Positions 1 through 64,000 of a DNA stretch of 64,000 nucleotides are shown in pieces. The notes beneath the pieces were generated by a model that searched no databases, was not told the origin of the DNA, and was given only the letters and a program-made list of their open reading frames with translations. Origin of the DNA: Olsenella sp. KGMB02461 (GTDB lineage: Bacteria; Actinomycetota; Coriobacteriia; Coriobacteriales; Atopobiaceae). A program made the translations under genes and the position numbers. Location: assembly GCF_012584445.1 (NCBI RefSeq), contig NZ_JABAHI010000006.1:124001-188000 (forward strand). Reading direction: 5' to 3'. How positions within the stretch are numbered: the stretch's first letter is position 1; every line of letters starts with the position of its first letter.

Positions 1-217
1 CTCTAGCTCCGATCGCTCTACCCTTCAGCCTGGCATGCTCATCGCTGTGCCTTCCCACCCCCACACCGCTGCCGGCCGCATCTATGGCCATGTAGGCATC
101 TACATTGGCGGCGGGCTGGTGATGGACAATGTAGGTTATATCCGCACCATCAGCCTGGACTCTTGGATCTCCTACTACGAGTCCGGCGGAGTACGCGCTC
201 GCTGGGGCTTCGCCTAA
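1..217 (+). CDS. C-terminal end of NlpC/P60-type cell-wall hydrolase (partial)
   Basis: The reading frame is open from base 2 and ends at TAA 215-217, so only the last 71 codons are in the window. The visible part has the pattern of an NlpC/P60 papain-like peptidase end: a LQPGMLIAV stretch, then GHVGIYIGGG (the conserved His region), VMDN, and a tryptophan-rich tail. These enzymes cut peptide cross-links in peptidoglycan outside the cell. The catalytic Cys would lie upstream of the window. The family call rests on a short tail, so it is good but not certain. A clear terminator follows. Confidence 0.7.
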   Translation, partial: SSSDRSTLQPGMLIAVPSHPHTAAGRIYGHVGIYIGGGLVMDNVGYIRTISLDSWISYYESGGVRARWGFA

Positions 218-244
218 GATCTCACAGGTTCATGCGTTTTCAGT

Positions 245-281
245 GCCTTGCAGCACCTTCTTTGGGCTGCAAGGCATTTTT
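245..281 (+). terminator. Intrinsic terminator after the NlpC/P60 gene
   Basis: A perfect 10-bp stem, GCCTTGCAGC (245-254) with GCTGCAAGGC (266-275), is followed by ATTTTTA. It separates the partial hydrolase gene from galE. Confidence 0.85.
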
Positions 282-429
282 ATGAGGGGCGGCCTCTGCG
301 GTTTTCCCCTGCAGACCTGGGCGCAACCCGCATTAGGCGCCCTGTTTGCACTATGTTTTGCTTACCAGCTATGCCAGGAGGCACCGCATAAAGGCGCCGC
401 CCGGAAGGTCTCATGAAGAAAGGACCCTC

Positions 430-1482
430 ATGGAAGCCAAGAAGCCCGAGGACACCTGCGTCCTCGTCACCGGTGGCGCCGGTTTTATCGGCAGCCATAC
501 CTGCATCGACCTGCTCGAGAACGGCTACCAGGTAGTCGTGGTGGACGATCTGTCCAACTCCAACCCCAAGGTGTTCGACCGCATGCGCCAGATCGTGGGC
601 GACAAAGCCTTCGAGCGCCTAAGCTTTCACCAGGTAAACATCTGCGACCGCGCCGCCCTCGAAGAGGTCTTCGCCAACTACGACGTCGACCGCGTGATCC
701 ACTTCGCCGGCTTCAAGGCCGTGGGCGAATCGGTGGCAAAGCCATTGGAGTACTATTCCAACAACATTGGGGGCACCCTCACCCTGTGCGAGGTCATGCG
801 CAACGCCGGCTGCAAGGCCATCATCTTCTCCAGCTCGGCCACGGTCTACGGCGATCCTGACAGCCTCCCCCTCACCGAGCAGTCCCCCAAGAAACCTGCC
901 ACCAACCCCTATGGCTGGTCCAAGTGGATGATCGAGCAGATCTTGACCGACCTCTACACTGCCGACCCCGAGTGGGACGTCGTCCTGCTTCGCTACTTCA
1001 ACCCCATTGGCGCCCATCCTTCAGGGCTCATCGGCGAGGACCCCAAAGGTATCCCCAACAACCTGGTGCCCTACGTGGCCCAGACGGCTGTGGGCAAGCG
1101 CGAGGCCGTGCACGTCTATGGCGACGACTACCCCACCCCCGACGGCACCGGCGTCCGCGACTACATCCACGTGAGCGACCTGGCCTCGGGCCACGTTGCC
1201 GCCTTGGCTTGGATGAACGGCAAGACCGGCGTGGAGGTCTTCAACCTGGGCACCGGCGTGGGCTCCTCGGTCCTCGACGTGATCCACGAGTTCTCCCGCG
1301 CCTGCGGCCATGAGGTCCCCTACGTCATCGATCCTCGTCGAGACGGCGACGTTGCCGAGAATTACGCCAACTGCGACAAGGCGGCCCGGGAGATGGGTTG
1401 GCACGCCAAAAACAACCTGGCCGACATGTGCCGCGACTCTTGGAACTGGCAGTCCAAAAACCCCGACGGCTTGGGAGACTAG
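430..1482 (+). CDS. galE: UDP-glucose 4-epimerase
   Basis: Interconverts UDP-glucose and UDP-galactose in the cytoplasm, for the Leloir pathway and cell-surface polysaccharide precursors. The 350-residue protein has the NAD-binding GGAGFIG loop at residues 15-21, an SSSATVYG segment with the likely catalytic Ser at 136, and the YxxxK pair Y161/K165 of short-chain dehydrogenases. Length is normal for the family. ATG 430 is chosen because AAAGGA lies just upstream and homology begins there; an in-frame start at 346 would add an unrelated extension. The next gene starts 1 bp after the stop, so the two are probably cotranscribed. Confidence 0.95.
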   Translation: MEAKKPEDTCVLVTGGAGFIGSHTCIDLLENGYQVVVVDDLSNSNPKVFDRMRQIVGDKAFERLSFHQVNICDRAALEEVFANYDVDRVIHFAGFKAVGESVAKPLEYYSNNIGGTLTLCEVMRNAGCKAIIFSSSATVYGDPDSLPLTEQSPKKPATNPYGWSKWMIEQILTDLYTADPEWDVVLLRYFNPIGAHPSGLIGEDPKGIPNNLVPYVAQTAVGKREAVHVYGDDYPTPDGTGVRDYIHVSDLASGHVAALAWMNGKTGVEVFNLGTGVGSSVLDVIHEFSRACGHEVPYVIDPRRDGDVAENYANCDKAAREMGWHAKNNLADMCRDSWNWQSKNPDGLGD

Positions 1483-1483
1483 C

Positions 1484-2539
1484 ATGGACCTTGAGAGTCC
1501 CGCGCCCCGCACCGGTGCCGACGACAATCCCTTTGCCATCTATGTGGCTTCTCAGCGCGATGCCATCGACAGCGAGCTGGCCGGCTGCTATGCCCTCTCC
1601 TTCAACCCCGACGTGAAGCGCTACCTCACTCGCCCCCTGCAGGACTTTTGCGCCCATGGCGGCAAGCGCGTGCGCCCTGCGTTGGTGCTTTTGTCGGCAG
1701 AATGCCTAGGCGGCTCCAGGGCCGCCGCCCTGCCTGCAGGCGCAGCCATCGAACAGTTCCAGACGGCAGCCCTGATCCATGACGACATCGCCGACGAGTC
1801 CGACACGCGCCGCGGTCTGCCCGCCATGCACATCACCCAAGGTGCCGGGCTTGCCATCAATGACGGCGACTATGCCTTGGTTGAGAGCTTTAGCTCGGTT
1901 TTGGAAGATGAGCGCATCGACGACAGCCACAAGCTCTTGGTGCTCACCGAGATCTCCGAAATGATGCTTCGCACCGTCGAGGGCCAGGCGCTGGATTTGG
2001 GCTGGGCGAGAGACGGCCGTTGGGACCTTGACGTCGAGGACTACCTGGCCATGGCCACTCTTAAGACCGCCTACTACTCTGCCGGCTCGCCGCTGGCCAT
2101 TGGCGCCATCCTCTCCAACGCCAACAATGAGGTGGTCGAAGAGCTTCGCCAGGCAGGCTTGGATGCAGGCCTGGCCTTCCAGATCAAGGACGACCTCCTC
2201 AATCTTTACGGCAACCCCGAGGCGGTGGGCAAAGACTATCGCGGCGACGTCACCGAGGGGAAGCGCACCTTCTGCGCGCTCTGGGCCATCTCTCAGGGCT
2301 CCCAAGAGCAGCGGGATAGCTTAGTATCCATCCTCTCCTCTCATACTGCCGATCCTGCCCAGCTGGAAGAAGCGGTGCATATCATGGAAGAGACCGGCGC
2401 CATCAGGCGCGCCAACCAAACGGCACAAGACTACGCCCGGCGCGCCCAAAAGCGCCTCGAGGGATTGGATTTGGCAGACACCCCGGCCAAGAAAGCCCTT
2501 TTGGCCATGCCCAGCTTCTTTGTGGATCGAAAGATCTAA
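1484..2539 (+). CDS. Polyprenyl (geranylgeranyl/farnesyl-type) diphosphate synthase
   Basis: Trans-isoprenyl diphosphate synthase of 351 residues that condenses isopentenyl diphosphate with allylic diphosphates. The first aspartate-rich motif is HDDIADESDTRRG with D100, D101 and D104. The second is KDDLLN at 235-240, where the last Asp of the usual DDxxD is Asn. That form occurs in several actinobacterial homologues, so activity is still expected. The ATG at 1484 begins right after the galE stop; a longer frame from 1310 overlaps galE and is rejected. Product chain length cannot be told from sequence alone. Confidence 0.9.
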   Translation: MDLESPAPRTGADDNPFAIYVASQRDAIDSELAGCYALSFNPDVKRYLTRPLQDFCAHGGKRVRPALVLLSAECLGGSRAAALPAGAAIEQFQTAALIHDDIADESDTRRGLPAMHITQGAGLAINDGDYALVESFSSVLEDERIDDSHKLLVLTEISEMMLRTVEGQALDLGWARDGRWDLDVEDYLAMATLKTAYYSAGSPLAIGAILSNANNEVVEELRQAGLDAGLAFQIKDDLLNLYGNPEAVGKDYRGDVTEGKRTFCALWAISQGSQEQRDSLVSILSSHTADPAQLEEAVHIMEETGAIRRANQTAQDYARRAQKRLEGLDLADTPAKKALLAMPSFFVDRKI

Positions 2540-2684
2540 TTAAAGGAGCACTCTGGCATCGGACGCTTTGCCTGTCTTTGGAGTGCCGTGGTCCAGACCA
2601 CGTAGGCCTCTGGCCTTGTGCCATCTTTTGCAATGCCTTCGTCTTTACCCTTCAGATAAAGACGTGAACTTATAAAGGAGCAAC

Positions 2685-3605
2685 ATGGAACCCATCCACG
2701 AAGGGATGAGCGGCATAGCGGTGGAAGACGTCCAAGATCGCTTGGCCTCTTTGGGCTATGCCATCGACACCGGGGAGCGTGAAGGCGACCTCTTTGGCCC
2801 CTCCACCGCCAGCGCCGTGGCGCGCTTCAAGGCTGACCACTCCCTGCCTGCTGGCGATGTGGTAGATACCGACACTTGGTCTGAACTGGTGGACGAGTGC
2901 TATCACATGGGCGACCGCACCCTCTACCTTCGCTTGCCCAACTTCCATGGCAACGACGTGCGCACCGTGCAAACCGCCCTCTCCATCCTTGGCTTTTCCT
3001 GCGGAGCGGTTGACGGCTACTTTGGCGCCCATACCGAGGCCGCAGTGAAGCAGTTCCAAGAGAACGTGGGCATGTTCGCTGATGGCATGTGCTTCCAGGA
3101 CACTTTCAGAGCTCTTTGGCGCCTCTACCATGTGTGGGGCGGCAAAGAAGCCAATGTTCCCCCCGATCCCATGGGCATTGGCTTCGCCCGGGCTGCCTCG
3201 GTCCTCGAGGAGAGCTCCATCGCGCTGTTCGCCTCTGATCCGGTAGGTCGCACAGTTGCCAGCCGCATTTGGAATCTGGCAAGCGCCACCAGCGAGAACT
3301 CCGGACTCGTGTTGCTCAATGACGGTTCTGAGATCCCCGAGGGCGCCACTGCCATCTTCGAGCTGGTATGCGAAGCTCCCGCACCTGAGCCCGGCATCAC
3401 CACGGTGCGTATCGACGAGGCCGCCGACCTTCCCCGTCGCATTCGCACCTCCTATGCGGCCAGCCGCCACAAGCCGCCCTACGTGCGCATCCAGCTTCCG
3501 GCTTCTGCGAGCGCCTATGACGGCACCTTTACCGCCAACAGCGCCCAAACCATCGCCGGCCTCATCCTAGACGGCATCTGCGCCGCCTTTGACGAGCAGG
3601 GCTAG
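2685..3605 (+). CDS. Protein with two peptidoglycan-binding domains and an uncharacterised C-terminal domain
   Basis: A 306-residue protein with no visible signal peptide or membrane segment. Residues about 5-70 and 82-145 are two PG_binding_1-like repeats, recognisable by GMSGIAVEDVQDRLASLGY and DVRTVQTALSILGF plus the FGPSTASAVARF / FGAHTEAAVKQF signatures. Residues about 165-306 form another domain (MGIGFARAASVLEES through LPRRIRTSYAA) that I do not recognise. It lacks the zinc-binding HPGHGG-type motif of an amidase_3 domain, although paired N-terminal binding repeats recall CwlM-like proteins. The start has a strong AAAGGAG site at 2674-2680, and a terminator follows the stop. Confidence 0.7.
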   Translation: MEPIHEGMSGIAVEDVQDRLASLGYAIDTGEREGDLFGPSTASAVARFKADHSLPAGDVVDTDTWSELVDECYHMGDRTLYLRLPNFHGNDVRTVQTALSILGFSCGAVDGYFGAHTEAAVKQFQENVGMFADGMCFQDTFRALWRLYHVWGGKEANVPPDPMGIGFARAASVLEESSIALFASDPVGRTVASRIWNLASATSENSGLVLLNDGSEIPEGATAIFELVCEAPAPEPGITTVRIDEAADLPRRIRTSYAASRHKPPYVRIQLPASASAYDGTFTANSAQTIAGLILDGICAAFDEQG

Positions 3606-3639
3606 GTCATCAATTAAGCCCTGGGCCCTCCTCAAGCGC

Positions 3640-3675
3640 AGGCCTTCCACCCTTTGCAGGATGGAAGGCCTTTTT
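3640..3675 (+). terminator. Intrinsic terminator after the peptidoglycan-binding protein
   Basis: A 10-bp perfect stem, AGGCCTTCCA (3640-3649) with TGGAAGGCCT (3662-3671), runs into a short T run. Confidence 0.9.
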
Positions 3676-3705
3676 GCGCCCAGGGTGGCGACACGCAGCT
3701 CGAAT

Positions 3706-3739
3706 AAAAAAAGATCCCGCAGACAGGCTGCGGGATCTT
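3706..3739 (-). terminator. Intrinsic terminator of tRNA-Gln
   Basis: A 12-bp perfect stem (3711-3722 with 3728-3739) is preceded on the + strand by seven A, that is followed by a U run on the - strand. It sits directly downstream of the - strand tRNA gene. Confidence 0.9.
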
Positions 3740-3750
3740 ATCAAGAGCTA

Positions 3751-3824
3751 TGGCTGGGGTACTAGGATTCGAACCTAGATAACTGGTACCAAAAACCAGG
3801 GTCCTGCCATTGAACGATACCCCA
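3751..3824 (-). tRNA. tRNA-Gln (anticodon TTG)
   Basis: The reverse strand folds as a standard cloverleaf: the acceptor arm starts TGGGGTA and ends TACCCCA plus GCCA with an encoded CCA. The anticodon stem CTGGT/ACCAG holds the loop TTTTGGT with anticodon TTG, and the T arm is TAGGT-TCGAATC-CTA. A weak -10-like TACACT lies on the - strand at 3836-3841, 12 nt upstream. Confidence 0.95.
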
Positions 3825-4128
3825 AGGGACAACCTAGTGTAGCATGCCACGGCTGCGAGCCCAGCGAAAATATCTGCTGCATTTTTGATGCTTTGATCGA
3901 GGGACATGCGACAGGCTTGAAGGACATGGGTTTCTCGGCAAAGAGAGGCGCGAAGCGGTTAAGCATTCCTTCTGAAAGATGTGCTGACGGTCTCAGATGG
4001 CATTGCAAGGGCTCGAACCTTAAGCACCTGCGCTATGATGGCAATGGTGCGCTGTTTTTTGAGCGCCCGGCTTAGGAATAAGAGTCCTGATAAGACCCTC
4101 GTTTAAGCAACGCCTTGGAGGCGCATTC
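3825..4128. other. Intergenic region between tRNA-Gln and glmU
   Basis: About 300 bp without a convincing gene. It holds the upstream region of the divergent tRNA-Gln, one copy of the recurring TTCTCGGCA 9-mer at 3932-3940, a TATGAT -10-like hexamer at 4034-4039 without a convincing -35, and the GGAGG site of glmU. A 60-codon frame at 3893-4075 has no ribosome site and no recognisable product. Confidence 0.6.
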
Positions 4129-5514
4129 ATGGAAACTACTGCCATCGTCTTAGCCGCTGGCGAAGGTACCCGTATGAAATCCAAACATCCCAAGGTAGCC
4201 CACAAGATGCTGGGGCGCCCTTTGGTGAGGTGGGCGGTAGAGGCTGCAAAGCAAGCTGGCGCCCAACGCGTCATCGCCGTCATCGGCAACGGCGCCAGCG
4301 AGGTGAGAGAGATCCTCGCTGGCGAGCATGTGGAATGCGTGCTGCAACAAGAACGTCTAGGAACCGGCCACGCCCTCCGCGTCGCATTGGACCAAGCCAA
4401 TGTAGAGAGCGGATGCGTGGTTGTTTTATATGGCGACACTCCCCTGGTTGAGCCTGCCACTATCAACGCCCTGTCTCAAAAGGTGATTCAAGAGGGCTAT
4501 GCCGCAGCGGTGCTCACCATGGAGCCGCAAGACCCCACCGGCTATGGGCGCATCCTCTTTGACGAGAACGGCGCGGTGGCCGCCATCATCGAGCACAAAG
4601 ACTGCACGCCAGAGCAGCAAGAAGAGCTGCGGGAGTGCAACTCGGGCATCTATGCCTTCGACGGGAGGCTGCTTAAGGCCCACGTGGGCGAGATCACCAA
4701 TGACAACGCCCAGGGAGAGTACTACATCACCGACATGGTGGAGATCTTGAACCGTGCAGGCGAGCGCGTGGTGACCGTTCATGTGGATGACGACACAGAG
4801 CTTCTGGGAGTGAACTCCCGGCGTCAGCTGGCAGAGGCAACCAAGATCATGCAGAGGCGCATCAACGGCCGCCTGATGGATGCTGGCGTCACCATGCTGG
4901 ATCCCGAGTGCGTGTGGGTAGGGCCCGAGGTCACCGTGGGCCGCGACACCGAGCTATTACCGGGCACCTTCCTGTGGGGTTCCACCGCCATTGGCGAAGA
5001 CTGTGTAGTAGGCCCCAACACCCGCCTCACCAATACCCAGGTGGGCGATGGCTGCACCATCGACGAGACGGTGGCCCAAGACGTGGTCATCGAGAACCAG
5101 GTGGAGTGCGGTCCTCGCGCCTATCTGCGCCCGGGCACCCACATGCTGGACCATTCCAAGGCAGGCACCCACGTGGAGATCAAGAAATCCACCATTGGCC
5201 AAGGATCCAAGGTGCCCCACCTCTCCTACATTGGCGATACCACCATGGGCGAGGGCGTCAATGTGGGCGCCGGCTCCATTACCTGCAATTATGACGGCTA
5301 CTCCAAGCATGCCACCACCATTGGAGACCATGCGTTCATTGGCTCCAACACCATGATGGTCGCCCCTGTTGCCATTGGCGAAGGCGCCCTCACCGGCGCC
5401 GCCAGCTGCATTGTCGAAGACGTCCCTGCAGGAGACCTGGGCATCGCCCGGGCCCGCCAGGTCAATGTCGAAGGGTACGCTGCCAAGCGCGCCGCCGCTC
5501 ACGAGACTCATTAA
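4129..5514 (+). CDS. glmU: Bifunctional N-acetylglucosamine-1-phosphate uridyltransferase / glucosamine-1-phosphate acetyltransferase
   Basis: Makes UDP-GlcNAc for peptidoglycan and teichoic-type polymers. The 461-residue protein starts with the uridyltransferase signature LAAGEGTRMKS (8-18) followed by P21-K22. After about residue 255 it continues as a left-handed beta-helix acetyltransferase with hexapeptide repeats and the SKVPHLSYIGD segment carrying the likely catalytic His. Length equals the usual GlmU. The ATG is preceded by GGAGG with normal spacing. prs follows after 12 bp, a widely conserved pairing, so they are probably one operon. Confidence 0.96.
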   Translation: METTAIVLAAGEGTRMKSKHPKVAHKMLGRPLVRWAVEAAKQAGAQRVIAVIGNGASEVREILAGEHVECVLQQERLGTGHALRVALDQANVESGCVVVLYGDTPLVEPATINALSQKVIQEGYAAAVLTMEPQDPTGYGRILFDENGAVAAIIEHKDCTPEQQEELRECNSGIYAFDGRLLKAHVGEITNDNAQGEYYITDMVEILNRAGERVVTVHVDDDTELLGVNSRRQLAEATKIMQRRINGRLMDAGVTMLDPECVWVGPEVTVGRDTELLPGTFLWGSTAIGEDCVVGPNTRLTNTQVGDGCTIDETVAQDVVIENQVECGPRAYLRPGTHMLDHSKAGTHVEIKKSTIGQGSKVPHLSYIGDTTMGEGVNVGAGSITCNYDGYSKHATTIGDHAFIGSNTMMVAPVAIGEGALTGAASCIVEDVPAGDLGIARARQVNVEGYAAKRAAAHETH

Positions 5515-5526
5515 GGAAAGGTAGCC

Positions 5527-6525
5527 ATGAACTTGGATCAGGACCTCAACAAGCTCACGCCCATGGTAAAACGCTTCAAGCTCTATTCGGGCTCAAGCAA
5601 TCCCGGGCTTGCCCAGCGCATCGCCGACGACCTTGGTGTCGAGCTTTCCGGCCTGCTGCTCGAGAAATTTGCCAACGGCGAGATCTATGCACGCTTTGAT
5701 GAGTCGGTACGTGGCGCAGACGTCTTCTTCATCCAGTCTATCGTGGGCACCAACGTCAACGACATGCTCATGGAGACCCTCATCGCAGCCGATGCTGCAC
5801 GCAGGGCCTCCTGCCGCACCTTCACCGCAGTAATCCCCCACTACGGCTATGCGCGCCAAGACCGCAAAGCCGCCCCTCGTGAGCCCATCACCGCCCGCCT
5901 GGTCGCCAACCTGCTGGAGACCGCCGGCGTCGACCGCGTGGTCACGCTTGATCTGCATCAAAACCAGATCCAGGGCTTCTTTGACATCCCGGTGAACCAC
6001 CTCACCGCCCTGCCCCTCTTTGGCAACTACTACAACGCCATGGGCTTCGACACCGACAACCTGGTGGTAGTCTCCCCCGACGTGGGCCGCGCCAAGGCTG
6101 CCAAGAAGCTCTCTGACATGCTGGGCTGCTCGCTGGCCATCGCCCACAAGGGCCGTCCTCGCCACAACCAGGCCGCCGTCACGGGGATCATCGGCGACAT
6201 CGAAGGCAAGACCTGCATCGTCAACGACGACATGATCGACACCGCAGGCACCCTATGCGCCGGTGTGACAGAGCTCAAGAAGATGGGCGCCGGCGACATC
6301 TATGTATGCGCCACCCATGGCATCTTCTCGGGCCCCGGCGTCCAACGCATCGAGGAAGCCCCCATCGTGGAGTGCGTGGTCACCGACGCAGTGCCACTGG
6401 ACCCCACCTGCCATGACGACAAGATCAAGGTCATCTCTGTGGCTGACGAGTTTGCCGAGTGCATCCAGCGCATCTACAACGAGATCTCTGTTTCCGGCAT
6501 GTTTGGCGCCGACATGAACCTGTAG
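5527..6525 (+). CDS. prs: Ribose-phosphate pyrophosphokinase
   Basis: Makes PRPP from ribose 5-phosphate and ATP for nucleotide, His and Trp synthesis. The 332-residue protein carries the class I features: KLYSGSSNPGLAQRIA at the N-terminus, LDLHQNQIQGFFDIPVNHL in the middle, and the PRPP loop DDMIDTAGT at 234-242. It has about 12 extra N-terminal residues before MVKRFKLYSG; AAGGTAGCC before the first ATG supports the longer start, but Met13 is also possible. It is cotranscribed with glmU. A large hairpin and then an intrinsic terminator lie downstream. Confidence 0.95.
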   Translation: MNLDQDLNKLTPMVKRFKLYSGSSNPGLAQRIADDLGVELSGLLLEKFANGEIYARFDESVRGADVFFIQSIVGTNVNDMLMETLIAADAARRASCRTFTAVIPHYGYARQDRKAAPREPITARLVANLLETAGVDRVVTLDLHQNQIQGFFDIPVNHLTALPLFGNYYNAMGFDTDNLVVVSPDVGRAKAAKKLSDMLGCSLAIAHKGRPRHNQAAVTGIIGDIEGKTCIVNDDMIDTAGTLCAGVTELKKMGAGDIYVCATHGIFSGPGVQRIEEAPIVECVVTDAVPLDPTCHDDKIKVISVADEFAECIQRIYNEISVSGMFGADMNL

Positions 6526-6570
6526 CAGCTCTTTGCAATCCCTGCTCGCCTTTTGTGCCCGCCCCGTCGC

Positions 6571-6622
6571 CTTCCCTCGGGCGAACGGGGCCCCGGCTTC
6601 GCCCCCGTTCGCCTAGGGGAAG
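6571..6622 (+). other. GC-rich hairpin downstream of prs
   Basis: Two stem segments, CTTCCC/GGGGAAG (6571-6576, 6616-6622) and GCGAACGGGG/CCCCGTTCGC (6581-6590, 6603-6612), form one long hairpin in the prs 3' region. There is no T run, so it is more likely an mRNA 3' structure than a terminator; the true terminator is further on. Confidence 0.6.
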
Positions 6623-6748
6623 TCTCCGGGATGTACGACCCTGTCATGCTTGCGGCATCTGTCGTTCCTGCAGACGCTTGCTTGAACTATCTCGCCAATG
6701 AAAGACGCCTCACATTGGGCTTACAGGACAGAAAACATGCTATGAATT

Positions 6749-6780
6749 GGGACGTTGACGCAGGTCAACGTCCCTTTTTT
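6749..6780 (+). terminator. prs: Intrinsic terminator, glmU-prs unit
   Basis: Perfect 11-bp stem GGGACGTTGAC/GTCAACGTCCC (6749-6759, 6764-6774), loop GCAG, followed by six T. Confidence 0.92.
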
Positions 6781-6875
6781 GGGCGTGTAAAACTGGAAGG
6801 CTAATTTGAACACGGGGACCCGGACAGAGGGTGTGCTGCCAAATACAGTATTGCCCCAGCTAAAGACTGCAAAAT

Positions 6876-6908
6876 CGAGCCGTTACATCCTGAAGGCAGG
6901 ATGGCTCG
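6876..6908. other. Hairpin in the intergenic region
   Basis: CATCCTG/CAGGATG (6886-6892, 6897-6903) and CGAGC/GCTCG (6876-6880, 6904-6908) form a hairpin with a five-base internal bulge. No T run; role unknown. Confidence 0.4.
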
Positions 6909-6918
6909 ATGAACAAAG

Positions 6919-6978
6919 GTGATCTGTGGGGTCTGCGGGGCCAAGATGCAAAAGAACGACAATGCTTGCGCCTACTAA
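6919..6978 (+). pseudogene. Possible remnant of a zinc-ribbon protein start
   Basis: From GTG 6919 the frame reads a 19-residue peptide with CGVCGAKM near its start and a later Cys, then hits TAA inside the first GCGCCTACTAAGTACA repeat. This looks like the first half of the N-terminal zinc ribbon seen in many Gram-positive proteins, cut off before the second Cys pair. No good ribosome site is present. It may be chance. Confidence 0.2.
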
Positions 6979-7149
6979 GTACATTTCCCCCGTACATCTC
7001 CTCCGGCACGCGCCTACTAAGTACAGGCATGCGCCTACTAAGTACAATTGAATTTGAAACCAACTCTGTGAGCTTGGGTGATGTAATACTCAAATAAAAA
7101 GTGACGCAGATTTTGGGCAAAATCGGCCTACTAAGTACTTAGTAGGCGC
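6968..7149. repeat. Phased GCGCCTACTAAGTACA repeats with terminal palindrome
   Basis: Three direct copies of GCGCCTACTAAGTACA lie at 6968-6983, 7010-7025 and 7031-7046. Spacings are 42 and 21 bp, multiples of 10.5. A fourth, inverted copy (minus strand, 7135-7149) overlaps a perfect 22-bp palindrome at 7126-7147 made of two face-to-face CCTACTAAGT half sites. The arrangement looks like a set of protein-binding sites. Confidence 0.75.
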
Positions 7150-7240
7150 GAAGTGGCGCTCAGCCCAAACCTCATCTGCCCTGCATCCCCATTTCAAAGG
7201 CAGGTCTACTTTTGACTTTCCAAAATTTACCTGGGGTTTT

Positions 7241-7272
7241 GCGGTTTGAAAGTAGTTCTACTTTCAAACCGC
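7241..7272. repeat. 32-bp near-perfect inverted repeat
   Basis: Arms GCGGTTTGAAAGTAG (7241-7255) and CTACTTTCAAACCGC (7258-7272) are exact complements with only TT between them. This suits a dimeric protein site or cruciform better than an RNA hairpin, since the loop is too small. Confidence 0.7.
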
Positions 7273-7284
7273 CCCCCTCTGAGC

Positions 7285-7316
7285 ACAAAGAGTACTTGTG
7301 AACAAAGAGTATTTGT
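7285..7316. repeat. Duplicated ACAAAGAGTAYTTGT
   Basis: ACAAAGAGTACTTGT at 7285-7299 and ACAAAGAGTATTTGT at 7302-7316 are near-identical, each nearly palindromic, spaced 17 bp start to start. Confidence 0.55.
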
Positions 7317-7413
7317 AAATAGTGAAGGTAGATTTGGCCTACAGATTAAGGGGGTGCTGACGCAGGTTTGATGCAGGCCACCATTCCTTGCCACAGCATA
7401 CTTTTGGTCCTAT

Positions 7414-7441
7414 AAGCCTCCTGTGGTGGGGCGGCTTTTTT
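7414..7441 (+). terminator. Possible terminator in the intergenic region
   Basis: AAGCC (7414-7418) pairs with GGCTT (7432-7436), with partial inner pairing, then seven T (7435-7441). The stem is short. No clear upstream gene uses it. Confidence 0.4.
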
Positions 7442-7535
7442 GCGCACATCTAAGCGCTTTGGCCGCCAGCCTTGCGCACATTTGCGCGCTTTTGCTGCGA
7501 ATCTTGCGCACATTCGCTTCACATTTTCACGTACT
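7440..7535 (+). repeat. 32-bp periodic repeat with TTGCGCACAT
   Basis: TTGCGCACAT occurs at 7440-7449, 7472-7481 and 7504-7513, exactly 32 bp apart. Units one and two also share a following GCGCTTT block; unit three is diverged. Confidence 0.6.
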
Positions 7536-7724
7536 ACTCCCAATTATGCCCATATTTGCTTGTTTCTGCTCGCACTTTCAGACCGCTTACAGGATATATC
7601 CTACCATTCATCCCCAATTCACGCATTTTTACGCATATCGAGCAATTTTGCGCAATAATCGTCACTGAGCAGACGCAAAGCCGACTCTCAAGGAAGTCAC
7701 CCCAAGGCGCACACCTCGAGAAGG

Positions 7725-7762
7725 CGGGCTCTTCTCGGCAGGAAAGAGTGCCGAGAAGCCCG
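7725..7762. other. Hairpin of two facing TTCTCGGCA copies
   Basis: TTCTCGGCA (7732-7740) and its complement TGCCGAGAA (7749-7757) face each other across GGAAAGAG, with flanking GGGC/GCCC extending the stem around one unpaired base. It lies 65 bp upstream of the oxidoreductase gene. Confidence 0.7.
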
Positions 7763-7821
7763 TAAGCCCCAGGCCTTGCAGCTTATGAGTATCCCTTCAT
7801 CCATCGTTATTGGGAGGTCCC

Positions 7822-8901
7822 ATGGTAGATGCACCCAAACCTCTGGATGCCGCACAGGCTGCAGACGCCGCCTTTGCCCGCGCGAAAGAGAAGCCCTTCC
7901 CCACCTCTGAAGTCTTTACTGCCCCTGAGCTTAGGTGGGCAGTGATTGGCTGCGGCGTCATCGCCAACCAAATGGCAGAGTCGCTGGCGTTGGCTGGCCG
8001 CACCATCCACGGCGTCGTCAATCGCACCCGCTCCAAGGCTGAGGCCTTTGCCGAGCGCTATGGCGTAGAGCGCGTCTATGACTCCTGCGAGGAGCTGTAC
8101 CAGGATCCCGAGGTGGACGCGATCTATATCACCACGCCGCACAACACCCATATCCACTATCTGCGCGATGCGCTGGCAGCCGGCAAGCATGTGCTCTGCG
8201 AGAAGGCCATCACGCTCAACAGCGCCGAGCTGGACGAGGCCCGCGCTCTCGCTCAGGCCAACGGCGTGCAGCTGGTGGACGCCACCACCATCTGGCACAT
8301 GCCCCTCTACCATGAGTTGGTCCGTCGTGCCCAGGAGGGCGAGTTTGGCCCCCTCAACCTGGTGCAGGCTTCCTTTGGCAGCTACAAGGAGTACGGCGAC
8401 CTCACCAACCGCTTCTACAACCCCAAACTGGCCGGCGGCGCCATGCTCGACATCGGCGTCTATGCCCTGACCTTTGCCCGCACCTTCATGAGCTCCAACC
8501 CCACAGAGCTGGTGTCTTTGGGCAACCTGGCCTCCACTGGCGTTGATGAGGCAGGCGGCATCGTGGCCCGCAACGCCGAGCAGCAGCTGGCCGTGGTAAG
8601 CCTGTCGCTCCACTCCAAACAGCCCAAGCGCGCCGTGGCCTCCTTTGACAAGTGCTACATCCAGGTGGACAGCTATCCCCGCGCCGACGAGGCCACCATC
8701 GTGTGGACTGCCGACGGCCGCCAGGAGACCGTCAAGTGCGGCGAGGAGGCCTACGCCCTCTGCTACGAGATCGCCGATCTGGAGCGTGCCGTGGCCGGCG
8801 ACGAGGCTTGCCGCGCCATCACCTCCAAGGCAGCCGACGTCATGGACCTCATGACCGCCCTGCGTGCCAGCTGGGGCGTCGTCTACCCCGAGGAGCGCTG
8901 A
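7822..8901 (+). CDS. Gfo/Idh/MocA family oxidoreductase
   Basis: A 359-residue NAD(P)-dependent sugar or inositol-type dehydrogenase, cytoplasmic. The Rossmann motif VIGCGVIA is at 41-48, and the catalytic-site motif usually read EKP is here CEKAIT with K128. The C-terminal half has the family's alpha/beta fold signatures such as GGAMLDIGVYAL. ATG 7822 is used because GGGAGG precedes it by the normal distance; the TTG 12 bases upstream would put this site inside the gene. The DeoR gene starts 2 bp after the stop and a broken fructose PTS gene follows, so it probably acts in sugar use. Substrate unknown. Confidence 0.88.
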   Translation: MVDAPKPLDAAQAADAAFARAKEKPFPTSEVFTAPELRWAVIGCGVIANQMAESLALAGRTIHGVVNRTRSKAEAFAERYGVERVYDSCEELYQDPEVDAIYITTPHNTHIHYLRDALAAGKHVLCEKAITLNSAELDEARALAQANGVQLVDATTIWHMPLYHELVRRAQEGEFGPLNLVQASFGSYKEYGDLTNRFYNPKLAGGAMLDIGVYALTFARTFMSSNPTELVSLGNLASTGVDEAGGIVARNAEQQLAVVSLSLHSKQPKRAVASFDKCYIQVDSYPRADEATIVWTADGRQETVKCGEEAYALCYEIADLERAVAGDEACRAITSKAADVMDLMTALRASWGVVYPEER

Positions 8902-8903
8902 AC

Positions 8904-9656
8904 ATGATCGCCCGCCAGCGCCACGACCTCATCGTCGAGGCGGTCAAGCGCGCCGGCACTGTCACCGTGCCAGAGCTGGCTGAGTCCTTCAATATCAGTC
9001 AGTCAACCATTCGCCGAGACCTGGAGAAGCTGGACGCCGCCGGCCGCCTGGTGAAGGTCCACGGAGGCGCAGTGAGCTTGGAGGACGAGCATGTGCGCCG
9101 CGACCTCACGCTCCCTGAGCGCGCAGAGCTCCACACTGCCGAGAAGCTCTCCATCGTGCGCTATGCGGCCTCTTTGGTGGGTCCCGACGACTTCGTCTAC
9201 ATCGACGCCGGCACCACCTGCCGCGCCCTGGTAGATGTTTTGCAGGAACGCTCGGCCACCTACGTCACCGACTCGTTGGGCACCGCCCTGGCCCTTTGCG
9301 ACCGCGGCTTTTCCACCATCGTGCTGGGCGGCCAGGTGAAAAACGCCACCGAGGCCGTCATTGGCCCCGAGGCCGTCGACGCCCTCTCCCGCTTCCACTT
9401 CTCTTTAGGCTTCTGGGGCACCAACGGCATCGACCTTGCCCAAGGCTTCACCACCGTGGAGCGCCAAGAAGCTCAGATAAAAGCCTTGTCTATGGCCCAA
9501 ACCCAGGCCTCCGGCCGCTACGTGGTCTGCGATGCCACTAAATTCGACCGCATCGCCCCCATCTCTTTTGCGCCCATTGATTTTGCTCATGTGCTTACCA
9601 ACGATCTCCCTGCTGCTTATCGTGATCTTGATTCGATGATCGTCGTCGCAGGTTAG
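8904..9656 (+). CDS. DeoR-family transcriptional regulator
   Basis: A 250-residue sugar-responsive repressor. A winged helix-turn-helix occupies about residues 19-50 (TVPELAESFNISQSTIRRDL), and a DeoR sensor domain follows with DDFVYIDAGTTCRAL, where a phosphorylated sugar would bind. Starts 2 bp after the oxidoreductase. In related genomes such regulators precede pfkB and fructose PTS genes; here the kinase gene is missing and the PTS gene is disrupted. A GGGGCCTCA/TGAGGCCCC hairpin (9666-9686) without T run follows. Confidence 0.9.
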   Translation: MIARQRHDLIVEAVKRAGTVTVPELAESFNISQSTIRRDLEKLDAAGRLVKVHGGAVSLEDEHVRRDLTLPERAELHTAEKLSIVRYAASLVGPDDFVYIDAGTTCRALVDVLQERSATYVTDSLGTALALCDRGFSTIVLGGQVKNATEAVIGPEAVDALSRFHFSLGFWGTNGIDLAQGFTTVERQEAQIKALSMAQTQASGRYVVCDATKFDRIAPISFAPIDFAHVLTNDLPAAYRDLDSMIVVAG

Positions 9657-9665
9657 AAGGCTTAA

Positions 9666-9686
9666 GGGGCCTCACTCTGAGGCCCC
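9666..9686 (+). other. Hairpin between deoR-type gene and PTS gene
   Basis: Perfect 9-bp stem with a 3-base loop, directly after the regulator stop. There is no T run, so it could be an mRNA end or attenuation element rather than a strong terminator. Confidence 0.5.
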
Positions 9687-9784
9687 AGCCACCCCTCCAC
9701 AACTCCATAAGGCTTCTCATCGCTGTCGTCACTTCAAGGACTACGGGTTCTCTCCCCGTGACTCAATTAGAGGAAGGAATGAAC

Positions 9785-11174
9785 ATGGCAACACCCGCAC
9801 CCGAGCCCACTACCTACGACCTTGTAGGCGTCACTGCCTGCCCCACAGGCATCGCCCACACCTTCATGGCCGCCGAGGCGCTCACCTCCAAGGCCAAGTC
9901 CATGGGTCTCTCCATGAGGGTGGAGACCCAGGGCCAAGGAGGCGCTGACAACGTGCTCACCGCCGATGATATCCAGGGAGCCAAGGGCATCATCATTGCT
10001 GCCGACAAGAACGTGGAGCTGGACCGCTTTTGCGGCAAGCCGGTCTACAGCTGCTCGGTGACCCGCGGCATCAAAGAGCCCGAGGAGCTCATCTCCATCA
10101 TCATGGACGGCCGCGCCCCCATCCATGGCGAGGCTCCCAAGGCCAACGCCGACGCCCCCGTGGCCCAGAAGGAAGGCGCCGGCCGCCAGATCTACAAGCA
10201 CCTGATGAACGGCGTCTCCCACATGCTGCCCTTCGTGGTAGGCGGCGGCCGATCGCCCCGGCCTCGCCGCCGGTTTTGTAGGCGGCTGGCTCGCCAAGCA
10301 GGGCTATACCTTCGCTTATCTGGCCACCGATATGGGTGCAGAAGCCCAGGCTTCCCTGGTCTCTGGCGGCTTTCTGGGCGCCTTGCTCGCAGGCTTCCTT
10401 GCCGGCTACCTGGTGCTGGGTCTTGAGCGTGCCTGCAAGATGCTTCCGGCTTCGCTGGAGGGCGTCAAGCCCGTGCTCATCTATCCTGTGCTGGGACTCT
10501 TTGCCACCGCTCTGGTCATGATGGCCGTCAACCCTGTCATGGGCACCATCAACCTGGCCCTCTCCGACTTCCTTAACAGCCTCTCCGGCTCCTCCATCGT
10601 GCTTCTGGGCGTCGTCGTCGCTGCCATGCAGGCCACCGACATGGGCGGCCCCATCAACAAGGCTGCCTACGTCTTTGGTACCGCCGCCCTGGCCGAGCAG
10701 ACCCTCACCGGCAACATGATCATGGCCGCGGTCATGGCAGGCGGCATGGTGCCTCCTCTGGGTATCGCTCTGTCCACCACCTTCTTCAAGAACCGTTGGA
10801 CCAAGAAGGAGCGCGACGCCGGCATTGCCAACTACGTCATGGGCCTCTCCTTCATCACCGAGGGAGCCATCCCCTTCGCCGCCTCCGACCCCCTGCGCGT
10901 CCTGCCCGCCATGATCGCCGGCTCTGCTACCGCCGGCGGCCTCTCCATGCTCTTTGGCTGCGCCAGCCCCGCTCCCCACGGCGGCGCCTGGGTGATCCCC
11001 GTGCTCACCAACCCCGGCATGTACCTGGTGGCTCTGGCTGTAGGCGCCGTGGTAGGCTGCCTGGTGCTCTCTGCCTTAAAGAAGCCGCTGCCCGCTTCTG
11101 AGAGTGGCCTTGCCGAGAAGGACCCCTTCTCTTCCGCCAACTCTTCCGGCGCGGGCACGCTCACCGCTGCCTAA
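9785..11174 (+). pseudogene. fruA: Fructose-type PTS EIIBC, broken by internal deletion and frameshift
   Basis: The first part (from ATG 9785, GGAAGG upstream) is a normal fructose EIIB domain with phospho-Cys19 in TACPTG, running into the start of EIIC (HLMNGVSHMLPFVVGGG). At about 10245-10250 the frame changes. The next sequence in the other frame reads ADRPGLAAGFVGGWLAKQGY and continues as intact EIIC to 11174 (GGFLGALLAGFLAGYLVLG, ATDMGGPINKAAY, ITEGAIPFAA). In family members a membrane stretch of roughly 50-60 residues lies between these two motifs; it is missing. Translation from 9785 would stop at 10426. A GC-repeat (GGCGGCGGCC) sits at the joint. A chimeric assembly cannot be ruled out. 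Confidence 0.85.
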
Positions 11175-11296
11175 GCCATTCCGCCACACCCCTTAAGCTC
11201 CAACCCGGAAGGCATGGGCTTCTCGGCAAAGGCTTGAGTCTCTCTGCCACCAACCCTCTCTTCCTCGCCCAGAACTTCCCATCTTGGGCATACTAA

Positions 11297-11333
11297 AGAG
11301 GTTGCCAGGTCGCATCGCTGGCAGCCTCTTTTC
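11297..11333 (+). terminator. Intrinsic terminator after the PTS gene
   Basis: A 12-bp stem, AGAGGTTGCCAG (11297-11308) with CTGGCAGCCTCT (11318-11329), contains one G-T pair and is followed by TTTTC. It ends just before the pth ribosome site. Confidence 0.8.
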
Positions 11334-11350
11334 ATGGTTAGGAGCCACAC

Positions 11351-11998
11351 ATGGCAGACAAGTACGCAGGCAAAGAAGCTGCCGAGAAGGCCGCCCGCCA
11401 AAACGCGCCCGCATCTAAGAAGCCTCGGGGAGCCAATCCCAAAGCGGCAGCCAAGCCCATCGTGCTCATTGCGGGGCTGGGAAACCCGGGGGCAGAGTAT
11501 GCCCAGAGTCGACACAACTCCGGCTTTCAGGTGGTGGACCTTCTGTCCCAGCGTTGGGGTGGCAGTTACTGGAAGCAGCAGCTGGGCTCGCTGACCTGCG
11601 AGGCCACCATCGAGGGCGCGCAGGTGGTGCTGGCTAAGCCACAGTCATACATGAACGTGTGCGGAGGGCCGGTGTCCAAGCTGTTGTCCCAGCTCAAAGC
11701 TGCCCCAGAGCAATTGCTGGTGGTCCACGACATGCTGGATATCCCCGCCGGCACGGTGAAGTACAAGCTCGATGGAGGCCTGGACGGCCATAACGGCTTG
11801 CGCTCCATCGCGGCCAAGCTCAAGACCCGCGACTTCAAGCGGATGCAAGTGGGCATTGGCCGACCTCCCGGACGCATGGATCCCGGGGTCTTCGTGCTCA
11901 AGCAGCTCAAGGGCAAAGACTGGCAAGCCCAAGAGGATGTCGTGGCTCTGGCCGCCAACGAGATCGAGCAAGTGCTGCACCAGCAGGCTGCGAAGTAA
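11351..11998 (+). CDS. pth: Peptidyl-tRNA hydrolase
   Basis: Cleaves peptidyl-tRNAs dropped from ribosomes. The 215-residue protein has the core motifs IAGLGNPGAEYAQSRHNSGF with catalytic His55, KPQSYMN, VVHDMLDIPAG and GHNGLRSI. It carries an extra lysine/alanine-rich, probably disordered N-terminal stretch of about 35 residues before the enzyme fold. TTAGGAG lies 6 bases before ATG 11351, so the extension appears to be translated. An internal start would need to be at or after residue 36, and no Met is there. Confidence 0.93.
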   Translation: MADKYAGKEAAEKAARQNAPASKKPRGANPKAAAKPIVLIAGLGNPGAEYAQSRHNSGFQVVDLLSQRWGGSYWKQQLGSLTCEATIEGAQVVLAKPQSYMNVCGGPVSKLLSQLKAAPEQLLVVHDMLDIPAGTVKYKLDGGLDGHNGLRSIAAKLKTRDFKRMQVGIGRPPGRMDPGVFVLKQLKGKDWQAQEDVVALAANEIEQVLHQQAAK

Positions 11999-12028
11999 GC
12001 ACTTAACCAACCCACTAAATTGCGCAAT

Positions 12029-12090
12029 ATACAGCAACCTAATACCTAGGATCCTATTTTGGGTATTAGGCTGCTGTATTATTATTTATG
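12029..12090 (+). terminator. Intrinsic terminator after pth
   Basis: An 18-bp stem (12029-12046 with 12062-12079, one mismatch) with a 15-base loop, followed by the T-rich TATTATTATTT. Confidence 0.75.
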
Positions 12091-12160
12091 TTTTACATAC
12101 CTTATATACATATTAATATTATTATATAATTCCGCATTCTATCCATTTTTGTCTCTACCA

Positions 12161-12188
12161 TTGACACCCCCCCCCATTCAGATATTTT
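12161..12188 (+). promoter_or_regulatory. Promoter with nine-C tract in the spacer
   Basis: TTGACA (12161-12166) and TATTTT (12183-12188) are 16 bp apart, and the first nine spacer bases are all C (12167-12175). Two inverted repeats overlap it: TTGACA/TGTCAA (12161-12166, 12191-12196) and ATTCAGA/TCTGAAT (12176-12182, 12200-12206). Slippage in the C tract would change the spacer length and so the promoter strength. Confidence 0.55.
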
Positions 12189-12263
12189 TCTGTCAATGTT
12201 CTGAATATTTTCTGGACAAATTGTTGGAAGAGAAAATAAGTTTCCTAAGTATGAGGGGGCATA

Positions 12264-13004
12264 ATGAAAATCGCGGGAAAAGAAATCAACAATAAATTAA
12301 TCATAGTTGTCGTAGTGGTACTCCTGCTGGCAGCTATTGGTTCCGGAGGTAAAAACAACTCAGCAAGCTCCTCAAGCAAGTCAAACGAGACTCCTCAAGC
12401 CGCAGCAACAACCAGCAAAAGCGAAGATACCAGCAGCACTAAGAAAGAGAAGAAACCAGAAAAGCCCACGGTAGACAAGAAAACTCTCGAAGGTGTAGTG
12501 ACAAATGCATCCAGCCTTCCAAACGAAAACTATACCGATGAGAGTTGGGCAGCCTTCCAAACGGCACTTCAAACAGCACAAGCTACTGTAGACGATGAGA
12601 ATGCCACTCAAGACCAGGTTGACAGCGCAAGGACAGCACTCACGGATGCTATCTCGGCACTTCAGGAAAAGCCTAAGACTCCTGAGGATTATCAGGTAAT
12701 TGCTTACGAAGATTTAGCACGTGACCCCGATTCCTATACTGGCCAAGATGTTAAAATAACTGGTAGGGTTCTACAGGTTCTAGAAGGTGATACTGAAACC
12801 ACCCTTCGCGTGGCAACGAGCGGCAACTACGATGATGTCGTAATGGTTGGATTTGATCCTACAATTCTCAACGGCACTCGTGTTCTAGAAGAGGACAATG
12901 TAACTGTGTGCGGTACGTATATTGGAATCTATAAATATCAATCCGCAATTGGAACTACGATTAGTGTTCCTGGACTCTATGGCGAGCTTGTCACCATTAA
13001 CTAA
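12264..13004 (+). CDS. Membrane-anchored surface protein with FIVAR-like helical and C-terminal beta domain
   Basis: A 246-residue protein of unknown function. Residues about 12-26 are one hydrophobic segment (LIIVVVVVLLLAAIG), followed by a Ser/Thr/Lys-rich linker to about 75, so the rest is probably outside the cell. Residues about 75-135 resemble FIVAR-type helical repeats of Gram-positive surface proteins. Residues about 140-246 (YEDLARDPDSYTGQDVKITG onward) match a beta-rich domain common in Firmicutes lipoproteins. Base composition is clearly more AT-rich than neighbours, suggesting transfer. GAGGGGG precedes the ATG; a terminator follows. Confidence 0.6.
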   Translation: MKIAGKEINNKLIIVVVVVLLLAAIGSGGKNNSASSSSKSNETPQAAATTSKSEDTSSTKKEKKPEKPTVDKKTLEGVVTNASSLPNENYTDESWAAFQTALQTAQATVDDENATQDQVDSARTALTDAISALQEKPKTPEDYQVIAYEDLARDPDSYTGQDVKITGRVLQVLEGDTETTLRVATSGNYDDVVMVGFDPTILNGTRVLEEDNVTVCGTYIGIYKYQSAIGTTISVPGLYGELVTIN

Positions 13005-13042
13005 CTAGCTTCCACTGAATAATTAACTACTCTTCTAATACT

Positions 13043-13087
13043 AGGCTCTGTCCACAAGTTATCAAGGCTTGTGAACAGAGCCTTTAA
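13043..13087 (+). terminator. Intrinsic terminator after the surface protein gene
   Basis: AGGCTCTGT plus CACAAG (13043-13058) pairs with CTTGTG plus ACAGAGCCT (13068-13083) with one mismatch, then TTAATTA. Confidence 0.7.
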
Positions 13088-13130
13088 TTACAATAAATGG
13101 GAAGCCTATATCTTACAAAGCGGGCCTGCC

Positions 13131-13715
13131 ATGTCTAACATCGTCCTCATCGATTCCCTCGCTCATCCCCTGCCGTTGCCGCAGGACTTATCGCTCACAT
13201 CGCAGCTCATTCGCTATCCAGTGGATGATTGGGAGGACGCCCTTACCCCTTGGCCTGCCCCTGCGCTCTTTGCAGGTGAGCCTCCCTTTGGCGGCCAGGC
13301 AACCTCCACGTTGGCTGCCATCGAACGATCGCTTCCCACCAACGAGCCTGTCGCCCTCTGCGGCTACTCGCTGAGCGGCCTCTTCGCCCTCTGGGCTTTC
13401 ATGTCCAGCGCGCGTTTCTGTGCCGCTGCCAGCCTCTCAGGATCGCTTTGGTATCCCGGCTGGCTGGACTGGCTCACCGCCCATCCTCGCGATCTTTCTG
13501 GGTGCGCAGCGTTTCTCGGCCTGGGCTCCAAAGAAGCCCGAGGTCCTCGCCCTCTCATGCGCACGGTGGATGTAGCTACCGAGAAAACCAAACAACTGCT
13601 GGCAGGCTACGGCGCCAGAACTTTTTTTCGCTCCTTTGCCGGAGGCCATACCCACCACATGGAAGAGCGCCTGAGCTGGGGCTTGGGGCAGCTGGACAGG
13701 TTTTTGAATCGATAG
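13131..13715 (+). CDS. Putative alpha/beta-hydrolase esterase
   Basis: A 194-residue cytoplasmic hydrolase, short for the fold. The nucleophile elbow is LCGYSLSGLFAL with Ser80; the usual second Gly of GxSxG is displaced (GYSLSG), as in a known subgroup of putative esterases. A candidate catalytic His lies in GGHTHH at 171-176. ATG 13131 is chosen because homology starts there; an upstream in-frame ATG at 13071 falls inside the previous terminator. No strong ribosome site is visible. Natural substrate unknown. Confidence 0.7.
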   Translation: MSNIVLIDSLAHPLPLPQDLSLTSQLIRYPVDDWEDALTPWPAPALFAGEPPFGGQATSTLAAIERSLPTNEPVALCGYSLSGLFALWAFMSSARFCAAASLSGSLWYPGWLDWLTAHPRDLSGCAAFLGLGSKEARGPRPLMRTVDVATEKTKQLLAGYGARTFFRSFAGGHTHHMEERLSWGLGQLDRFLNR

Positions 13716-13834
13716 CGCACCAAAATGTGGGCTGCAGACATCAAGCGCTTCTTGGTGAGATTGGCTTTTGAGCGCGTGCTGGGCTTTTTGGGTTCGAACG
13801 CCGGATTGTTCCATAAGTGGCGAACTATTGAGCT

Positions 13835-14047
13835 GGCAACCCGGTTCTTCTCCCTAGGTATGACTGGGTTGCCATAGCCCAGACAGTCGCGCCCTAGGGG
13901 TATGACTGTCTCTTTCGCGATTTGCAGGCTATTTTCCCAGTCCAACCCATAGGGTGTGACTGGATTTTGCTCAACTGGCCCAGTCACACTATGGGGGCAT
14001 GACTGGATGGGTCATGCAAACCCGGTCCTGCCCTATGGGTAGGACCG
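13835..14047. repeat. Array of five related hairpins with CCCTAGGG-type loops
   Basis: Units: A 13835-13873, B 13882-13910, C 13937-13963, D 13980-14006, E 14023-14047. B, C and D have arms GACAGTC/GACTGTC, CCAGTC/GACTGG and CCAGTC/GACTGG, each with exactly 15 loop bases. E has CGGTCCT/AGGACCG with 11. A closes with GGCAACCC/GGGTTGCC and also contains a CCGGTTC/GACTGG pairing. Each loop has a core like CCCTAGGGG, CCCATAGGG or CTATGGGGG, and A-D have TAT, TGT or CAT before the right arm. Arm changes are compensated (GACAGTC/GACTGTC versus CCAGTC/GACTGG), which argues for pairing being kept. Confidence 0.7.
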
Positions 14048-14109
14048 ATCGCAGATCAGAGATCTTTGCATCAAAACCTCTAGATCCTGCATGTTTCCAT
14101 AATCATGCA

Positions 14110-14147
14110 GAACGGGAGTGACCCACCGCAGTGGATCACTCCCGTTC
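14110..14147. other. Hairpin at the 3' side of nfnB
   Basis: A 12-bp perfect stem (14110-14121 with 14136-14147) plus an inner CCAC/GTGG. It lies 36 bp past the nfnB stop and is the likely 3' end structure of nfnAB mRNA, although there is no U run. Confidence 0.55.
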
Positions 14148-14183
14148 TCATAACGCGTGCGTGCGCAAATAGGCTGCTAACGG

Positions 14184-15605
14184 CTACTCGGCGTCGTCGC
14201 CCAAGAGGGTCTTGGCAATGGAGGCAGCAGCCTGCTTGCCGGCGCCCATGGCCAAAATGACGGTAGCGGCGCCGGTGACGATGTCGCCGCCAGCCCAGAC
14301 CTTGGGGTTGGAGGTCTTGCCGTCTTCGTCGGCCTCGATGTAGCCCCACTTGTTGAGGTCTACGTCGGCAGCCATGTTGGCGAAGGGATTGGCATTGGTG
14401 CCGATGGCGGTGACCGCTACGTCGCAGGGAAGCTCGAACTCGCTGCCCTCGACGCGCACCGGACGACGGCGCCCGGACTCGTCGGGCTCGCCCAGCTCCA
14501 TGCGCTCCAGCTTGACCTTGGCCACAAAGCCGTCCTCGCCAGCCTCGAACTCCAGCGGGGAGACGAGCTCCATCACGCGGACGCCCTCCTCCTTGGCGTG
14601 ATGCAGCTCGGCCACACGGGCAGGCATCTCCTTCTCGGTGCGGCGGTAGGCCAAGGTCACGGAGTCGGCGCCTAGGCGCAGCGCGGTGCGGGCGGCGTCC
14701 ATGGCCACATTGCCGCCGCCAAAGACCACGACGTTCTTGCCGTGCTTGATGGGAGTGTCATAGACGGGGAAGTCCATGGCCTTCATGAGGTTCACGCGGG
14801 TGAGGTACTCGTTGGCGCAGAAGACGCCGGGAAGGTTCTCGCCGGGAATGTTCAAGAACTTGGGCAGGCCGGCGCCCACGGCCATGTACATGGCATCGTA
14901 GCCCATGTCGTTGAAGAACTCGTCGCCGTCGTAGAGGCGGCCCACCACGGCGTCGTACTCGAACTTGACGCCCAGGTCCTTGAGGCCGTCGATCTCGCGC
15001 TTGACGATGGCCTTGGGCAGACGGAACTCGGGGATGCCATAGGTAAGCACGCCGCCGCCGGTCTGGAAGGCCTCGTAGACGGTGACGTCGAAGCCTTCGC
15101 GCGCCAGCGCGCCGGCGCAGGCGATGCCAGAGGGGCCAGAACCCACTACGGCCACCTTCTTGCCGTTGGCAGGCTTGCATACGGGAGTGGCGCCTACAGA
15201 CTCGGTCATGTCGCCCAAGAAGCGCTCCAGCTGGCCGATGGCGATGGGATCGTTGCCGGTGCGATTGAGGATGCAGTTGCCCTCGCACTGGTTCTCCTGC
15301 GGGCACACGCGGCCGCAGACGGAGGGAAGCATGTTGGACTCGCGGATGGTGGCCAGGCCGGCCGCGAAATCCTCTTCGCGGATCTGACGGATGAACGTGG
15401 GGATGTCGATGCCCACAGGGCAGCCCTTCACGCACATGGGCTTTTTGCAGTCCAGGCAGCGATTGGCCTCTTCCAAGGCGTCCTCGGTGGTGTAGCCGGT
15501 ATCTACAGGCTCGAAGTTCTTAGCGCGAACCTCGGCAGGCACCTCATTGGCCGGCACGCGCGGATCCTTGTTGTTCGCGCGGTACTTTCCGTTTACGAGT
15601 GGCAT
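14184..15605 (-). CDS. nfnB: NfnB / GltA-like large subunit of NADH-dependent ferredoxin:NADP+ oxidoreductase
   Basis: A 473-residue iron-sulfur flavoprotein. Two N-terminal [4Fe-4S]-type cysteine sets are C50, C53, C58, C62 and C97, C101, C107, C111. An FAD loop GSGPSG is at 155-160, and a second dinucleotide site (VVFGGGNVAMD) follows near residue 280. With the FNR-like NfnA encoded just upstream, it fits the bifurcating transhydrogenase that couples NADH, NADPH and ferredoxin in anaerobes. The sequence alone cannot exclude a related sulfide dehydrogenase or glutamate synthase small subunit, but no GltB is nearby. ATG 15605 (after GAGGGGGG) overlaps the nfnA end by 13 bp. Confidence 0.88.
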   Translation of the reverse strand: MPLVNGKYRANNKDPRVPANEVPAEVRAKNFEPVDTGYTTEDALEEANRCLDCKKPMCVKGCPVGIDIPTFIRQIREEDFAAGLATIRESNMLPSVCGRVCPQENQCEGNCILNRTGNDPIAIGQLERFLGDMTESVGATPVCKPANGKKVAVVGSGPSGIACAGALAREGFDVTVYEAFQTGGGVLTYGIPEFRLPKAIVKREIDGLKDLGVKFEYDAVVGRLYDGDEFFNDMGYDAMYMAVGAGLPKFLNIPGENLPGVFCANEYLTRVNLMKAMDFPVYDTPIKHGKNVVVFGGGNVAMDAARTALRLGADSVTLAYRRTEKEMPARVAELHHAKEEGVRVMELVSPLEFEAGEDGFVAKVKLERMELGEPDESGRRRPVRVEGSEFELPCDVAVTAIGTNANPFANMAADVDLNKWGYIEADEDGKTSNPKVWAGGDIVTGAATVILAMGAGKQAAASIAKTLLGDDAE

Positions 15606-16432
15606 TTGCAACCCCCCTCATGAGCGTGCTCGAGAGCCACGTGCTCCTCGGCACGGTAGGAACCCTGACGAGCGGCCAGGTCGGCCCAGTCCACCTGAGT
15701 GGCATCGAAGTCAGGACCGTCCACGCAGGCGAACTTGGTCTCGCCGCCCACGGTGACGCGGCAGCAGCCGCACATGCCGGTGCCGTCCACCATGATGGGG
15801 TTGAGGCTGGCGGTGATGGGCATGTCGTATTTCTCGCAGGTAAGGGCAGAGAACTTCATCATGGGCACAGGGCCTACGGCAAAGACCTGGTCGATGGCGT
15901 GGTCCTCGCAGAGGCGCTCCAGCGGAGCAGTGACGACGCCCTTCTCGCCCTCAGAGCCGTCGTCGGTGGTGATGATGAGATTCTCCAGCGGCAGCTCGCG
16001 GAACTGCTCGGTCAGGATGAGCAGGTCCTTGGTGCGGGCGCCCATGATGACGGTGACCTTGTTGCCAGCGTCCACCAGAGCACGGGCTACGGGATAGGCG
16101 ATGGCCAGGCCAACGCCGCCGCCAATGACGCACCAGTTGCCCGGCTTCATCTCGGTGGGCTGACCCAGAGGACCGGTGACATCCAGGATGGAGTCGCCTG
16201 CCTGAAGCTGAGACAAGTCCTCGGTGGTCTTGCCAATGACCATGAAGATGAACTCGATCCAGCCCTCCTCAGGATTCCAGTCTGCGAAGGTGAAGGGCAC
16301 GCGCTCGCCGTGCTCATCGGTGCGCACCATCAAAAATTGGCCGGCGTGAGCCTTCTTGGCCATTTGCGGCGCATGCACGCGGAACTTAAACACCTTCTCC
16401 GAGTACTGCGTCTTTTCGAGGATTTCGAACAT
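15593..16432 (-). CDS. nfnA: NfnA / ferredoxin-NADP+ reductase-like small subunit
   Basis: A 279-residue FAD/NAD(P)-binding protein of the dihydroorotate dehydrogenase electron-transfer (PyrK-like) type. The N-terminal beta-barrel would bind FAD (VPFTFADW), the middle has the nucleotide loop VIGGGVGLAIAYP, and the C-terminal [2Fe-2S] cysteines are C221, C223/C224 and C236. The C-terminus has extra Cys and His (HAHEGGCKCHS). ATG 16432 follows GAGGAGATTGC. The upstream leader holds a possible attenuator. It forms an operon with nfnB. Confidence 0.88.
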   Translation of the reverse strand: MFEILEKTQYSEKVFKFRVHAPQMAKKAHAGQFLMVRTDEHGERVPFTFADWNPEEGWIEFIFMVIGKTTEDLSQLQAGDSILDVTGPLGQPTEMKPGNWCVIGGGVGLAIAYPVARALVDAGNKVTVIMGARTKDLLILTEQFRELPLENLIITTDDGSEGEKGVVTAPLERLCEDHAIDQVFAVGPVPMMKFSALTCEKYDMPITASLNPIMVDGTGMCGCCRVTVGGETKFACVDGPDFDATQVDWADLAARQGSYRAEEHVALEHAHEGGCKCHS

Positions 16433-16452
16433 GCAATCTCCTCTCTCTTCCT

Positions 16453-16498
16453 CGATGCCTTCTCTGCATAAAAAGAGGCGACGACCCAAGGCATCGCC
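16453..16498 (-). promoter_or_regulatory. Possible attenuator in the nfnAB leader
   Basis: On the - strand a GGCGA/TCGCC hairpin (16494-16498 with 16477-16481) is followed by TCTTTTT, like a terminator. A perfect 9-bp pairing CGATGCCTT/AAGGCATCG (16488-16496 with 16453-16461) uses part of the same 5' arm, so only one of the two can form. The second arm lies just before the ribosome site of nfnA. Confidence 0.5.
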
Positions 16499-16705
16499 CC
16501 AACGCACGCACGCATCCCAAACCTACCTGAGGCGGCAGGATGTCATTTGCGATCTGTGCTTAAGTTTACCGCAAAGCCAACAGGCGGCTTGCCACAATGA
16601 GCGGAGAGCCCTTCATTATCGACAGGCAATGGGTTGGCATGCTCAAAAAAACCTGGTGCCTCCCAAGGGATGCTTCACCGGCGCCCACAAGAACCGCCTT
16701 TGTGC

Positions 16706-17458
16706 CTAGAGCCCTTCCATAGGCGCATAGTCCACCAGCCGCACCTCATGGGCGTCTTGCTCCAGCGTCGCCTGCCACAGCTCCACCCCCGCAGCCCGCG
16801 CCGCTGCGACACCAGCCACCACCTCGTCGTAGGTGGTGCCGTGGTAAAAATGGAACCCGTGGTTTTGATAGTACATGCAATACAAGATGATGGCTCGCTC
16901 ATGGGTGTCCATGGATCGGGCAAGCTCTTCCAGATGCCGCAACGCGCGGTCGGTGGAGGAGAATTTTGGCTGAGGCAGCCGCGCCACAGACGCAGGGACT
17001 TCGCACTCCAGTTGCCTCAACGGCGTCTTTACCTCCAGATAGAGATTCTCATCGATCAAAAAGTCCAACCGAGAAGAGCCCACCTTCACCTCTCGGCGCA
17101 CCGACTCTGGATGGGGCGCCAACTGCCCAAAGGCCCCAGTGCGCAAAAAGTGCTCGACATAGCGGTTCGAGGCCGTCTGGTTGAGCCCAACCCAGCGTTT
17201 GGAGGGTTTCTCGGGCTCATCGAAGGAGAGCGCCTCCACGGTATGGGCGAACTTGCGACGAGGGTTGTCGCTTGCCGAGAAAAGACAGGGCCTGCCAGCC
17301 GTATCGATATCCCCTATGCGAGTCACCACAGGGCAGTGGGCGCGAAAGACCTCGCCATTTGCCTCGACATCCATGATGAAGCGGTTGGGCCTGCCTAAGA
17401 TGACACCCTCCAAAAGAGGCGTAGCGAAGCGATAGGGTTGCAATACCGCAGGTTTCAT
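16706..17458 (-). CDS. sfsA: SfsA family protein
   Basis: A 250-residue protein of the sugar-fermentation-stimulation family, a restriction-endonuclease-like fold proposed to bind DNA or RNA. Recognised by VGLNQTASNRYVEHFL, then RREVKVGSSRLDFLI and LYLEVKTPLRQL, which carry the D...ExK nuclease-type residues, and the C-terminal ATLEQDAHEVRLVDYAP. Start at ATG 17458 with AGGAG upstream; a longer frame from 17506 lacks a ribosome site. It runs divergently from xpt across 156 bp. Real biochemical role in bacteria is unsettled. Confidence 0.85.
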   Translation of the reverse strand: MKPAVLQPYRFATPLLEGVILGRPNRFIMDVEANGEVFRAHCPVVTRIGDIDTAGRPCLFSASDNPRRKFAHTVEALSFDEPEKPSKRWVGLNQTASNRYVEHFLRTGAFGQLAPHPESVRREVKVGSSRLDFLIDENLYLEVKTPLRQLECEVPASVARLPQPKFSSTDRALRHLEELARSMDTHERAIILYCMYYQNHGFHFYHGTTYDEVVAGVAAARAAGVELWQATLEQDAHEVRLVDYAPMEGL

Positions 17459-17560
17459 AGGAGCGCTCCTCACAGCGTGCGCAGGAAGGATGGCAGGCAC
17501 TTCCAAAGAGCCTGCCCAAAAACACCTCAGATCGTCTCAAAAATCACGGGATTTGCTAAG

Positions 17561-17584
17561 CTTCTGTCCCATAATGGACAGAAG
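17561..17584 (+). promoter_or_regulatory. Perfect dyad upstream of xpt with a -10-like loop
   Basis: CTTCTGTCC (17561-17569) and GGACAGAAG (17576-17584) are exact complements around CATAAT. It lies 31 bp before the xpt start. The loop resembles a -10 hexamer, so the dyad may be an operator over the promoter. It does not have purine riboswitch sequence. Confidence 0.4.
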
Positions 17585-17614
17585 GTCAGACAACGCCAAC
17601 CCTAGGGGGCATCT

Positions 17615-18193
17615 GTGGAGGTTCTTGAAGAGCGCATCCGTCGTGACGGCATCGTCCGCGAGGGCAACATCCTCAAGGTCGACAACTTCCTCAACCACCA
17701 GTGCGACACCGAGCTCTACGAGGAGCTCGGAGCCGAGTGGGCGCGCCTGTTTGCAGACTGCCCTGTAGACAAGATCCTCACCATCGAGTCCTCAGGCATC
17801 GGCCTCGCCTGCGTGGCGGCCCGGCACTTTGGCAATGTGCCGGTGGTCTTTGCCAGAAAGACCGAGTCGCTCAACCTCGACGGCAGCCAATACCGCACCC
17901 ACATCGTGAGCTACACCAAGAAGCGCGAGTACGACGTCATCGTTGCGAAGCGTTTCATCCAAAATGGCGAGCATGTGCTTATCATCGACGACTTTTTGGC
18001 CATGGGCTGCGCCCTCAACGGACTTTTGGAGATCTGCCAGGATGCAGGCGCCATTGTCGAGGGCATAGGCATCGCCATCGAGAAGGGCTTCCAACCGGGC
18101 GGCCAGAGCCTTCGCGAGCGAGGCTATCACCTGGAGTCGTTGGCCATAGTGAAGTCCATGGACCCTGCCACAGGCGCCATCGAGTTTGCCTAA
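17615..18193 (+). CDS. xpt: Xanthine phosphoribosyltransferase
   Basis: Converts xanthine plus PRPP to XMP in purine salvage. The 192-residue sequence matches Xpt along its length: [14 protein letters not shown] start, [19 protein letters not shown], and the PRPP-binding [14 protein letters not shown] with D125/D126. The start is GTG 17615 behind AGGGGGC. A long composite hairpin and T run follow. Confidence 0.93.
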
Positions 18194-18243
18194 GCCCAAG
18201 CCTGAGGGAAAGAGCCCCACACTAGGCGCCAAAGATCGAGAAC

Positions 18244-18308
18244 GCCGCGCACCTCTGCGAGCTGCGCCCTAAGTCTTGGGCGCAGCTCATGGAAGGCGCG
18301 CGGCTTTT
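18244..18308 (+). terminator. Intrinsic terminator after xpt
   Basis: Inner stem GAGCTGCGCCC/GGGCGCAGCTC (18259-18269, 18278-18288), outer stem GCCGCGC/GCGCGGC (18244-18250, 18298-18304), then TTTT. Confidence 0.7.
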
Positions 18309-18334
18309 ATCGGCCAAAACATGGCGCAAGAGCC

Positions 18335-18904
18335 CTACTCCACGCTCACCAGCTCGATCTCGAAGTTCAGGGGCTTCCCTGCCAGCTCCGGGTTGGCGTC
18401 GGCGGTGATAGTGCCGTCATTGATGGCGGTTACCGTGGCAGTGCCGGTAGTCCCGTTGCTGCCGGTGAAGGTCAGGCGGTCCCCTACTTGCAACTGGTCG
18501 CCATCGCGCACATCGGCCTGGGGGATCTCGAAGACCAACGACTCGTCGCGCTCTCCGTAGGCCTCGGAGGGCTCTAGGTGCACGGTCTTTTTCTCCCCTA
18601 CCTTCATGCCCTCGACCGCAGAGTCAAAGCCGCTGATCATCTGACCTGCGCCCACGGTGAACTCCAGAGGAGTGCCGCGGTCGTAAGAACTGTCGAACTT
18701 GGTGCCGTCATCCAGGGTGCCTGTGTAGTGCACCTTGACCTTGTCGCCCTTGGCGGCCTGGGTCTTGGCCTCAGAAGACTCTTGGGCAGCCGCCTCGGAA
18801 GCGTTGTTTTGCTCGGTGGTGGCAGCTTGCCCAGAGCAACCCGTCAGTGCCACAAGAGATGCCAGCGCCAGCGCACAGGCGCAGCGCGCCACAGTGTGAG
18901 TCAT
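18335..18904 (-). CDS. FKBP-type peptidyl-prolyl isomerase lipoprotein
   Basis: A 189-residue exported foldase. Residues 1-22 form a lipoprotein signal ending in the lipobox LTGC with Cys23, followed by a flexible Ala/Ser/Glu linker to about 50. The rest is a SlyD-like FKBP domain (KVHYTGTLDDGTKFDSSYDRG, MISGFDSAVEGMKVGEKKTVHL) with the IF insert. It probably helps fold secreted proteins at the outer membrane face. AGAGGAGG precedes ATG 18904. It lies just downstream of the lct-type operon; a second, cytoplasmic FKBP lies just upstream of that operon. Confidence 0.92.
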   Translation of the reverse strand: MTHTVARCACALALASLVALTGCSGQAATTEQNNASEAAAQESSEAKTQAAKGDKVKVHYTGTLDDGTKFDSSYDRGTPLEFTVGAGQMISGFDSAVEGMKVGEKKTVHLEPSEAYGERDESLVFEIPQADVRDGDQLQVGDRLTFTGSNGTTGTATVTAINDGTITADANPELAGKPLNFEIELVSVE

Positions 18905-19061
18905 AGAAATCCTCCTCTAAAGAAGCTCAGACTCCCATGGTAAATGAGCGTCTGAGATTTCGCAGAGACAAACACCGATATGTTATGAGTGCGTGGGCGC
19001 CCTGGGCGAGAATGCGCCTTGGGTCGGAGGCGCGCCCTAGGTCCAGAGAGTGAAAGCGCAG

Positions 19062-20270
19062 CTAAGCAGAGTGGGCCGCCGCCTCTTCCAGGAACTTCAC
19101 CCACTCGTCAGCCACCTGGCGGCAGTCTGCCACTGCACCTGCTTGGGCCACAGAGAAGATAGGGGCGTCGGGGTCTTCATTGACCGCGATGACGGTCTTT
19201 GCCCCCGAAATGCCCGCCAAATGCTGGATGGCTCCCGAGACGCCCATAGAGACGAGCACCCGCGGCGCCACGGAGACACCCGTCTGTCCCACCTGGCTCT
19301 CATGGCCCATCCAGCCGGCTTCCACCACCGGGCGGGTGCAGGCCACCTGCCCTCCCAACAGCGCAGCCAAACGCTCCATGGTAGGCAGCGCCTTCTTGTC
19401 GCGGATGCCGCGGCCAACCACCACGAGCACCTCTGCATCGGCGATGGAAGCGCCCGAAGAGGCCGGCTCTTCTGAGAGCACTTGGATGCCTGGCACAGAA
19501 GAAGGCGCCGCTGTCAGATGATAGATGGTGCCGCAACGGCCCTTCTGCGGCTCCGGCCGAGAAAAGACTCCCGGGCGTACTGTGGCCATCTGGGGCCTCG
19601 TAGCAGGGCTTGCGATAGTGGCCAGCAAGTTGCCGCCAAAGGCTGGGCGGGTTTGCAGCAGCAAGCCCTCTTGATCGAGCGCCAACTGGGTGCAGTCAGC
19701 CGTCAGGCCGCAGGAAAGCTCCCGAGCCACCCGCGGCGCCACCTCGCGTCCCAGATCGGTAGCCCCAAAGAGCACCGCTTCGGGCTTGAGCTGTTCGATG
19801 ACCTGGGCCACCGCCTGCCCGATAGCTGCCCCATCGGGGATGGCGAAGGCGGGATCCTTCACCACCAGCACCTCGTCGGCGCCGGCATCTATAAGCGGCG
19901 CATAGCCTCCGGTGCACTGGCATCCCGGCTGCGACCCAGAGACCACCAGCACGCGCAAAGAGCAGCCGCGCTCGTGTGCCAGGTCGCGAGCCGCCCCCAC
20001 CAACTCATAGGCCACTGGCAGCGGCGTTGCGCTCTTATCGGTTTGAGCCACCACCATCATGCCGCTCCACGCGGAGAGGTCGGCAGAGGCGTGGGAAGCC
20101 TCGCGGGAGAGGGCGCCTTTGGGACAGGCATCGATGCACAGGCCGCAGGCTATGCAATTCTCGGTAATGGAGGCGCGGCGGCTCTCCACCTTCACACCGT
20201 CGTTGGCGCAGACGCGCACGCAGAGGCCGCAGCCTATGCACAGATCCTGATCTATCCTAATGGCTGCCAT
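19062..20270 (-). CDS. etfA: Electron transfer flavoprotein alpha subunit with N-terminal ferredoxin domain
   Basis: A 402-residue protein. Residues 1-60 are a two-cluster ferredoxin domain with C11, C14, C17, C21 and C39, C42, C45, C49. The rest is EtfA, ending in the FAD-binding LVSMGVSGAIQHLAGI and NEDPDAPIFSVA segments. The ferredoxin fusion is typical of LctC and CarE, EtfA subunits of electron-bifurcating or -confurcating complexes, not of respiratory ETF. ATG 20270 starts 5 bp after etfB; a much longer upstream extension of the frame is a shadow of etfB. Strong operon context with a lactate dehydrogenase-like flavoprotein. Confidence 0.92.
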   Translation of the reverse strand: MAAIRIDQDLCIGCGLCVRVCANDGVKVESRRASITENCIACGLCIDACPKGALSREASHASADLSAWSGMMVVAQTDKSATPLPVAYELVGAARDLAHERGCSLRVLVVSGSQPGCQCTGGYAPLIDAGADEVLVVKDPAFAIPDGAAIGQAVAQVIEQLKPEAVLFGATDLGREVAPRVARELSCGLTADCTQLALDQEGLLLQTRPAFGGNLLATIASPATRPQMATVRPGVFSRPEPQKGRCGTIYHLTAAPSSVPGIQVLSEEPASSGASIADAEVLVVVGRGIRDKKALPTMERLAALLGGQVACTRPVVEAGWMGHESQVGQTGVSVAPRVLVSMGVSGAIQHLAGISGAKTVIAVNEDPDAPIFSVAQAGAVADCRQVADEWVKFLEEAAAHSA

Positions 20271-20275
20271 GGGAT

Positions 20276-21145
20276 CTACGCCCCCTCTGACTGGTCGACG
20301 ATGGCGCTGAGCTGCTCGGCGATCTGGGCCGGGCTGCCGGCGAGGAGGCGGCAGGCCCCGCTGGTCTCCGGCACGCAGCAGCGCACTACCTGCGTGGGCG
20401 AGCCTTCGAGGCCGCATTGGGCGAGATCGGCGCCCAATTGGGCGGCTCCGCGCACCTCTACCTGGCTCTTTTGGGCTTCGAGCACCCCCGTGACAGAGGG
20501 CATGCGCAGAGCAGCCGCGTCTTTGTCCACGGTCACCACACAGGGAAGCGGCACTCCTACGCGCCTTTTCTCGCCCTCGAAAACCTGGCTTGCCACCAGG
20601 CCTGCCTCTGCAAGCGCGGCACGGGTCATCTGCGGCAAAGGCGCCGGCTCCACCGAGAGGGCACCGGTGACGCAGGGCCAACGGCGGCCTGCCGCCACCT
20701 CGGGGCCGATTTGAGCCGTGTCGCCATCCACCGCCATCTTGCCGCAGAGCACCAGGTCTTGATCGCCCAGCTCGCGAAGCCCCAGCTCCAGCGCATAGCT
20801 GGTGGCCAGGGTGTCGCTGCCGGCAAAGGCACGGTCGGAAAGCAGCAGGGCCCGATTGGCGCCGCGGGCAACGGCGTCGCGCAGCAGATCGGCCGTAGCT
20901 GAGATGCCCATGGAAAGCACCGAGACCACCACCGGCACCCCCTCCCCCTCTAGCTGGGCTTTAAGCTCTAAGGCCAGCTCAAGGGCGGCAGTGTCGTAGG
21001 GGTTGAGCACCGCGGCTCCCCCGTCGCGCACGATGGTGTGGGTCACAGGGTCCATGGCCACCTCGGTGGAGGCCGGGACCGCCTTCATCAACACGGTTAC
21101 CGAGAAGGGCGCGCCTTCCCAAGTCGTCTGCTTGTCAAAGCTCAC
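20276..21145 (-). CDS. etfB: Electron transfer flavoprotein beta subunit, bifurcating type
   Basis: A 289-residue EtfB. The segment CGKMAVDGDTAQIGPEVA (134-151) has the VDGDTAQ.GPE pattern associated with bifurcating EtfB, which binds the NADH-facing FAD; respiratory ETFs differ there. SVTVLMKAVPASTEVAMDP is the normal N-terminal beta strand. The start is GTG 21145 behind AAGGAGG with good spacing; an ATG at 21193 would overlap the preceding gene. Partner of EtfA downstream and the flavoprotein upstream. Confidence 0.92.
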   Translation of the reverse strand: MSFDKQTTWEGAPFSVTVLMKAVPASTEVAMDPVTHTIVRDGGAAVLNPYDTAALELALELKAQLEGEGVPVVVSVLSMGISATADLLRDAVARGANRALLLSDRAFAGSDTLATSYALELGLRELGDQDLVLCGKMAVDGDTAQIGPEVAAGRRWPCVTGALSVEPAPLPQMTRAALAEAGLVASQVFEGEKRRVGVPLPCVVTVDKDAAALRMPSVTGVLEAQKSQVEVRGAAQLGADLAQCGLEGSPTQVVRCCVPETSGACRLLAGSPAQIAEQLSAIVDQSEGA

Positions 21146-21186
21146 GGAATCCTCCTTGGAGGGGCGGACGGGTTCGCAGGACATGG

Positions 21187-22872
21187 CTAACACCCCTTGC
21201 CAGAGACGCCTTGGCGCGCCGCTTCTTCTTGGAGAAGCTCGAGGCTGAAGAGGGTACCCTGGCCAAAGAGCCCCTCGGGATCCAGCGCCAATTTGGTGCG
21301 GGCCATGGCCCGCACGCCCTCAGGGCCATACATGGGCATCAAGAAGTCGCGCTTGATCTTGCCTACGCCATGCTCGGCAGAGACAGCGCCGCCCATGGCA
21401 GAGATCTCTTTGGCCCAAAGCGCCAGCAGGTCTTTGGCTTGATGCCATTGGGCCTCGTTGCGAGGCAGCAGGTTCACATGGAGGTGGTTGTCGCCGATGT
21501 GGCCCCAGGCGGCGCTTTGAAGGCCCGACGCCTGGATGGTGGAGCGATAGAGCTCCATGACCTGGCGCAGCTTGCCCCGAGGCACGCTCATGTCGCTGCC
21601 CACCTTGGTGACCGCCGGGTCTTTGGCACGGTAGCTGTCGATAAGCAGGTTCACTGACTCAGGCACGGCATGGCGGAAGAAGCGCTGGCGCTCGCGGTCG
21701 GCAGCCATGGTGCCCACCCAGCTCAAGTCCGGCTGTGCCCCCACGGATTCCATGGCCTCCGAGATCTTAGCCACCGCCTCAATCATCAGGCCGTGGTCAG
21801 AGGCCGCCAGCTCGCAGTAGACGCAGACGCGCTCCTGGCAGCGCAGTTCCGGCAGCGAGCTGAAGGCTGGGTCCTGCGCGCGTTGGGCTCGCAGGATATC
21901 GAGGGCATCGCCATCAAAGTATTCCAGCGCCACTATGGCGTCTTGCAACACAGAAGTCCCCGCTTCTGAGGCCACGGGTTTCTCGGCAGCGGGAACGTAG
22001 GCAGGCGCCGACGCAGCCTCTTGGAGCAGCTCCACAAAGGAGAGGGCGGCGTCCTCTGCAGAAAAGAAGCAGTTGACGCCCCAGGTAAGGGCGGGCACCG
22101 GCAAAAGGTCGCAGGTAAGCTGGGTGATGACGCCCAGGGTGCCGTCGGAGCCAATTATTAGATCCACGGCGTCCATGGCAGGCGAGGCAAAGTAACCGCT
22201 GGCACATTTGGCCTGAGGCATCTCATAGGAGGGCACGGGGATCTCAAGGCTCGCGCCGCTTTGGGTGGCAAGGGCAAGGATGCCGTCTTGAGCGCGCACC
22301 TGGCCGCGCACAAGGTCGATGACGTCGCCTGCGGCTGTCACCAGACGCAGGCCCGAGATATGGGGGCGCACCGGGCCATAGCGAAAGGAGCGGGCGCCAG
22401 AGGCATTGCAGGCCGCCATGCCTCCTAGACAAGCCGAGGTCTCTGTGGGATCGGTAGGGAAAAACTGCGCCGGCGCTGCCTTGAAGGCTTCCAGGGCATC
22501 CAGGGAGTCTTGGCTCCAGCCGGTGGTATCGAAGCTTTTGCGCTCCAGGTCTCGGCGCAGGTCTTGGAGCACCACGCCCGGCTGCACCTGCACGGAGAAG
22601 CTGCCGTCGCCATGGCTCACGAGCCCTGTGACCCTATTCATGCGGCTGGTGTTGAGCACCGTGCCGCCATAGGGCACCGCGCCGGCGGCCAGCCCCGTGC
22701 GAGCGCCTTGAATGGTGATGGGGCCGCTCGCATCCTGGCGCACCTGGCACACCACCTCGACGACCTCTGCCTCAGAGACAGGAAACGCGATGGCCTGGGC
22801 GGCGCCGTGGGTTCTTGACTCGTCTGCCAGATACCCCGCCAAAGTCTCGTCCATGGGCTTGAGGGCCGCCAT
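21187..22872 (-). CDS. FAD-linked 2-hydroxyacid (D-lactate-type) dehydrogenase
   Basis: A 561-residue GlcD/Dld-like flavoprotein: FAD-binding PCMH domain with QGARTGLAAGAVPYGGTVLN and ACLGGMAACNASGARSFRYG, and a C-terminal cap with GHIGDNHLHVN (457-467) and EHGVGK (500-505) typical of lactate and glycolate dehydrogenases. Next to a bifurcating EtfB and a ferredoxin-fused EtfA it corresponds in role to LctD of Acetobacterium woodii, where lactate oxidation with NAD+ is driven by reduced ferredoxin. It is longer than LctD, and the substrate is inferred. ATG 22872 follows AGGAGG. Three GTTRCCRAG repeats lie upstream. Confidence 0.85.
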   Translation of the reverse strand: MAALKPMDETLAGYLADESRTHGAAQAIAFPVSEAEVVEVVCQVRQDASGPITIQGARTGLAAGAVPYGGTVLNTSRMNRVTGLVSHGDGSFSVQVQPGVVLQDLRRDLERKSFDTTGWSQDSLDALEAFKAAPAQFFPTDPTETSACLGGMAACNASGARSFRYGPVRPHISGLRLVTAAGDVIDLVRGQVRAQDGILALATQSGASLEIPVPSYEMPQAKCASGYFASPAMDAVDLIIGSDGTLGVITQLTCDLLPVPALTWGVNCFFSAEDAALSFVELLQEAASAPAYVPAAEKPVASEAGTSVLQDAIVALEYFDGDALDILRAQRAQDPAFSSLPELRCQERVCVYCELAASDHGLMIEAVAKISEAMESVGAQPDLSWVGTMAADRERQRFFRHAVPESVNLLIDSYRAKDPAVTKVGSDMSVPRGKLRQVMELYRSTIQASGLQSAAWGHIGDNHLHVNLLPRNEAQWHQAKDLLALWAKEISAMGGAVSAEHGVGKIKRDFLMPMYGPEGVRAMARTKLALDPEGLFGQGTLFSLELLQEEAARQGVSGKGC

Positions 22873-22980
22873 AGCCAAACCTCCTGGGTCGCAAGGGTTA
22901 AGGAGGCGGTTGGGCCCCTGCCGCACCGGCGCCAGAGATCCCAGCCCGCCTCATAGTGCTACCTAGCCTAGAGACTCTTG

Positions 22981-23010
22981 GTTGCCGAGGAGTTACCAAG
23001 TGTTGCCAAG
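22981..23010. repeat. Three GTTRCCRAG repeats at helical spacing
   Basis: GTTGCCGAG (22981), GTTACCAAG (22992) and GTTGCCAAG (23002) are 11 and 10 bp apart, about one DNA turn each, roughly 110-130 bp upstream of the lactate dehydrogenase-like gene. A candidate operator or activator site. Confidence 0.5.
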
Positions 23011-23113
23011 TCGCACACCGCTCGCCAAGCCAGCCTTAAAGGCGCCCTGCGACAGCAGCCACACTGCCGCACCTGAACCCCTTGTGAGCCAGGGCCCCTC
23101 ATCGGGCGCCCAC

Positions 23114-23147
23114 AAAAAAGGCCGGCCCCCTTCTGGAGACCGGCCCC
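23114..23147 (-). terminator. Intrinsic terminator after cytoplasmic FKBP gene
   Basis: On the - strand GGGGCCGG...CCGGCC forms a strong GC stem with an AGAA-type loop, followed by TTTTTTGTG. Confidence 0.88.
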
Positions 23148-23178
23148 AAGGATCAGGCGAGCCTATAGCGAAGACTGG

Positions 23179-23607
23179 CTAGTCTTCTACCTCCACCAGC
23201 TCAAGGTCAAAGTTCAGCGGCTTGCCTGCCAGATCATGGTTGGCGTCAACGGTTACAGCCTCGTCGGTGATCTTGGTGACCGTAGCCGGGATGGGCTGGC
23301 CGGCAGGGCCTTGCAAGAAGATCTTGGTGCCCTCAGAGAGCTGATCCACGTTGGGCACTTGGTCGATGGGGAAATCGATGATGAGCTCAGGGCGCACGTC
23401 GCCGTAGGCCTCAGCGGGCTCCAGATGGATGGTCTTCTTGTCGCCGGGCTCCATATCGACCACCGCGTCGTCGAACCCCTTGATCATCATGCCCGAGCCA
23501 GCCACAAACTCGATGGGCTCGTCGCGATCGTAGGAGCTATCAAACTGCGTACCGTCATCTAGGGTGCCGCGATAATGTACCTTTACCTTTTTGCCTTCAT
23601 TAGACAT
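23179..23607 (-). CDS. FKBP-type peptidyl-prolyl isomerase (SlyD-like)
   Basis: A 142-residue cytoplasmic prolyl isomerase without signal peptide. It begins KVKVHYRGTLDDGTQFDSSYDR, has MMIKGFDDAVVDMEPGDKKTIHLEPAEAYG, then the inserted flap and a C-terminal LVEVED. It lacks the His-rich metal tail of enterobacterial SlyD. AAAGGA precedes the ATG. Single-gene unit with its own terminator. Confidence 0.92.
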   Translation of the reverse strand: MSNEGKKVKVHYRGTLDDGTQFDSSYDRDEPIEFVAGSGMMIKGFDDAVVDMEPGDKKTIHLEPAEAYGDVRPELIIDFPIDQVPNVDQLSEGTKIFLQGPAGQPIPATVTKITDEAVTVDANHDLAGKPLNFDLELVEVED

Positions 23608-23705
23608 AGGATGTCCTTTCCTAAGGGAAGCGGATGCGCCTCCCGCCAGTGACGCTAAAGGCTAGCCTACCCGCTTAGAAGTGACTCTGTCGCAGACTCT
23701 CTCAA

Positions 23706-23773
23706 ACGGCAGGATTGCGACAGGGAGTCCCCGCAATCTCCTCGCTTCTCCCCTTGCCGAGAAGCCCTGCCGT
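23706..23773. other. Possible three-way-junction RNA element
   Basis: Outer stem ACGGCAGG/CCTGCCGT (23706-23713, 23766-23773) encloses ATTGCG/CGCAAT with an inner GGG/CCC (23714-23737) and GCTTCTC/GAGAAGC (23744-23750, 23759-23765). The last stem contains one TGCCGAGAA 9-mer. It lies between the glycosyltransferase stop and the FKBP start, both on the - strand. It may be the glycosyltransferase 3' end or an FKBP leader. Confidence 0.45.
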
Positions 23774-23803
23774 CCTTGGCAGCGCGTTTGTGGGATGTCC
23801 CGG

Positions 23804-24874
23804 CTATCTGCGAGCTTTGAGCAGGGCGAAGATGCGCCCGTTGGAGCGCTTGACCATAGAGATGAAGTTGCCCTCTGCGATGGCCAGGGAGACGTCTTTG
23901 CGGCGAATGGGGATGAGCATGAGCTGCATCATGGTTGAACGCGGGCGAGCCAGCTCCACGGCCAGCTGGGCGCGAGGCGAGGCGATCATGGCGCTCACCT
24001 GAGCGCGGCGCTCCTCAGGAGTGAGGTCGCAGGCAGGATTGCACACATTCTCGATGCAGCCTATGAGGCGCTCGATATAGCGGCGCTGCACCATCTCGAC
24101 GCTGGCAGGGTCTGCGGCCAAATCCCAATGGTCATAGAGGTCCAACATCCAGCTATGCTCTTCTTCGCGCTTCTCGTACATATTGGGGCGCCAGCGGGCG
24201 GTCTCAGACTCTGCCCGGCTGCGGGAGAAGTGGTAATAGCAGCGGCTGGTGACCCCTACGCGCTCCACGTCCCGGATGTAGTCCAGCACAAAGGGGAAGT
24301 CGTCCCAAAAGGTGGGGCGAAAGCGCAGGTGCAGCTCCTCGATGCGGCTGCGCAGGAAGAGCTTGTTCCAAGGCACATAGAGCAGGTTTTGGTCGAACAG
24401 GCGATAGGCTGCAGCTCTAAAGGCCTTTTGACTGGAGAAGATCACGTCGTCCACCGACTTCTCCTCTACCAAATGCTCGCCGTCATCGCCGTAGTAGGTC
24501 TCGATGGTGAAGCCGGCGATCACCAGTTCCAGATCATGCTCCTCTGCCAGAGCCACCTCGTCGGCAAGCATGGTGGGCTCCACCCAGTCATCGCCATCGA
24601 TAAAGTGCACATAGCGGCCGCGGGCACGATCCAAGGCCAGATTGCGGGCAGCGGGAGCGCCGCGGTTCTCAGTATGGATGACCTCGATGCGCCAGTCGCG
24701 AGACGCCAGGCGGTCGAGGATCTCGCCAGAGCGATCCGTAGAGCCGTCGTCGATGCAGAACAGCTCCCAATCGCGAAGGGTCTGGTTTTGGATGGACTCC
24801 ACTGCACGGGTGACATAGGACTCGATGTTGTACACCGGCATGATCACCGACACGCGGGGCTGCTTTGGCACCAT
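23804..24874 (-). CDS. Family 2 glycosyltransferase
   Basis: A 356-residue GT-A fold transferase of the WcaA type, likely adding a sugar to a cell-surface polymer. N-terminal VSVIMPVYNIESYVTRAVESI, nucleotide-binding LFCIDDGSTDRSGEIL, and the metal-binding DGDD at 93-96. No membrane segment is apparent. ATG 24874 is used because GGAGGAG lies upstream; longer frames lack this. A TATAAA -10-like hexamer is on the - strand at 24937-24942. Donor and acceptor are unknown. Confidence 0.88.
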   Translation of the reverse strand: MVPKQPRVSVIMPVYNIESYVTRAVESIQNQTLRDWELFCIDDGSTDRSGEILDRLASRDWRIEVIHTENRGAPAARNLALDRARGRYVHFIDGDDWVEPTMLADEVALAEEHDLELVIAGFTIETYYGDDGEHLVEEKSVDDVIFSSQKAFRAAAYRLFDQNLLYVPWNKLFLRSRIEELHLRFRPTFWDDFPFVLDYIRDVERVGVTSRCYYHFSRSRAESETARWRPNMYEKREEEHSWMLDLYDHWDLAADPASVEMVQRRYIERLIGCIENVCNPACDLTPEERRAQVSAMIASPRAQLAVELARPRSTMMQLMLIPIRRKDVSLAIAEGNFISMVKRSNGRIFALLKARR

Positions 24875-25040
24875 AGGCGATCTCCTCCCCTCGCATCCTC
24901 GAACACGCCATCCGTTCACCCCACGATACCAGCCGATTTATACAAGAGTTTGATGCAGGCCAACCCTCACATCACATACACGCGACATCCAGGGAATGCC
25001 CATAAGGGAGTTTTATGAACGCTCGTAGCCGTCAAATGTG

Positions 25041-26210
25041 CTAGAAGGCAAACCCCGAAAGATTGACGATAAAGCCGCAGAGCACCGCCACAAAGAAGAG
25101 CAGGGTTGCAATGCCAAAGTTGGAGCGCATGGGGCGATTGGCCCTAAAGAGCACCAGCAGGCCCACGCCAGCTCCCACTAAAAGCCCGGAAATCATGGCG
25201 CCAGAGCCCAGCGCACCCTGAAGGTAGAGCTCGGAGATGAGCACCGAAGCCGCGCAGTTAGGGACAAGCCCTACCAGCGCAGAATAGAGCACCGCTTGAT
25301 CAGGATGGGCCAAAAGGAAGGCGGCAAAGACGTCCTCGCCCACGCCGTCGATGACGAACTCCAACACCAGCGTGATCACAAAAATGAACAGCGTCACCTG
25401 CGCCGTATGAACGAGGGCGCTCTTCCAAATGGAGCCATGGCCATGGCTATGGCCATGGGCGCAGCAGTGGTCGTGGCCGACAGCCCCATGATCGCAAACG
25501 TGGCCCTGGTGGCCATGGCCGCCCTTCTCGGCAGCCGAGAAGGGCCCTTCGCACTCAGGGTCATGAGCGCATTGGCCCTCAGCCTCTGCCAGATTGCCAT
25601 CGTCCAAATAGACGTCCTTGGCCAAGGCTTCCACCTCATGGTCTCTGCCCTCTTGGGCAGCGCGGCTCTCGCAGAGCTGCCTACAGGCAGCTGAGCGGCC
25701 TGTAGGCTGGGCAGACTCTTGATCCAGCTGGTCGCAGCCGCAATGGTCCTGCTCGCACAGCTCATGGATGCGCAGCGCAGAATGGGTGGGGATATGGAAG
25801 ATGCGCACGGCCAGGTCCACCAGAAGGCCTGCCACCATGCCGACGATCACCTTGAATGCCAGAATGGCGACGATTTGGGCAGCCGGGGCGCCGTTGGCTA
25901 TGAATACGGGCAGCATCTCGTCTGAAGTGGACAGAAACACCGCGATGAGGGTGCCCAGCGTGACCACTCGACCGCTGTAAAGAGTGGCGCCCATGGCCGA
26001 AAAGCCGCACTGGGGCAGCGCGCCCAACAGAGCGCCCAGTATGGGGCCTGCTTTGCCGGCTTTCAAGATAATGCGCTCAGAGAATCCCTGAGCGCTGTGT
26101 TCCAGCCACTCCATGGCGAGATAGGTGACGTAGAGGAACGGCATGAGCACCAGGGTGTCATGCACCGACTCGCCCACTACCTCGCCAATGAACGCGACCA
26201 TGTCTTGCAT
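25041..26210 (-). CDS. Putative heavy-metal permease (ArsP_2-like) with His/Cys-rich loop
   Basis: A 389-residue polytopic membrane protein. About five hydrophobic segments precede, and about five follow, a long central loop (roughly 151-259) with many His and Cys, including HGHQGHVCDHG and HGHSHGHG. The repeated halves LGALPQCGFSAMGATLYSG and LVGLVPNCAASVLISELYLQG are typical of the putative 10-TM metal exporter family. The loop likely binds Zn, Ni, Mn or similar ions; substrate is not known. GAGGT precedes ATG 26210. The next gene upstream on the same strand is 39 bp away. Confidence 0.75.
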   Translation of the reverse strand: MQDMVAFIGEVVGESVHDTLVLMPFLYVTYLAMEWLEHSAQGFSERIILKAGKAGPILGALLGALPQCGFSAMGATLYSGRVVTLGTLIAVFLSTSDEMLPVFIANGAPAAQIVAILAFKVIVGMVAGLLVDLAVRIFHIPTHSALRIHELCEQDHCGCDQLDQESAQPTGRSAACRQLCESRAAQEGRDHEVEALAKDVYLDDGNLAEAEGQCAHDPECEGPFSAAEKGGHGHQGHVCDHGAVGHDHCCAHGHSHGHGSIWKSALVHTAQVTLFIFVITLVLEFVIDGVGEDVFAAFLLAHPDQAVLYSALVGLVPNCAASVLISELYLQGALGSGAMISGLLVGAGVGLLVLFRANRPMRSNFGIATLLFFVAVLCGFIVNLSGFAF

Positions 26211-26249
26211 ACTACAACCTCGACTTTAGAAACGAAGGCCCTCTGCTCC

Positions 26250-26849
26250 TTAGGCCTCTTCGCTCCCAAAAGTGTCGCGATCAGGCGCTATGGCTTTCAT
26301 ACCCTCAATCACCATGGCGAACAGCTCATCCAGCTCAAGTTCATTGATTTCTGCGCCGCGGCGAATATCGTCGCGGTTGCAGCCGGCTGCAAAGCTCTTG
26401 GTCTTGAACTTCTTCTTGAGCGACTTCACATTGAAGTCCATGACGCTCTTGGAGGGGCGCATAGCCACACAGGCAGTAATGAGGCCCGAAAGCTCGTCTG
26501 AGGCATAGAGCATCTTTTCCATCTTGGACTCCGGCTGAGGCAGGTCGGGATTGAGATCCGACTGATGGGTCTGGATGGAATGGGCCAGCTCCTCAGAGGC
26601 TCCGGCCTCTTTGAGCAGGCGCGCCGTCTCGATGGTGTGAAGATCGGGGTCGAACATCTCCCAATCCAGGTCGTGAAGCAGCCCCACCTGAGTCCAAAAG
26701 TCCACGTTCTCGGGATCATACTCGGCCGCAAAGTAACCCATGAGACCGCCTACGGTCTCGCCGTGCTGCACATGGAAGGGATCCTTGTTGTACTGGCACA
26801 AAAGGTCATGGGCCTGCTCGTAGGTAAGCCCGCTTTCGAGTTTCGCCAT
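26250..26849 (-). CDS. HD-domain hydrolase
   Basis: A 199-residue metal-dependent phosphohydrolase-type protein. Metal ligands are suggested by H29 (FHVQHG), H59-D60 (GLLHDLDWE), H71 (LHTIETA) and H95 (QTHQSDL). No second domain is present, so it may act on nucleotides or be a regulator. ATG 26849 is preceded by GGAGGAG. It sits 39 bp upstream of the permease gene and may be cotranscribed. Confidence 0.82.
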   Translation of the reverse strand: MAKLESGLTYEQAHDLLCQYNKDPFHVQHGETVGGLMGYFAAEYDPENVDFWTQVGLLHDLDWEMFDPDLHTIETARLLKEAGASEELAHSIQTHQSDLNPDLPQPESKMEKMLYASDELSGLITACVAMRPSKSVMDFNVKSLKKKFKTKSFAAGCNRDDIRRGAEINELELDELFAMVIEGMKAIAPDRDTFGSEEA

Positions 26850-26946
26850 TGTGCTCCTCCTTCGCATTCGCTCTCACAGCCCAAGGCGCCCTCTCGCAGC
26901 TGCCTTGAACCCATAAATCCAGTCTAGCCCAGGCCTGCGCGAATCC

Positions 26947-27840
26947 CTACCAGGGGCGCAACAGCCCATTGGGGTAGTGTACCTCAATAAAGAACAGGCC
27001 TTCAGGAGGAGCGGTGGGCCCAGCGGCCCTGCGATCGGCTGCCGATAAGACCTCGCCCACCCAACTGGGGGCACGCCTGCCGGCCCCCACTTCCAGCAGG
27101 GTGCCCGTGATGATGCGCACCATATTGTGCAAGAAGGCGTTACCCTCCACGTCTATATAGACCAACGGCTCGCCATACTCCTGGCCCGCACTCACCTGAC
27201 AACGCAGGATCTCGCGACAGGTAGACTTCCCTTCAGCCGAGGCTGCCTTACAAAAGCTTTTGAAGTCATGCTCCCCCACCAGATAGCCGGCGGCCTCATC
27301 CATGGACGCCACGTCCAGCCCCTGGCGCACCCACAGGGCCGTTCCTTGCGCCATGACGGGCCGAGGGCCCGTGGCGATGCGGTAGCGATAGCAGCGTTTC
27401 TCGGCATCGAAACGAGCCGAGAATCCCGCCGGAGCCTCCCAGACCCCTCGAAGCGAAATATCGTCGGAGGTGAGGGCATCCAGCGAACGCAGCAATCGAG
27501 CAGCGGAGTAATCCCTGCGCTCCTGAGGACTCACCGGCAAAGATACATATTGGCCCAGCGCGCTCACGCCGGCATCAGTGCGGCCGGCACAGACCACCTC
27601 GGCAGGGCGCCGCAAAAGCACCGACAGTGCCTCGTTGAGTTCGCCGGCAATGGTAGGCTGGCCTTCTTGGGCTGCGAAACCCGAAAAGCTCGCCCCGCGG
27701 TAACCCACCTTTAGCACCAAGGTGCTTGAGCCTGATCCCAGCTCCTCCAGGCTGCAGGCTCCGCTGTTGTCCAGAGGCATGTCCGCTCCTGGGTTTGCGA
27801 GAGGCTCCTGGGTGTGTAGGAAGCGTGCTTGAGGCTCCAT
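26947..27840 (-). CDS. truA: tRNA pseudouridine(38-40) synthase
   Basis: Modifies uridines in the anticodon stem-loop. The 297-residue protein has the catalytic Asp89 in CAGRTDAGVSALGQ, RYRIATG and FLHNMVRIITGTLLEVG. The first about 40 residues (to GSGSSTLVLKV) are an extra N-terminal stretch without known motif; AAGGAG directly before ATG 27840 supports it. Position after ecfT is the usual place of truA behind the ribosomal protein block in Gram-positive bacteria. Confidence 0.93.
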   Translation of the reverse strand: MEPQARFLHTQEPLANPGADMPLDNSGACSLEELGSGSSTLVLKVGYRGASFSGFAAQEGQPTIAGELNEALSVLLRRPAEVVCAGRTDAGVSALGQYVSLPVSPQERRDYSAARLLRSLDALTSDDISLRGVWEAPAGFSARFDAEKRCYRYRIATGPRPVMAQGTALWVRQGLDVASMDEAAGYLVGEHDFKSFCKAASAEGKSTCREILRCQVSAGQEYGEPLVYIDVEGNAFLHNMVRIITGTLLEVGAGRRAPSWVGEVLSAADRRAAGPTAPPEGLFFIEVHYPNGLLRPW

Positions 27841-27897
27841 GGGTTTCTCCTTGAGGGCGGAATTGAATGCGGTGTTGCGAGGCGGTTGCGCAGGCGC

Positions 27898-28683
27898 TTA
27901 AGGGAGCCAGATTGCGAGGACCACCAATGCCACAGAACCTGCGATCACTCCCCACCCGGAGGCTCCCAATGGTTTAGGGGCTACCTGTGGCTCCTTATAG
28001 CCCCAGCAGCGGCCTGTCATTGCCTGTGCGGTGTGCTGCGCCCGCGCAAAGAGTGACACGGTTACCGGTATAAGCACTGACACCCAGCTCTTGAGGCGGG
28101 TGACCGCCGACCCCCCATCAAGGTCGAGGCCACGGGCTCGCTGGGCATCGCGCAGCTTATGGATCTGCGTGCCACAAAGGGGCAGGAAGCGCAGGACCAG
28201 CGAGAGCATCATGCCCGCTTGGGCAGCAGAGACGCCCAAATGCTTGAGGGGCCTAGCCATAGCTACGAACCCGTCGACCAGAGACTGGGAGCTTGTGGCG
28301 CAGGCCAAGGTGAGCGACCAAGCCACTAGGCACAGTATGCGCGCTACGGCATGAAGGCCGCGGCCAAAGCCTGCCCAGGAGATGCCCCAAGGGCCCCAAA
28401 GAGCGATGTCGCCGCCACCATCGACCACCAGGGCGTTCGACAGAAATGCCAGCAGCAAAATGACCAGCGCAGGCCCAAAGGCTCCCGCCAGCGACCTTAA
28501 CGGCACCCCTTCGCGCTTGGCAGCCACAAGCGACAACAGCAGCAAGAGAGCGGGCACCCAAGCAGAGGCAGCGCAAAACGCCGCGATGGTCACTGCGAGC
28601 AGCCAGCAAAGCTTCGCCCTCGCGTCCAACCGATGAAGAGGCCCGTTTCCAAGAAGGTAGGTACCATAGCTGCTGGTAATCAT
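27898..28683 (-). CDS. ecfT: ECF transporter transmembrane subunit EcfT
   Basis: A 261-residue membrane protein with about six hydrophobic helices and the cytoplasmic coupling motif RDAQRARGLD (ARG at 183-185) that contacts the ATPases. As part of an energy-coupling-factor transporter it would work with substrate-binding S proteins for vitamins or metals encoded elsewhere. Its start overlaps the ecfA stop by 4 bp (ATGA). Confidence 0.9.
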   Translation of the reverse strand: MITSSYGTYLLGNGPLHRLDARAKLCWLLAVTIAAFCAASAWVPALLLLLSLVAAKREGVPLRSLAGAFGPALVILLLAFLSNALVVDGGGDIALWGPWGISWAGFGRGLHAVARILCLVAWSLTLACATSSQSLVDGFVAMARPLKHLGVSAAQAGMMLSLVLRFLPLCGTQIHKLRDAQRARGLDLDGGSAVTRLKSWVSVLIPVTVSLFARAQHTAQAMTGRCWGYKEPQVAPKPLGASGWGVIAGSVALVVLAIWLP

Positions 28684-30338
28684 AGGGCGCCTTCCCCTGT
28701 GTTTGGGGTGTTTGAGAGGCTCTGAAGCTTTGCAGGGCGTGATTCTATGCCTGCAGCCAATTGGCGGCGCAGCCTAAGCGACAAGGGCTCTCCTGCCGCC
28801 GAGGAGGCCAGAGGCGCTTGGGCCACCAGCTCGTAAGGACTTCCTTGCCATGTCACCGCACCCGTCTCAAGGATCACCACCTGATGGGCTACTTGAAGCC
28901 AAGGCTCAGGATCATGGGTGGTCACCAACACCGCTGCCCCCGCATTGGCCTGGGCAGCCAAGGCTTTCACTACCTGCGCGACACCTTGAGGATCGAGATT
29001 GGCGCAGGGCTCATCGCAAATGAGGGCCGGAGCCTGCTGGGCGATGACCGCCGCAAGGGCCGCCTTTCGACGCTGGCCGCCCGATAGCTCATAGGGTGAC
29101 CGTCGGGCTAAAGACTCGTCTAGCCCCACCGCGGCGAGCGCCTCTTCCACTCGCATGCGAAGCGCCTCGCCAGAAAGCCCCGCCAAACGGGGCCCATAGG
29201 CCACATCCTCTGCCACCTGGTCGCAAAAGAGCATATCCTCAGACCTCTGGGCGCTGTAGGCCACCATCCCTGCCTTCACAGGCATCCCATGAAGCGAGGC
29301 TTGGCCCTTATCGGCAGCCAAAAGCCCTGCTGCCACCCGGCACGTGCAGGTTTTACCGGCCCCAGAAGCCCCCAACAGCAAAGTGATCTGGCCTGCAGGA
29401 ACGCTGAAGGACACATCCTTGAGAAGGACGCCCGTCTCACTCGCAAGGGTGACCTTGTGCAACGTGAGACCCTCTGGTGTAGGATGGGATGTCGCGTGCG
29501 AAGGCATCGAAGGCACAGGGAAACAGGCTTGTTGCCAAGCTTGCATACAAGACTTGGGGTTGGTGATGGCTGCCACGGGCTTGTGTGTGAGGGCGAGTGC
29601 TCGAGCCGCCTGCCCCAGGAAGCTGCGATGGTAGCCCATAAGGCGCCAGAGAGCTTCATCTTCGAAGAGCTGCTGAGGACTGAGGATGCGCTGGATACGA
29701 CCCTCATGCATGAGCACCACTTGCTGTGCCTGACACACCTCGACAATGTCATGGGTGCTTAAAAGCTGGCCACAGGCTGCAGGATCGCCTTTGTAAAGCA
29801 GCTGGCGGATGGTTTGGGCAGCCGCGGCATTGAGCGATGAGGTGACCTCGTCAAGCAAGAGGAATTGGGGATGGAGCGCCAAGAGGCCTGCGAGCTGCAG
29901 GCGCTGAAGCTGCCCACCGGAAAGGGCGTCGGTGCGTTGGGAAGCGATGGAGCCTAGTCCCACGGCATCAAGAGCCGCACGAACCCGCTGTTGAACCAAA
30001 GTTGGGGCCAGGCCTAAATTGCGGGGGCCAAAAGCCACCTCGTCTTCTACCAGCGAAGCCACGATGCTTGCCTCTGCATCTTGGGACGCAAAAGCCACCT
30101 GCTGAAAGAACTGCGAAGGCTGGAGATCTTGGCCAAACGCATTCCCATCGAGGGTGAGTAGGCCTTGTTGAGGAGCAAGCCTTCCCGCCAAAAGCTGCAG
30201 CAGCGTGGATTTTCCTGACCCGTTGGGCCCCACCAATGCCCAATGAGTGCCCGAGGACAGCGAGAGCGTATCTACGGAAAGCTGGGGCTTCTCGGCAGAG
30301 GTATAGCCAAACTGCGCTGCGTTGAGTGCCAGTTCCAT
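28680..30338 (-). CDS. ECF transporter ATPase, two ABC domains in one chain
   Basis: A 552-residue fusion of two ABC ATPases in place of separate EcfA1 and EcfA2. Domain 1: Walker A GPNGSGKS (37-44), LSGGQ (139-143), Walker B LLLDE (160-164). Domain 2: Walker A GASGAGKT (323-330), LSGGQ (418-422), Walker B CDEP (441-444). The linker about 255-290 is not conserved. ATG 30338 follows AAAGGAG. It lies between rplQ and ecfT; a terminator separates it from rplQ. Confidence 0.9.
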   Translation of the reverse strand: MELALNAAQFGYTSAEKPQLSVDTLSLSSGTHWALVGPNGSGKSTLLQLLAGRLAPQQGLLTLDGNAFGQDLQPSQFFQQVAFASQDAEASIVASLVEDEVAFGPRNLGLAPTLVQQRVRAALDAVGLGSIASQRTDALSGGQLQRLQLAGLLALHPQFLLLDEVTSSLNAAAAQTIRQLLYKGDPAACGQLLSTHDIVEVCQAQQVVLMHEGRIQRILSPQQLFEDEALWRLMGYHRSFLGQAARALALTHKPVAAITNPKSCMQAWQQACFPVPSMPSHATSHPTPEGLTLHKVTLASETGVLLKDVSFSVPAGQITLLLGASGAGKTCTCRVAAGLLAADKGQASLHGMPVKAGMVAYSAQRSEDMLFCDQVAEDVAYGPRLAGLSGEALRMRVEEALAAVGLDESLARRSPYELSGGQRRKAALAAVIAQQAPALICDEPCANLDPQGVAQVVKALAAQANAGAAVLVTTHDPEPWLQVAHQVVILETGAVTWQGSPYELVAQAPLASSAAGEPLSLRLRRQLAAGIESRPAKLQSLSNTPNTGEGAL

Positions 30339-30424
30339 AGGAGATCTCCTTTAGGGCTACCAGGACGGACGGGGTGCAGGATGAGATGGGGCGGGCTTCT
30401 CGGCAGGAAATGAGGGCGCTAGAG

Positions 30425-30458
30425 AAAAAGGGAGATCCCGCACAAGGCGAGACCTCCC
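30425..30458 (-). terminator. Intrinsic terminator after rplQ
   Basis: A 12-bp stem with one G-U and one mismatch (30430-30441 with 30447-30458), followed on the - strand by TTTTTCTC. It ends the large ribosomal protein block. Confidence 0.8.
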
Positions 30459-30484
30459 TTCATAATTGTGCGCAGAGACAGCGG

Positions 30485-30997
30485 CTACTCAGCGTCTGCC
30501 TCGGCAGGAGCCTCCTCAGCGGGAGCCTCGTCCTTGGCAGGTGCCTCCTCAGCCTCGGTGGTCTCGGGCTCGTCGGCCTTGACGGGCTCAACCTTCTCCA
30601 CCTTGGTGGGGGCTGCCTTGACCTTGGCCTGGACAGGCTCAGTCACGAGCTCGATGAGCGCCATCTCAGCGTTGTCGCCCTTGCGGGGACCGAGCTTCAT
30701 GATGCGGGTGTAGCCACCGTTGCGGTCAGCCCACATGCCCTGCTCGACCTTCTCGAAGATCTCGCGAACGAGCTGAGGGTCGCCCACCTTGGCAATGGCC
30801 AGGCGACGAGAGTGCAGGTCGCCCTTCTTTGCCCAGGTAATAATGCGATCCACATCGCCACGGATGGCCTTGGCGCGCGGCAGGGTGGTTTTAATACGGT
30901 CGTTTGCAAGCAGAGCGCCGACCAGGCTCTTCTTCATGGCTTTGGTATGGCTGGCATCGGTGCCGAGCTTCATACCATGCTTCTTCTGGTGCCTCAT
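30485..30997 (-). CDS. rplQ: 50S ribosomal protein L17
   Basis: Residues 1-130 are a standard L17 (MRHQKKHGMKLGTDASHTKAM). The remaining about 40 residues are an acidic Glu/Ala/Pro tail (AEEAPAKDEAPAEEAPA), making 170 residues instead of about 120. Such tails occur in Actinobacteria and are probably disordered. Follows rpoA after 43 bp. Confidence 0.95.
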   Translation of the reverse strand: MRHQKKHGMKLGTDASHTKAMKKSLVGALLANDRIKTTLPRAKAIRGDVDRIITWAKKGDLHSRRLAIAKVGDPQLVREIFEKVEQGMWADRNGGYTRIMKLGPRKGDNAEMALIELVTEPVQAKVKAAPTKVEKVEPVKADEPETTEAEEAPAKDEAPAEEAPAEADAE

Positions 30998-31040
30998 GGT
31001 GTATTACTCCTCAGTGGTTCTTTAAGTGTTGGTCGCAGGG

Positions 31041-31982
31041 TTAAGCCTTGAGGCCCAGGCCCATAGACTCGAGCTTATCCTTGACTTCCTCGATGGACTT
31101 CACGCCGAAGTTGCGGATGTTGAGGAGGTCGTTCTCCGAGTAGTCCACCAGCTGGCGCACGGTATGGATGCCGGCACGCTTGAGGCAATTGTAGGAACGC
31201 ACGCTGAGGTCGAGGCCCTCGATGGGCTTGTCGAGCTCAGAGTTGTCGTCCTCCTCGTTGCTCACGAAGATGGACACTTCTTCCTCGTGGTCGCCTTCTT
31301 CGTTCAGCGTCATGAATGCGCTCATGTGCTGATTGATGATGTTGGCAGCCTCGACCACAGCCTCACGAGGATCCTTGGCGCCGTTGGTCTCCACCTCGAG
31401 CACCAGGCGATCGAAGTCAGTGTGCTGACCCACGCGGCAAGGCTCGACGGTCTTAGCGCAACGGCGCACAGGAGAGTAGAGGGAATCTACGTGGATGATA
31501 CCGATGGCATCGTTGTCGCCCTCGTTGTTCTCACCGGAGACATAGCCGCGGCCACAGCCCAGATAGAGGGTCATCTTGAGATGGGCGCCCTCGCCCAGGT
31601 GGCAGATGACGAGCTCGGGATTGACCAGCTCAAAACCTGCAGGCACCAAGAAATCCGCACCAGAGACGGTGGCGGGACCCTCGATGTTGACCTCAGCCTC
31701 AGCTTCCTCGGCAGAGCCGGTGCGCTGGAAGACGAGTTTCTTCACATTGAGGACGATGTCGGTGACGTCCTCATAGACGCCCTCTACCGTAGAGAACTCA
31801 TGCTGCACGCCGTCGATGCGAATAGCACGAACAGCTGCGCCCTCCAGGCTAGACAAGAGCACGCGGCGAATGGAGTTGCCGAGGGTGTCGCCAAAGCCGC
31901 CTTCCAGGGGCTCGACGGTCACGCGGGCGACGTTGGTCTTGACCTCTTCTACCGACACCTGCGGTCGGATGAATTCGGACAT
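31041..31982 (-). CDS. rpoA: DNA-directed RNA polymerase subunit alpha
   Basis: A 313-residue alpha subunit with dimerising N-terminal domain (GGFGDTLGNSIRRVLLSSLEG) and C-terminal DNA-binding domain with HhH motifs (LSVRSYNCLKRAGIHTV). Start ATG 31982 with TGGAGG; a longer frame overlaps rpsD and is rejected. Gene order rpsM-rpsK-rpsD-rpoA-rplQ is the usual alpha operon. Confidence 0.97.
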   Translation of the reverse strand: MSEFIRPQVSVEEVKTNVARVTVEPLEGGFGDTLGNSIRRVLLSSLEGAAVRAIRIDGVQHEFSTVEGVYEDVTDIVLNVKKLVFQRTGSAEEAEAEVNIEGPATVSGADFLVPAGFELVNPELVICHLGEGAHLKMTLYLGCGRGYVSGENNEGDNDAIGIIHVDSLYSPVRRCAKTVEPCRVGQHTDFDRLVLEVETNGAKDPREAVVEAANIINQHMSAFMTLNEEGDHEEEVSIFVSNEEDDNSELDKPIEGLDLSVRSYNCLKRAGIHTVRQLVDYSENDLLNIRNFGVKSIEEVKDKLESMGLGLKA

Positions 31983-32007
31983 GTATACCTCCAACCGGGG
32001 TTGCTCG

Positions 32008-32601
32008 TTACTTGGAGTAGAGCTCGACGATGAGCTGGGCGTTGATGTCGAGATCGATCTGATCGCGGGAAGGGATCTGCAGCACCTTGCCCGAGAGCTT
32101 CTCGATGTCGACCTCAAGCCATGCAGGAACGGCCATGTGTTCAGAAGCGATGATGGCCTCCTTGATGGGGAGCAGGTCAGAGTACTTGGGGGCGACAGAA
32201 ACCACGTCGCCGGCCTTTACGCGGTAAGAGGGAATGTCCACGCGCTTGCCATCGACCTGAATGTGGCCGTGACGCACGGTCTGGCGAGCCTCTTTACGGG
32301 TGCGGGCAAAGCCAAGGCGGAACACCACATTGTCCAGGCGAGTCTCAAGAATGCTCATGAGGTTGTCGCCGGTGATGCCCTCGACCTTAAGAGCCTGCTC
32401 ATAGTAGCCATGGAACTGGTTCTCGAGCACGCCATAGATGAACTTGGCCTTCTGCTTCTCGCGAAGCTGACGACCATATTCGCTCTCCTGCCGACGCTGG
32501 CGCTTGGGCTGACGGTTGGACTTTTTGTTAATGCCCATCACGATGGGGTCGATGTCCAAAGCCCTGCAGCGCTTCAGGACAGGAGTCCTATCAACTGCCA
32601 T
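32008..32601 (-). CDS. rpsD: 30S ribosomal protein S4
   Basis: A 197-residue S4 with the S4 RNA-binding domain (ETRLDNVVFRLGFARTRKEARQTVRHGHIQVDG). The N-terminus lacks the four-Cys zinc finger found in some S4 proteins (it reads VLKRCRALDIDP), so this is the zinc-independent form. Primary 16S rRNA binder. Confidence 0.97.
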   Translation of the reverse strand: MAVDRTPVLKRCRALDIDPIVMGINKKSNRQPKRQRRQESEYGRQLREKQKAKFIYGVLENQFHGYYEQALKVEGITGDNLMSILETRLDNVVFRLGFARTRKEARQTVRHGHIQVDGKRVDIPSYRVKAGDVVSVAPKYSDLLPIKEAIIASEHMAVPAWLEVDIEKLSGKVLQIPSRDQIDLDINAQLIVELYSK

Positions 32602-32625
32602 GTTAGCTATCCTTCCTGATCCTGA

Positions 32626-33027
32626 TTACTGGCGACGACGCTTGCGCGGACGGCAACCGTTGTGCGGAATGGGCGTCTTGTCCTGAATGCTCTTCACCTC
32701 AAGGCCAGCGGCCTGGAGTGAGCGAATAGCAGTCTCACGGCCAGAGCCAGGGCCCTTGGTGAAGACGGCTACAGAGTGCATGCCGTGCTCCATAGCGGTC
32801 TTGGCACAGGCTTCAGCGGCCATCTGGGCGGCAAAGGGGGTGGACTTGCGAGAGCCCTTGAATCCCACGGTGCCAGCAGACTGCCAAGCAATGACGTTGC
32901 CCTGCGGATCGGTGATGGAAATAATCGTGTTATTGAACGTGCTCTTGATGTGGGCCTGACCCACAGCAATGTTCTTGCGCTCGGCGCGACGGATGCGCGT
33001 CGTCTTAGCGTTCTTCTTCTGAGCCAT
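32626..33027 (-). CDS. rpsK: 30S ribosomal protein S11
   Basis: A 133-residue S11 ending in CRPRKRRRQ, with [15 protein letters not shown] and [19 protein letters not shown]. Located between rpsM and rpsD as usual. Confidence 0.97.
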
Positions 33028-33036
33028 CTGTCTCCC

Positions 33037-33408
33037 TTAGCCCCTCTTCTTGGCACCGATCTGGCGCTTCTTACCCTTACGGGTGCGAGCGTTAGTATGG
33101 GTGCGCTGACCGCGGACAGGAAGACCCTTGCGATGGCGAAGACCGCGATAGCAGCCGATCTCCATCAGGCGGGCGATATTTTGACGAGTCTCACGACGGA
33201 GATCGCCTTCGACGGTGTAGTGAGCGTCGATGTAATCACGCATCTTGGCAACCTCTTCATCAGTGAGGTCGCGGACGCGGGTATCGGGGTCCACGCCAGT
33301 GGCGGCGCAGATCTTCTCGGCTGTAGTGCGGCCGATGCCATAGATATAGGTAAGACCGATCTCAACGCGCTTCTCGCGCGGGAGGTCGACACCGTTAATA
33401 CGGGCCAC
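33037..33408 (-). CDS. rpsM: 30S ribosomal protein S13
   Basis: A 123-residue S13 with [21 protein letters not shown] start (GTG codon at 33408, AGGAG upstream) and [23 protein letters not shown]-terminal part that reaches the subunit interface. Confidence 0.97.
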
Positions 33409-33431
33409 CTTGTAGCTCCTCTCGTTCTGCT

Positions 33432-33545
33432 TTAACCCTGACGCTGCTTGTGGCGGGGGTTCTCGCAGATTACGAGCACCTTGCCATGGCGCCTAATGAT
33501 CTTGCACTTGTCGCACATCTTCTTGACAGAGGGACGGACCTTCAT
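33432..33545 (-). CDS. rpmJ: 50S ribosomal protein L36
   Basis: A 37-residue protein, [19 protein letters not shown] at the N-terminus, with zinc ligands C11, C14, C27 and H32, the zinc-containing form of L36. The stop TAA is at 33432-33434. It lies between infA and rpsM as in most Gram-positive bacteria. Confidence 0.95.
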
Positions 33546-33693
33546 CTGTCTTCCTTCCATTGATGCTTTCTATATCTTCGCCCAGCCGCTGGCGGTTATA
33601 TCCACAGCTGTGGCCGACTCTATATAAGAGGGCCGGCTTGTATCGCTTCACAATCTTCAAGGCAACCACTGGACGTTGCCGCCTCAAACACTG

Positions 33694-33912
33694 CTATTTG
33701 TAGCGGTAGGTAATGCGACCACGCGTAAGGTCGTAGGGAGACATCTCCACTACCACGCGGTCACCTGGCAAAATACGAATGTAGTTCATACGGATCTTGC
33801 CTGAAATGGTGCAGAGAATCGTGTGTCCATTCTCCAGCTCCACATTGAACATGGCATTGGGCAGCGGCTCAAGCACCTTGCCCTCCAGTTCGATTGCGTC
33901 TTGTTTGCTCAC
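33694..33912 (-). CDS. infA: Translation initiation factor IF-1
   Basis: A 72-residue OB-fold protein ([20 protein letters not shown], ending RGRITYRYK). Start GTG 33912 behind GAGGT gives exactly the family length; an ATG six codons upstream (33930) would lack a ribosome site. A TATATAAATG stretch on the - strand near 34030 is a possible -10, so infA may also have its own promoter in the 178-bp gap after map. Confidence 0.95.
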
Positions 33913-34090
33913 GCAACTACCTCTCTTCACAGCGAACAGCAGCTAATCAGTCTATCTCATGGTTTTGTGCGAGTCCATGCTCAAAAGCTCAATTTGCCCC
34001 TACCGAGAAAAGACCACACAGCACATTCATTTATATATGCTGCAGAAGCACGATCTTGCATGCACAGATGCCATGGGCAATCCCGGCGTG

Positions 34091-34879
34091 CTAGGCCACT
34101 CCGCCTTCCATGGGGCACCAAGGTCCCTTCCCATCAGAGGTGAGGATCACCGGACCGTCTGCCGTCACGGCCACCGTGTTCTCATAATGGGCTGCTGTAG
34201 AATGATCGCAAGTCACCACTGTCCAACGATTGCGTTCGACTCGAGTTTGGTAAGCACCCCGCACGATCATGGGTTCAATGGCTAACACCATGCCTTCTTG
34301 GATTTTGATGCCACGCCTTTTATGACCAAAATTTCTTACAGAAGGCTCTTCATGCATCTCGCGACCAATACCATGACCTGTATAGTCGCGAATGACTCCA
34401 AAACCATGACGCTCCGCATGTTCTTGAACCGCATGGCCGATGTCGCCCAGATGATTCCCTGGCACAGCTTGCTTAATGGCAATCTTCAAACAGTCGCGAG
34501 TAACTTCGCAGAGCTCTTTGTCTTGAGGGCTAGGAGTGCCGCAAAAGAACGTCCAAGCGTTATCTCCCACCCAACCGTTGACAATGGCACCGGTATCTAC
34601 AGAGACGATATCGCCGTTCTTAAGAATCACGTCGTCAGTAGGAATGCCATGAACTATCTGATCGTTGATGGAACAACAGATAGAGGACGGAAAGCCCAAG
34701 TAGCCCTTAAACGCAGGAACGCCGCCATTGGCTCGAATGACTGACTCTGCAATCCTATCTAGATCGAGGGCTCTCACTCCTGGGACAATTGCCGCTCCAA
34801 CGCAACGCAGGGCCGCTTTAGAAACGGCCCCGGCTGCTTTCATCGACTCAATCTCTGCCGATGTTTTAAATTTGATCAT
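34091..34879 (-). CDS. map: Methionine aminopeptidase type I
   Basis: A 262-residue enzyme that removes N-terminal Met. Metal ligands D95, D106, H169, E202 and E233 and catalytic His77 are all in place (VSVDTGA, VGDNAWTF, YTGHGIGREMHE, LAIEPM, HYENTV). It starts 11 bp after adk ends and carries a few extra C-terminal residues. Codon use is a little less GC-biased than in the surrounding genes. Confidence 0.96.
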   Translation of the reverse strand: MIKFKTSAEIESMKAAGAVSKAALRCVGAAIVPGVRALDLDRIAESVIRANGGVPAFKGYLGFPSSICCSINDQIVHGIPTDDVILKNGDIVSVDTGAIVNGWVGDNAWTFFCGTPSPQDKELCEVTRDCLKIAIKQAVPGNHLGDIGHAVQEHAERHGFGVIRDYTGHGIGREMHEEPSVRNFGHKRRGIKIQEGMVLAIEPMIVRGAYQTRVERNRWTVVTCDHSTAAHYENTVAVTADGPVILTSDGKGPWCPMEGGVA

Positions 34880-34890
34880 AGAGGTAGTCC

Positions 34891-35517
34891 CTAGAGACCT
34901 AGAAGGGTGACGACGTCATCAAATACCTCGGCTTGGGGTCGATCGCCGTCCACTTCGCGAAGGATGCCACTCTCACGGTAATAATCCACTAAAGGGGCCG
35001 TCTTCTCTTCATAGACGTCCAAGCGGTTCTTTATAGTTTCAGGTTTGTCGTCGTCGCGCTGATACATTTCGCCACCGTCACGAGGGCAGACCTTATCGGC
35101 AGCGGTGCCGGTATAACCACAGGTACGGCACACACGGCGAGAGCTCAAACGACCAATGATGACCTCAGGGGCAACGTCGACAAGAAGTGCTGCATCGAGC
35201 TTCTTTCCCATACCCTCAAGTTCGATATCCAAAGTCTGTGCTTGGGCGGTGTTGCGAGGGAACCCATCAAGAATGAATCCCTTTTGAGCCGCTGGAGTAG
35301 CGAGACGCTCTTTTACAAGACCAATGACAACAGAGTCAGGAACAAGCTGGCCTGAATCCATATAACCCTTGGCTTCAAGACCCAAAGGAGTCCCTTCTTT
35401 CACGGCAGCCCGCAATAAGTCGCCAGTGGAGATGTGATCAAAGCCATAGCGCTCAGCCAGCATCTGTGCCTGAGTACCCTTGCCGGCGCCAGGCGCCCCG
35501 AGCAGGACGATATTCAT
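34891..35517 (-). CDS. adk: Adenylate kinase
   Basis: A 208-residue enzyme with P-loop GAPGAGKGT (7-15) and FILDGFPRN. The LID domain has zinc-type ligands C130, C133, C144 and D147, the Cys3-Asp variant of Gram-positive enzymes. Start ATG 35517 with AAGGAG; between secY and map as usual. Confidence 0.96.
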   Translation of the reverse strand: MNIVLLGAPGAGKGTQAQMLAERYGFDHISTGDLLRAAVKEGTPLGLEAKGYMDSGQLVPDSVVIGLVKERLATPAAQKGFILDGFPRNTAQAQTLDIELEGMGKKLDAALLVDVAPEVIIGRLSSRRVCRTCGYTGTAADKVCPRDGGEMYQRDDDKPETIKNRLDVYEEKTAPLVDYYRESGILREVDGDRPQAEVFDDVVTLLGL

Positions 35518-35558
35518 GGAAGTTCTCCTTACCTCGGGGCACCTAGGCCCACCGGACA

Positions 35559-36848
35559 TTAGCGAATGAACAGTCCCTCGTAGTTGTGAGTCTCCAGCTG
35601 GCTCTGAACCTGAGTCAAAGTATCCAGAGCAACACCCACCATGATGAGGATGGATGTCCCACCGAAGGCCTGAATGAGGGTATTTGAAGTGAACGTAAAC
35701 AGGATCGAGGGAACCACTGCGATGAGGGCCAAGAAAATGGCGCCCGGCAGAGTAATGTGATCCAGAACGCTCTTGATATAGGCGGCAGTAGCAGCACCAG
35801 GACGTACACCAGGGATATAGCCGCCCTGCTTGCGCAGCTGATCTGCAGTCTCATCGGGGTTGAATACCATAGAGGTATAGAAATACGCGAAGACTACGAT
35901 CAGAACTACAGACAGGATCCAGTTGAGCCAGCCTGCAGACACTGCATTGGCAAAGACCTGCATCCATCCCACTGTAGGGAAGAACACTGCGATCTGCGCT
36001 GGGAAATAAAGGATAGCCGAGGCGAAAATGATGGGAATAACGCCTGCGGTGTTCACCTTTACGGGTAGATAGGTGGACTGGCCACCCATCACGCGGCGAC
36101 CGGATACCCGCTTCGCATAAGACACCGGGATACGACGCTGGCCACGCTCTATATAGATGATGAAGGGAATGACTGCCAGGATCACAATGATCACCAGCAC
36201 AGTCATAACCACACCATTCTCAGAAGAGGACACAGAGCTGAAGATGGCCGTAGGCAGACCACTCATGATGTTGGCAAAGATAATGAGAGACATACCGTTG
36301 CCCACACCACGCTGAGTGATAACCTCGCCAAGCCACATGATAATCATGGCGCCAGCAAGCATGGTGAGCACCACCATGGTATCCAGCAGCCATGCAGGAG
36401 CAGCAATGGCAGAGAAATCGATGCCATAGGCGTCGCTCTTGAACAAAAATAGATACCCAATGGCGTTGAGCAGTGCCAGGCCCACAGTGACGTAGCGGGT
36501 GTACTGCGTGATCTTGCGCTGGCCAGCATCGCCCTCCTTGGCCATCTCGCCCAGAGATGGAATCACGGCCTGAAGCATCTGCATGATGATTTGGGCAGTG
36601 ATGTAGGGCATGATGCCCAGAGCGAACACCGATACGCGCGCGAGCGCGCCGCCGCTGAACAAGTTCAGGAGAGCGAGCGCGCTCTGGTCGTCCAGGGCAG
36701 TCTGAAACTGGTTCAGCATGCCCTGGAAGGGAATACCAGGCACCGGCAGATAGGCGCCGATGCGATAGATCACGAGGATGCCGATCGTCAGCAGGATCTT
36801 GTCACGGAGCTCCTTGACATGGAACGCGTTGGCAATACCTTTGAGCAC
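35559..36848 (-). CDS. secY: Preprotein translocase subunit SecY
   Basis: A 429-residue, ten-helix membrane channel with LVIYRIGAYLPVPGI, GVGNGMSLIIFANIM and GQSTYLPVKVNTAGVIPIIFA. The start is GTG 36848, only 2 bp after the rplO stop; the ribosome site GGAGG lies within rplO. Confidence 0.97.
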   Translation of the reverse strand: MLKGIANAFHVKELRDKILLTIGILVIYRIGAYLPVPGIPFQGMLNQFQTALDDQSALALLNLFSGGALARVSVFALGIMPYITAQIIMQMLQAVIPSLGEMAKEGDAGQRKITQYTRYVTVGLALLNAIGYLFLFKSDAYGIDFSAIAAPAWLLDTMVVLTMLAGAMIIMWLGEVITQRGVGNGMSLIIFANIMSGLPTAIFSSVSSSENGVVMTVLVIIVILAVIPFIIYIERGQRRIPVSYAKRVSGRRVMGGQSTYLPVKVNTAGVIPIIFASAILYFPAQIAVFFPTVGWMQVFANAVSAGWLNWILSVVLIVVFAYFYTSMVFNPDETADQLRKQGGYIPGVRPGAATAAYIKSVLDHITLPGAIFLALIAVVPSILFTFTSNTLIQAFGGTSILIMVGVALDTLTQVQSQLETHNYEGLFIR

Positions 36849-36850
36849 GA

Positions 36851-37291
36851 TTAGTCGACCTTTCCTCCTGCGGCCTCGATCTTGGCCTGGGCGGAGGCAG
36901 ACACCTTGTCTACCTTGACAGTAAGGGCCTTGGTCAGCTCACCGTCGCCGAGAACCTTCACTGGTTGAGTGGCCTTCTTGATGATGCCCTTCTCAACCAG
37001 AGTAGCACCGTCTACCACATCGCCGGCGTTGAAGCAGGCCTCAAGGCGAGCAATGTTTACGGGTGCATACTGGATGCGGCTGTGATTGGTGAAGCCAGGG
37101 AGCTTAGGAAGGCGCATAGCCAGGGGATTCTGGCCGCCCTCGAACCCAGCGCCCTTGCCGCCACCGGAGCGAGAAAGCTGACCCTTGGTGCCGCGGCCGG
37201 CTGTGGTGCCTTTGCCGGAAGAATTGCCGCGGCCCACGCGCTTGCGATTCTTACGGGAGCCCTCGGCGGGGCGAAGATCATTGAGTTGCAT
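36851..37291 (-). CDS. rplO: 50S ribosomal protein L15
   Basis: A 146-residue L15 with LRPAEGSRKNRKRVGRGNSS and the glycine-rich GKGTTAGRGTKGQ segment. Nearly adjacent to secY. Confidence 0.97.
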   Translation of the reverse strand: MQLNDLRPAEGSRKNRKRVGRGNSSGKGTTAGRGTKGQLSRSGGGKGAGFEGGQNPLAMRLPKLPGFTNHSRIQYAPVNIARLEACFNAGDVVDGATLVEKGIIKKATQPVKVLGDGELTKALTVKVDKVSASAQAKIEAAGGKVD

Positions 37292-37303
37292 TGCTATTTA
37301 CTC

Positions 37304-37489
37304 CTAGTTCTCTTCCACCTCGACCAGGTGCTTGATCTTGAAGATCATGCCCCTGATGCTCTCGTTATCTGGCTGCTCGACAACGTCGCCAATGCGGCGG
37401 AGACCCAGGGCACGAGCGGTGCGAGTCTGATCCTGCTTCACCTGGGTGACGGCGCTCCTCACGAGCTTAATCTTGAGGGTGTTCGCCAT
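37304..37489 (-). CDS. rpmD: 50S ribosomal protein L30
   Basis: A 61-residue L30 (LKIKLVRSAVTQVKQDQTRT, TARALGLRRIGD). 2 bp after rpsE. Confidence 0.96.
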   Translation of the reverse strand: MANTLKIKLVRSAVTQVKQDQTRTARALGLRRIGDVVEQPDNESIRGMIFKIKHLVEVEEN

Positions 37490-37491
37490 GG

Positions 37492-38013
37492 TTAGGCCTC
37501 CTTCGTGCCGAACATTTGGGCAACGGTGATGCCACGACGATCGGCGACTTGCTCGGGGCTCTCCAACTGCTTGAGGCCCTCTGCGGCGGCCTTGATGACG
37601 TTCATGGAGTTAGCGGTGCCGAGGGACTTGGACATAACGTTCTTGATGCCAGCCAGCTCGAAAAGCGGACGCACAGAGCCACCGGAGATGACACCGGTAC
37701 CCTCGATAGCCGGCTGAATGAGCACGCGACCGGCGCCAAAGTGACCAGTCACAGCATGAGGCACAGAGCCTTCGTCGGTCACAGGCACGTGGAACATGTT
37801 CTTCTTGGCATCGTCCACGGCCTTCTGGATAGCCAGAGGCACCTCGGCGGATTTACCCATGCCAAGGCCCACATTGCCCTTGCCGTCACCTACGACGACC
37901 AGTGCGACCAGAGAGAAGCGGCGACCGCCTTTGACTACCTTGGACACACGGTGAATGAAGACAACGCGCTCCTGAAGATCGGAGGCGTCGCGCTGCTTAG
38001 GATTACGAGCCAT
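37492..38013 (-). CDS. rpsE: 30S ribosomal protein S5
   Basis: A 173-residue S5 with ERVVFIHRVSKVVKGGRRF and the GVISGGSVRPLFELAGI hinge. ATG 38013 is preceded by GGAGG; a TTG two codons upstream is less likely. Confidence 0.97.
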   Translation of the reverse strand: MARNPKQRDASDLQERVVFIHRVSKVVKGGRRFSLVALVVVGDGKGNVGLGMGKSAEVPLAIQKAVDDAKKNMFHVPVTDEGSVPHAVTGHFGAGRVLIQPAIEGTGVISGGSVRPLFELAGIKNVMSKSLGTANSMNVIKAAAEGLKQLESPEQVADRRGITVAQMFGTKEA

Positions 38014-38025
38014 CTGCAATACCTC

Positions 38026-38394
38026 CTAGAACTTCAGGCCCGCTTTGCGGGCGCCGTCAGCGAGGGCCTTAACACGGCCATGGTAGATGCGACCGCCACG
38101 ATCGAAGGTGACGGTGGTAACGCCCTTGTCCAGAGCGCGCTTGCCGATAAGCTCGCCTACGAGCTCGGCAGCTTCTTTGTTGGAACCGAGCTTGCCAGTA
38201 GCACGGAACTCGGGATCAAGGGTAGAGCAGGTGCAGATGGTCTTGGAATCGACGTCATCGATGACCTGCGCATAGATGTTGGCATTGGTGCGGTGCACGG
38301 AGAGGCGGGGGCGCTCAGCGGTACCGTTGATTTTGCTACGGACGCGACGCTCGCGGCGCTTGAGCCCGAGCTTCTTCGCCTTTTGCTTGTTCAT
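38026..38394 (-). CDS. rplR: 50S ribosomal protein L18
   Basis: A 122-residue L18, a 5S rRNA binder ([40 protein letters not shown]). Confidence 0.97.
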
Positions 38395-38417
38395 ACGGAC
38401 TTACTCCTTCTTTCACG

Positions 38418-38446
38418 CCGCCACCTGACGGGGTGGCGGTCTTTTT
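38418..38446 (+). terminator. Terminator-like hairpin pointing against the ribosomal operon
   Basis: CCGCCACC/GGTGGCGG (38418-38425, 38432-38439) is followed on the + strand by TCTTTTT. All genes here are on the - strand, so it could only stop antisense transcription; on the - strand it is a plain hairpin between rplF and rplR. Confidence 0.5.
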
Positions 38447-38458
38447 GAGGCAGAATCG

Positions 38459-38995
38459 CTACTTAGCAGCCTTGCCAAGCTTACGGCGGACATGCTCGTC
38501 GATATAGCGGATGCCCTTGCCCTTGTAAGGCTCGGGAGGACGCTTGGCGCGAATCTCAGCAGCCACTTGGCCCACCTGCTCCTTGGAAATGCCCTTCACC
38601 ACGATATGGGTGTTGTCGGGCACCTCAAAGGTGATGTTCTCAGGGGCAGGCATAATCACAGGATGAGAGTAGCCCAGGGAAAGATCCAGGTCGCGGCCTT
38701 TAAGGGTGGCGCGATAGCCAACGCCTACCAGTTGCAAGCGCTTCTCAAAGCCTTCGGACACGCCCAGCACCATATTGTGCACCAGGGTACGGGAAAGGCC
38801 CCACTGCGCATTGGCTTCCTTCTCGTCATTCTCAGGGGTGACAACAACCTCGTTGTCCTTGACCTCAAAGCTCACCAGAGGAGAGAAGGTACGAACCAGC
38901 TCGCCCTTAGGACCTTTCACAGTCACGGTCTTGTTGTCAACTGTCACGGTGACTCCGGCTGGAATCTGGACAGGCATTTTACCGATACGGGACAC
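38459..38995 (-). CDS. rplF: 50S ribosomal protein L6
   Basis: A 178-residue L6 (SRIGKMPVQIPAGV start, PEPYKGKGIRYIDEHVRRK near the end). Start codon GTG 38995 with AAAGGAG. Confidence 0.97.
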   Translation of the reverse strand: MSRIGKMPVQIPAGVTVTVDNKTVTVKGPKGELVRTFSPLVSFEVKDNEVVVTPENDEKEANAQWGLSRTLVHNMVLGVSEGFEKRLQLVGVGYRATLKGRDLDLSLGYSHPVIMPAPENITFEVPDNTHIVVKGISKEQVGQVAAEIRAKRPPEPYKGKGIRYIDEHVRRKLGKAAK

Positions 38996-39019
38996 GGTAG
39001 CTCCTTTCAGTCCTGCCGG

Positions 39020-39418
39020 TTACCAAACGTAGGCGATGATCTCGCCGCCGATGCCCTGGGTACGAGCATCGCGGTCGCACATCATGCCCTTAGAGGTGGA
39101 AATGATGGCAGTGCCCAAACCGCCCAACACGCGCGGCAGGTCGGCAGCTGCAGAATATTTACGCAGGCCAGGCTTAGAAATACGCTTGATGCCCTTGATG
39201 ACACGAGCGCGCTTCTTGCCATACTTGAGCGTAATGACAAGGGTCTTCTGGGGCTTGGTGTCGTTTACCACATAGCCCTCGATGTAGCCCTCCTCTGCCA
39301 ACACGCGGGCAACCTCGACCAGCACCTTGGTGGAAGGCATGGAAACATCTGCCTTGCCAGCACTGTTAGCGTTGCGAATGCGTGTGAGCATATCGCTGAT
39401 GGGATCGTTCACGTTCAT
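39020..39418 (-). CDS. rpsH: 30S ribosomal protein S8
   Basis: A 132-residue S8 (NVNDPISDMLTRIRNANSAG). The start is set at ATG 39418; the upstream frame extension has no homology. Ends in the S8-typical GGEIIAYVW. Confidence 0.96.
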   Translation of the reverse strand: MNVNDPISDMLTRIRNANSAGKADVSMPSTKVLVEVARVLAEEGYIEGYVVNDTKPQKTLVITLKYGKKRARVIKGIKRISKPGLRKYSAAADLPRVLGGLGTAIISTSKGMMCDRDARTQGIGGEIIAYVW

Positions 39419-39525
39419 TGAGATTCTCCTTCGTACCAGATGAAATCCCTGCATGCGGTTCGCCTGCACCCGTGGCACAGACGCCTAAATGCGGGTTCTC
39501 CGTGAGGTCTTAGAGGCAGCAGGAA

Positions 39526-39711
39526 TTACCAGCTAGCCTTGCGGACGCCAGGGAGATCGCCCTTGTTCGCCAGCTCACGCAGGCAGACACGGCACAGCCC
39601 AAACTTGCGGTACACCGAGTGCGGACGACCGCAGCGCTGACAACGGCGCTGAAGACGCGTCGAGTACTTGGGCGTGCGCTGGGACTTGACGATCATCGAA
39701 GTCTTAGCCAC
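39526..39711 (-). CDS. rpsN: 30S ribosomal protein S14 type Z
   Basis: A 61-residue zinc form with C24, C27, C40 and C43. Length and cysteines match type Z S14 of Gram-positive bacteria. Confidence 0.97.
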
Positions 39712-39783
39712 AAATCCTCCTTCACATTGCAGCCCCTCGCTTTACTGGGGCAACAAAGATTGAAACCTTTTGACGCTTGGGAG

Positions 39784-40350
39784 TTACTTGCCGTTCTTCT
39801 TGAAGGGGAAGTTGAAGCCCTCAAGCAGAGCTTTACCTTCCTCGTCTGTCTTAGCGGTAGTAACGATGGTGATATCCATGCCACGCACATGATCGACTTT
39901 GTCAAAATCGATCTCGGGGAAGATGGTTTGCTCAGTCACGCCCAGTGAGTAGTTGCCACGGCCGTCGAAGCTCTTGACGGGCAAACCGCGGAAGTCGCGG
40001 ATGCGAGGAGTGGCGATGTCAATGAGGCGATCCAGGAAATCCCACATGCGGTCCTTGCGCAGAGTGACCTTTGCGCCAATGGGCATACCCGCACGCAGGT
40101 GGAAGGTAGCGATCGACTTGCGAGCACGGGTTACCATGGGCTGCTGACCAGTAATCTGACGAAGGTCAGCCACAGCGGCGTCGATAGCCTTCGCATCGGT
40201 TGCAGCCTCTCCCACACCCATATTTACCACGATCTTCTCAATCTGAGGAACGGTCATGGGGTTGGTGTAGCCAAACTGCTCTACAAGCTTGGGACGGACC
40301 TCTTCCTCATAACGGGTCTTGAGGCGAGGAACATACTTCTCTTCTGCCAT
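39784..40350 (-). CDS. rplE: 50S ribosomal protein L5
   Basis: A 188-residue L5 that binds 5S rRNA ([35 protein letters not shown]). First gene after a terminator and a 257-bp gap, so it probably starts its own transcription unit. Confidence 0.97.
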
Positions 40351-40551
40351 GTAAAACTCCTTTGGGGTTTTTCAGTGCGGGGTGTCTTGGCAGCCCAAGA
40401 TCCTCGCACCCCCACAACCTATTGGCATAAAGGTAGTGGGGCCAGACACAGTGCAATTCCAAATCATAGGCCATAGCAAGGGTGATCAGAACGAGAAAAT
40501 CTCTTTGTGTAGCCGCATTCATGCTTTGGCCATCTGAGCTTCACCCAATAG
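40351..40551 (-). promoter_or_regulatory. Leader and probable promoter region of rplE
   Basis: The - strand has a -10-like TATGAT near 40455-40465 with a weak -35, and a foldable leader near 40380-40425 (GGGGTG/CACCCC around CTTGG/CCAAG) shortly before the rplE ribosome site AAAGGAG. It might host a promoter plus a ribosomal-protein regulatory structure. Confidence 0.4.
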
Positions 40552-40584
40552 AAAAAGCGCCTCGATGCCAGAGCATCGAGGCGC
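40552..40584 (-). terminator. Intrinsic terminator after rplX
   Basis: Perfect 12-bp stem (40557-40568 with 40573-40584), loop CAGA, followed on the - strand by TTTTTC. Such a strong terminator inside the ribosomal protein cluster is unusual. Confidence 0.9.
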
Positions 40585-40607
40585 GTAGGTGCATCAACTA
40601 TGCGCGC

Positions 40608-40925
40608 TTAGAATTGGTTGCCGCACTTCTTGCATACGCGGACCTTCTTGCCCTCATCGTTGACGGCATGGCCGACGCGAGTGGCCTTGTCGCAGGAAGG
40701 GCATACCAGAGCGACGTTGGACACGTCGATGGCAGCCTCCTGACTTACAAAACCGCCCTGTTGGTTGGCCTGAGTGGGGCGCTGAGCCTTCTTGACCAGC
40801 GCAACACCCTCGACCACGACTTTGCCGTCGGCGGGAAGAGCACGCAGCACGTGGCCGCGAGCACCCTTATCCTTGCCGGAGAGGACCTCGACGAGGTCGC
40901 CCTTCTTGATATTCATCTTAGGCAT
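40608..40925 (-). CDS. rplX: 50S ribosomal protein L24
   Basis: A 105-residue L24 with KOW motif ([19 protein letters not shown]) and a C-terminal zinc ribbon C75, C78, C98, C101, the longer form found in several anaerobic Gram-positive groups. Last gene before an intrinsic terminator. Confidence 0.96.
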
Positions 40926-40940
40926 GTCGTCTCACTCCTC

Positions 40941-41309
40941 TTACAGCGTCTCGGGTGCGAGCGAGACGATCTTCATGTACTTGTGGTCGCGCAGCTCGCG
41001 GGCGACAGGCCCAAAGATACGAGTACCTACGGGGTTGCCGTCTTTGTCGATCAGGACACAAGCGTTCTGATCGAAACGAATGTAGCTGCCGTCCTTGCGG
41101 CGGTTCTCCTTGACGGTGCGCACAACGACGCAACGCACTACGTCGCCCTTTTTCACGTTGCCGCCAGGAGTAGCCTCCTGTACAGCGGCAACGATGACGT
41201 CGGCGATGCCGGCGTAACGGCGCTTGGAGCCGCCGAGGACCTTGATGCACTTCACCTTACGAGCGCCGGAGTTATCGGCGACGGTGAGCATGGTCTCCTG
41301 CTGAATCAT
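40941..41309 (-). CDS. rplN: 50S ribosomal protein L14
   Basis: A 122-residue L14 ([21 protein letters not shown] start; the full KCIKVLGG block follows). Confidence 0.97.
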
Positions 41310-41393
41310 GTTTCTATCCTCCGTGCCTAAAAAGTACCAGAGGTGCGCCCTGGCGTGCGACGCACATGGTCTTCTGGGCCATATTGCGGGTGG

Positions 41394-41654
41394 CTACTTG
41401 GCCTTCTCGACGATCTCGACGAGGCGCCAGCGCTTGGTCTTGGACAAGGGACGAGTCTCCATTACGGTGACGGTGTCGCCGAGGCCAGCCTCGTTGTTCT
41501 CGTCATGGGCGTGGAGCTTCTTGGAGACGGTGATCATCTTGCCGTACTTGGGGTGCGGCTTGCGCTCGGTGATCTGGACCGTGATGGTCTTGTCGCCGGA
41601 GATGGACGACACGACACCGGTGCGAACCTTGCGCGAATTGCGGGAATCGCTCAT
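41394..41654 (-). CDS. rpsQ: 30S ribosomal protein S17
   Basis: An 86-residue S17 OB-fold protein ([19 protein letters not shown]). ATG 41654 is used; upstream in-frame sequence overlaps rpmC. Confidence 0.96.
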
Positions 41655-41676
41655 GTTTCTTCTTCTCCCCTCGCGT

Positions 41677-41886
41677 CTAGTTTGCAGCATTGGCGGCCGC
41701 GATCTCGCGGGCACGCATCTCGGTCTGTATACGAGCAATGTCACGCTTGACGTGGGACACACGGGCGGTGTTGTCAAGCTGGCTCGTGGCCATCTGGAAG
41801 CGGAGGTTGAAGAGCTCCGCGCGGGCCTCATCGAGCTTCGAAGCGAGCTGCTCGTCAGTAAGCTCGCGAATCTCTTTGGACTTCAT
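41677..41886 (-). CDS. rpmC: 50S ribosomal protein L29
   Basis: A 69-residue two-helix protein ([21 protein letters not shown]). ATG 41886, ribosome site within the end of rplP, 5 bp after it. Confidence 0.95.
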
Positions 41887-41891
41887 AGGGG

Positions 41892-42316
<425 letters not shown>

Positions 42317-42317
<1 letters not shown>

Positions 42318-43024
42318 TAGTTGCCCCTCCTCTCATTGCGGCGACGAGGGCGAGAAGTGCCCTCGAGTGCGGGATTGGGTGCAGGCTGGCCGGGGAGCTT
42401 CTCGCCCACGTAGATCCAGGTCTTCACGCCGCAGGCGCCCATGATGGTGCGGGCGGTAGCCTCGGAGAAGTCGATCTTGGCGCGCAGGGTCTGCAGAGGC
42501 ACGCGGCCTTCGCGGTACCACTCGCGACGACCCATCTCAGCGCCGCCCAGACGACCGGAGCACTGAATACGGATGCCCTTGGCGCCAGACTTGCGAGCAG
42601 ACTGCACGGCCTTGCGCATGGCGCGGCGGAAGGCGATACGCTGCTCCAGCTGCTCGGCGATGGACTGAGAGACCAGGCTGGCATCGAGCTCGGGACGCTT
42701 GATCTCAATGACGTCTACGTTGACGTCGCCCTTGCCCACGCCGGCGATCTTCTCAAGCTCGCGGCGCAGGGCGTCGATCTCGGAGCCCTTCTTGCCAATG
42801 ACCAGGCCGGGACGGGCGGTATAGATGGTGACCTTCACCTTTTTGCCAGCGCGCTCGATGTCTACGCGGGACAAGGCGGCGCGCTCGAGGCGCTTGGTCA
42901 GATACTTGCGGATCTTGAGGTCGTTGCCGACGTTCTTGGAGTAGTCCTTATCGGCGTACCAACGGGAGCGCCAGTTCTCAGTGACGCCCAGGCGGAACCC
43001 GGTGGGAGATACCTTGTGTCCCAT
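42317..43024 (-). CDS. rpsC: 30S ribosomal protein S3
   Basis: A 235-residue S3 with KH domain ([21 protein letters not shown]). ATG 43024; the longer frame upstream is within rplV. Confidence 0.97.
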
Positions 43025-43031
43025 GGATCTG

Positions 43032-43394
43032 CTACGCCTCCTTTCGAGGAGCGACGGTGACGGTAATGTGGCTGGTGCGCTTGTTGATGCGCGAAGCCGA
43101 GCCCTTGGCGCGAGGACGGATGCGCTTGAGGGTGGGGCCCTCGTCCACATAGGTCTCAACGATTACGAGGTCGTCAGGACGGAAGCCCTTGTTCTCGTAG
43201 GCGTTGGAGACAGCGGAGCGCAGAACCTTCTCGACATCCACAGCCACTGCGCGATTGGAGAACTGGAGGATCTCCACGGCTTGAGCCACGGACTTGTTGC
43301 GAATCTGGTCTACGACCAGGCGTGCCTTGCGGGGGGCAACGCGAACGTACTTGGCAGTCGCGGAAACGTGCGACGCGTTATCGGAATGCTTCAT
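43032..43394 (-). CDS. rplV: 50S ribosomal protein L22
   Basis: A 120-residue L22 ([20 protein letters not shown]), with the exit-tunnel hairpin segment [20 protein letters not shown]. Confidence 0.97.
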
Positions 43395-43411
43395 GCTTGT
43401 TCATCCCCTCT

Positions 43412-43669
43412 TTAAGCCTTGTGCCCGCGGAAGGTGCGGGTCGGGGCGAACTCGCCGAGCTTGTGCCCGACCATGGACTCGGTAATGTACACGGGCACGT
43501 GCTTGCGGCCGTCGTGTACGGCAATGGTGTGGCCCACCATGTCGGGGAAGATGGTGGAGGCACGAGACCAAGTCTTGATGACCTCCTTGGTGCCAGCCTC
43601 GTTCTGCGCGACCACGCGCTGGAGGAGGCGGGTCTCGACGTACGGGCCCTTCTTGAGACTCCTGCTCAT
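43412..43669 (-). CDS. rpsS: 30S ribosomal protein S19
   Basis: An 85-residue S19 ([31 protein letters not shown]). Its ATG is at 43669. Confidence 0.97.
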
Positions 43670-43699
43670 AAATGATGACTCCTACTTCTCGCGGATGCG

Positions 43700-44533
43700 C
43701 TACTTCGTCTTGCGACGACGGATGATGAGGCGGTTCGAACCCTTCTTGGGATCGCGGGTCTTGGCGCCCTTGGAAGGCTTGCCCCAGGGGGACACAGAGG
43801 GACGGCCAGAGGTGTGGTTCTTGCCCTCGCCGCCGCCGTGGGGGTGGTCCACAGGGTTCATGACGGTACCGCGGACAGTGGGGCGCACACCCTTGTAGCG
43901 GTTGCGGCCAGCCTTGCCGATGGTGATGTTGGAGTGCTCGGCATTGCCCACTTCGCCTACAGTGGCGCGGCAGGTGATGAGCACGCGACGCATCTCGGAG
44001 GAAGGCATACGCAGCACGGCGTAGTTACCTTCCTTGCCCATGAGCTGCACGGAAGTGCCGGCAGAACGGGCGATGGCAGCGCCTTTGCCCGGCTGGAACT
44101 CGATGGCGTGGACAAGAGTACCTACAGGGATATTGGCGAGGGGCAGCGCGTTGCCGGGCTTGATGTCGGCGTCAGGGCCACTCAGCACGGTGTCGCCCAC
44201 CTTGAGGCCGCGAGGGGCCAGAATGTAGGCCTTTGCGCCGTCTGCATAGTGAAGCAGAGCGATGCGAGCAGAGCGGTTGGGGTCGTACTCGATGGTGGCA
44301 ACCTTGGCGGGCACGCCGTCCTTGTTGCGCTTGAAGTCAATCTTGCGGAACTTGCGCTTCACACGGCCGCCCTGATGGCGGGTGGTGATGCGACCGGTGT
44401 TGTTGCGACCGGCCTTGACGGGCAGCGGCTCGAGAAGGGACTTCTCGGGCGTAGTGCAGGTGACCTCAGAGAAGTCCGAGATCGTCTGGAAACGCCTGCC
44501 GGGGCTCGTCGGCTTGAGGTGCTTGATTCCCAT
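43700..44533 (-). CDS. rplB: 50S ribosomal protein L2
   Basis: A 277-residue L2 with [20 protein letters not shown] and the peptidyl-transferase-near [14 protein letters not shown] containing the conserved His. Downstream of a 167-bp gap that follows rplW. Confidence 0.97.
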
Positions 44534-44700
44534 GGTTAAATTCCCTTTCGTATGTTCCGATGGCCACAGGCTTCTAAGGGAAGAGGGCTACCGATAAGCC
44601 CAAACACCTGTGACGCCGGATTACCACGGCTCCGCGCGTATCCATAGCGAAGCCGTAAAGACAGGCCCTCAGTGGTTGCAGAGCCTGACATTGACGGTGG
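44534..44700 (-). other. Unusually long rplW-rplB gap
   Basis: 167 bp where neighbouring genes nearly touch. On the - strand an ACGGCTTCGC/GCGGAGCCGT hairpin forms near 44625-44665. No U run, promoter or frame is convincing. A possible mRNA regulatory structure. Confidence 0.4.
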
Positions 44701-44997
44701 TTACTCGGCGACCGATTGGCCGAAGATCTCGATGGAGTCGCCCTCGGCCAGCGTGACGATGGCCTTCTTCCAGCGGCGGGTCTTGCCGGCGACATAGCGC
44801 ACGCGCTTGGTCTTAGGCTTCACCCAGGCGGTGTTCACCTTGGTGACCTTGACGCCAAAGATCTTCTCAACGGCCTGAGCGATCTCCTCTTTGGGGGCCT
44901 GAGGGGCCACCTCGAAGGTGTACTTGTTCTCGCCCATCTGATCGAAGGTGCGCTCAGACACGACAGGGCGAATGATGACGTTGTAGACGGAGTTCAT
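44701..44997 (-). CDS. rplW: 50S ribosomal protein L23
   Basis: A 98-residue L23 at the exit tunnel (NVIIRPVVSERTFDQM, VNTAWVKPKTKRVRY). Its ATG overlaps the rplD stop by 1 bp. Confidence 0.97.
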   Translation of the reverse strand: MNSVYNVIIRPVVSERTFDQMGENKYTFEVAPQAPKEEIAQAVEKIFGVKVTKVNTAWVKPKTKRVRYVAGKTRRWKKAIVTLAEGDSIEIFGQSVAE

Positions 44998-45623
44998 TAG
45001 ACGAGCGCCTCCTCAAGGGTCGTAGCAACGGCCTCAGGCATGACCAGGGCGGCGTTGTCAACGAGATTGTGGGTGTTAGCCTCGCGCACGCCAATGACAC
45101 GCACCTTGGGAAGGTTGCGGAAGGACAGGAAGGCCTCCACCGCGTCATTGGGAAGCACCACAGTGACGCGCTTGTCGGCGACGCCCAGGGCAGCCAGCAG
45201 GGCCTTGGCCTGCTTGGTGCAAGGCTTGTCGAAAGCCATCTCGTCTACCACATAAAGCTCGCCGTCGGCCAGCTTGGCGGAGAGAGCCGAACGCATGGCC
45301 AGCTTGGCCTCTTTGTTGTTGGTGCGCTTGTTGTGGGTGCGAGGGGTGGGGCCAAAGGGCACGCCGCCGCCTACCCACTGGGTGGCGCGAATGGAACCCT
45401 GGCGGGCACGACCGGTGCCCTTCTGACGCCAAGGCTTCTTGCCGCCACCGGAGACCTCAGAGCGGCCCTTGGTGTCGTGGGTGCCTTGACGCAGCGAAGA
45501 GAGGTAGTTCTTCACGACTAGGTGCATCACCGGGATATTTGGCTCAATGCCAAAGACGCGAGAGTCGAGCTCGGCCGTGCGAACCGCCTGCCCCTCTGCG
45601 TTCTTGATTTCGATGTTGGACAT
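44997..45623 (-). CDS. rplD: 50S ribosomal protein L4
   Basis: A 208-residue L4 ([20 protein letters not shown] extended loop into the tunnel). ATG 45623 after AAGGAG; the GTG two codons upstream is part of the ribosome site region. L4 represses its own operon in other bacteria. Confidence 0.96.
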
Positions 45624-45670
45624 CTTCACTCCTTGAATAGCCTAAGAGGTTCTACTAGAGATAAGGGCCC

Positions 45671-46291
45671 TTAGGCCATGCGGATCTGAACCAGCGCGTT
45701 CTTGCCACCAGGTACCGCACCCTTGATGAGCATGAGGTTTTGCTCGGGATCGACGGAGACCAGCTTGAGGTTCTTGACCGTGACGCGCTCGTCGCCCATG
45801 TGACCGGCCATGTGCAGGCCCTTGCGCACGCGGGCGGGATAGGCACACTGACCAATGGAGCCGGGCTTGCGCTGGTTGCGGGAGCCGTGGGTGATGGGGC
45901 CGCAAGCGAAGTTCCAGCGCTTGATGGTGCCCTGGAAGCCCTTGCCCTTGGAGGTGCCGGTGACGTCTACCGCAGCAACCTCTGCGAAATCAGCCACGGT
46001 AACCACGTCGCCCACCTTGTGATCGGCGGCGTTCTCCAAGCGCACCTCGCGCAGATAGCGCATAGGCTCGACGCCGGCCTTGGCGAAATGGCCCTTCATA
46101 GGCTTGTTCACGCGGGAAGGCTTGATCTCGCCAAAGCCGATCTGCACGGCATCGTAGCCGTCGGTGGCTTCAGACTTGACCTGGGAGACAACGCAGGGGC
46201 CGGCCTGAACGACCGTCACGGGAACGACGTTGTCGTCCTCGTCCCACACCTGAGTCATCCCGATCTTGCGGCCGAGAATCGTGTTGACCAT
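45671..46291 (-). CDS. rplC: 50S ribosomal protein L3
   Basis: A 206-residue L3 ([36 protein letters not shown]). First gene after a 397-bp gap with a terminator, so probably first in its transcription unit. AAGGA site before ATG. Confidence 0.97.
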
Positions 46292-46530
46292 ACGTATTCC
46301 TTACCTTTGGTGGTCATGGGACCGCAGGCGCTGTTTGTGCCTGTCCCCAGCGGACCACATCCTGTGGGAATGTGCCAAAAGGGATACGCCCGGTGCCGTG
46401 GTATAGACGCGGCACAGAAATACCCAAATTGACAGCTTGATCAGTATAGGGCTTAGAAGCCGTTTCCACGACTTCTCCCAAATCTTTTTTCGAAGCCCAA
46501 AAACCCTGCATATCACTTCCTTGAGAGGCG

Positions 46531-46573
46531 GGAGTGTTTCTCGGCATTGAAAAGAGCTGCCGAGAAACGCTCT
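46531..46573. other. Hairpin of two facing TTCTCGGCA copies
   Basis: AGTGTTTCTCGGCA and TGCCGAGAAACGCT (46534-46547 and 46558-46571) pair almost perfectly across an 11-base loop in the rpsJ-rplC gap. No U run on either strand. Confidence 0.7.
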
Positions 46574-46600
46574 ACGTTGCTCGCAGTGGGCGTTTTGGGC

Positions 46601-46638
46601 AAGAAAAGCGCTCCCCTCCTGGCTTTGGAAGGGAGCGC
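46601..46638 (-). terminator. Intrinsic terminator after rpsJ
   Basis: GCGCTCCC/GGGAGCGC (46608-46615, 46631-46638) with further inner pairs, followed on the - strand by TTTTCTT. Confidence 0.85.
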
Positions 46639-46688
46639 CAATTGTGCAGCAACCGGTGAGCTATGAGCTTACCTGGGGTGCGCAGGCC

Positions 46689-47003
46689 TTAGGCATCGAG
46701 CTTGATGTCGATCTCTACGCCAGCGGGAAGGTCGAGACGCATGAGGGAGTCGACGGTCTCAGAGGGGGGATCAAGGATGTCGATGAGGCGCTTGTGGGTG
46801 CGCATCTCGAATTCCTCGCGGGAGTCCTTGTCCTTGTGGGGCGAGCGGATGACGCAGTAGACGTTGCGCTCGGTGGGCAGGGGGATGGGGCCGGACACGC
46901 GAGCGCCGGTCTTCTGAGCGGTTTCGACGATCTGCTTAGAGGACTGATCCACCAGCTCGTGGTCGAATCCCTTCAGACGGATCCTGATCTTTTGGCTAGA
47001 CAC
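46689..47003 (-). CDS. rpsJ: 30S ribosomal protein S10
   Basis: A 104-residue S10 ([20 protein letters not shown]). Start codon GTG 47003 with GGAGG. It belongs to the rpsL-rpsG-fusA unit here and is cut off from rplC by a terminator. Confidence 0.96.
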
Positions 47004-47044
47004 TTGGTACCTCCATTGGTGAGCGGTAATGCCCGCGGTTATCT

Positions 47045-49141
47045 TTAGGCGTTGCCGCCGGCTTTGCTAATGATTTCGTCGGCGACACCCTTGGGCACCG
47101 GCTCGTACTCAGCGAACTGCATGGTGTAGCTAGCGCGACCCTGCGTTTGCGAGCGGAGGTCGGTAGCGTAGCCAAACATCTCGCCCAGGGGCACCTTGGC
47201 CTTGATGACCTTGGTGTTACGACGGTCCTCCATGCCCTCGATCTTGCCGCGGCGGGAGGACAGGTTGCCCATGACGTCACCCATGTACTCCTCGGGAGTC
47301 TCAACCTCGACGGCCTCGATGGGCTCGAGCAGCACGGGCTTGGACTTGCGCAGGGCGTCCTTGATGGCCATGGAACCGGCGATCTTAAAGGCAGCCTCGG
47401 AGGAGTCGACCTCGTGGTAGGAGCCGTCGGTAAGGGTCACCTTGACGTCCACGACGGGGTAGCCGGCGACCACGCCGGACTCCAGGGCCTCCTGGATGCC
47501 TTTGTCAATGGAGGGGATGTACTCCTTGGGCACCACGCCGCCCACGATGGCGTTGACAAACTCGTAGCCGGCGCCGGGCTCCTGGGGCTCCAGGTCGATG
47601 ATGGCGTGACCATACTGGCCACGGCCGCCGGACTGGCGAACGAACTTGCCTTCGGCATGCTTGACGGGCTGGCCAGCGGTCTCGCGGTAGGCCACCTGAG
47701 GCTTGCCTACGTTGCACTCCACCTTGAACTCGCGACGCAGGCGGTCGACGATGATCTCCAGGTGCAGCTCGCCCATGCCGGCGATGATGGTCTGGCCGGT
47801 CTCGGGATCGGTGTGCACCTTGAAGGTGGGGTCTTCCTCGGCCAGTTTGGCCAGACCCACGCTCATCTTCTCCTGGTTAGCCTTGTCCTTGGGCTCCACG
47901 GCCACATCGATGACGGGCTCGGCGAACTCGATGGACTCCAGGATGATGGGATGATGCTGATCGCAAAGGGTCTCGCCGGTGGTGGTGTTCTTGAGGCCCA
48001 CCACGGCCACGATGTCTGCAGTGGAGCAAGACTCGCGGTCCACGCGGTCGTTGGCGTTCATCTCGAGGATGCGGCCAAAGCGCTCGCGATCTTCCTTCAC
48101 GGAGTTGTAGACATAGCTACCGGACTCGGCGACGCCCGAGTAGACGCGCACATAGGTGAGCTTGCCCACGTAGGGGTCGGTCATGATCTTGAAGGCCAAG
48201 GCCGAGAAGGGCTCGTCATTGGAGGGCTTGCGGATCTCGGTCTCGCCGGTCTTGGGGTTGACGCCTTCCACGGGAGGAATGTCCAGGGGGCTGGGCAGAT
48301 AGTCGATGACGGCGTCCAAGAGCTCCTGAATGCCCTTGTTCTTGTAGGCGGAGCCCACGAATACGGGGTTCATGCCATTGGCAAGAACGGCAGCGCGGAT
48401 AGCGGCTTTGAGGACGTCTACAGGGATCTCCTCGTCCTCCAGGACCAGCTCCATGAGCTCGTCGGAGTAGTCGGCGGCAGCGTCTACCAGCTCGCCGCGC
48501 TTCTCCTCGGCCAGCTCAGCGAACTCGTCGGGGATGGAATCCAAGGGCTCGGGATAGATCATGCCCTTGGCATCCTCTTTGAAGTCCCAGGCGGTCATGG
48601 TGACCAGGTCGATAATGCCCCAGAAGTTGTTCTCGGCGCCCATGGGGACCTGAGCGGCCACCGCAGGAGCAGAGAGACGGTCCTTCATGGTCTCGATGGC
48701 ATTGAAGAAGTCGGCGCCCACACGGTCGTACTTGTTGATGAAGGCGATGCGGGGGACGTTGTAGGTAGAGGCCTGGCGCCACACGGTCTCAGATTGGGGC
48801 TGCACGCCGGCCACGGCGTCAAAGACGGCCACGGCGCCATCGAGCACGCGCAGGGAACGCTCGACCTCAGAGGTGAAGTCCACGTGGCCCGGGGTGTCGA
48901 TGATCTGAATGACGTGGTCCTTCCAGAAGCAGGTGGTAGCGGCGGAGGTAATGGTTACGCCACGCTCCTGCTCCTGCACCATCCAGTCCATGGTGGCAGC
49001 ACCGTCATGGACCTCGCCGATCTTGTGGGTCTTGCCGGTGTAATAAAGAATGCGCTCGGTCGTGGTGGTCTTACCGGCATCGATGTGGGCCATGATGCCG
49101 ATGTTGCGCATGTTTTCTAGCGTGTACTTACTTTTGGCCAT
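47045..49141 (-). CDS. fusA: Elongation factor G
   Basis: A 698-residue GTPase that drives translocation. G1 loop [11 protein letters not shown] (18-28), [18 protein letters not shown]; domains II-V follow ([29 protein letters not shown]). Between rpsG and rpsJ. Confidence 0.98.
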
Positions 49142-49171
49142 AGGTATTAGCTCTCCTCTAGGCTGTGTGGG

Positions 49172-49642
49172 TTACCAGCGGTAGTGCGAGAAAGCACGGT
49201 TGGCCTCGGCCATCTTGAAGACGTCCTCGCGCTTCTTCACCGAGGCGCCGACGCCATTGGAGGCGTCGATGATCTCGTTGGCGAGACGGTCGGCCATGGT
49301 CTTCTCCTTGCGGGAGCGAGAGAAGCCCACGATCCAACGGATGGCAAGCGTGGTGGAACGGCGGGAGTTGACCTCCATGGGCACCTGATAGGTGGCGCCA
49401 CCCACGCGCTTAGGCTTGACCTCGAGGGTAGGACGCACGTTGTCCATAGCCTTCTTGAAGACGGTCAGAGGATCCTGGCCTGTCTTCTCAGCGACCTGAT
49501 CGAAGGCACTGTAGACAATGCGCTCAGCGACGGACTTCTTGCCGTCGAGGAGAACCTTGTTGATAAGCTGAGTGACCAAACGGTTGTTGTAGACGGCATC
49601 GGGCGCGATTTCGCGACGGGTTGCAGCTGCACGACGCGGCAT
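49172..49642 (-). CDS. rpsG: 30S ribosomal protein S7
   Basis: A 156-residue S7 ([20 protein letters not shown]). Start at ATG 49642, 40 bp after rpsL. Confidence 0.97.
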
Positions 49643-49682
49643 ATAAATCTCCTTAAATGTGCTTTAGTGACGGGAGCGGGTG

Positions 49683-50051
49683 CTAGGAGCGCTTGGCGCC
49701 GTAGCGGGAACGGGACTGCTTGCGGTTCTGCACGGCTGCGCAGTCGTAAGCGCCACGGATGATCTTGTAACGCACGCCAGGCAGGTCGCGTACACGGCCG
49801 CCACGCACGAGCACGATGGAGTGCTCCTGGAGGTTGTGGCCCTCACCAGGGATGTAAGCCGTAACCTCGATGCCGTTTACCAGGCGCACACGGGCGACCT
49901 TACGGAGTGCGGAGTTAGGCTTCTTAGGGGTGGTGGTGAACACGCGGGTGCATACGCCACGCTTCTGGGGGTTGCCCTGAAGTGCGGGCTTTTGGGACTT
50001 AGCCTTGGTGCTCTTGCGGCCCTGACGGACCAGCTGGTTGATGGTAGGCAA
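49683..50051 (-). CDS. rpsL: 30S ribosomal protein S12
   Basis: A 122-residue S12 ([39 protein letters not shown], with the streptomycin-site Lys residues in place). The start is TTG 50051 behind AAGGAG; no in-frame ATG or GTG lies close by. First gene of the rpsL-rpsG-fusA-rpsJ unit with a strong promoter about 85 nt upstream. Confidence 0.95.
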
Positions 50052-50141
50052 GTTTTTTCTCCTTCGTACCTTTTGACGCTCACATCGACCGTATGTAAGA
50101 GGCGACGCAGCACAACATCGCCTGGATCGGCGCAAGTGAGA

Positions 50142-50170
50142 ATACTATGACTGGTTTTATTTGATGTCAA
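50142..50170 (-). promoter_or_regulatory. Sigma-70-type promoter of rpsL-rpsG-fusA-rpsJ
   Basis: On the - strand TTGACA (50165-50170), exactly 17 bp, then TAGTAT (50142-50147). Confidence 0.85.
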
Positions 50171-50264
50171 TTGCACACCGGCCCGGGCGTATCCCATTTC
50201 ACTGGGCCTCCACGGAAGCCCTTTCTAGAAAGCTCTCCCCTATCCGTGCGCGACACCCAAACAC

Positions 50265-50298
50265 AAAAAGGAAGTCTCCCTATAGAGAGACTTCCTTT
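50265..50298 (-). terminator. Intrinsic terminator after the HTH gene
   Basis: AAAGGAAGTCTC/GAGACTTCCTTT (50267-50278, 50287-50298), 12 bp perfect, with TTTTTGTG following on the - strand. Confidence 0.9.
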
Positions 50299-50393
50299 CC
50301 ACCAAGGACTCACGAAAACCCATGCAAGGGCTTCTCGGTATTTGCGAAGTATAGAAGCACCTCGCAAGGCACCGTTCATCCCATAGCGCTCAA

Positions 50394-50609
50394 CTAGGCA
50401 TTCTTGCGAGGACGGCCGCGCTTCTTGGGACGCAGTGCCGCGGCACCGCCGTCACGATAGGAAGCGCACCAACGGAAGAATGCGCTCTTGGAAGCCACAC
50501 CGTGGCTCTGCATGGCGTCGCTTGCCGTCATACCGCGATCCAGATGATCCTCGACGGCCTTGAGCTTAGTCTCGTAGGTGTACGAGTTACGCTGAGCTCC
50601 GGTTTGCAT
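50394..50609 (-). CDS. Small orphan helix-turn-helix protein, transposase OrfA-like
   Basis: A 71-residue basic protein. TYETKLKAVEDHLDRGMTASDAMQSHGV looks like the N-terminal HTH of IS3/IS150-type transposase OrfA, ending ALRPKKRGRPRK. No OrfB, inverted repeats or direct repeats are next to it, and it has its own terminator, so it is not a complete insertion sequence. GGGGTGGG precedes the ATG. It lies between rpoC and rpsL, one of the most conserved neighbourhoods of the genome. Function unknown; could be a domesticated DNA-binding protein. Confidence 0.65.
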   Translation of the reverse strand: MQTGAQRNSYTYETKLKAVEDHLDRGMTASDAMQSHGVASKSAFFRWCASYRDGGAAALRPKKRGRPRKNA

Positions 50610-50765
50610 AATCCCACCCCGTTACTTTTGACGCTTGCACGCCAGGGGCCTATCCCCCAGTTTTGCAAGTTAGTCCAGGTAATCGAACGTTGCTGATTTG
50701 TGGTTACCCGTGTGAAACCTTATATTGCAAGCCAACGCGAAATAGAGCGGATAGAACCCCATTTC

Positions 50766-50810
50766 ACACAAAAGGGAGTCAGTTTCTACGCGAACCTGAC
50801 TCCCTTTTTT
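50766..50810. terminator. Bidirectional-looking terminator after rpoC
   Basis: AAAGGGAGTCAG/CTGACTCCCTTT (50771-50782, 50796-50807), with TTTTGTG after it on the - strand (serving rpoC) and TTTTTT on the + strand. Confidence 0.9.
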
Positions 50811-50834
50811 ATGTGTCTTGAGACTTGCTGAGTC

Positions 50835-55253
<4,419 letters not shown>

Positions 55254-55257
55254 GAGG

Positions 55258-58200
55258 CTACTCCTTCTCGGAATCGATGTCGGCAACGAGGTCTACGGTG
55301 GGGGCGCCAATGAGGTCGTCTGCCCCAGCAAACACGTCCACGGCATCCTCGGTGACCTGAGCGGGCACCTGAGAAGGCGCCTCCTCGGTCTTGTAGACGA
55401 TAGGCTCGATATCCAGGGCGAGCGAGCGGATCTCTTTCACCAGCACCTTGAAGGCCTCAGGGATAGAGGCGTCAGGCACGTTCTCGCCCTTGACAATAGC
55501 CTCGTAGGCCTTCACGCGACCGTTGGTGTCGTCGGACTTGATGGTGAGGATCTCCTGGAGGACGTTGGCCGCACCATAGGCATAGAGGGCCCAGACCTCC
55601 ATCTCGCCGAAGCGCTGGCCGCCAAACTGCGCCTTGCCTCCCAGGGGCTGCTGGGTGATGAGGCTGTAAGGGCCAGTAGAGCGAGCATGGATCTTGTCGT
55701 CGACCATGTGGCCCAGCTTGAGGATGTAGCTGGTACCCACGGTGATCTTGTCGTTGAACGGCTCGCCAGTGCGGCCGTCATAGAGGGTGGTCTTGCCAAA
55801 GGAGTTGAGCTGAGGCACGAAGGACTCCATCATGGCGTCGCCGTACTCCTCTTTGGCACGGTTGATGAGATTGGTGTTGGTGCGGCGGATGCACTCAGCC
55901 ACCTCGTCGCCAGTGGCGCCGTCGAAGACGGGCGTAGAGACCGGCATAGGACCAGGCACATAGGCATCGGAGTCGGCGTTCTCGGTATCCCAGCCATTGG
56001 CGGCGCACCAACCGATGTGGCACTCGAGGAGCTGGCCCACGTTCATACGGGAAGGTACGCCCAAGGGGTCCAGAAGGACGTCCACAGGAGTGCCGTCGGC
56101 CATGTAGGGCATGTCTTCCACAGGCAGCACCTTGCAGACCACGCCCTTGTTGCCGTGGCGACCGGCGATCTTGTCGCCCTGCTGGATCTTGCGGCGCTGG
56201 GCCACAAAGACGCGCACCATCTCGTTGACTCCGGGAGGCAGCTCGTCGCCGTTCTCGCGCGCGAAGCGCACCACGTCCACCACGCGTCCATAGGCGCCGT
56301 GAGGCATCTTGAGGGAGGTGTCGCGCACGTCATGGGCCTTAGCGCCAAAGATGGCGTGCAGCAGGCGCTCCTCCACCGTAGGGGTAGTCTGGCCCTTAGG
56401 AGTCACTTTGCCCACCAGGATGTCGCCAGGGCCCACCTCGGCGCCAATGCGGATAATGCCGTCTGCGTCCAGGTTGGCCAGCATGTCCTGAGACAGGTTG
56501 GGGATCTCGCGGGTGATTTCCTCGGAGCCCAGCTTGGTGTCGCGGGCGTCGATCTCATGACGGGAGATGTTGATGGAGGTAAGCAGGTCCTCTTGCACCA
56601 CGCGCTCGGAGATGACGATACCGTCCTCGTAGTTGAAGCCCTCCCATGGCATATAGGCCACGGTGAGGTTTGCGCCCAGCGCCAGCTCGGAGTGGTCCAC
56701 AGAAGTGGAGTCAGCCAGAGGCTGGCCTGCCACCACGCGCTCGCCTACCTCGACGATGGGGCGGTGGTTGATGCAAGTGGACTGGTTGGAGCGCTCGTAT
56801 TTGGGCAGATCGTAGCGCTCAAGGCCCTCGTCGCCGGCATCGATCACGATGTGAGCGGCGTCTACCTCTACTACGGTGCCGTCGTGTGCCGAGCAGATCA
56901 ACTCGCCGGAGTCCAAAGCGGCACGATGCTCCATGCCGGTGCCTACCAGAGGAGCCACCGGACGGATGAGGGGCACTGCCTGGCGCTGCATGTTGGCGCC
57001 CATGAGGGTGCGCTTGGCGTCGTCATGCTCCAGGAAGGGAATGAGGGTGGCGGCTACCGAGAGCATCTGGCGAGGGGACACGTCCATGTAGTCGATGTCT
57101 GCCACGGGAGTCTCAGCAGGGGCGCCAAAGGAGCCGTCATAGTCGCGGGTACGGGCTACGACGCGCTCGGCCTCTACCAGCTTGCCCGAGGGGTCAAGCT
57201 CCACAAAGCGACCAGTCTTGTCGTCGATGGGAGTATCGGCAGGGGCGATGATGTGATCTTCTTCCTCATCTGCCGTCATCCAGTCGATGATGTCGGTGGC
57301 ACAGCCGTCTACCACGCGACGGTAGGGCGTCTCGATGAAGCCGTACTCGTTCACGTGGGCGAAGAGCGCCAACGTGCCGATAAGGCCGATGTTGGGGCCT
57401 TCGGGCGTCTCGATGGGGCACATACGCGCATAGTGGGAGTTGTGAACGTCTCGCACTGCGGTAGGCACGTTAGTGCGGCGGCTGGAGCCAGACTTGTGGC
57501 CTGCCAGGCCACCAGGTCCCAAGGCAGAGAGACGACGCTTGTGGGTGAGGCCAGAAAGAGGGTTGGCCTGATCCATGAACTGCGACAGCTGAGAAGAGCC
57601 AAAGAACTCTTTGATGGCCGCCACAATGGGGCGAATGTTGATGAGGGACTGAGGCGTGATGTCATCGGGATCCTGGGATGCCATGCGCTCGCGCACCACG
57701 CGCTCCATACGGCTCATACCAATGCGGAACTGGTTTTGCACCAGCTCGCCAACGGTACGCACGCGACGATTGCCGAAGTGGTCGATGTCGTCCACCTTCT
57801 TGGCGGTATCGCCGTCACGCAGAGCCAGCAGGTAGCGAAGGGCGGCCACGATGTCCTCAGGGGTGAGCACATTGACGCCCTCAGCCACATCAAGATCGAG
57901 CTTCTTGTTGATCTTGTAACGGCCTACACGAGCCAGGTCGTAACGCTGAGGATTGAAGTACAGGCTGTCCAAAAGCGAACGGGCGGCATCCACCGTGGCG
58001 GGCTCGCCAGGGCGCTGGCGCTTGTAGAGCTCGATGAGCGCCTCTTCACGGGTCTTGGCAGTATCAGAGGCCAAGGCGTCAGCCAACACGTCAGACTCAC
58101 CCAGAAGCTCGGTGATCTCCTCGTCGGTCTCAGCGATGCCCAAGGCGCGCAGCATCAAGGTAGCGCTCTGACGACGTTTGCGGTCAACAGAGACGATGAG

Positions 58201-58740
58201 CTTGCCCTTCTTGTCGATCTCGAACTCGAGCCAAGCGCCACGGGCAGGAATGAACTGCACCTTATAGACGTCGACGTTGTTGTCGAGTTCTTTAGAGAAG
58301 TAGACACCGGGGGAACGCACGAGCTGGGAAACCACCACGCGCTCAGTGCCGTTGATGATGAAGGTGCCGCGGTCTGTCATAAGCGGGAAGTCGCCCATGA
58401 ACACCAGTTGCTCCTTGATCTCACCGGTCTCCTTGTTGGTGAAGCGGACCTCCACCAAAAGAGGGGCCTGGTAGGTGAGGTCTTTGGCACGGCACTCGGC
58501 CAAAGTATGGGCCGGGTCGCCAAACTCGTGGGTGCCAAAGGTAATCTCCATGGTGCCAGCGTTGTTTTCGATAGGAGAGCTCTCTGCGAAGGCATTCGCG
58601 AGCCCCTCCCCCATGAAACGCTCGAAGGATTCCTTTTGGACGGTGATGAGGTTGGGCAGCTCCATCGCAGGGCTGATCTTGCTGAAGCTCACGCGGCCCG
58701 TAGCGTCTGTGGAGGTGACGGAAGAGTTTGCGGTACGCAC
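55258..58740 (-). CDS. rpoB: DNA-directed RNA polymerase subunit beta
   Basis: A 1160-residue beta subunit. The rifampicin-binding region around residues 380-410 ([20 protein letters not shown], then [10 protein letters not shown]) is intact and has no obvious resistance substitution. The start is GTG 58740 behind AAAGGAGG; an ATG at 58767 would place this site inside the gene. Promoter 45-80 bp upstream. Confidence 0.97.
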
Positions 58741-58792
58741 CAGGCATTTCCTCCTTTGAAACGGCATATAGCGGCAATTGTCGCAAATTAGT

Positions 58793-58821
58793 AATCTAGC
58801 CAAGAAACAAAGCTGAGTCAA
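58793..58821 (-). promoter_or_regulatory. Promoter of rpoBC
   Basis: On the - strand TTGACT (58816-58821), 17 bp, then TAGATT (58793-58798). Predicted leader about 45 nt. Confidence 0.75.
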
Positions 58822-58969
58822 TGCAACTATTGACATCAGAACAGATTCAGATAAACTACGGCCCTTCAGGCTCTGACCTGCGGTCTTGTGACCAGAATAT
58901 ATGAAGATTATGTGGATAGCTTTTTCTCGGCAGGAATCGATGCCAAGAACAGCCCCACCTTTTTATGCC

Positions 58970-59008
58970 AAAAAAGCGGGTCCCCTTCTGCAAGAGAAGA
59001 GAACCCGC
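58970..59008 (-). terminator. Intrinsic terminator between rplL and rpoB
   Basis: GCGGGT/ACCCGC (58976-58981, 59003-59008) with further inner TCTTCT-type pairs, followed on the - strand by TTTTTTGG. A partial terminator here is common and sets the ratio of ribosomal protein to polymerase. Confidence 0.82.
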
Positions 59009-59056
59009 GGGCTCTTTACAAAAACTAAGAGCTAAGGCCTAGAGACAAGGCGCCAG

Positions 59057-59437
59057 TTACTTGACGGTAACGGCAGCGCCAACCTTCTCGAGCTGCTCCT
59101 TGGCGGCCTCGGCCTCGTCCTTCTTGACACCCTCGAGGATGGGCTTGGGAGCGGACTCCACGAGCTCCTTGGCCTCCTTGAGGCCGAGCTTGGTGAGGCC
59201 GCGGACCTCCTTGATGACGGCGATCTTGTTGTCGCCGAAGCCCTCGAGGATGACGTCGAACTCGGTCTTCTCCTCGGCGGGCTCAGCAGAGCCACCGGCG
59301 GCGGGCATGGCGCCCATCATGACGGGGGCGGCGGCGGAGACGCCGAAGGTCTCCTCGAGCTCCTTTACGAGCTCAGAGAGCTCCAGGGCGGGCATGGCCT
59401 TGATGGCCTCAATGATCTCATCTTTGGTGACAGCCAT
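59057..59437 (-). CDS. rplL: 50S ribosomal protein L7/L12
   Basis: A 126-residue stalk protein: dimerisation helix pair to about residue 35, an Ala/Gly-rich hinge ([17 protein letters not shown]), and the factor-binding C-terminal domain ([20 protein letters not shown]). Confidence 0.97.
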
Positions 59438-59566
59438 TGCTGATCTCCTTCTTAAGTAAGTGGGACATGAAAGACGTCCCCCAACGAACGGGTCTGATTA
59501 GACCCCTGAAAGACAGTGCAGGCCAACCGTGCGGCTGGCGTGCGGATGCCTGATCGAGCAGACAGA

Positions 59567-60100
59567 CTAGGCAGCCTGCTGACCAGACTCTGCGTTCTCG
59601 GCAACAGCCGTGAGCGCGGTAACCAGACCCTGCATAGGACCGTTGCACACACGGGCGATACCGGTGAGCGGAGCAGCACAGGCTGCAGCCAGACGAGCCA
59701 GCAGTTCCTCGCGAGAGGGCAGGTCTGCGATGGCCAGCGCCTGCTCGGCGTTGATGGCCTGACCGTCAGAGATACCACCCAGGAACTCGACCTTATTGAG
59801 CTCCTTAGAAGTGGTCTTGATGGCCTTGGCAGCCTCTACAGGATCCACGGCGTAGAACACGCAAGCCGTGGTGCCTTCGAGGTACTCGTCGATATTGGGC
59901 ATATCGTGCTCAGCCAAAGCGATCTTGACGATGTTGTTCTTGTACACCTTCATCTCGGCGTCGGCCTCATGAAGCTTGCGGCGAAGCTCCTGGGCCTCCT
60001 TTACGGTAAGGCCGCGATAGTCGATGACAAACAGACCCTTGGAGGAGTCCAGGGAGTTGTTGACCTCCTGGAGCATCTCCACGTTTTTCTTGGACGGCAT
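59567..60100 (-). CDS. rplJ: 50S ribosomal protein L10
   Basis: A 177-residue L10 (SKKNVEMLQEVNNSLDSSKG, LRRKLHEADAEMKVYKN), anchor of the L7/L12 stalk. ATG 60100 after AAAGGAGG; the longer upstream frame is the structured leader. Confidence 0.96.
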   Translation of the reverse strand: MPSKKNVEMLQEVNNSLDSSKGLFVIDYRGLTVKEAQELRRKLHEADAEMKVYKNNIVKIALAEHDMPNIDEYLEGTTACVFYAVDPVEAAKAIKTTSKELNKVEFLGGISDGQAINAEQALAIADLPSREELLARLAAACAAPLTGIARVCNGPMQGLVTALTAVAENAESGQQAA

Positions 60101-60296
60101 AGGTACACCTCCTTTATGGGCGGATCGGGCATATCCGTGCGAGCACGGGACCTCTCTGCTCCACAAAGAAAGCCCCGTCCGAAAACCAGACGGGGCCCCG
60201 AATGCGATGTATCGAGAACCACCTCGGCAGGCGGGATATCCCATTAAGCCGCAAGCGGCACCGGCTGTCTCTGGCAGCGGACATGCGATGGCATGA
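60101..60296 (-). promoter_or_regulatory. Structured leader of rplJ-rplL, L10-leader-like
   Basis: About 196 nt between the predicted start site and rplJ. It folds into GCCCCGTC/GACGGGGC (60172-60179, 60189-60196) followed on the - strand by TTTCTTTG, which is attenuator-like, then CCGTGC/GCACGG near 60125-60145, then the ribosome site. In other bacteria L10 binds such a leader to control rplJL. I infer the same here. Confidence 0.6.
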
Positions 60297-60303
60297 CGTT
60301 GCT

Positions 60304-60331
60304 AGTATGGACGTTTCTCGCTTCCTGTCAA
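60304..60331 (-). promoter_or_regulatory. Promoter of rplJ-rplL
   Basis: On the - strand TTGACA (60326-60331), 16 bp, CATACT (60304-60309). Confidence 0.8.
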
Positions 60332-60543
60332 GCAAAAGCGGTTCATGACACCCCTGTTCACGGAGCTTCCACGAACCCATGGCTCGCAGGGCCTACTTTC
60401 TCCACCCCTGCCAAGAAACCCTTCTCACCGAGAAGCGACTGCTGCCAAGGGCTGGTTCTTCTCGGCAAAAAGAAAGCGCCCTGTGGTGAGCAGGGCGCTA
60501 CACGTGCGATGGCGTGACGGCGAAGTAGCCGTCGGATGGGTCC
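60332..60543 (-). other. rplA-rplJ gap, upstream half
   Basis: No gene. It holds the rplA terminator (60464-60499), one TTCTCGGCA copy (60459-60467) and a variant copy (60421-60434) in a small CTTCTC/GAGAAG hairpin. Confidence 0.6.
60464..60499 (-). terminator. Intrinsic terminator after rplA
   Basis: AGCGCCCTG/CAGGGCGCT (60475-60483, 60491-60499), followed on the - strand by TTCTTTTTG; its 3' side runs into the TTCTCGGCA copy. Confidence 0.85.
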
Positions 60544-61248
60544 CTAGTCCTCCAGGAGGTTGCGGATCATGGTGGGGTCAACCTTGACGCCCGGGCCCAT
60601 GGTGGAAGAGAAGGCTACGCTCTTGACGTACTTGCCCTTTGCAGAAGAGGGCTTGACGCGGATGAGCTCGGTGATGAGGGCGGCGTAGTTCTCAGTGAGG
60701 TCCTCGCAGGAGAAGGAAACGCGGCCCATGGGGACATGCACGATGCCGTAGCGGTCGGCACGGTACTCCACACGGCCGGCCTTGAGCTCGCCCACCATCT
60801 TGGCCACATCCATGGTGACGGTGCCCAGCTTGGGGTTGGGCATGAGACCGCGGGGGCCCAGGATCTTGCCGATGCGACCAACCTTGGCCATCATGGGAGG
60901 CGTGGCGATAGCGGCATCAAAGTCGATGTTGCCAGCCTGGATGGCGGCCACCAGATCGTCGCCGCCCACCACGTCGGCGCCGGCCTCCTCGGCCTCGCGA
61001 GCCTTCTCGCCCTCGGCGAAGACGGCGACGCGCACAGACTTGCCGGTGCCATGGGGCAGGGAGATGGAGCCACGAACGTTCTGATCGGCCTTGCGGGTGT
61101 CGACGCCCAGGCGAATGGAGGCCTCGACGGTCTCATCGAACTTGGCGAAAGAGAGATCCTTCACGGTCTGCATGGCAGACTTGGGGGTGTAGAGGCGGTT
61201 CTCGATCTTGGCCTCTGCGTCGCGATACTGCTTTCCGTGCTTGGGCAT
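60544..61248 (-). CDS. rplA: 50S ribosomal protein L1
   Basis: A 234-residue L1 ([37 protein letters not shown]), forms the mobile L1 stalk and represses the L11 operon in other bacteria. Confidence 0.97.
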
Positions 61249-61365
61249 AGGAATGCCTTTCTGTGGTCAACGGACGCGCAGGCGCCCTCCCACATCGTTG
61301 CTCTGCGGTCTGCAGAGCCGCGCACCTAAGGTGCGCTACAGGACAAGGAGTTCCTCTTGATGAGG

Positions 61366-61797
61366 TTACTCGGCGATGGTGACTCCCATGGAACGGGCGG
61401 TGCCGGCAACGATGCGCTTGGCGTGATCGATGTCGTTGGCATTGAGATCGGGCATCTTGATCTCAGCGATCTTGGTGAGCTGCTCGTCGGTGAGCTGGCC
61501 GACCTTGTCGCGCTGAGGGACGGAAGAGCCGCTCTTGATGCCCAGCTCCTTCAAGATGAGCTTGGCTGCGGGAGGGGTCTTGCACACGAAGTCGAAGGTG
61601 CGATCTTCGTAGACAGAGATCTCCACAGGGATGATGTCGCCAGCCTGATCCTTGGTGGCAGCGTTAAAAGCCTGGCAGAACTGCATGATGTTGACCTGGG
61701 CAGCGCCCAGAGCGGGGCCTACCGGAGGAGCGGGATTAGCAGCGCCAGCGGGGATCTGAAGCTTGATGAACTTAGCGACCTTTTTCTTAGGGGCCAT
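61366..61797 (-). CDS. rplK: 50S ribosomal protein L11
   Basis: A 143-residue L11 ([30 protein letters not shown]), part of the GTPase-associated centre. Confidence 0.97.
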
Positions 61798-61897
61798 CGT
61801 TAGTGCCTTTCGTACGTTGTTGCAATGCTCTATCCAAGATGCCCTACAGAAGCGTTTCTCACCAAAACGAAGGACATCAAAGAAGCCTTGTAGGCAT

Positions 61898-61931
61898 GCC
61901 TAAGGCGCCAGGAAATCCTCGCGCCTTAGGC
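61898..61931 (-). other. Strong hairpin between nusG and rplK
   Basis: GCCTAAGGCGC/GCGCCTTAGGC (61898-61908, 61921-61931), 11 bp perfect with an inner AGGA/TCCT, but no U run. It may be a processing or anti-decay structure or part of a rplK leader. Confidence 0.5.
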
Positions 61932-61941
61932 AAAGCTATGG

Positions 61942-62484
61942 TTAGTGGATGATAGACACCTGGTCGGCATCTACTTCCACCGGAGTCTCGCGGCCAAAGA
62001 TCATGACCATGACCTTGAGCTTGCCAGTCTCCGGATTGACCTCGGATACCGTACCATCGAAATCTGCCAGAGGGCCAGATTCCACATGGACTGCTTGACC
62101 AGGCTCAAAATCGGTGACGGTGCGGCGGGGAGCTGCTTCGCCCTCTTTGGAGCCATGTCCCATCATCTTTTTGAACTCGGCGCGTGTAAGGGGCGCAGGC
62201 TTGCCGTCGATACCCACAAAGCCGGTCACGCCAGGGGTATTGCGCACTACAGACCAGGAATTGTCGTCTGCTTCCATGCGCACAAGCACGTAACCCGGAA
62301 ACACCTTGTTTTCTTTGGTCTCGCGCTTGCCGCCTTCCTTGACCTCAGTGACCTCCTCCACGGGGATCTGGATGTCAGTCACTTGACGGCCCAAGCCATA
62401 GGACTCGATACGACGTTCAAGATCGTTCTTGACCTTGTTCTCGTAACCGGAATAGGTGTGAATGACGTACCAATGTTTGGCCAT
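61942..62484 (-). CDS. nusG: Transcription termination/antitermination protein NusG
   Basis: A 180-residue NusG: N-terminal NGN domain ([20 protein letters not shown]), linker, C-terminal KOW domain ([20 protein letters not shown]). Follows secE by 1 bp. Confidence 0.97.
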
Positions 62485-62485
62485 G

Positions 62486-62836
62486 TTAGCCCCTCAAACC
62501 AGAGAAGCCGATAAGGGCAGCCACAACGCCAGAGTCGATGAGCCAAGTGGCAACGCCAAAGATTACGAGGATCACAATGACAGCCACTGTATAGCTCTTG
62601 AGATCGGCAGGAGTAGGCCAAGAGACGCGGCGCATCTCCGAGCGGACATCGCCAAAATAGTTGCGCACGCGCTGGAAGAAACCGGGCTTGCCGCTCTTCT
62701 TCACAGCCTTAGTGCTCGTATCCTTGGCGGGGGCTGCAGACGTCTGGTTTTGTGCCAGAGTCTGTGCCTCAGCGCGCTGACGCTCAGCCTGACGTGCCTT
62801 ACGAGCAGCTCGCTTGTTGCGCTCCTTGTTTGCCAT
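62486..62836 (-). CDS. secE: Preprotein translocase subunit SecE
   Basis: A 116-residue SecE: a long charged, Ala-rich N-terminal part (KERNKRAARKARQAERQRAE), the amphipathic segment FFQRVRNYFGDVRSEMRRVS, and one C-terminal membrane helix (VAVIVILVIFGVATWLI). ATG 62836 after GGAGG. The preceding tRNA-Trp terminator lies only 35 bp upstream, so secE may depend on read-through or tRNA processing; a TACACT -10-like hexamer is in between. Confidence 0.93.
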   Translation of the reverse strand: MANKERNKRAARKARQAERQRAEAQTLAQNQTSAAPAKDTSTKAVKKSGKPGFFQRVRNYFGDVRSEMRRVSWPTPADLKSYTVAVIVILVIFGVATWLIDSGVVAALIGFSGLRG

Positions 62837-62870
62837 GGACGGCATCCTCCGAGAATCAGTGTAGACAGAT

Positions 62871-62905
62871 AAAAAAACCGGCCCGTCCCTTGAGGGAGGG
62901 CCGGT
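62871..62905 (-). terminator. Intrinsic terminator between tRNA-Trp and secE
   Basis: ACCGGCCC/GGGCCGGT (62877-62884, 62898-62905) with inner TCCCT/AGGGA pairs, followed on the - strand by seven T. Confidence 0.85.
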
Positions 62906-62914
62906 GGTAATAGC

Positions 62915-62990
62915 TGGCAGGCCAGGTAGGACTCGAACCCACAACAAACGGTTTTGGAGACCGCCGCTCTACCATTGGAGCTACTGGCCT
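62915..62990 (-). tRNA. tRNA-Trp (anticodon CCA)
   Basis: The reverse strand gives AGGCCAG acceptor, D arm AGCTCCAATGGTAGAGC, anticodon stem GCGGT/ACCGT with loop CTCCAAA (anticodon CCA), T arm with GTTCGAGTC, and an encoded CCA end. Confidence 0.96.
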
Positions 62991-63008
62991 GTGAGTGACC
63001 CTCTTATC

Positions 63009-63158
63009 TTAGCGGGTCTCTTTGTGCACCGTGTGGTGACCGCACCAACGGCAGTACTTCTTGAGCTCCATACGCTCAGGATGAGTGCTCTTGTTCTTAT
63101 AGGTGGTGTAGTTGCGACGCTTGCAATCGCTGCAGGCGAGGGTGACGAGAGTACGCAT
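63009..63158 (-). CDS. rpmG: 50S ribosomal protein L33
   Basis: A 49-residue zinc form of L33 with C9, C12, C36 and C39. ATG 63158 after GGAAGGA; the longer frame upstream covers its promoter. Confidence 0.95.
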   Translation of the reverse strand: MRTLVTLACSDCKRRNYTTYKNKSTHPERMELKKYCRWCGHHTVHKETR

Positions 63159-63219
63159 GAATATGTCCTTCCAGAGGTGCAAGCCGCGATGAGCATGCAG
63201 AGTCACGGCGCGAGTGATT

Positions 63220-63248
63220 ACGCTACCATCATTGCGACGGTCCGTCAA
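63220..63248 (-). promoter_or_regulatory. Promoter of rpmG and tRNA-Trp
   Basis: On the - strand TTGACG (63243-63248), 17 bp, TAGCGT (63220-63225). A partial inverted repeat (TACCAT...ATTG / CAATGGTA, 63224-63253) overlaps it. Confidence 0.65.
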
Positions 63249-63327
63249 TGGTAGATAGTGCGAAATCCATCGATACACGGATTGGCCGCAATTGACCCTC
63301 CTCCAGAGGGCGCGTGACGCAGCCAGT

Positions 63328-63364
63328 AAAAAGCCCGACGCACCTGGATAAGATGCGCCGGGCT
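63328..63364 (-). terminator. Intrinsic terminator after tuf
   Basis: AGCCCG plus CGCA (63332-63342) pairs with TGCG plus CGGGCT (63354-63364) with one mismatch; TTTTTAC follows on the - strand. Confidence 0.88.
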
Positions 63365-63385
63365 CACAAAAATCAAAGAGAGAAG

Positions 63386-64000
63386 TTACTCGATGATGGT
63401 GGCAACACGGCCGTCGCCTACGGTGTGGCCGCCCTCGCGGATAGCGAAGCGCAGGCCCTCCTCCATAGCGATGGGGTGAATGAGCTCGCCGGTGATGGTG
63501 ACGTGATCGCCAGGCATAGCCATCTCGACGCCCTCGGGCAGGGAGATGTTGCCGGTTACGTCAGTGGTGCGGAAGTAGAACTGAGGACGATAGCCATCGA
63601 AGAACGGGGTGTGACGGCCGCCCTCCTCCTTGGTCAGAACGTAAACCTCAGCGGTGAACTTCTTGTGGGGGGTCACAGAGCCTGGCTTGCAGAGAACCTG
63701 GCCGCGCTCGATCTCCTCGCGCTTGACACCACGAAGCAGGATGCCCACATTGTCGCCAGCCTCGCAGAAGTCCATGGACTTGCGGAACATCTCGATGCCA
63801 GTGGCCACAGAAGAAGAGGTGGGCTTGATGCCAACGATCTCGACGGGGTCGTTGAGACGCAGCTGACCGCGCTCGACACGGCCGGTAGCGACGGTGCCAC
63901 GGCCGGAGATGGTCATAACGTCCTCGACAGCCATCAGGAAGGGCTTCTCGTTGTCGCGGGCGGGGGTGGGAATGTAGTTGTCCACCTCAGTCATGAGAGC
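63386..64000 (-). CDS. tuf: Elongation factor Tu (C-terminal half, partial)
   Basis: The frame is open to the end of the window; about 204 codons are visible. They cover EF-Tu domains II and III ([52 protein letters not shown]). The GTPase domain is outside. The apparent ATG at 63994 is internal. Confidence 0.96.

Follow-up and report, generated by a model that had tools for sequence, protein, structure and literature searches.

A low-copy family of extragenic hairpin repeats, probably old and decaying, between convergent genes of Olsenella sp. KGMB02461 and a congener

REPs are palindromes of 20-40 bp that are mostly intergenic and lie predominantly between unidirectional and convergent genes (PMC3733652). 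Their copy numbers are usually above 100 and they are associated with RAYT (PMC2817692). At least one REP family sits in blocks at few loci (PMC3733652). A group of hairpins in Olsenella sp. KGMB02461, denoted array A, invites comparison with these elements. It occupies positions 13834-14050 of the window, the term used here for the whole 64,000-nt stretch of DNA that was analysed. Together with a second array (array B), it probably represents a low-copy, old, and decaying family of extragenic palindromic repeats that is REP/BIME-like in shape and place, a reading given a probability of roughly 0.6.

Array A consists of five near-palindromic units of 27 nt on the forward strand (13841-14048), which align without gaps (Table 1). 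Start-to-start distances are 42, 54, 43, and 42 bp, with spacers of 15-27 bp, and the run of five consecutive hairpins 42-54 bp apart given in the preliminary description is therefore real. Each 27-nt unit offers 12 possible pairs that close a 3-nt loop. Read as 31-mers, the units have arms of six (CCAGTC/GACTGG and variants), two positions that sometimes pair, an inner stem of at most four pairs, and the 3-nt loop. The outer six pairs are present in nearly all units, and most units of 27-31 nt form 8-11 of the 12 pairs. A loop of 15 bases had been claimed for three hairpins; the geometry is correct but the count is not, as 6 + 15 + 6 fits all five when G-U pairs and one end mismatch are allowed. 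The further claim of a CCCTAGGG-like core throughout is roughly right, since the two central pairs of the inner stem form in all five units while its outer pairs vary. All five score higher on the forward strand.

Table 1. Features of the array A locus, in window coordinates.
Feature	Position	Strand	Description
Putative esterase (alpha/beta hydrolase)	13071..13715	+	under Pfam cut-off
Unit 1	13834..13874; 27-mer core 13841-13867	+	outer stem extended, TGGCAACC...GGTTGCCA; left half common to both species, right half replaced in congener
Unit 2	13883..13909	+	ACAGTC-N15-GACTGT; missing in congener
Unit 3	13937..13963	+	CCAGTC-N15-GACTGG; missing in congener
Unit 4	13980..14006	+	CCAGTC-N15-GACTGG; right arm and flank joined to unit 1 left half in congener
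Unit 5	14022..14048	+	CCGGTC-N15-GACCGA; most stable small hairpin, 11 bp, loop of 3
Large hairpin, ~18-20 bp	14109..14148	-	adjoins gltA stop; unrelated to array A; without clear U-tract
gltA-type NADPH-dependent oxidoreductase	14184..15611	-	Fer4_20 and Pyr_redox_2

The flanking genes converge on the array, as originally reported. No relative of the esterase protein was found when it was used as a query against genome contigs. On the other side, the large hairpin next to the gltA stop is probably the 3' end of the gltA transcript. It is very long, whereas an ordinary terminator stands there in most sampled genomes of other genera. A terminator scan of positions 13600-14300 returned no consensus terminator and no U-tract on any unit of array A. 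Comparison with the congener over positions 13100-14350 shows that identity shifts abruptly at the array, from 78-90% on the esterase side to ~96% on the gltA side, non-coding sequence included. This step is possibly the border of a recombination tract.

The array A region folds far better than its shuffles, with z of -6.0 on the forward strand and -5.5 on the reverse strand and none of 200 shuffles as good on either; folded as DNA, z is -5.6. Taken singly, units 1, 2, and 5 outdo their shuffles by a wide margin; for unit 3 the advantage is clear and for unit 4 weak. Because each unit is nearly palindromic, folding does not tell one strand from the other, or RNA from DNA. Palindromicity alone is not rare in the window, as a cluster of five within 230 bp appears in 3 of 30 shuffles at the threshold used. 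A direct-repeat family of four members was reached in none of 300 shuffles and in 3 of 260 window tiles, which makes it rare, not unique. Unit-to-unit similarity was dropped as a sole test of significance, four copies being reached in those tiles.

The second array was found with a covariance model, R1, trained solely on array A of both species and searched against two genomes of the genus. In the congener, it gave three matches within 160 bp at 110.5-110.7 kb (E 0.019, 1.2, and 1.8). These mark array B, which lies between convergent genes for a transaldolase/fructose-6-phosphate aldolase (TAL_FSA) and an Nramp transporter. It contains four units, u1-u4, with the 31-nt geometry of array A, and u2 is without its left half. 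The corresponding spacer of KGMB02461 holds two decayed units only, u3' and u4'. At the end of u4' (C12, 3' end of array B), a 14-bp exact tandem duplication carries TGTGAGCGGGTAGC twice and is missing in the congener. Alignment of the eleven units suggests an ancestral palindrome near ACCCRGTYACACCCNNNGGGTGTRACYGGGT. The motif TTTGC or GCAAA recurs in the spacers of both arrays adjoining the palindromes, which may point to a longer palindrome as the original unit.

Beyond the two arrays, R1 had one further match in the congener, 3.2 kb from array B. In front of an MgtE/CBS transporter gene, a leader hairpin matches the array model in the congener (C1:113888-113918; L032:7889-7919) and in KGMB02461 (C12:1524839-1524869), with E of 0.015 and 0.057. 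This R2-like palindrome, 3.2 kb from array B, is conserved in both species. The mgtE leader, without a match in Rfam, is possibly a regulatory leader of an undescribed kind.

The two species differ in copy number at both loci and in opposite directions. Array A has five units in KGMB02461 and two in the congener, whereas array B has two and four, respectively. In the congener, array A begins with a chimaeric unit: its left half is that of unit 1, its right arm and flank are those of unit 4, and the in-register junction has cost 139 bp. Units of one array are mostly identical at 15-24 of 31 positions (10-17 of 31 for the rearranged u2), and orthologous units at 25-30 of 31. Divergence inside an array thus far exceeds that between orthologs, which makes the extra units older than the split of the two species and the copy-number differences losses rather than fresh expansion. 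Both arrays have been contracting. Of the "expanding hairpin family" first suggested, the family stands, with a second array and a copy number that varies by species, and the expansion does not.

Across three clean ortholog comparisons and the chimaeric one, five pairs were broken and one gained by single changes, with no compensatory double change. Drift appears to fit these losses better than selection for hairpins, on small numbers from two congeneric genomes. Unit 5 keeps 30 of 31 bases in the congener, equal to the gltA-side flank (96%); it could be constrained, or could simply lie within a recently exchanged tract. The compensated changes of the preliminary description do occur among the units (A-U/G-C and C-G/A-U), but they do not exceed column shuffles (205 of 500 and 63 of 500). 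Over 11 units, few as these sequences are, the covariation score was reached by 36 of 500 shuffles. No Rfam covariance model matched at its gathering score, the sub-threshold matches being chance ones with E of 0.2 or more, and permissive thresholds brought in only chance eukaryotic miRNA-like matches. With orthologous units losing pairs uncompensated and Rfam silent, a structured RNA under selection appears unsupported on these few sequences. The preliminary description had tied its case to relatives in other genomes and to covariation; the former are present in one congener, and the latter is weak.

The hairpin family is confined to two loci, with about seven units per genome, in two genomes of the genus. 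No array was found in 138 other genomes of the family Atopobiaceae or in 396 genomes sampled across the class, and the KGMB02461 genome has no further sites at usable scores beyond the two loci. Outside the genus, as the context of the matches showed, the model hit lone hairpins resembling terminators, single palindromes located upstream of a gene, and coding sequence, but never an array; one group of these single palindromes precedes a thiM-like gene. The whole of array A as a DNA query matched neither phages nor plasmids, and consensus patterns matched neither genome contigs nor viral contigs. A literature search on repeats of this kind in Actinobacteria and Coriobacteriia returned nothing specific.

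The region 3' of gltA in 28 other genomes of the family contains no unit of the array A/B family. In most of these genomes gltA ends in one ordinary terminator hairpin, and two genera have unrelated repeats. In one of them (g20), a different array with a ~24-nt unit like GGCGGCNGAGAGGGCTNNRTGCCA occupies the site (L091:2286-2545, L092:2325-2610, and L096:812-1136). It places three to four copies on one strand and then three to five on the other, at spacings of 29, 33, and 52 and with very long inverted arms. In ~116 kb sampled from a fourth genome of that genus, the repeat was absent except for borderline matches. In the other (g28), two palindromes of 23-28 nt, CGTTGCAACCTCAGGTTGCAACG, follow gltA 81 bp apart (L102:2359-2467 and L104:2361-2468), with small-loop geometry similar to that of the array A units and unrelated sequence. 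That genomes of the family repeatedly build lineage-specific hairpin-repeat arrays 3' of convergent or terminal genes, all three arising by one process such as local amplification as transcription insulators, is a very doubtful proposition. Should the unrelated arrays at the gltA 3' position of other genera turn out to be one phenomenon, they would suggest that the ends of converging genes are subject to a shared pressure.

Several other explanations of arrays A and B deserve weighing. They could be working bidirectional 3'-end structures, in which redundant stem-loops are kept by selection as a group while single units drift. Convergent genes flank both arrays, stable hairpins form on both strands, and the gltA-side hairpin is without a U-tract, so added structure could matter. 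Even so, this is unlikely, given that the scan placed a terminator U-tract on no unit, that two units suffice in a species, that the pair losses are uncompensated, and that a single ordinary terminator serves gltA in most sampled genomes of other genera. Distinctly unlikely is an array bound by a protein that acts as a dimer or tetramer, either a nucleoid protein or a regulator, in which each near-palindrome of 27-31 bp would be one site. The weak similarity of the units to one another (mostly 15-24 of 31 bases), a genome without further sites at usable scores, the break in period between units 2 and 3, and a number of sites that differs between species all speak against it. In its favor are the symmetry of the units as double-stranded DNA, a ~42 bp period equal to about four helical turns, and the palindrome of the mgtE leader near array B in both species.

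Classical REP elements mobilised by RAYT, a Y1/HUH transposase, would agree in size, extragenic place, and clustering (PMC2817692; PMC3733652). The transposase family PF01797 has no match in either genome of the genus but does in 5 of 14 control genomes, the units are without the GTAG/CGTC tag, and only two loci are occupied, which leaves this explanation hardly tenable. Unrelated palindromes clustered by chance in a G+C-rich spacer have a negligible probability. Clusters of similar size do occur in shuffles, but the units are common in sequence and register and the fold z is -6. Chance is excluded by the second array, which was found independently by a model blind to array B.

In the favored account, that of a low-copy, decaying repeat family, units of ~27-31 bp are clustered head to tail in the spaces between convergent genes and recur about every 42 bp. 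The family would have reached two loci and multiplied in an ancestor of the genus through an activity that may since have been lost; no RAYT remains. Later shrinkage may have come from recombination or replication slippage between units, favored by the hairpins, together with point decay. Convergent genes have neither promoter nor leader in the gap between them, which is probably why an array is tolerated there. Any present role would be secondary; a run of stem-loops in both converging transcripts might conceivably block read-through or protect 3' ends, and at most the array may help end or shield both transcripts. Arrays A and B offer a clean, small example of ageing clusters of extragenic palindromes, in which a comparison of two species reveals in-register loss of units, at one locus from the congener and at the other from KGMB02461, with no transposase left. 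They also carry a warning that one genome alone can mislead toward an expanding element or a functional RNA.

Among known systems, CRISPR shares with array A its palindromic repeats and regular period. The array A repeats, however, are inconstant (mostly 16-22 of 31 identical) and the spacers are only 15-27 bp; no CRISPR array with similar repeats was among the model search matches, and the initial judgement against CRISPR was correct, as the repeats are not near-identical. Tandem or bidirectional terminators between convergent genes are alike in position and in forming stem-loops on both strands, but here the scan shows no U-tracts, the hairpins are several, weak, and divergent, and copy number is unstable. 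From REPs and BIMEs the arrays differ in having two loci and about seven units per genome instead of more than 100 copies, and in having no GTAG or CGTC end tag; in units and flanks read by eye, only u4 of array B precedes GTAG, and CGTC is on no unit. BIME units alternate in orientation, whereas all units of each array score best in one. Because the family departs from the REP pattern in its number of copies, its unit ends, the orientation of its units, and the lack of a transposase, it is not filed as REP; it would instead work like a REP or be the remnant of something akin to one. The likeness to REPs and BIMEs lies in hairpin palindromes within the 20-40 bp range (27-31 nt here) that form regularly spaced clusters (PMC2817692, PMC3733652), and in an extragenic, lineage-specific occurrence between convergent genes with variable copy number.

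What the first reader, a model, noticed from the sequence alone, without database searches (positions are those of the whole stretch)
19062..22872. Electron-confurcating lactate dehydrogenase operon
An FAD-linked lactate/glycolate-type dehydrogenase, an EtfB with the bifurcating VDGDTAQ.GPE pattern, and an EtfA with a two-cluster ferredoxin domain are encoded together. In Acetobacterium woodii the equivalent LctBCD oxidises lactate with NAD+ driven by reduced ferredoxin. Here the dehydrogenase comes first and is about 90 residues longer. NfnAB in the same window would link ferredoxin, NADH and NADPH pools.
Basis: partly seen in the sequence, partly recalled or inferred. Interest (0 to 1): 0.55.

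Follow-up and report, generated by a model that had tools for sequence, protein, structure and literature searches.

The report
Ferredoxin-coupled hydroxyacid dehydrogenase, probably not lactate
A gut-type anaerobe carries a three-gene enzyme that probably uses ferredoxin to help oxidise a small hydroxy acid; it belongs to a widespread, apparently unstudied branch whose active site looks built for an acid such as 2-hydroxyglutarate or malate rather than lactate.

Summary
The three genes are real, and at the stated coordinates. The EtfAB pair carries every bifurcation residue checked: DGDTAQIGP, RxFxG, SPT, the arginine that contacts the base flavin, and two 4Fe-4S motifs. It is the only ETF pair found in the genome. 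An electron-bifurcating or confurcating complex is therefore well supported by sequence, though not assayed.

The lactate assignment and the equivalence to LctBCD are not supported. The dehydrogenase belongs to a separate long subfamily. It was found in 66 of 396 genomes of the class, and also in Clostridia and Synergistota. The gene order is dehydrogenase-EtfB-EtfA. Its EtfB forms its own clade (36 of 36, SH-aLRT 100), apart from LctB. The metal and catalytic residues of D-2-hydroxyacid dehydrogenases are invariant. The side-chain pocket carries Asn where LctD has Tyr, and Pro where LctD has Leu, as in D-2-hydroxyglutarate dehydrogenases. A lactate permease lies near 0 of 80 such loci but near 9 of 18 LctD-type loci. 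Several Clostridial neighbours handle glutamate, dicarboxylates or 2-hydroxyacyl-CoA.

Best reading: a new branch of ferredoxin-coupled D-2-hydroxyacid dehydrogenases, most likely acting on a polar or dicarboxylic acid such as D-2-hydroxyglutarate or D-malate. The substrate is inferred.

The parts
21187..22872 (-). Long FAD-dependent D-2-hydroxyacid dehydrogenase, 561 aa (first gene)
   Evidence: ORF, Pfam FAD_binding_4 and FAD-oxidase_C, AlphaFold pLDDT 88.8 / pTM 0.89, nearest folds mLDHD Z 32.8, LctD Z 32.2, human D-2-HGDH Z 31.2
22880..22885 (-). Ribosome-binding-site-like AGGAGG before the first gene
   Evidence: sequence
21661..21675 (-). R400-H401-A-V-P404: substrate-carboxylate Arg and the Pro at the Thr390 (D-2-HGDH) / Leu332 (LctD) position
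   Evidence: RHAxPE..N motif in 81 of 81; residue roles from PMC9232219 and PMC7801405
21592..21606 (-). K423-x-G425-x-D427; K423 is proposed, not shown, to face the substrate side chain
   Evidence: motif in 81 of 81
21472..21501 (-). H458...H465-x-N467: two metal-ligand His and the Asn equivalent to D-2-HGDH Asn443 / LctD Tyr386
   Evidence: GH.G..H.H.N in 81 of 81
21370..21375 (-). E500-H501: metal-ligand Glu and catalytic-base His
   Evidence: EHG.GK in 81 of 81
20276..21145 (-). EtfB, 289 aa, probable GTG start with AAGGAGG at 21157-21151
20702..20728 (-). DGDTAQIGP: base (bifurcating) FAD binding motif of EtfB
   Evidence: DGDTAQ.GP in 75 of 75 relatives
19062..20270 (-). EtfA, 402 aa, N-terminal ferredoxin domain with two 4Fe-4S motifs
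   Evidence: two motifs in 65 of 71 relatives
23118..23147 (-). Terminator-like hairpin after the upstream FKBP gene, suggesting the operon is its own unit
   Evidence: 2 found; shuffles mean 2.5, so weak

Best explanation
The operon encodes a dedicated electron-bifurcating/confurcating complex made of an FAD- and metal-dependent D-2-hydroxyacid dehydrogenase and an EtfAB with a two-cluster ferredoxin domain. Proposed working: (1) a D-2-hydroxyacid binds the active-site metal (H458, H465, E500), R400 holds its C1 carboxylate, and H501 takes the hydroxyl proton while hydride goes to the dehydrogenase FAD; (2) electrons pass to the EtfAB shuttle FAD; (3) at the EtfB base FAD they join low-potential electrons from reduced ferredoxin, brought in through the 4Fe-4S domain, and NAD+ is reduced. 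The reverse direction, in which NADH reduces a 2-oxoacid and also ferredoxin, is equally possible chemically. The substrate is most likely a polar or dicarboxylic D-2-hydroxyacid, D-2-hydroxyglutarate or D-malate first, rather than lactate. Shown by sequence: the gene set, order, motifs, separate clade and pocket residues. Inferred: complex formation, electron path, direction, substrate.
For: EtfB carries DGDTAQIGP, RAFAG and SPT; EtfA carries the b-FAD arginine (RPAFGG) and GLTADCT. These are the segments whose mutation lowers or abolishes coupling in A. woodii (PMC9232219, sections 7-9). The motif Gly that PMC12630350 (passages) gives as the bifurcating/canonical discriminator is present. 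Family-wide: DGDTAQ.GP 75 of 75, RPAFGG 71 of 71, two clusters 65 of 71 against 1 of 18 LctC-type. The EtfB clade is 36 of 36 with SH-aLRT 100. It is the only ETF pair found in the genome. Substrate: Asn at the D-2-HGDH Asn443 position and Pro at Thr390 in 52 of 52 long-type members; no Asn among the other 44 rows of that alignment except L176 and L177. PMC7801405 (passages) says Asn443 is hydrophobic in D-LDH and GlcD except yeast DLD2/DLD3, which act best on D-2-hydroxyglutarate and also carry Pro at 390. Lactate permease 0 of 80 long-type loci against 9 of 18 LctD-type. Neighbours among 27 non-Coriobacterial loci: GltS 3, HGD-D dehydratase 3, TRAP DctM 2, CitE and fumarase-like 2. The genome has PFOR (2 matches) and [FeFe]-hydrogenase (3 matches in two ORFs).
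Against: Lys401, essential in human D-2-HGDH, is Gly or Ala here; an invariant Lys sits two residues upstream and was not shown to reach the pocket. Tyr432 is Trp or Phe. The overall fold does not separate the candidates (Z 32.8, 32.2, 31.2). The L096 dehydratase is nearest to HadBC (2-hydroxyisocaproyl-CoA), below cut-off. L123 has an NAD-dependent L-lactate dehydrogenase above cut-off beside it. Neighbour functions differ between loci and none was found to be shared in the Coriobacterial loci examined. The genome holds a lactate permease. No assay exists.
Confidence: 0.5

Rival explanations
1. It is a D-lactate confurcating dehydrogenase working like A. woodii LctBCD, with a rearranged gene order and an enlarged dehydrogenase.
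For: LctD (7qh2_C) is the best PDB sequence match to the dehydrogenase; catalytic and metal residues are the same; the genome has a lactate permease on another contig; human D-2-HGDH has moderate activity on D-lactate (PMC7801405, passages).
Against: Separate EtfB clade; pocket residues differ from LctD in 52 of 52; permease near 0 of 80 loci; the second best PDB match is nearly as good (157.6 against 157.0 bits).
Confidence: 0.25
2. A ferredoxin-coupled dehydrogenase or 2-oxoacid reductase for an amino-acid-derived D-2-hydroxyacid (branched-chain, aromatic or other), feeding a 2-hydroxyacyl-CoA dehydratase in Clostridia; in the reductive direction it would earn reduced ferredoxin.
For: HadBC-like dehydratase directly downstream in L096, HGD-D genes near L119 and L123; several hosts have amino-acid-fermenter names (the physiology is recalled).
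Against: The conserved Asn and Lys suit a charged side chain better than a hydrophobic one; mLDHD, which takes hydrophobic acids, has Ile and Trp there (PMC10589216, passages); dehydratases lie near only 3 of 27 non-Coriobacterial loci and near 0 of 53 Coriobacterial loci by the same tblastn.
Confidence: 0.2
3. EtfAB has lost coupling and acts as a plain electron carrier between the dehydrogenase and another partner, as in Fusobacterium nucleatum.
For: Canonical ETFs do occur beside D-lactate dehydrogenases (PMC12630350, passages).
Against: All bifurcation residues checked are intact here and almost without exception in relatives; no acyl-CoA dehydrogenase was seen beside the operon.
Confidence: 0.05

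Closest known systems
Ldh-EtfAB (LctBCD) of Acetobacterium woodii, PDB 7QH2
   Same: GlcD-type FAD and metal dehydrogenase plus bifurcating EtfAB with a ferredoxin domain; same catalytic His, metal ligands and substrate Arg
   Different: Gene order dehydrogenase-EtfB-EtfA; about 24% identity; separate EtfB clade; two Fe-S motifs instead of one cluster; Asn and Pro in place of Tyr386 and Leu332; no permease nearby
D-2-hydroxyglutarate dehydrogenase (human, PDB 6LPN; yeast DLD2/DLD3)
   Same: Fold (Z 31.2) and the Asn443 equivalent; Pro at 390 as reported for DLD2/DLD3 (PMC7801405 passages)
   Different: Those enzymes are not in a bifurcating EtfAB operon (recalled); Lys401 and Tyr432 are replaced
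CarCDE, caffeyl-CoA reductase-Etf, A. woodii, PDB 6FAH
   Same: EtfA with two Fe-S clusters is the best EtfA match
   Different: Partner is an acyl-CoA dehydrogenase, here a hydroxyacid dehydrogenase; EtfB in another clade
Canonical LDH-ETF of Fusobacterium nucleatum
   Same: D-2-hydroxyacid dehydrogenase encoded with an ETF
   Different: That ETF has Phe in place of the motif Gly and does not bifurcate (PMC12630350 passages); here Gly is kept

Membership tests
Ldh-EtfAB (LctBCD) | FAD dehydrogenase with metal ligands, catalytic His and carboxylate Arg | tested here: met
   R400, H458, H465, E500, H501
Ldh-EtfAB (LctBCD) | EtfB b-FAD motif DGDTAQxGP, RxFxG, SPT | tested here: met
Ldh-EtfAB (LctBCD) | EtfA with N-terminal ferredoxin domain | tested here: met
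   two motifs
Ldh-EtfAB (LctBCD) | EtfB groups with A. woodii LctB | tested here: not met
   own clade, 36 of 36, SH-aLRT 100
Ldh-EtfAB (LctBCD) | Gene order EtfB-EtfA-LDH with lactate permease nearby | tested here: not met
Ldh-EtfAB (LctBCD) | Hydrophobic lactate side-chain pocket (Leu332, Tyr386) | tested here: not met
   P404 and N467 in 52 of 52
Ldh-EtfAB (LctBCD) | Ferredoxin-dependent lactate:NAD+ activity | not testable with these tools
   needs purified protein
D-2-hydroxyglutarate dehydrogenase | Asn443 equivalent | tested here: met
   N467
D-2-hydroxyglutarate dehydrogenase | Lys401 equivalent | tested here: not met
   Gly or Ala at that column; invariant Lys two residues upstream
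D-2-hydroxyglutarate dehydrogenase | Thr390 (or Pro, as in DLD2/3) and Tyr432 | tested here: inconclusive
   Pro present; Tyr432 is Trp or Phe
D-2-hydroxyglutarate dehydrogenase | Activity on D-2-hydroxyglutarate | not testable with these tools
   needs assay
Bifurcating (group 2) EtfAB | Sequence motifs and separation from no-motif ETFs in the tree | tested here: met

The most novel reading that the evidence does not exclude
This is an electron-bifurcating D-2-hydroxyglutarate (or D-malate) dehydrogenase: a branch of EtfAB enzymes that couples 2-oxoglutarate/D-2-hydroxyglutarate to NAD(H) and ferredoxin, shared by Collinsella, Atopobiaceae and amino-acid-fermenting Clostridia. It would tie serine or glutamate metabolism to the ferredoxin pool.
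Probability: 0.33. Interest if true: 0.7.

Novelty: new variant of a known kind. Interest (0 to 1): 0.5.

Why it matters
Operons with a GlcD-type gene next to etfAB are read as lactate utilisation (for example PMC10263058 and PMC6373154, passages). If this large branch acts on another acid, such calls would be wrong for Collinsella and Atopobiaceae, where lactate is usually thought of as a product (PMC10263058 cites proposals of Coriobacteriaceae producing lactate). It would also add a new substrate class to EtfAB electron bifurcation.

Tried and rejected
Fold comparison to choose the substrate: mLDHD, LctD and D-2-HGDH are tied within about 1.6 Z, so it cannot decide. SerC as a co-occurrence marker: full-length SerC in 26 of 26 long-positive and 27 of 34 long-negative Coriobacterial genomes that I chose; too weak and confounded by kinship. 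2-hydroxyglutaryl-CoA dehydratase family (PF06050) in genomes: 27 of 34 chosen genomes have a match, in long-positive and long-negative ones alike; the window genome has 4 matches on another contig, not in this operon. Lactate permease per genome: 20 of 34, not discriminating. RnfC in the window genome: no match (control rings in 12 of 14), so Rnf as the ferredoxin partner was dropped. Shadow ORFs from a greedy gene picker in high-GC loci misled early neighbourhood lists; the counts in this report come from HMM or tblastn hits. Coordinates of the AlphaFold model were not available in the Python box, so the position of K423 was not measured. Literature: surfaced no paper describing this long branch in their listings; that is an absence in those searches only.
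Full report
What is there. Three genes lie on the minus strand: a 561-residue FAD dehydrogenase (22872-21187), EtfB (21145-20276) and EtfA (20270-19062), each with a plausible start; the first two have clear ribosome-binding-like sequences. A terminator-like hairpin ends the upstream FKBP gene at 23147-23118, though such hairpins are no more frequent here than in shuffles. PF01012 finds only these two ETF genes in the 2.19 Mb, 99.91% complete genome, so the ETF looks dedicated to this dehydrogenase.

Bifurcation residues. PMC9232219 (sections 7-9 read) reports that in A. woodii the EtfB segments DGDTAQVGP, RxFxG and SPT, EtfA R205, and the ferredoxin domain are needed for coupling. All have counterparts here. 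Over the 80 kept loci plus the window, DGDTAQ.GP is found in 75 of 75 EtfB found, RPAFGG in 71 of 71 EtfA found, RxFxG in 73 of 75, SPT or its variants in 72 of 75, GLTADCT in 69 of 71, and two C-x2-C-x2-C-x3-C motifs in 65 of 71. The same two-motif pattern is found in 1 of 18 EtfA from the LctD-type loci. PMC12630350 (passages) gives a Gly invariant in bifurcating EtfB; I equate it with the motif Gly, which is kept here. This fits a bifurcating pair with two clusters, as in CarE, which is also the best PDB match of EtfA.

A separate branch. Searching 396 genomes of the class, 106 match at E <= 0.001; I count 66 with a match of 49% identity or more, that is, the long type: 9 in the window's family, 52 in family f3, 3 in f2 and 2 in f5. 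The one genome-contig scan gave 181 relatives, of which 80 were kept: 53 Coriobacterial and 27 others, among them Lachnospiraceae, Oscillospiraceae, Dethiosulfatibacter, Maledivibacter, Acidaminobacter, a Desulfotomaculum MAG and a Synergistaceae genome. The order dehydrogenase-EtfB-EtfA is kept wherever both Etf genes were found next to it. Two Slackia-titled loci (L091, L106), L041, L044, L119 and L123 show the dehydrogenase without an adjacent EtfB. In a quick tree of 73 EtfB rows, after dropping 12 rows (duplicates, short or over-long frames), the 36 long-type rows lie on one side of a branch with SH-aLRT 100, apart from LctB, CarD and the Bcd-like ETFs. In a dehydrogenase tree of 84 rows, with 11 loci left out, the 47 long-type rows are one group with SH-aLRT 93; the program warned of long branches meeting elsewhere in that tree.

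Active site. The profile of 18 relatives aligns to LctD and human D-2-HGDH. In window numbering from ATG 22872, R400, H458, H465, E500 and H501 match LctD R328, H377, H384, E422 and H423. The side-chain pocket differs: LctD L332 is P404 and Y386 is N467; E344 aligns with G425. D-2-HGDH has T390, N443, K401 and Y432 at the matching places. PMC7801405 (passages) states that N443 is hydrophobic in GlcD and D-LDH except yeast DLD2 and DLD3, which prefer D-2-hydroxyglutarate and have Pro at 390. In an alignment of 96 dehydrogenases, all 52 long-type rows have Pro and Asn here with a Lys four before the Asp; the other 44 have Tyr, Thr, Phe, Glu or another residue at the Asn column except L176 and L177, two short enzymes that also lie directly upstream of an EtfB. 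Against this, K401 is replaced by Gly or Ala and Y432 by Trp or Phe. If residues alternate along the strand, K423 is on the same face as G425 and D427 and might reach a terminal carboxylate; this is inference.

Neighbours. tblastn with the window genome's own lactate permease finds none in the 80 long-type loci (mean length 14.4 kb for 27 and 16.0 kb for 53) and one in 9 of 18 LctD-type loci (mean 8.8 kb). Among the 27 non-Coriobacterial loci: GltS sodium/glutamate symporter 3 (the L109 gene passes the TIGR00210 cut-off), HGD-D dehydratase 3, TRAP DctM 2, CitE plus fumarase-like 2, MmgE/PrpD 3, AraC regulator 8, SerA-like 2. Results that point elsewhere: the L096 dehydratase is closest to HadBC, below cut-off, and L123 has an L-lactate dehydrogenase above cut-off.

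Genome context. The window genome has PFOR (2 matches), [FeFe]-hydrogenase (3 matches in two ORFs), no RnfC, one Ldh_1_N protein, five 2-Hacid_dh proteins, one of them SerA-like beside a serC-like gene, a lactate permease and NfnAB in the window. Ferredoxin-coupled chemistry is thus plausible. SerA is known in other bacteria to make D-2-hydroxyglutarate (recalled; compare PMC10025160, abstract as listed, on coupling to serine synthesis), which would give such an enzyme a job; not tested.

Structure. AlphaFold gave pLDDT 88.8 and pTM 0.89. Best matches are mLDHD (Z 32.8), LctD (32.2), a D-lactate dehydrogenase of Porcellio dilatatus (32.0), human D-2-HGDH (31.2) and RPA1076 (30.4): the D-2-hydroxyacid dehydrogenase fold, with no decision on substrate.

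Verdict. Real, widespread and conserved. Bifurcating by sequence. Not a member of the LctBCD branch. Substrate probably not lactate, but unproven. The glutamate review PMC8473912 (passages) names NADH as the reductant in the known 2-hydroxyglutarate pathway, so an EtfAB-linked enzyme for that acid would be new.

Noticed in passing
L053:10350-10900 (Kribbibacterium absianum); L072:10300-10900 (Collinsella ihumii): EtfA has an in-frame TAG just after the ferredoxin domain in the first, and a change of frame between the ferredoxin and ETF domains in the second; either split genes or broken or misassembled ones.
   Followed up: partly
L176/L240 and L177/L241: Short enzymes (468-475 aa) with the same Asn/Lys signature, directly upstream of an EtfB, in clusters whose sequences look like a BCCT transporter, an SDR, an FGGY kinase and a second GlcD-EtfBA set; possibly another polar 2-hydroxyacid route.
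   Followed up: partly
L118:3082-3984 and L126:3021-3926: A conserved 301-residue protein between CitF and fumarase-like genes; the L118 copy has no Pfam (E 1e-5) or NCBIfam (E 1e-20) match.
   Followed up: no
L091, L106 (Slackia), L041, L044: The long dehydrogenase occurs without an adjacent EtfB or EtfA, so it may use another partner there.
   Followed up: no
G000:C12:1236115-1238284 (L143) and C12:1142558-1143619 (L144): 2-hydroxyacyl-CoA dehydratase / double-cubane family genes in the window's genome, outside the window; function not resolved.
   Followed up: partly
window 21931-21999: About 23-residue insert in the cap domain (residues 292-314), gapped in the 17 other aligned relatives and partly of low model confidence.
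   Followed up: no
window 18335-18904 and 23179-23607: Two FKBP-type peptidyl-prolyl isomerase genes flank the operon.
   Followed up: no
window 25041-26210: Permease matching NF037962 arsenic efflux protein with 353 bits (cut-off 100), with a His-rich middle.
   Followed up: no
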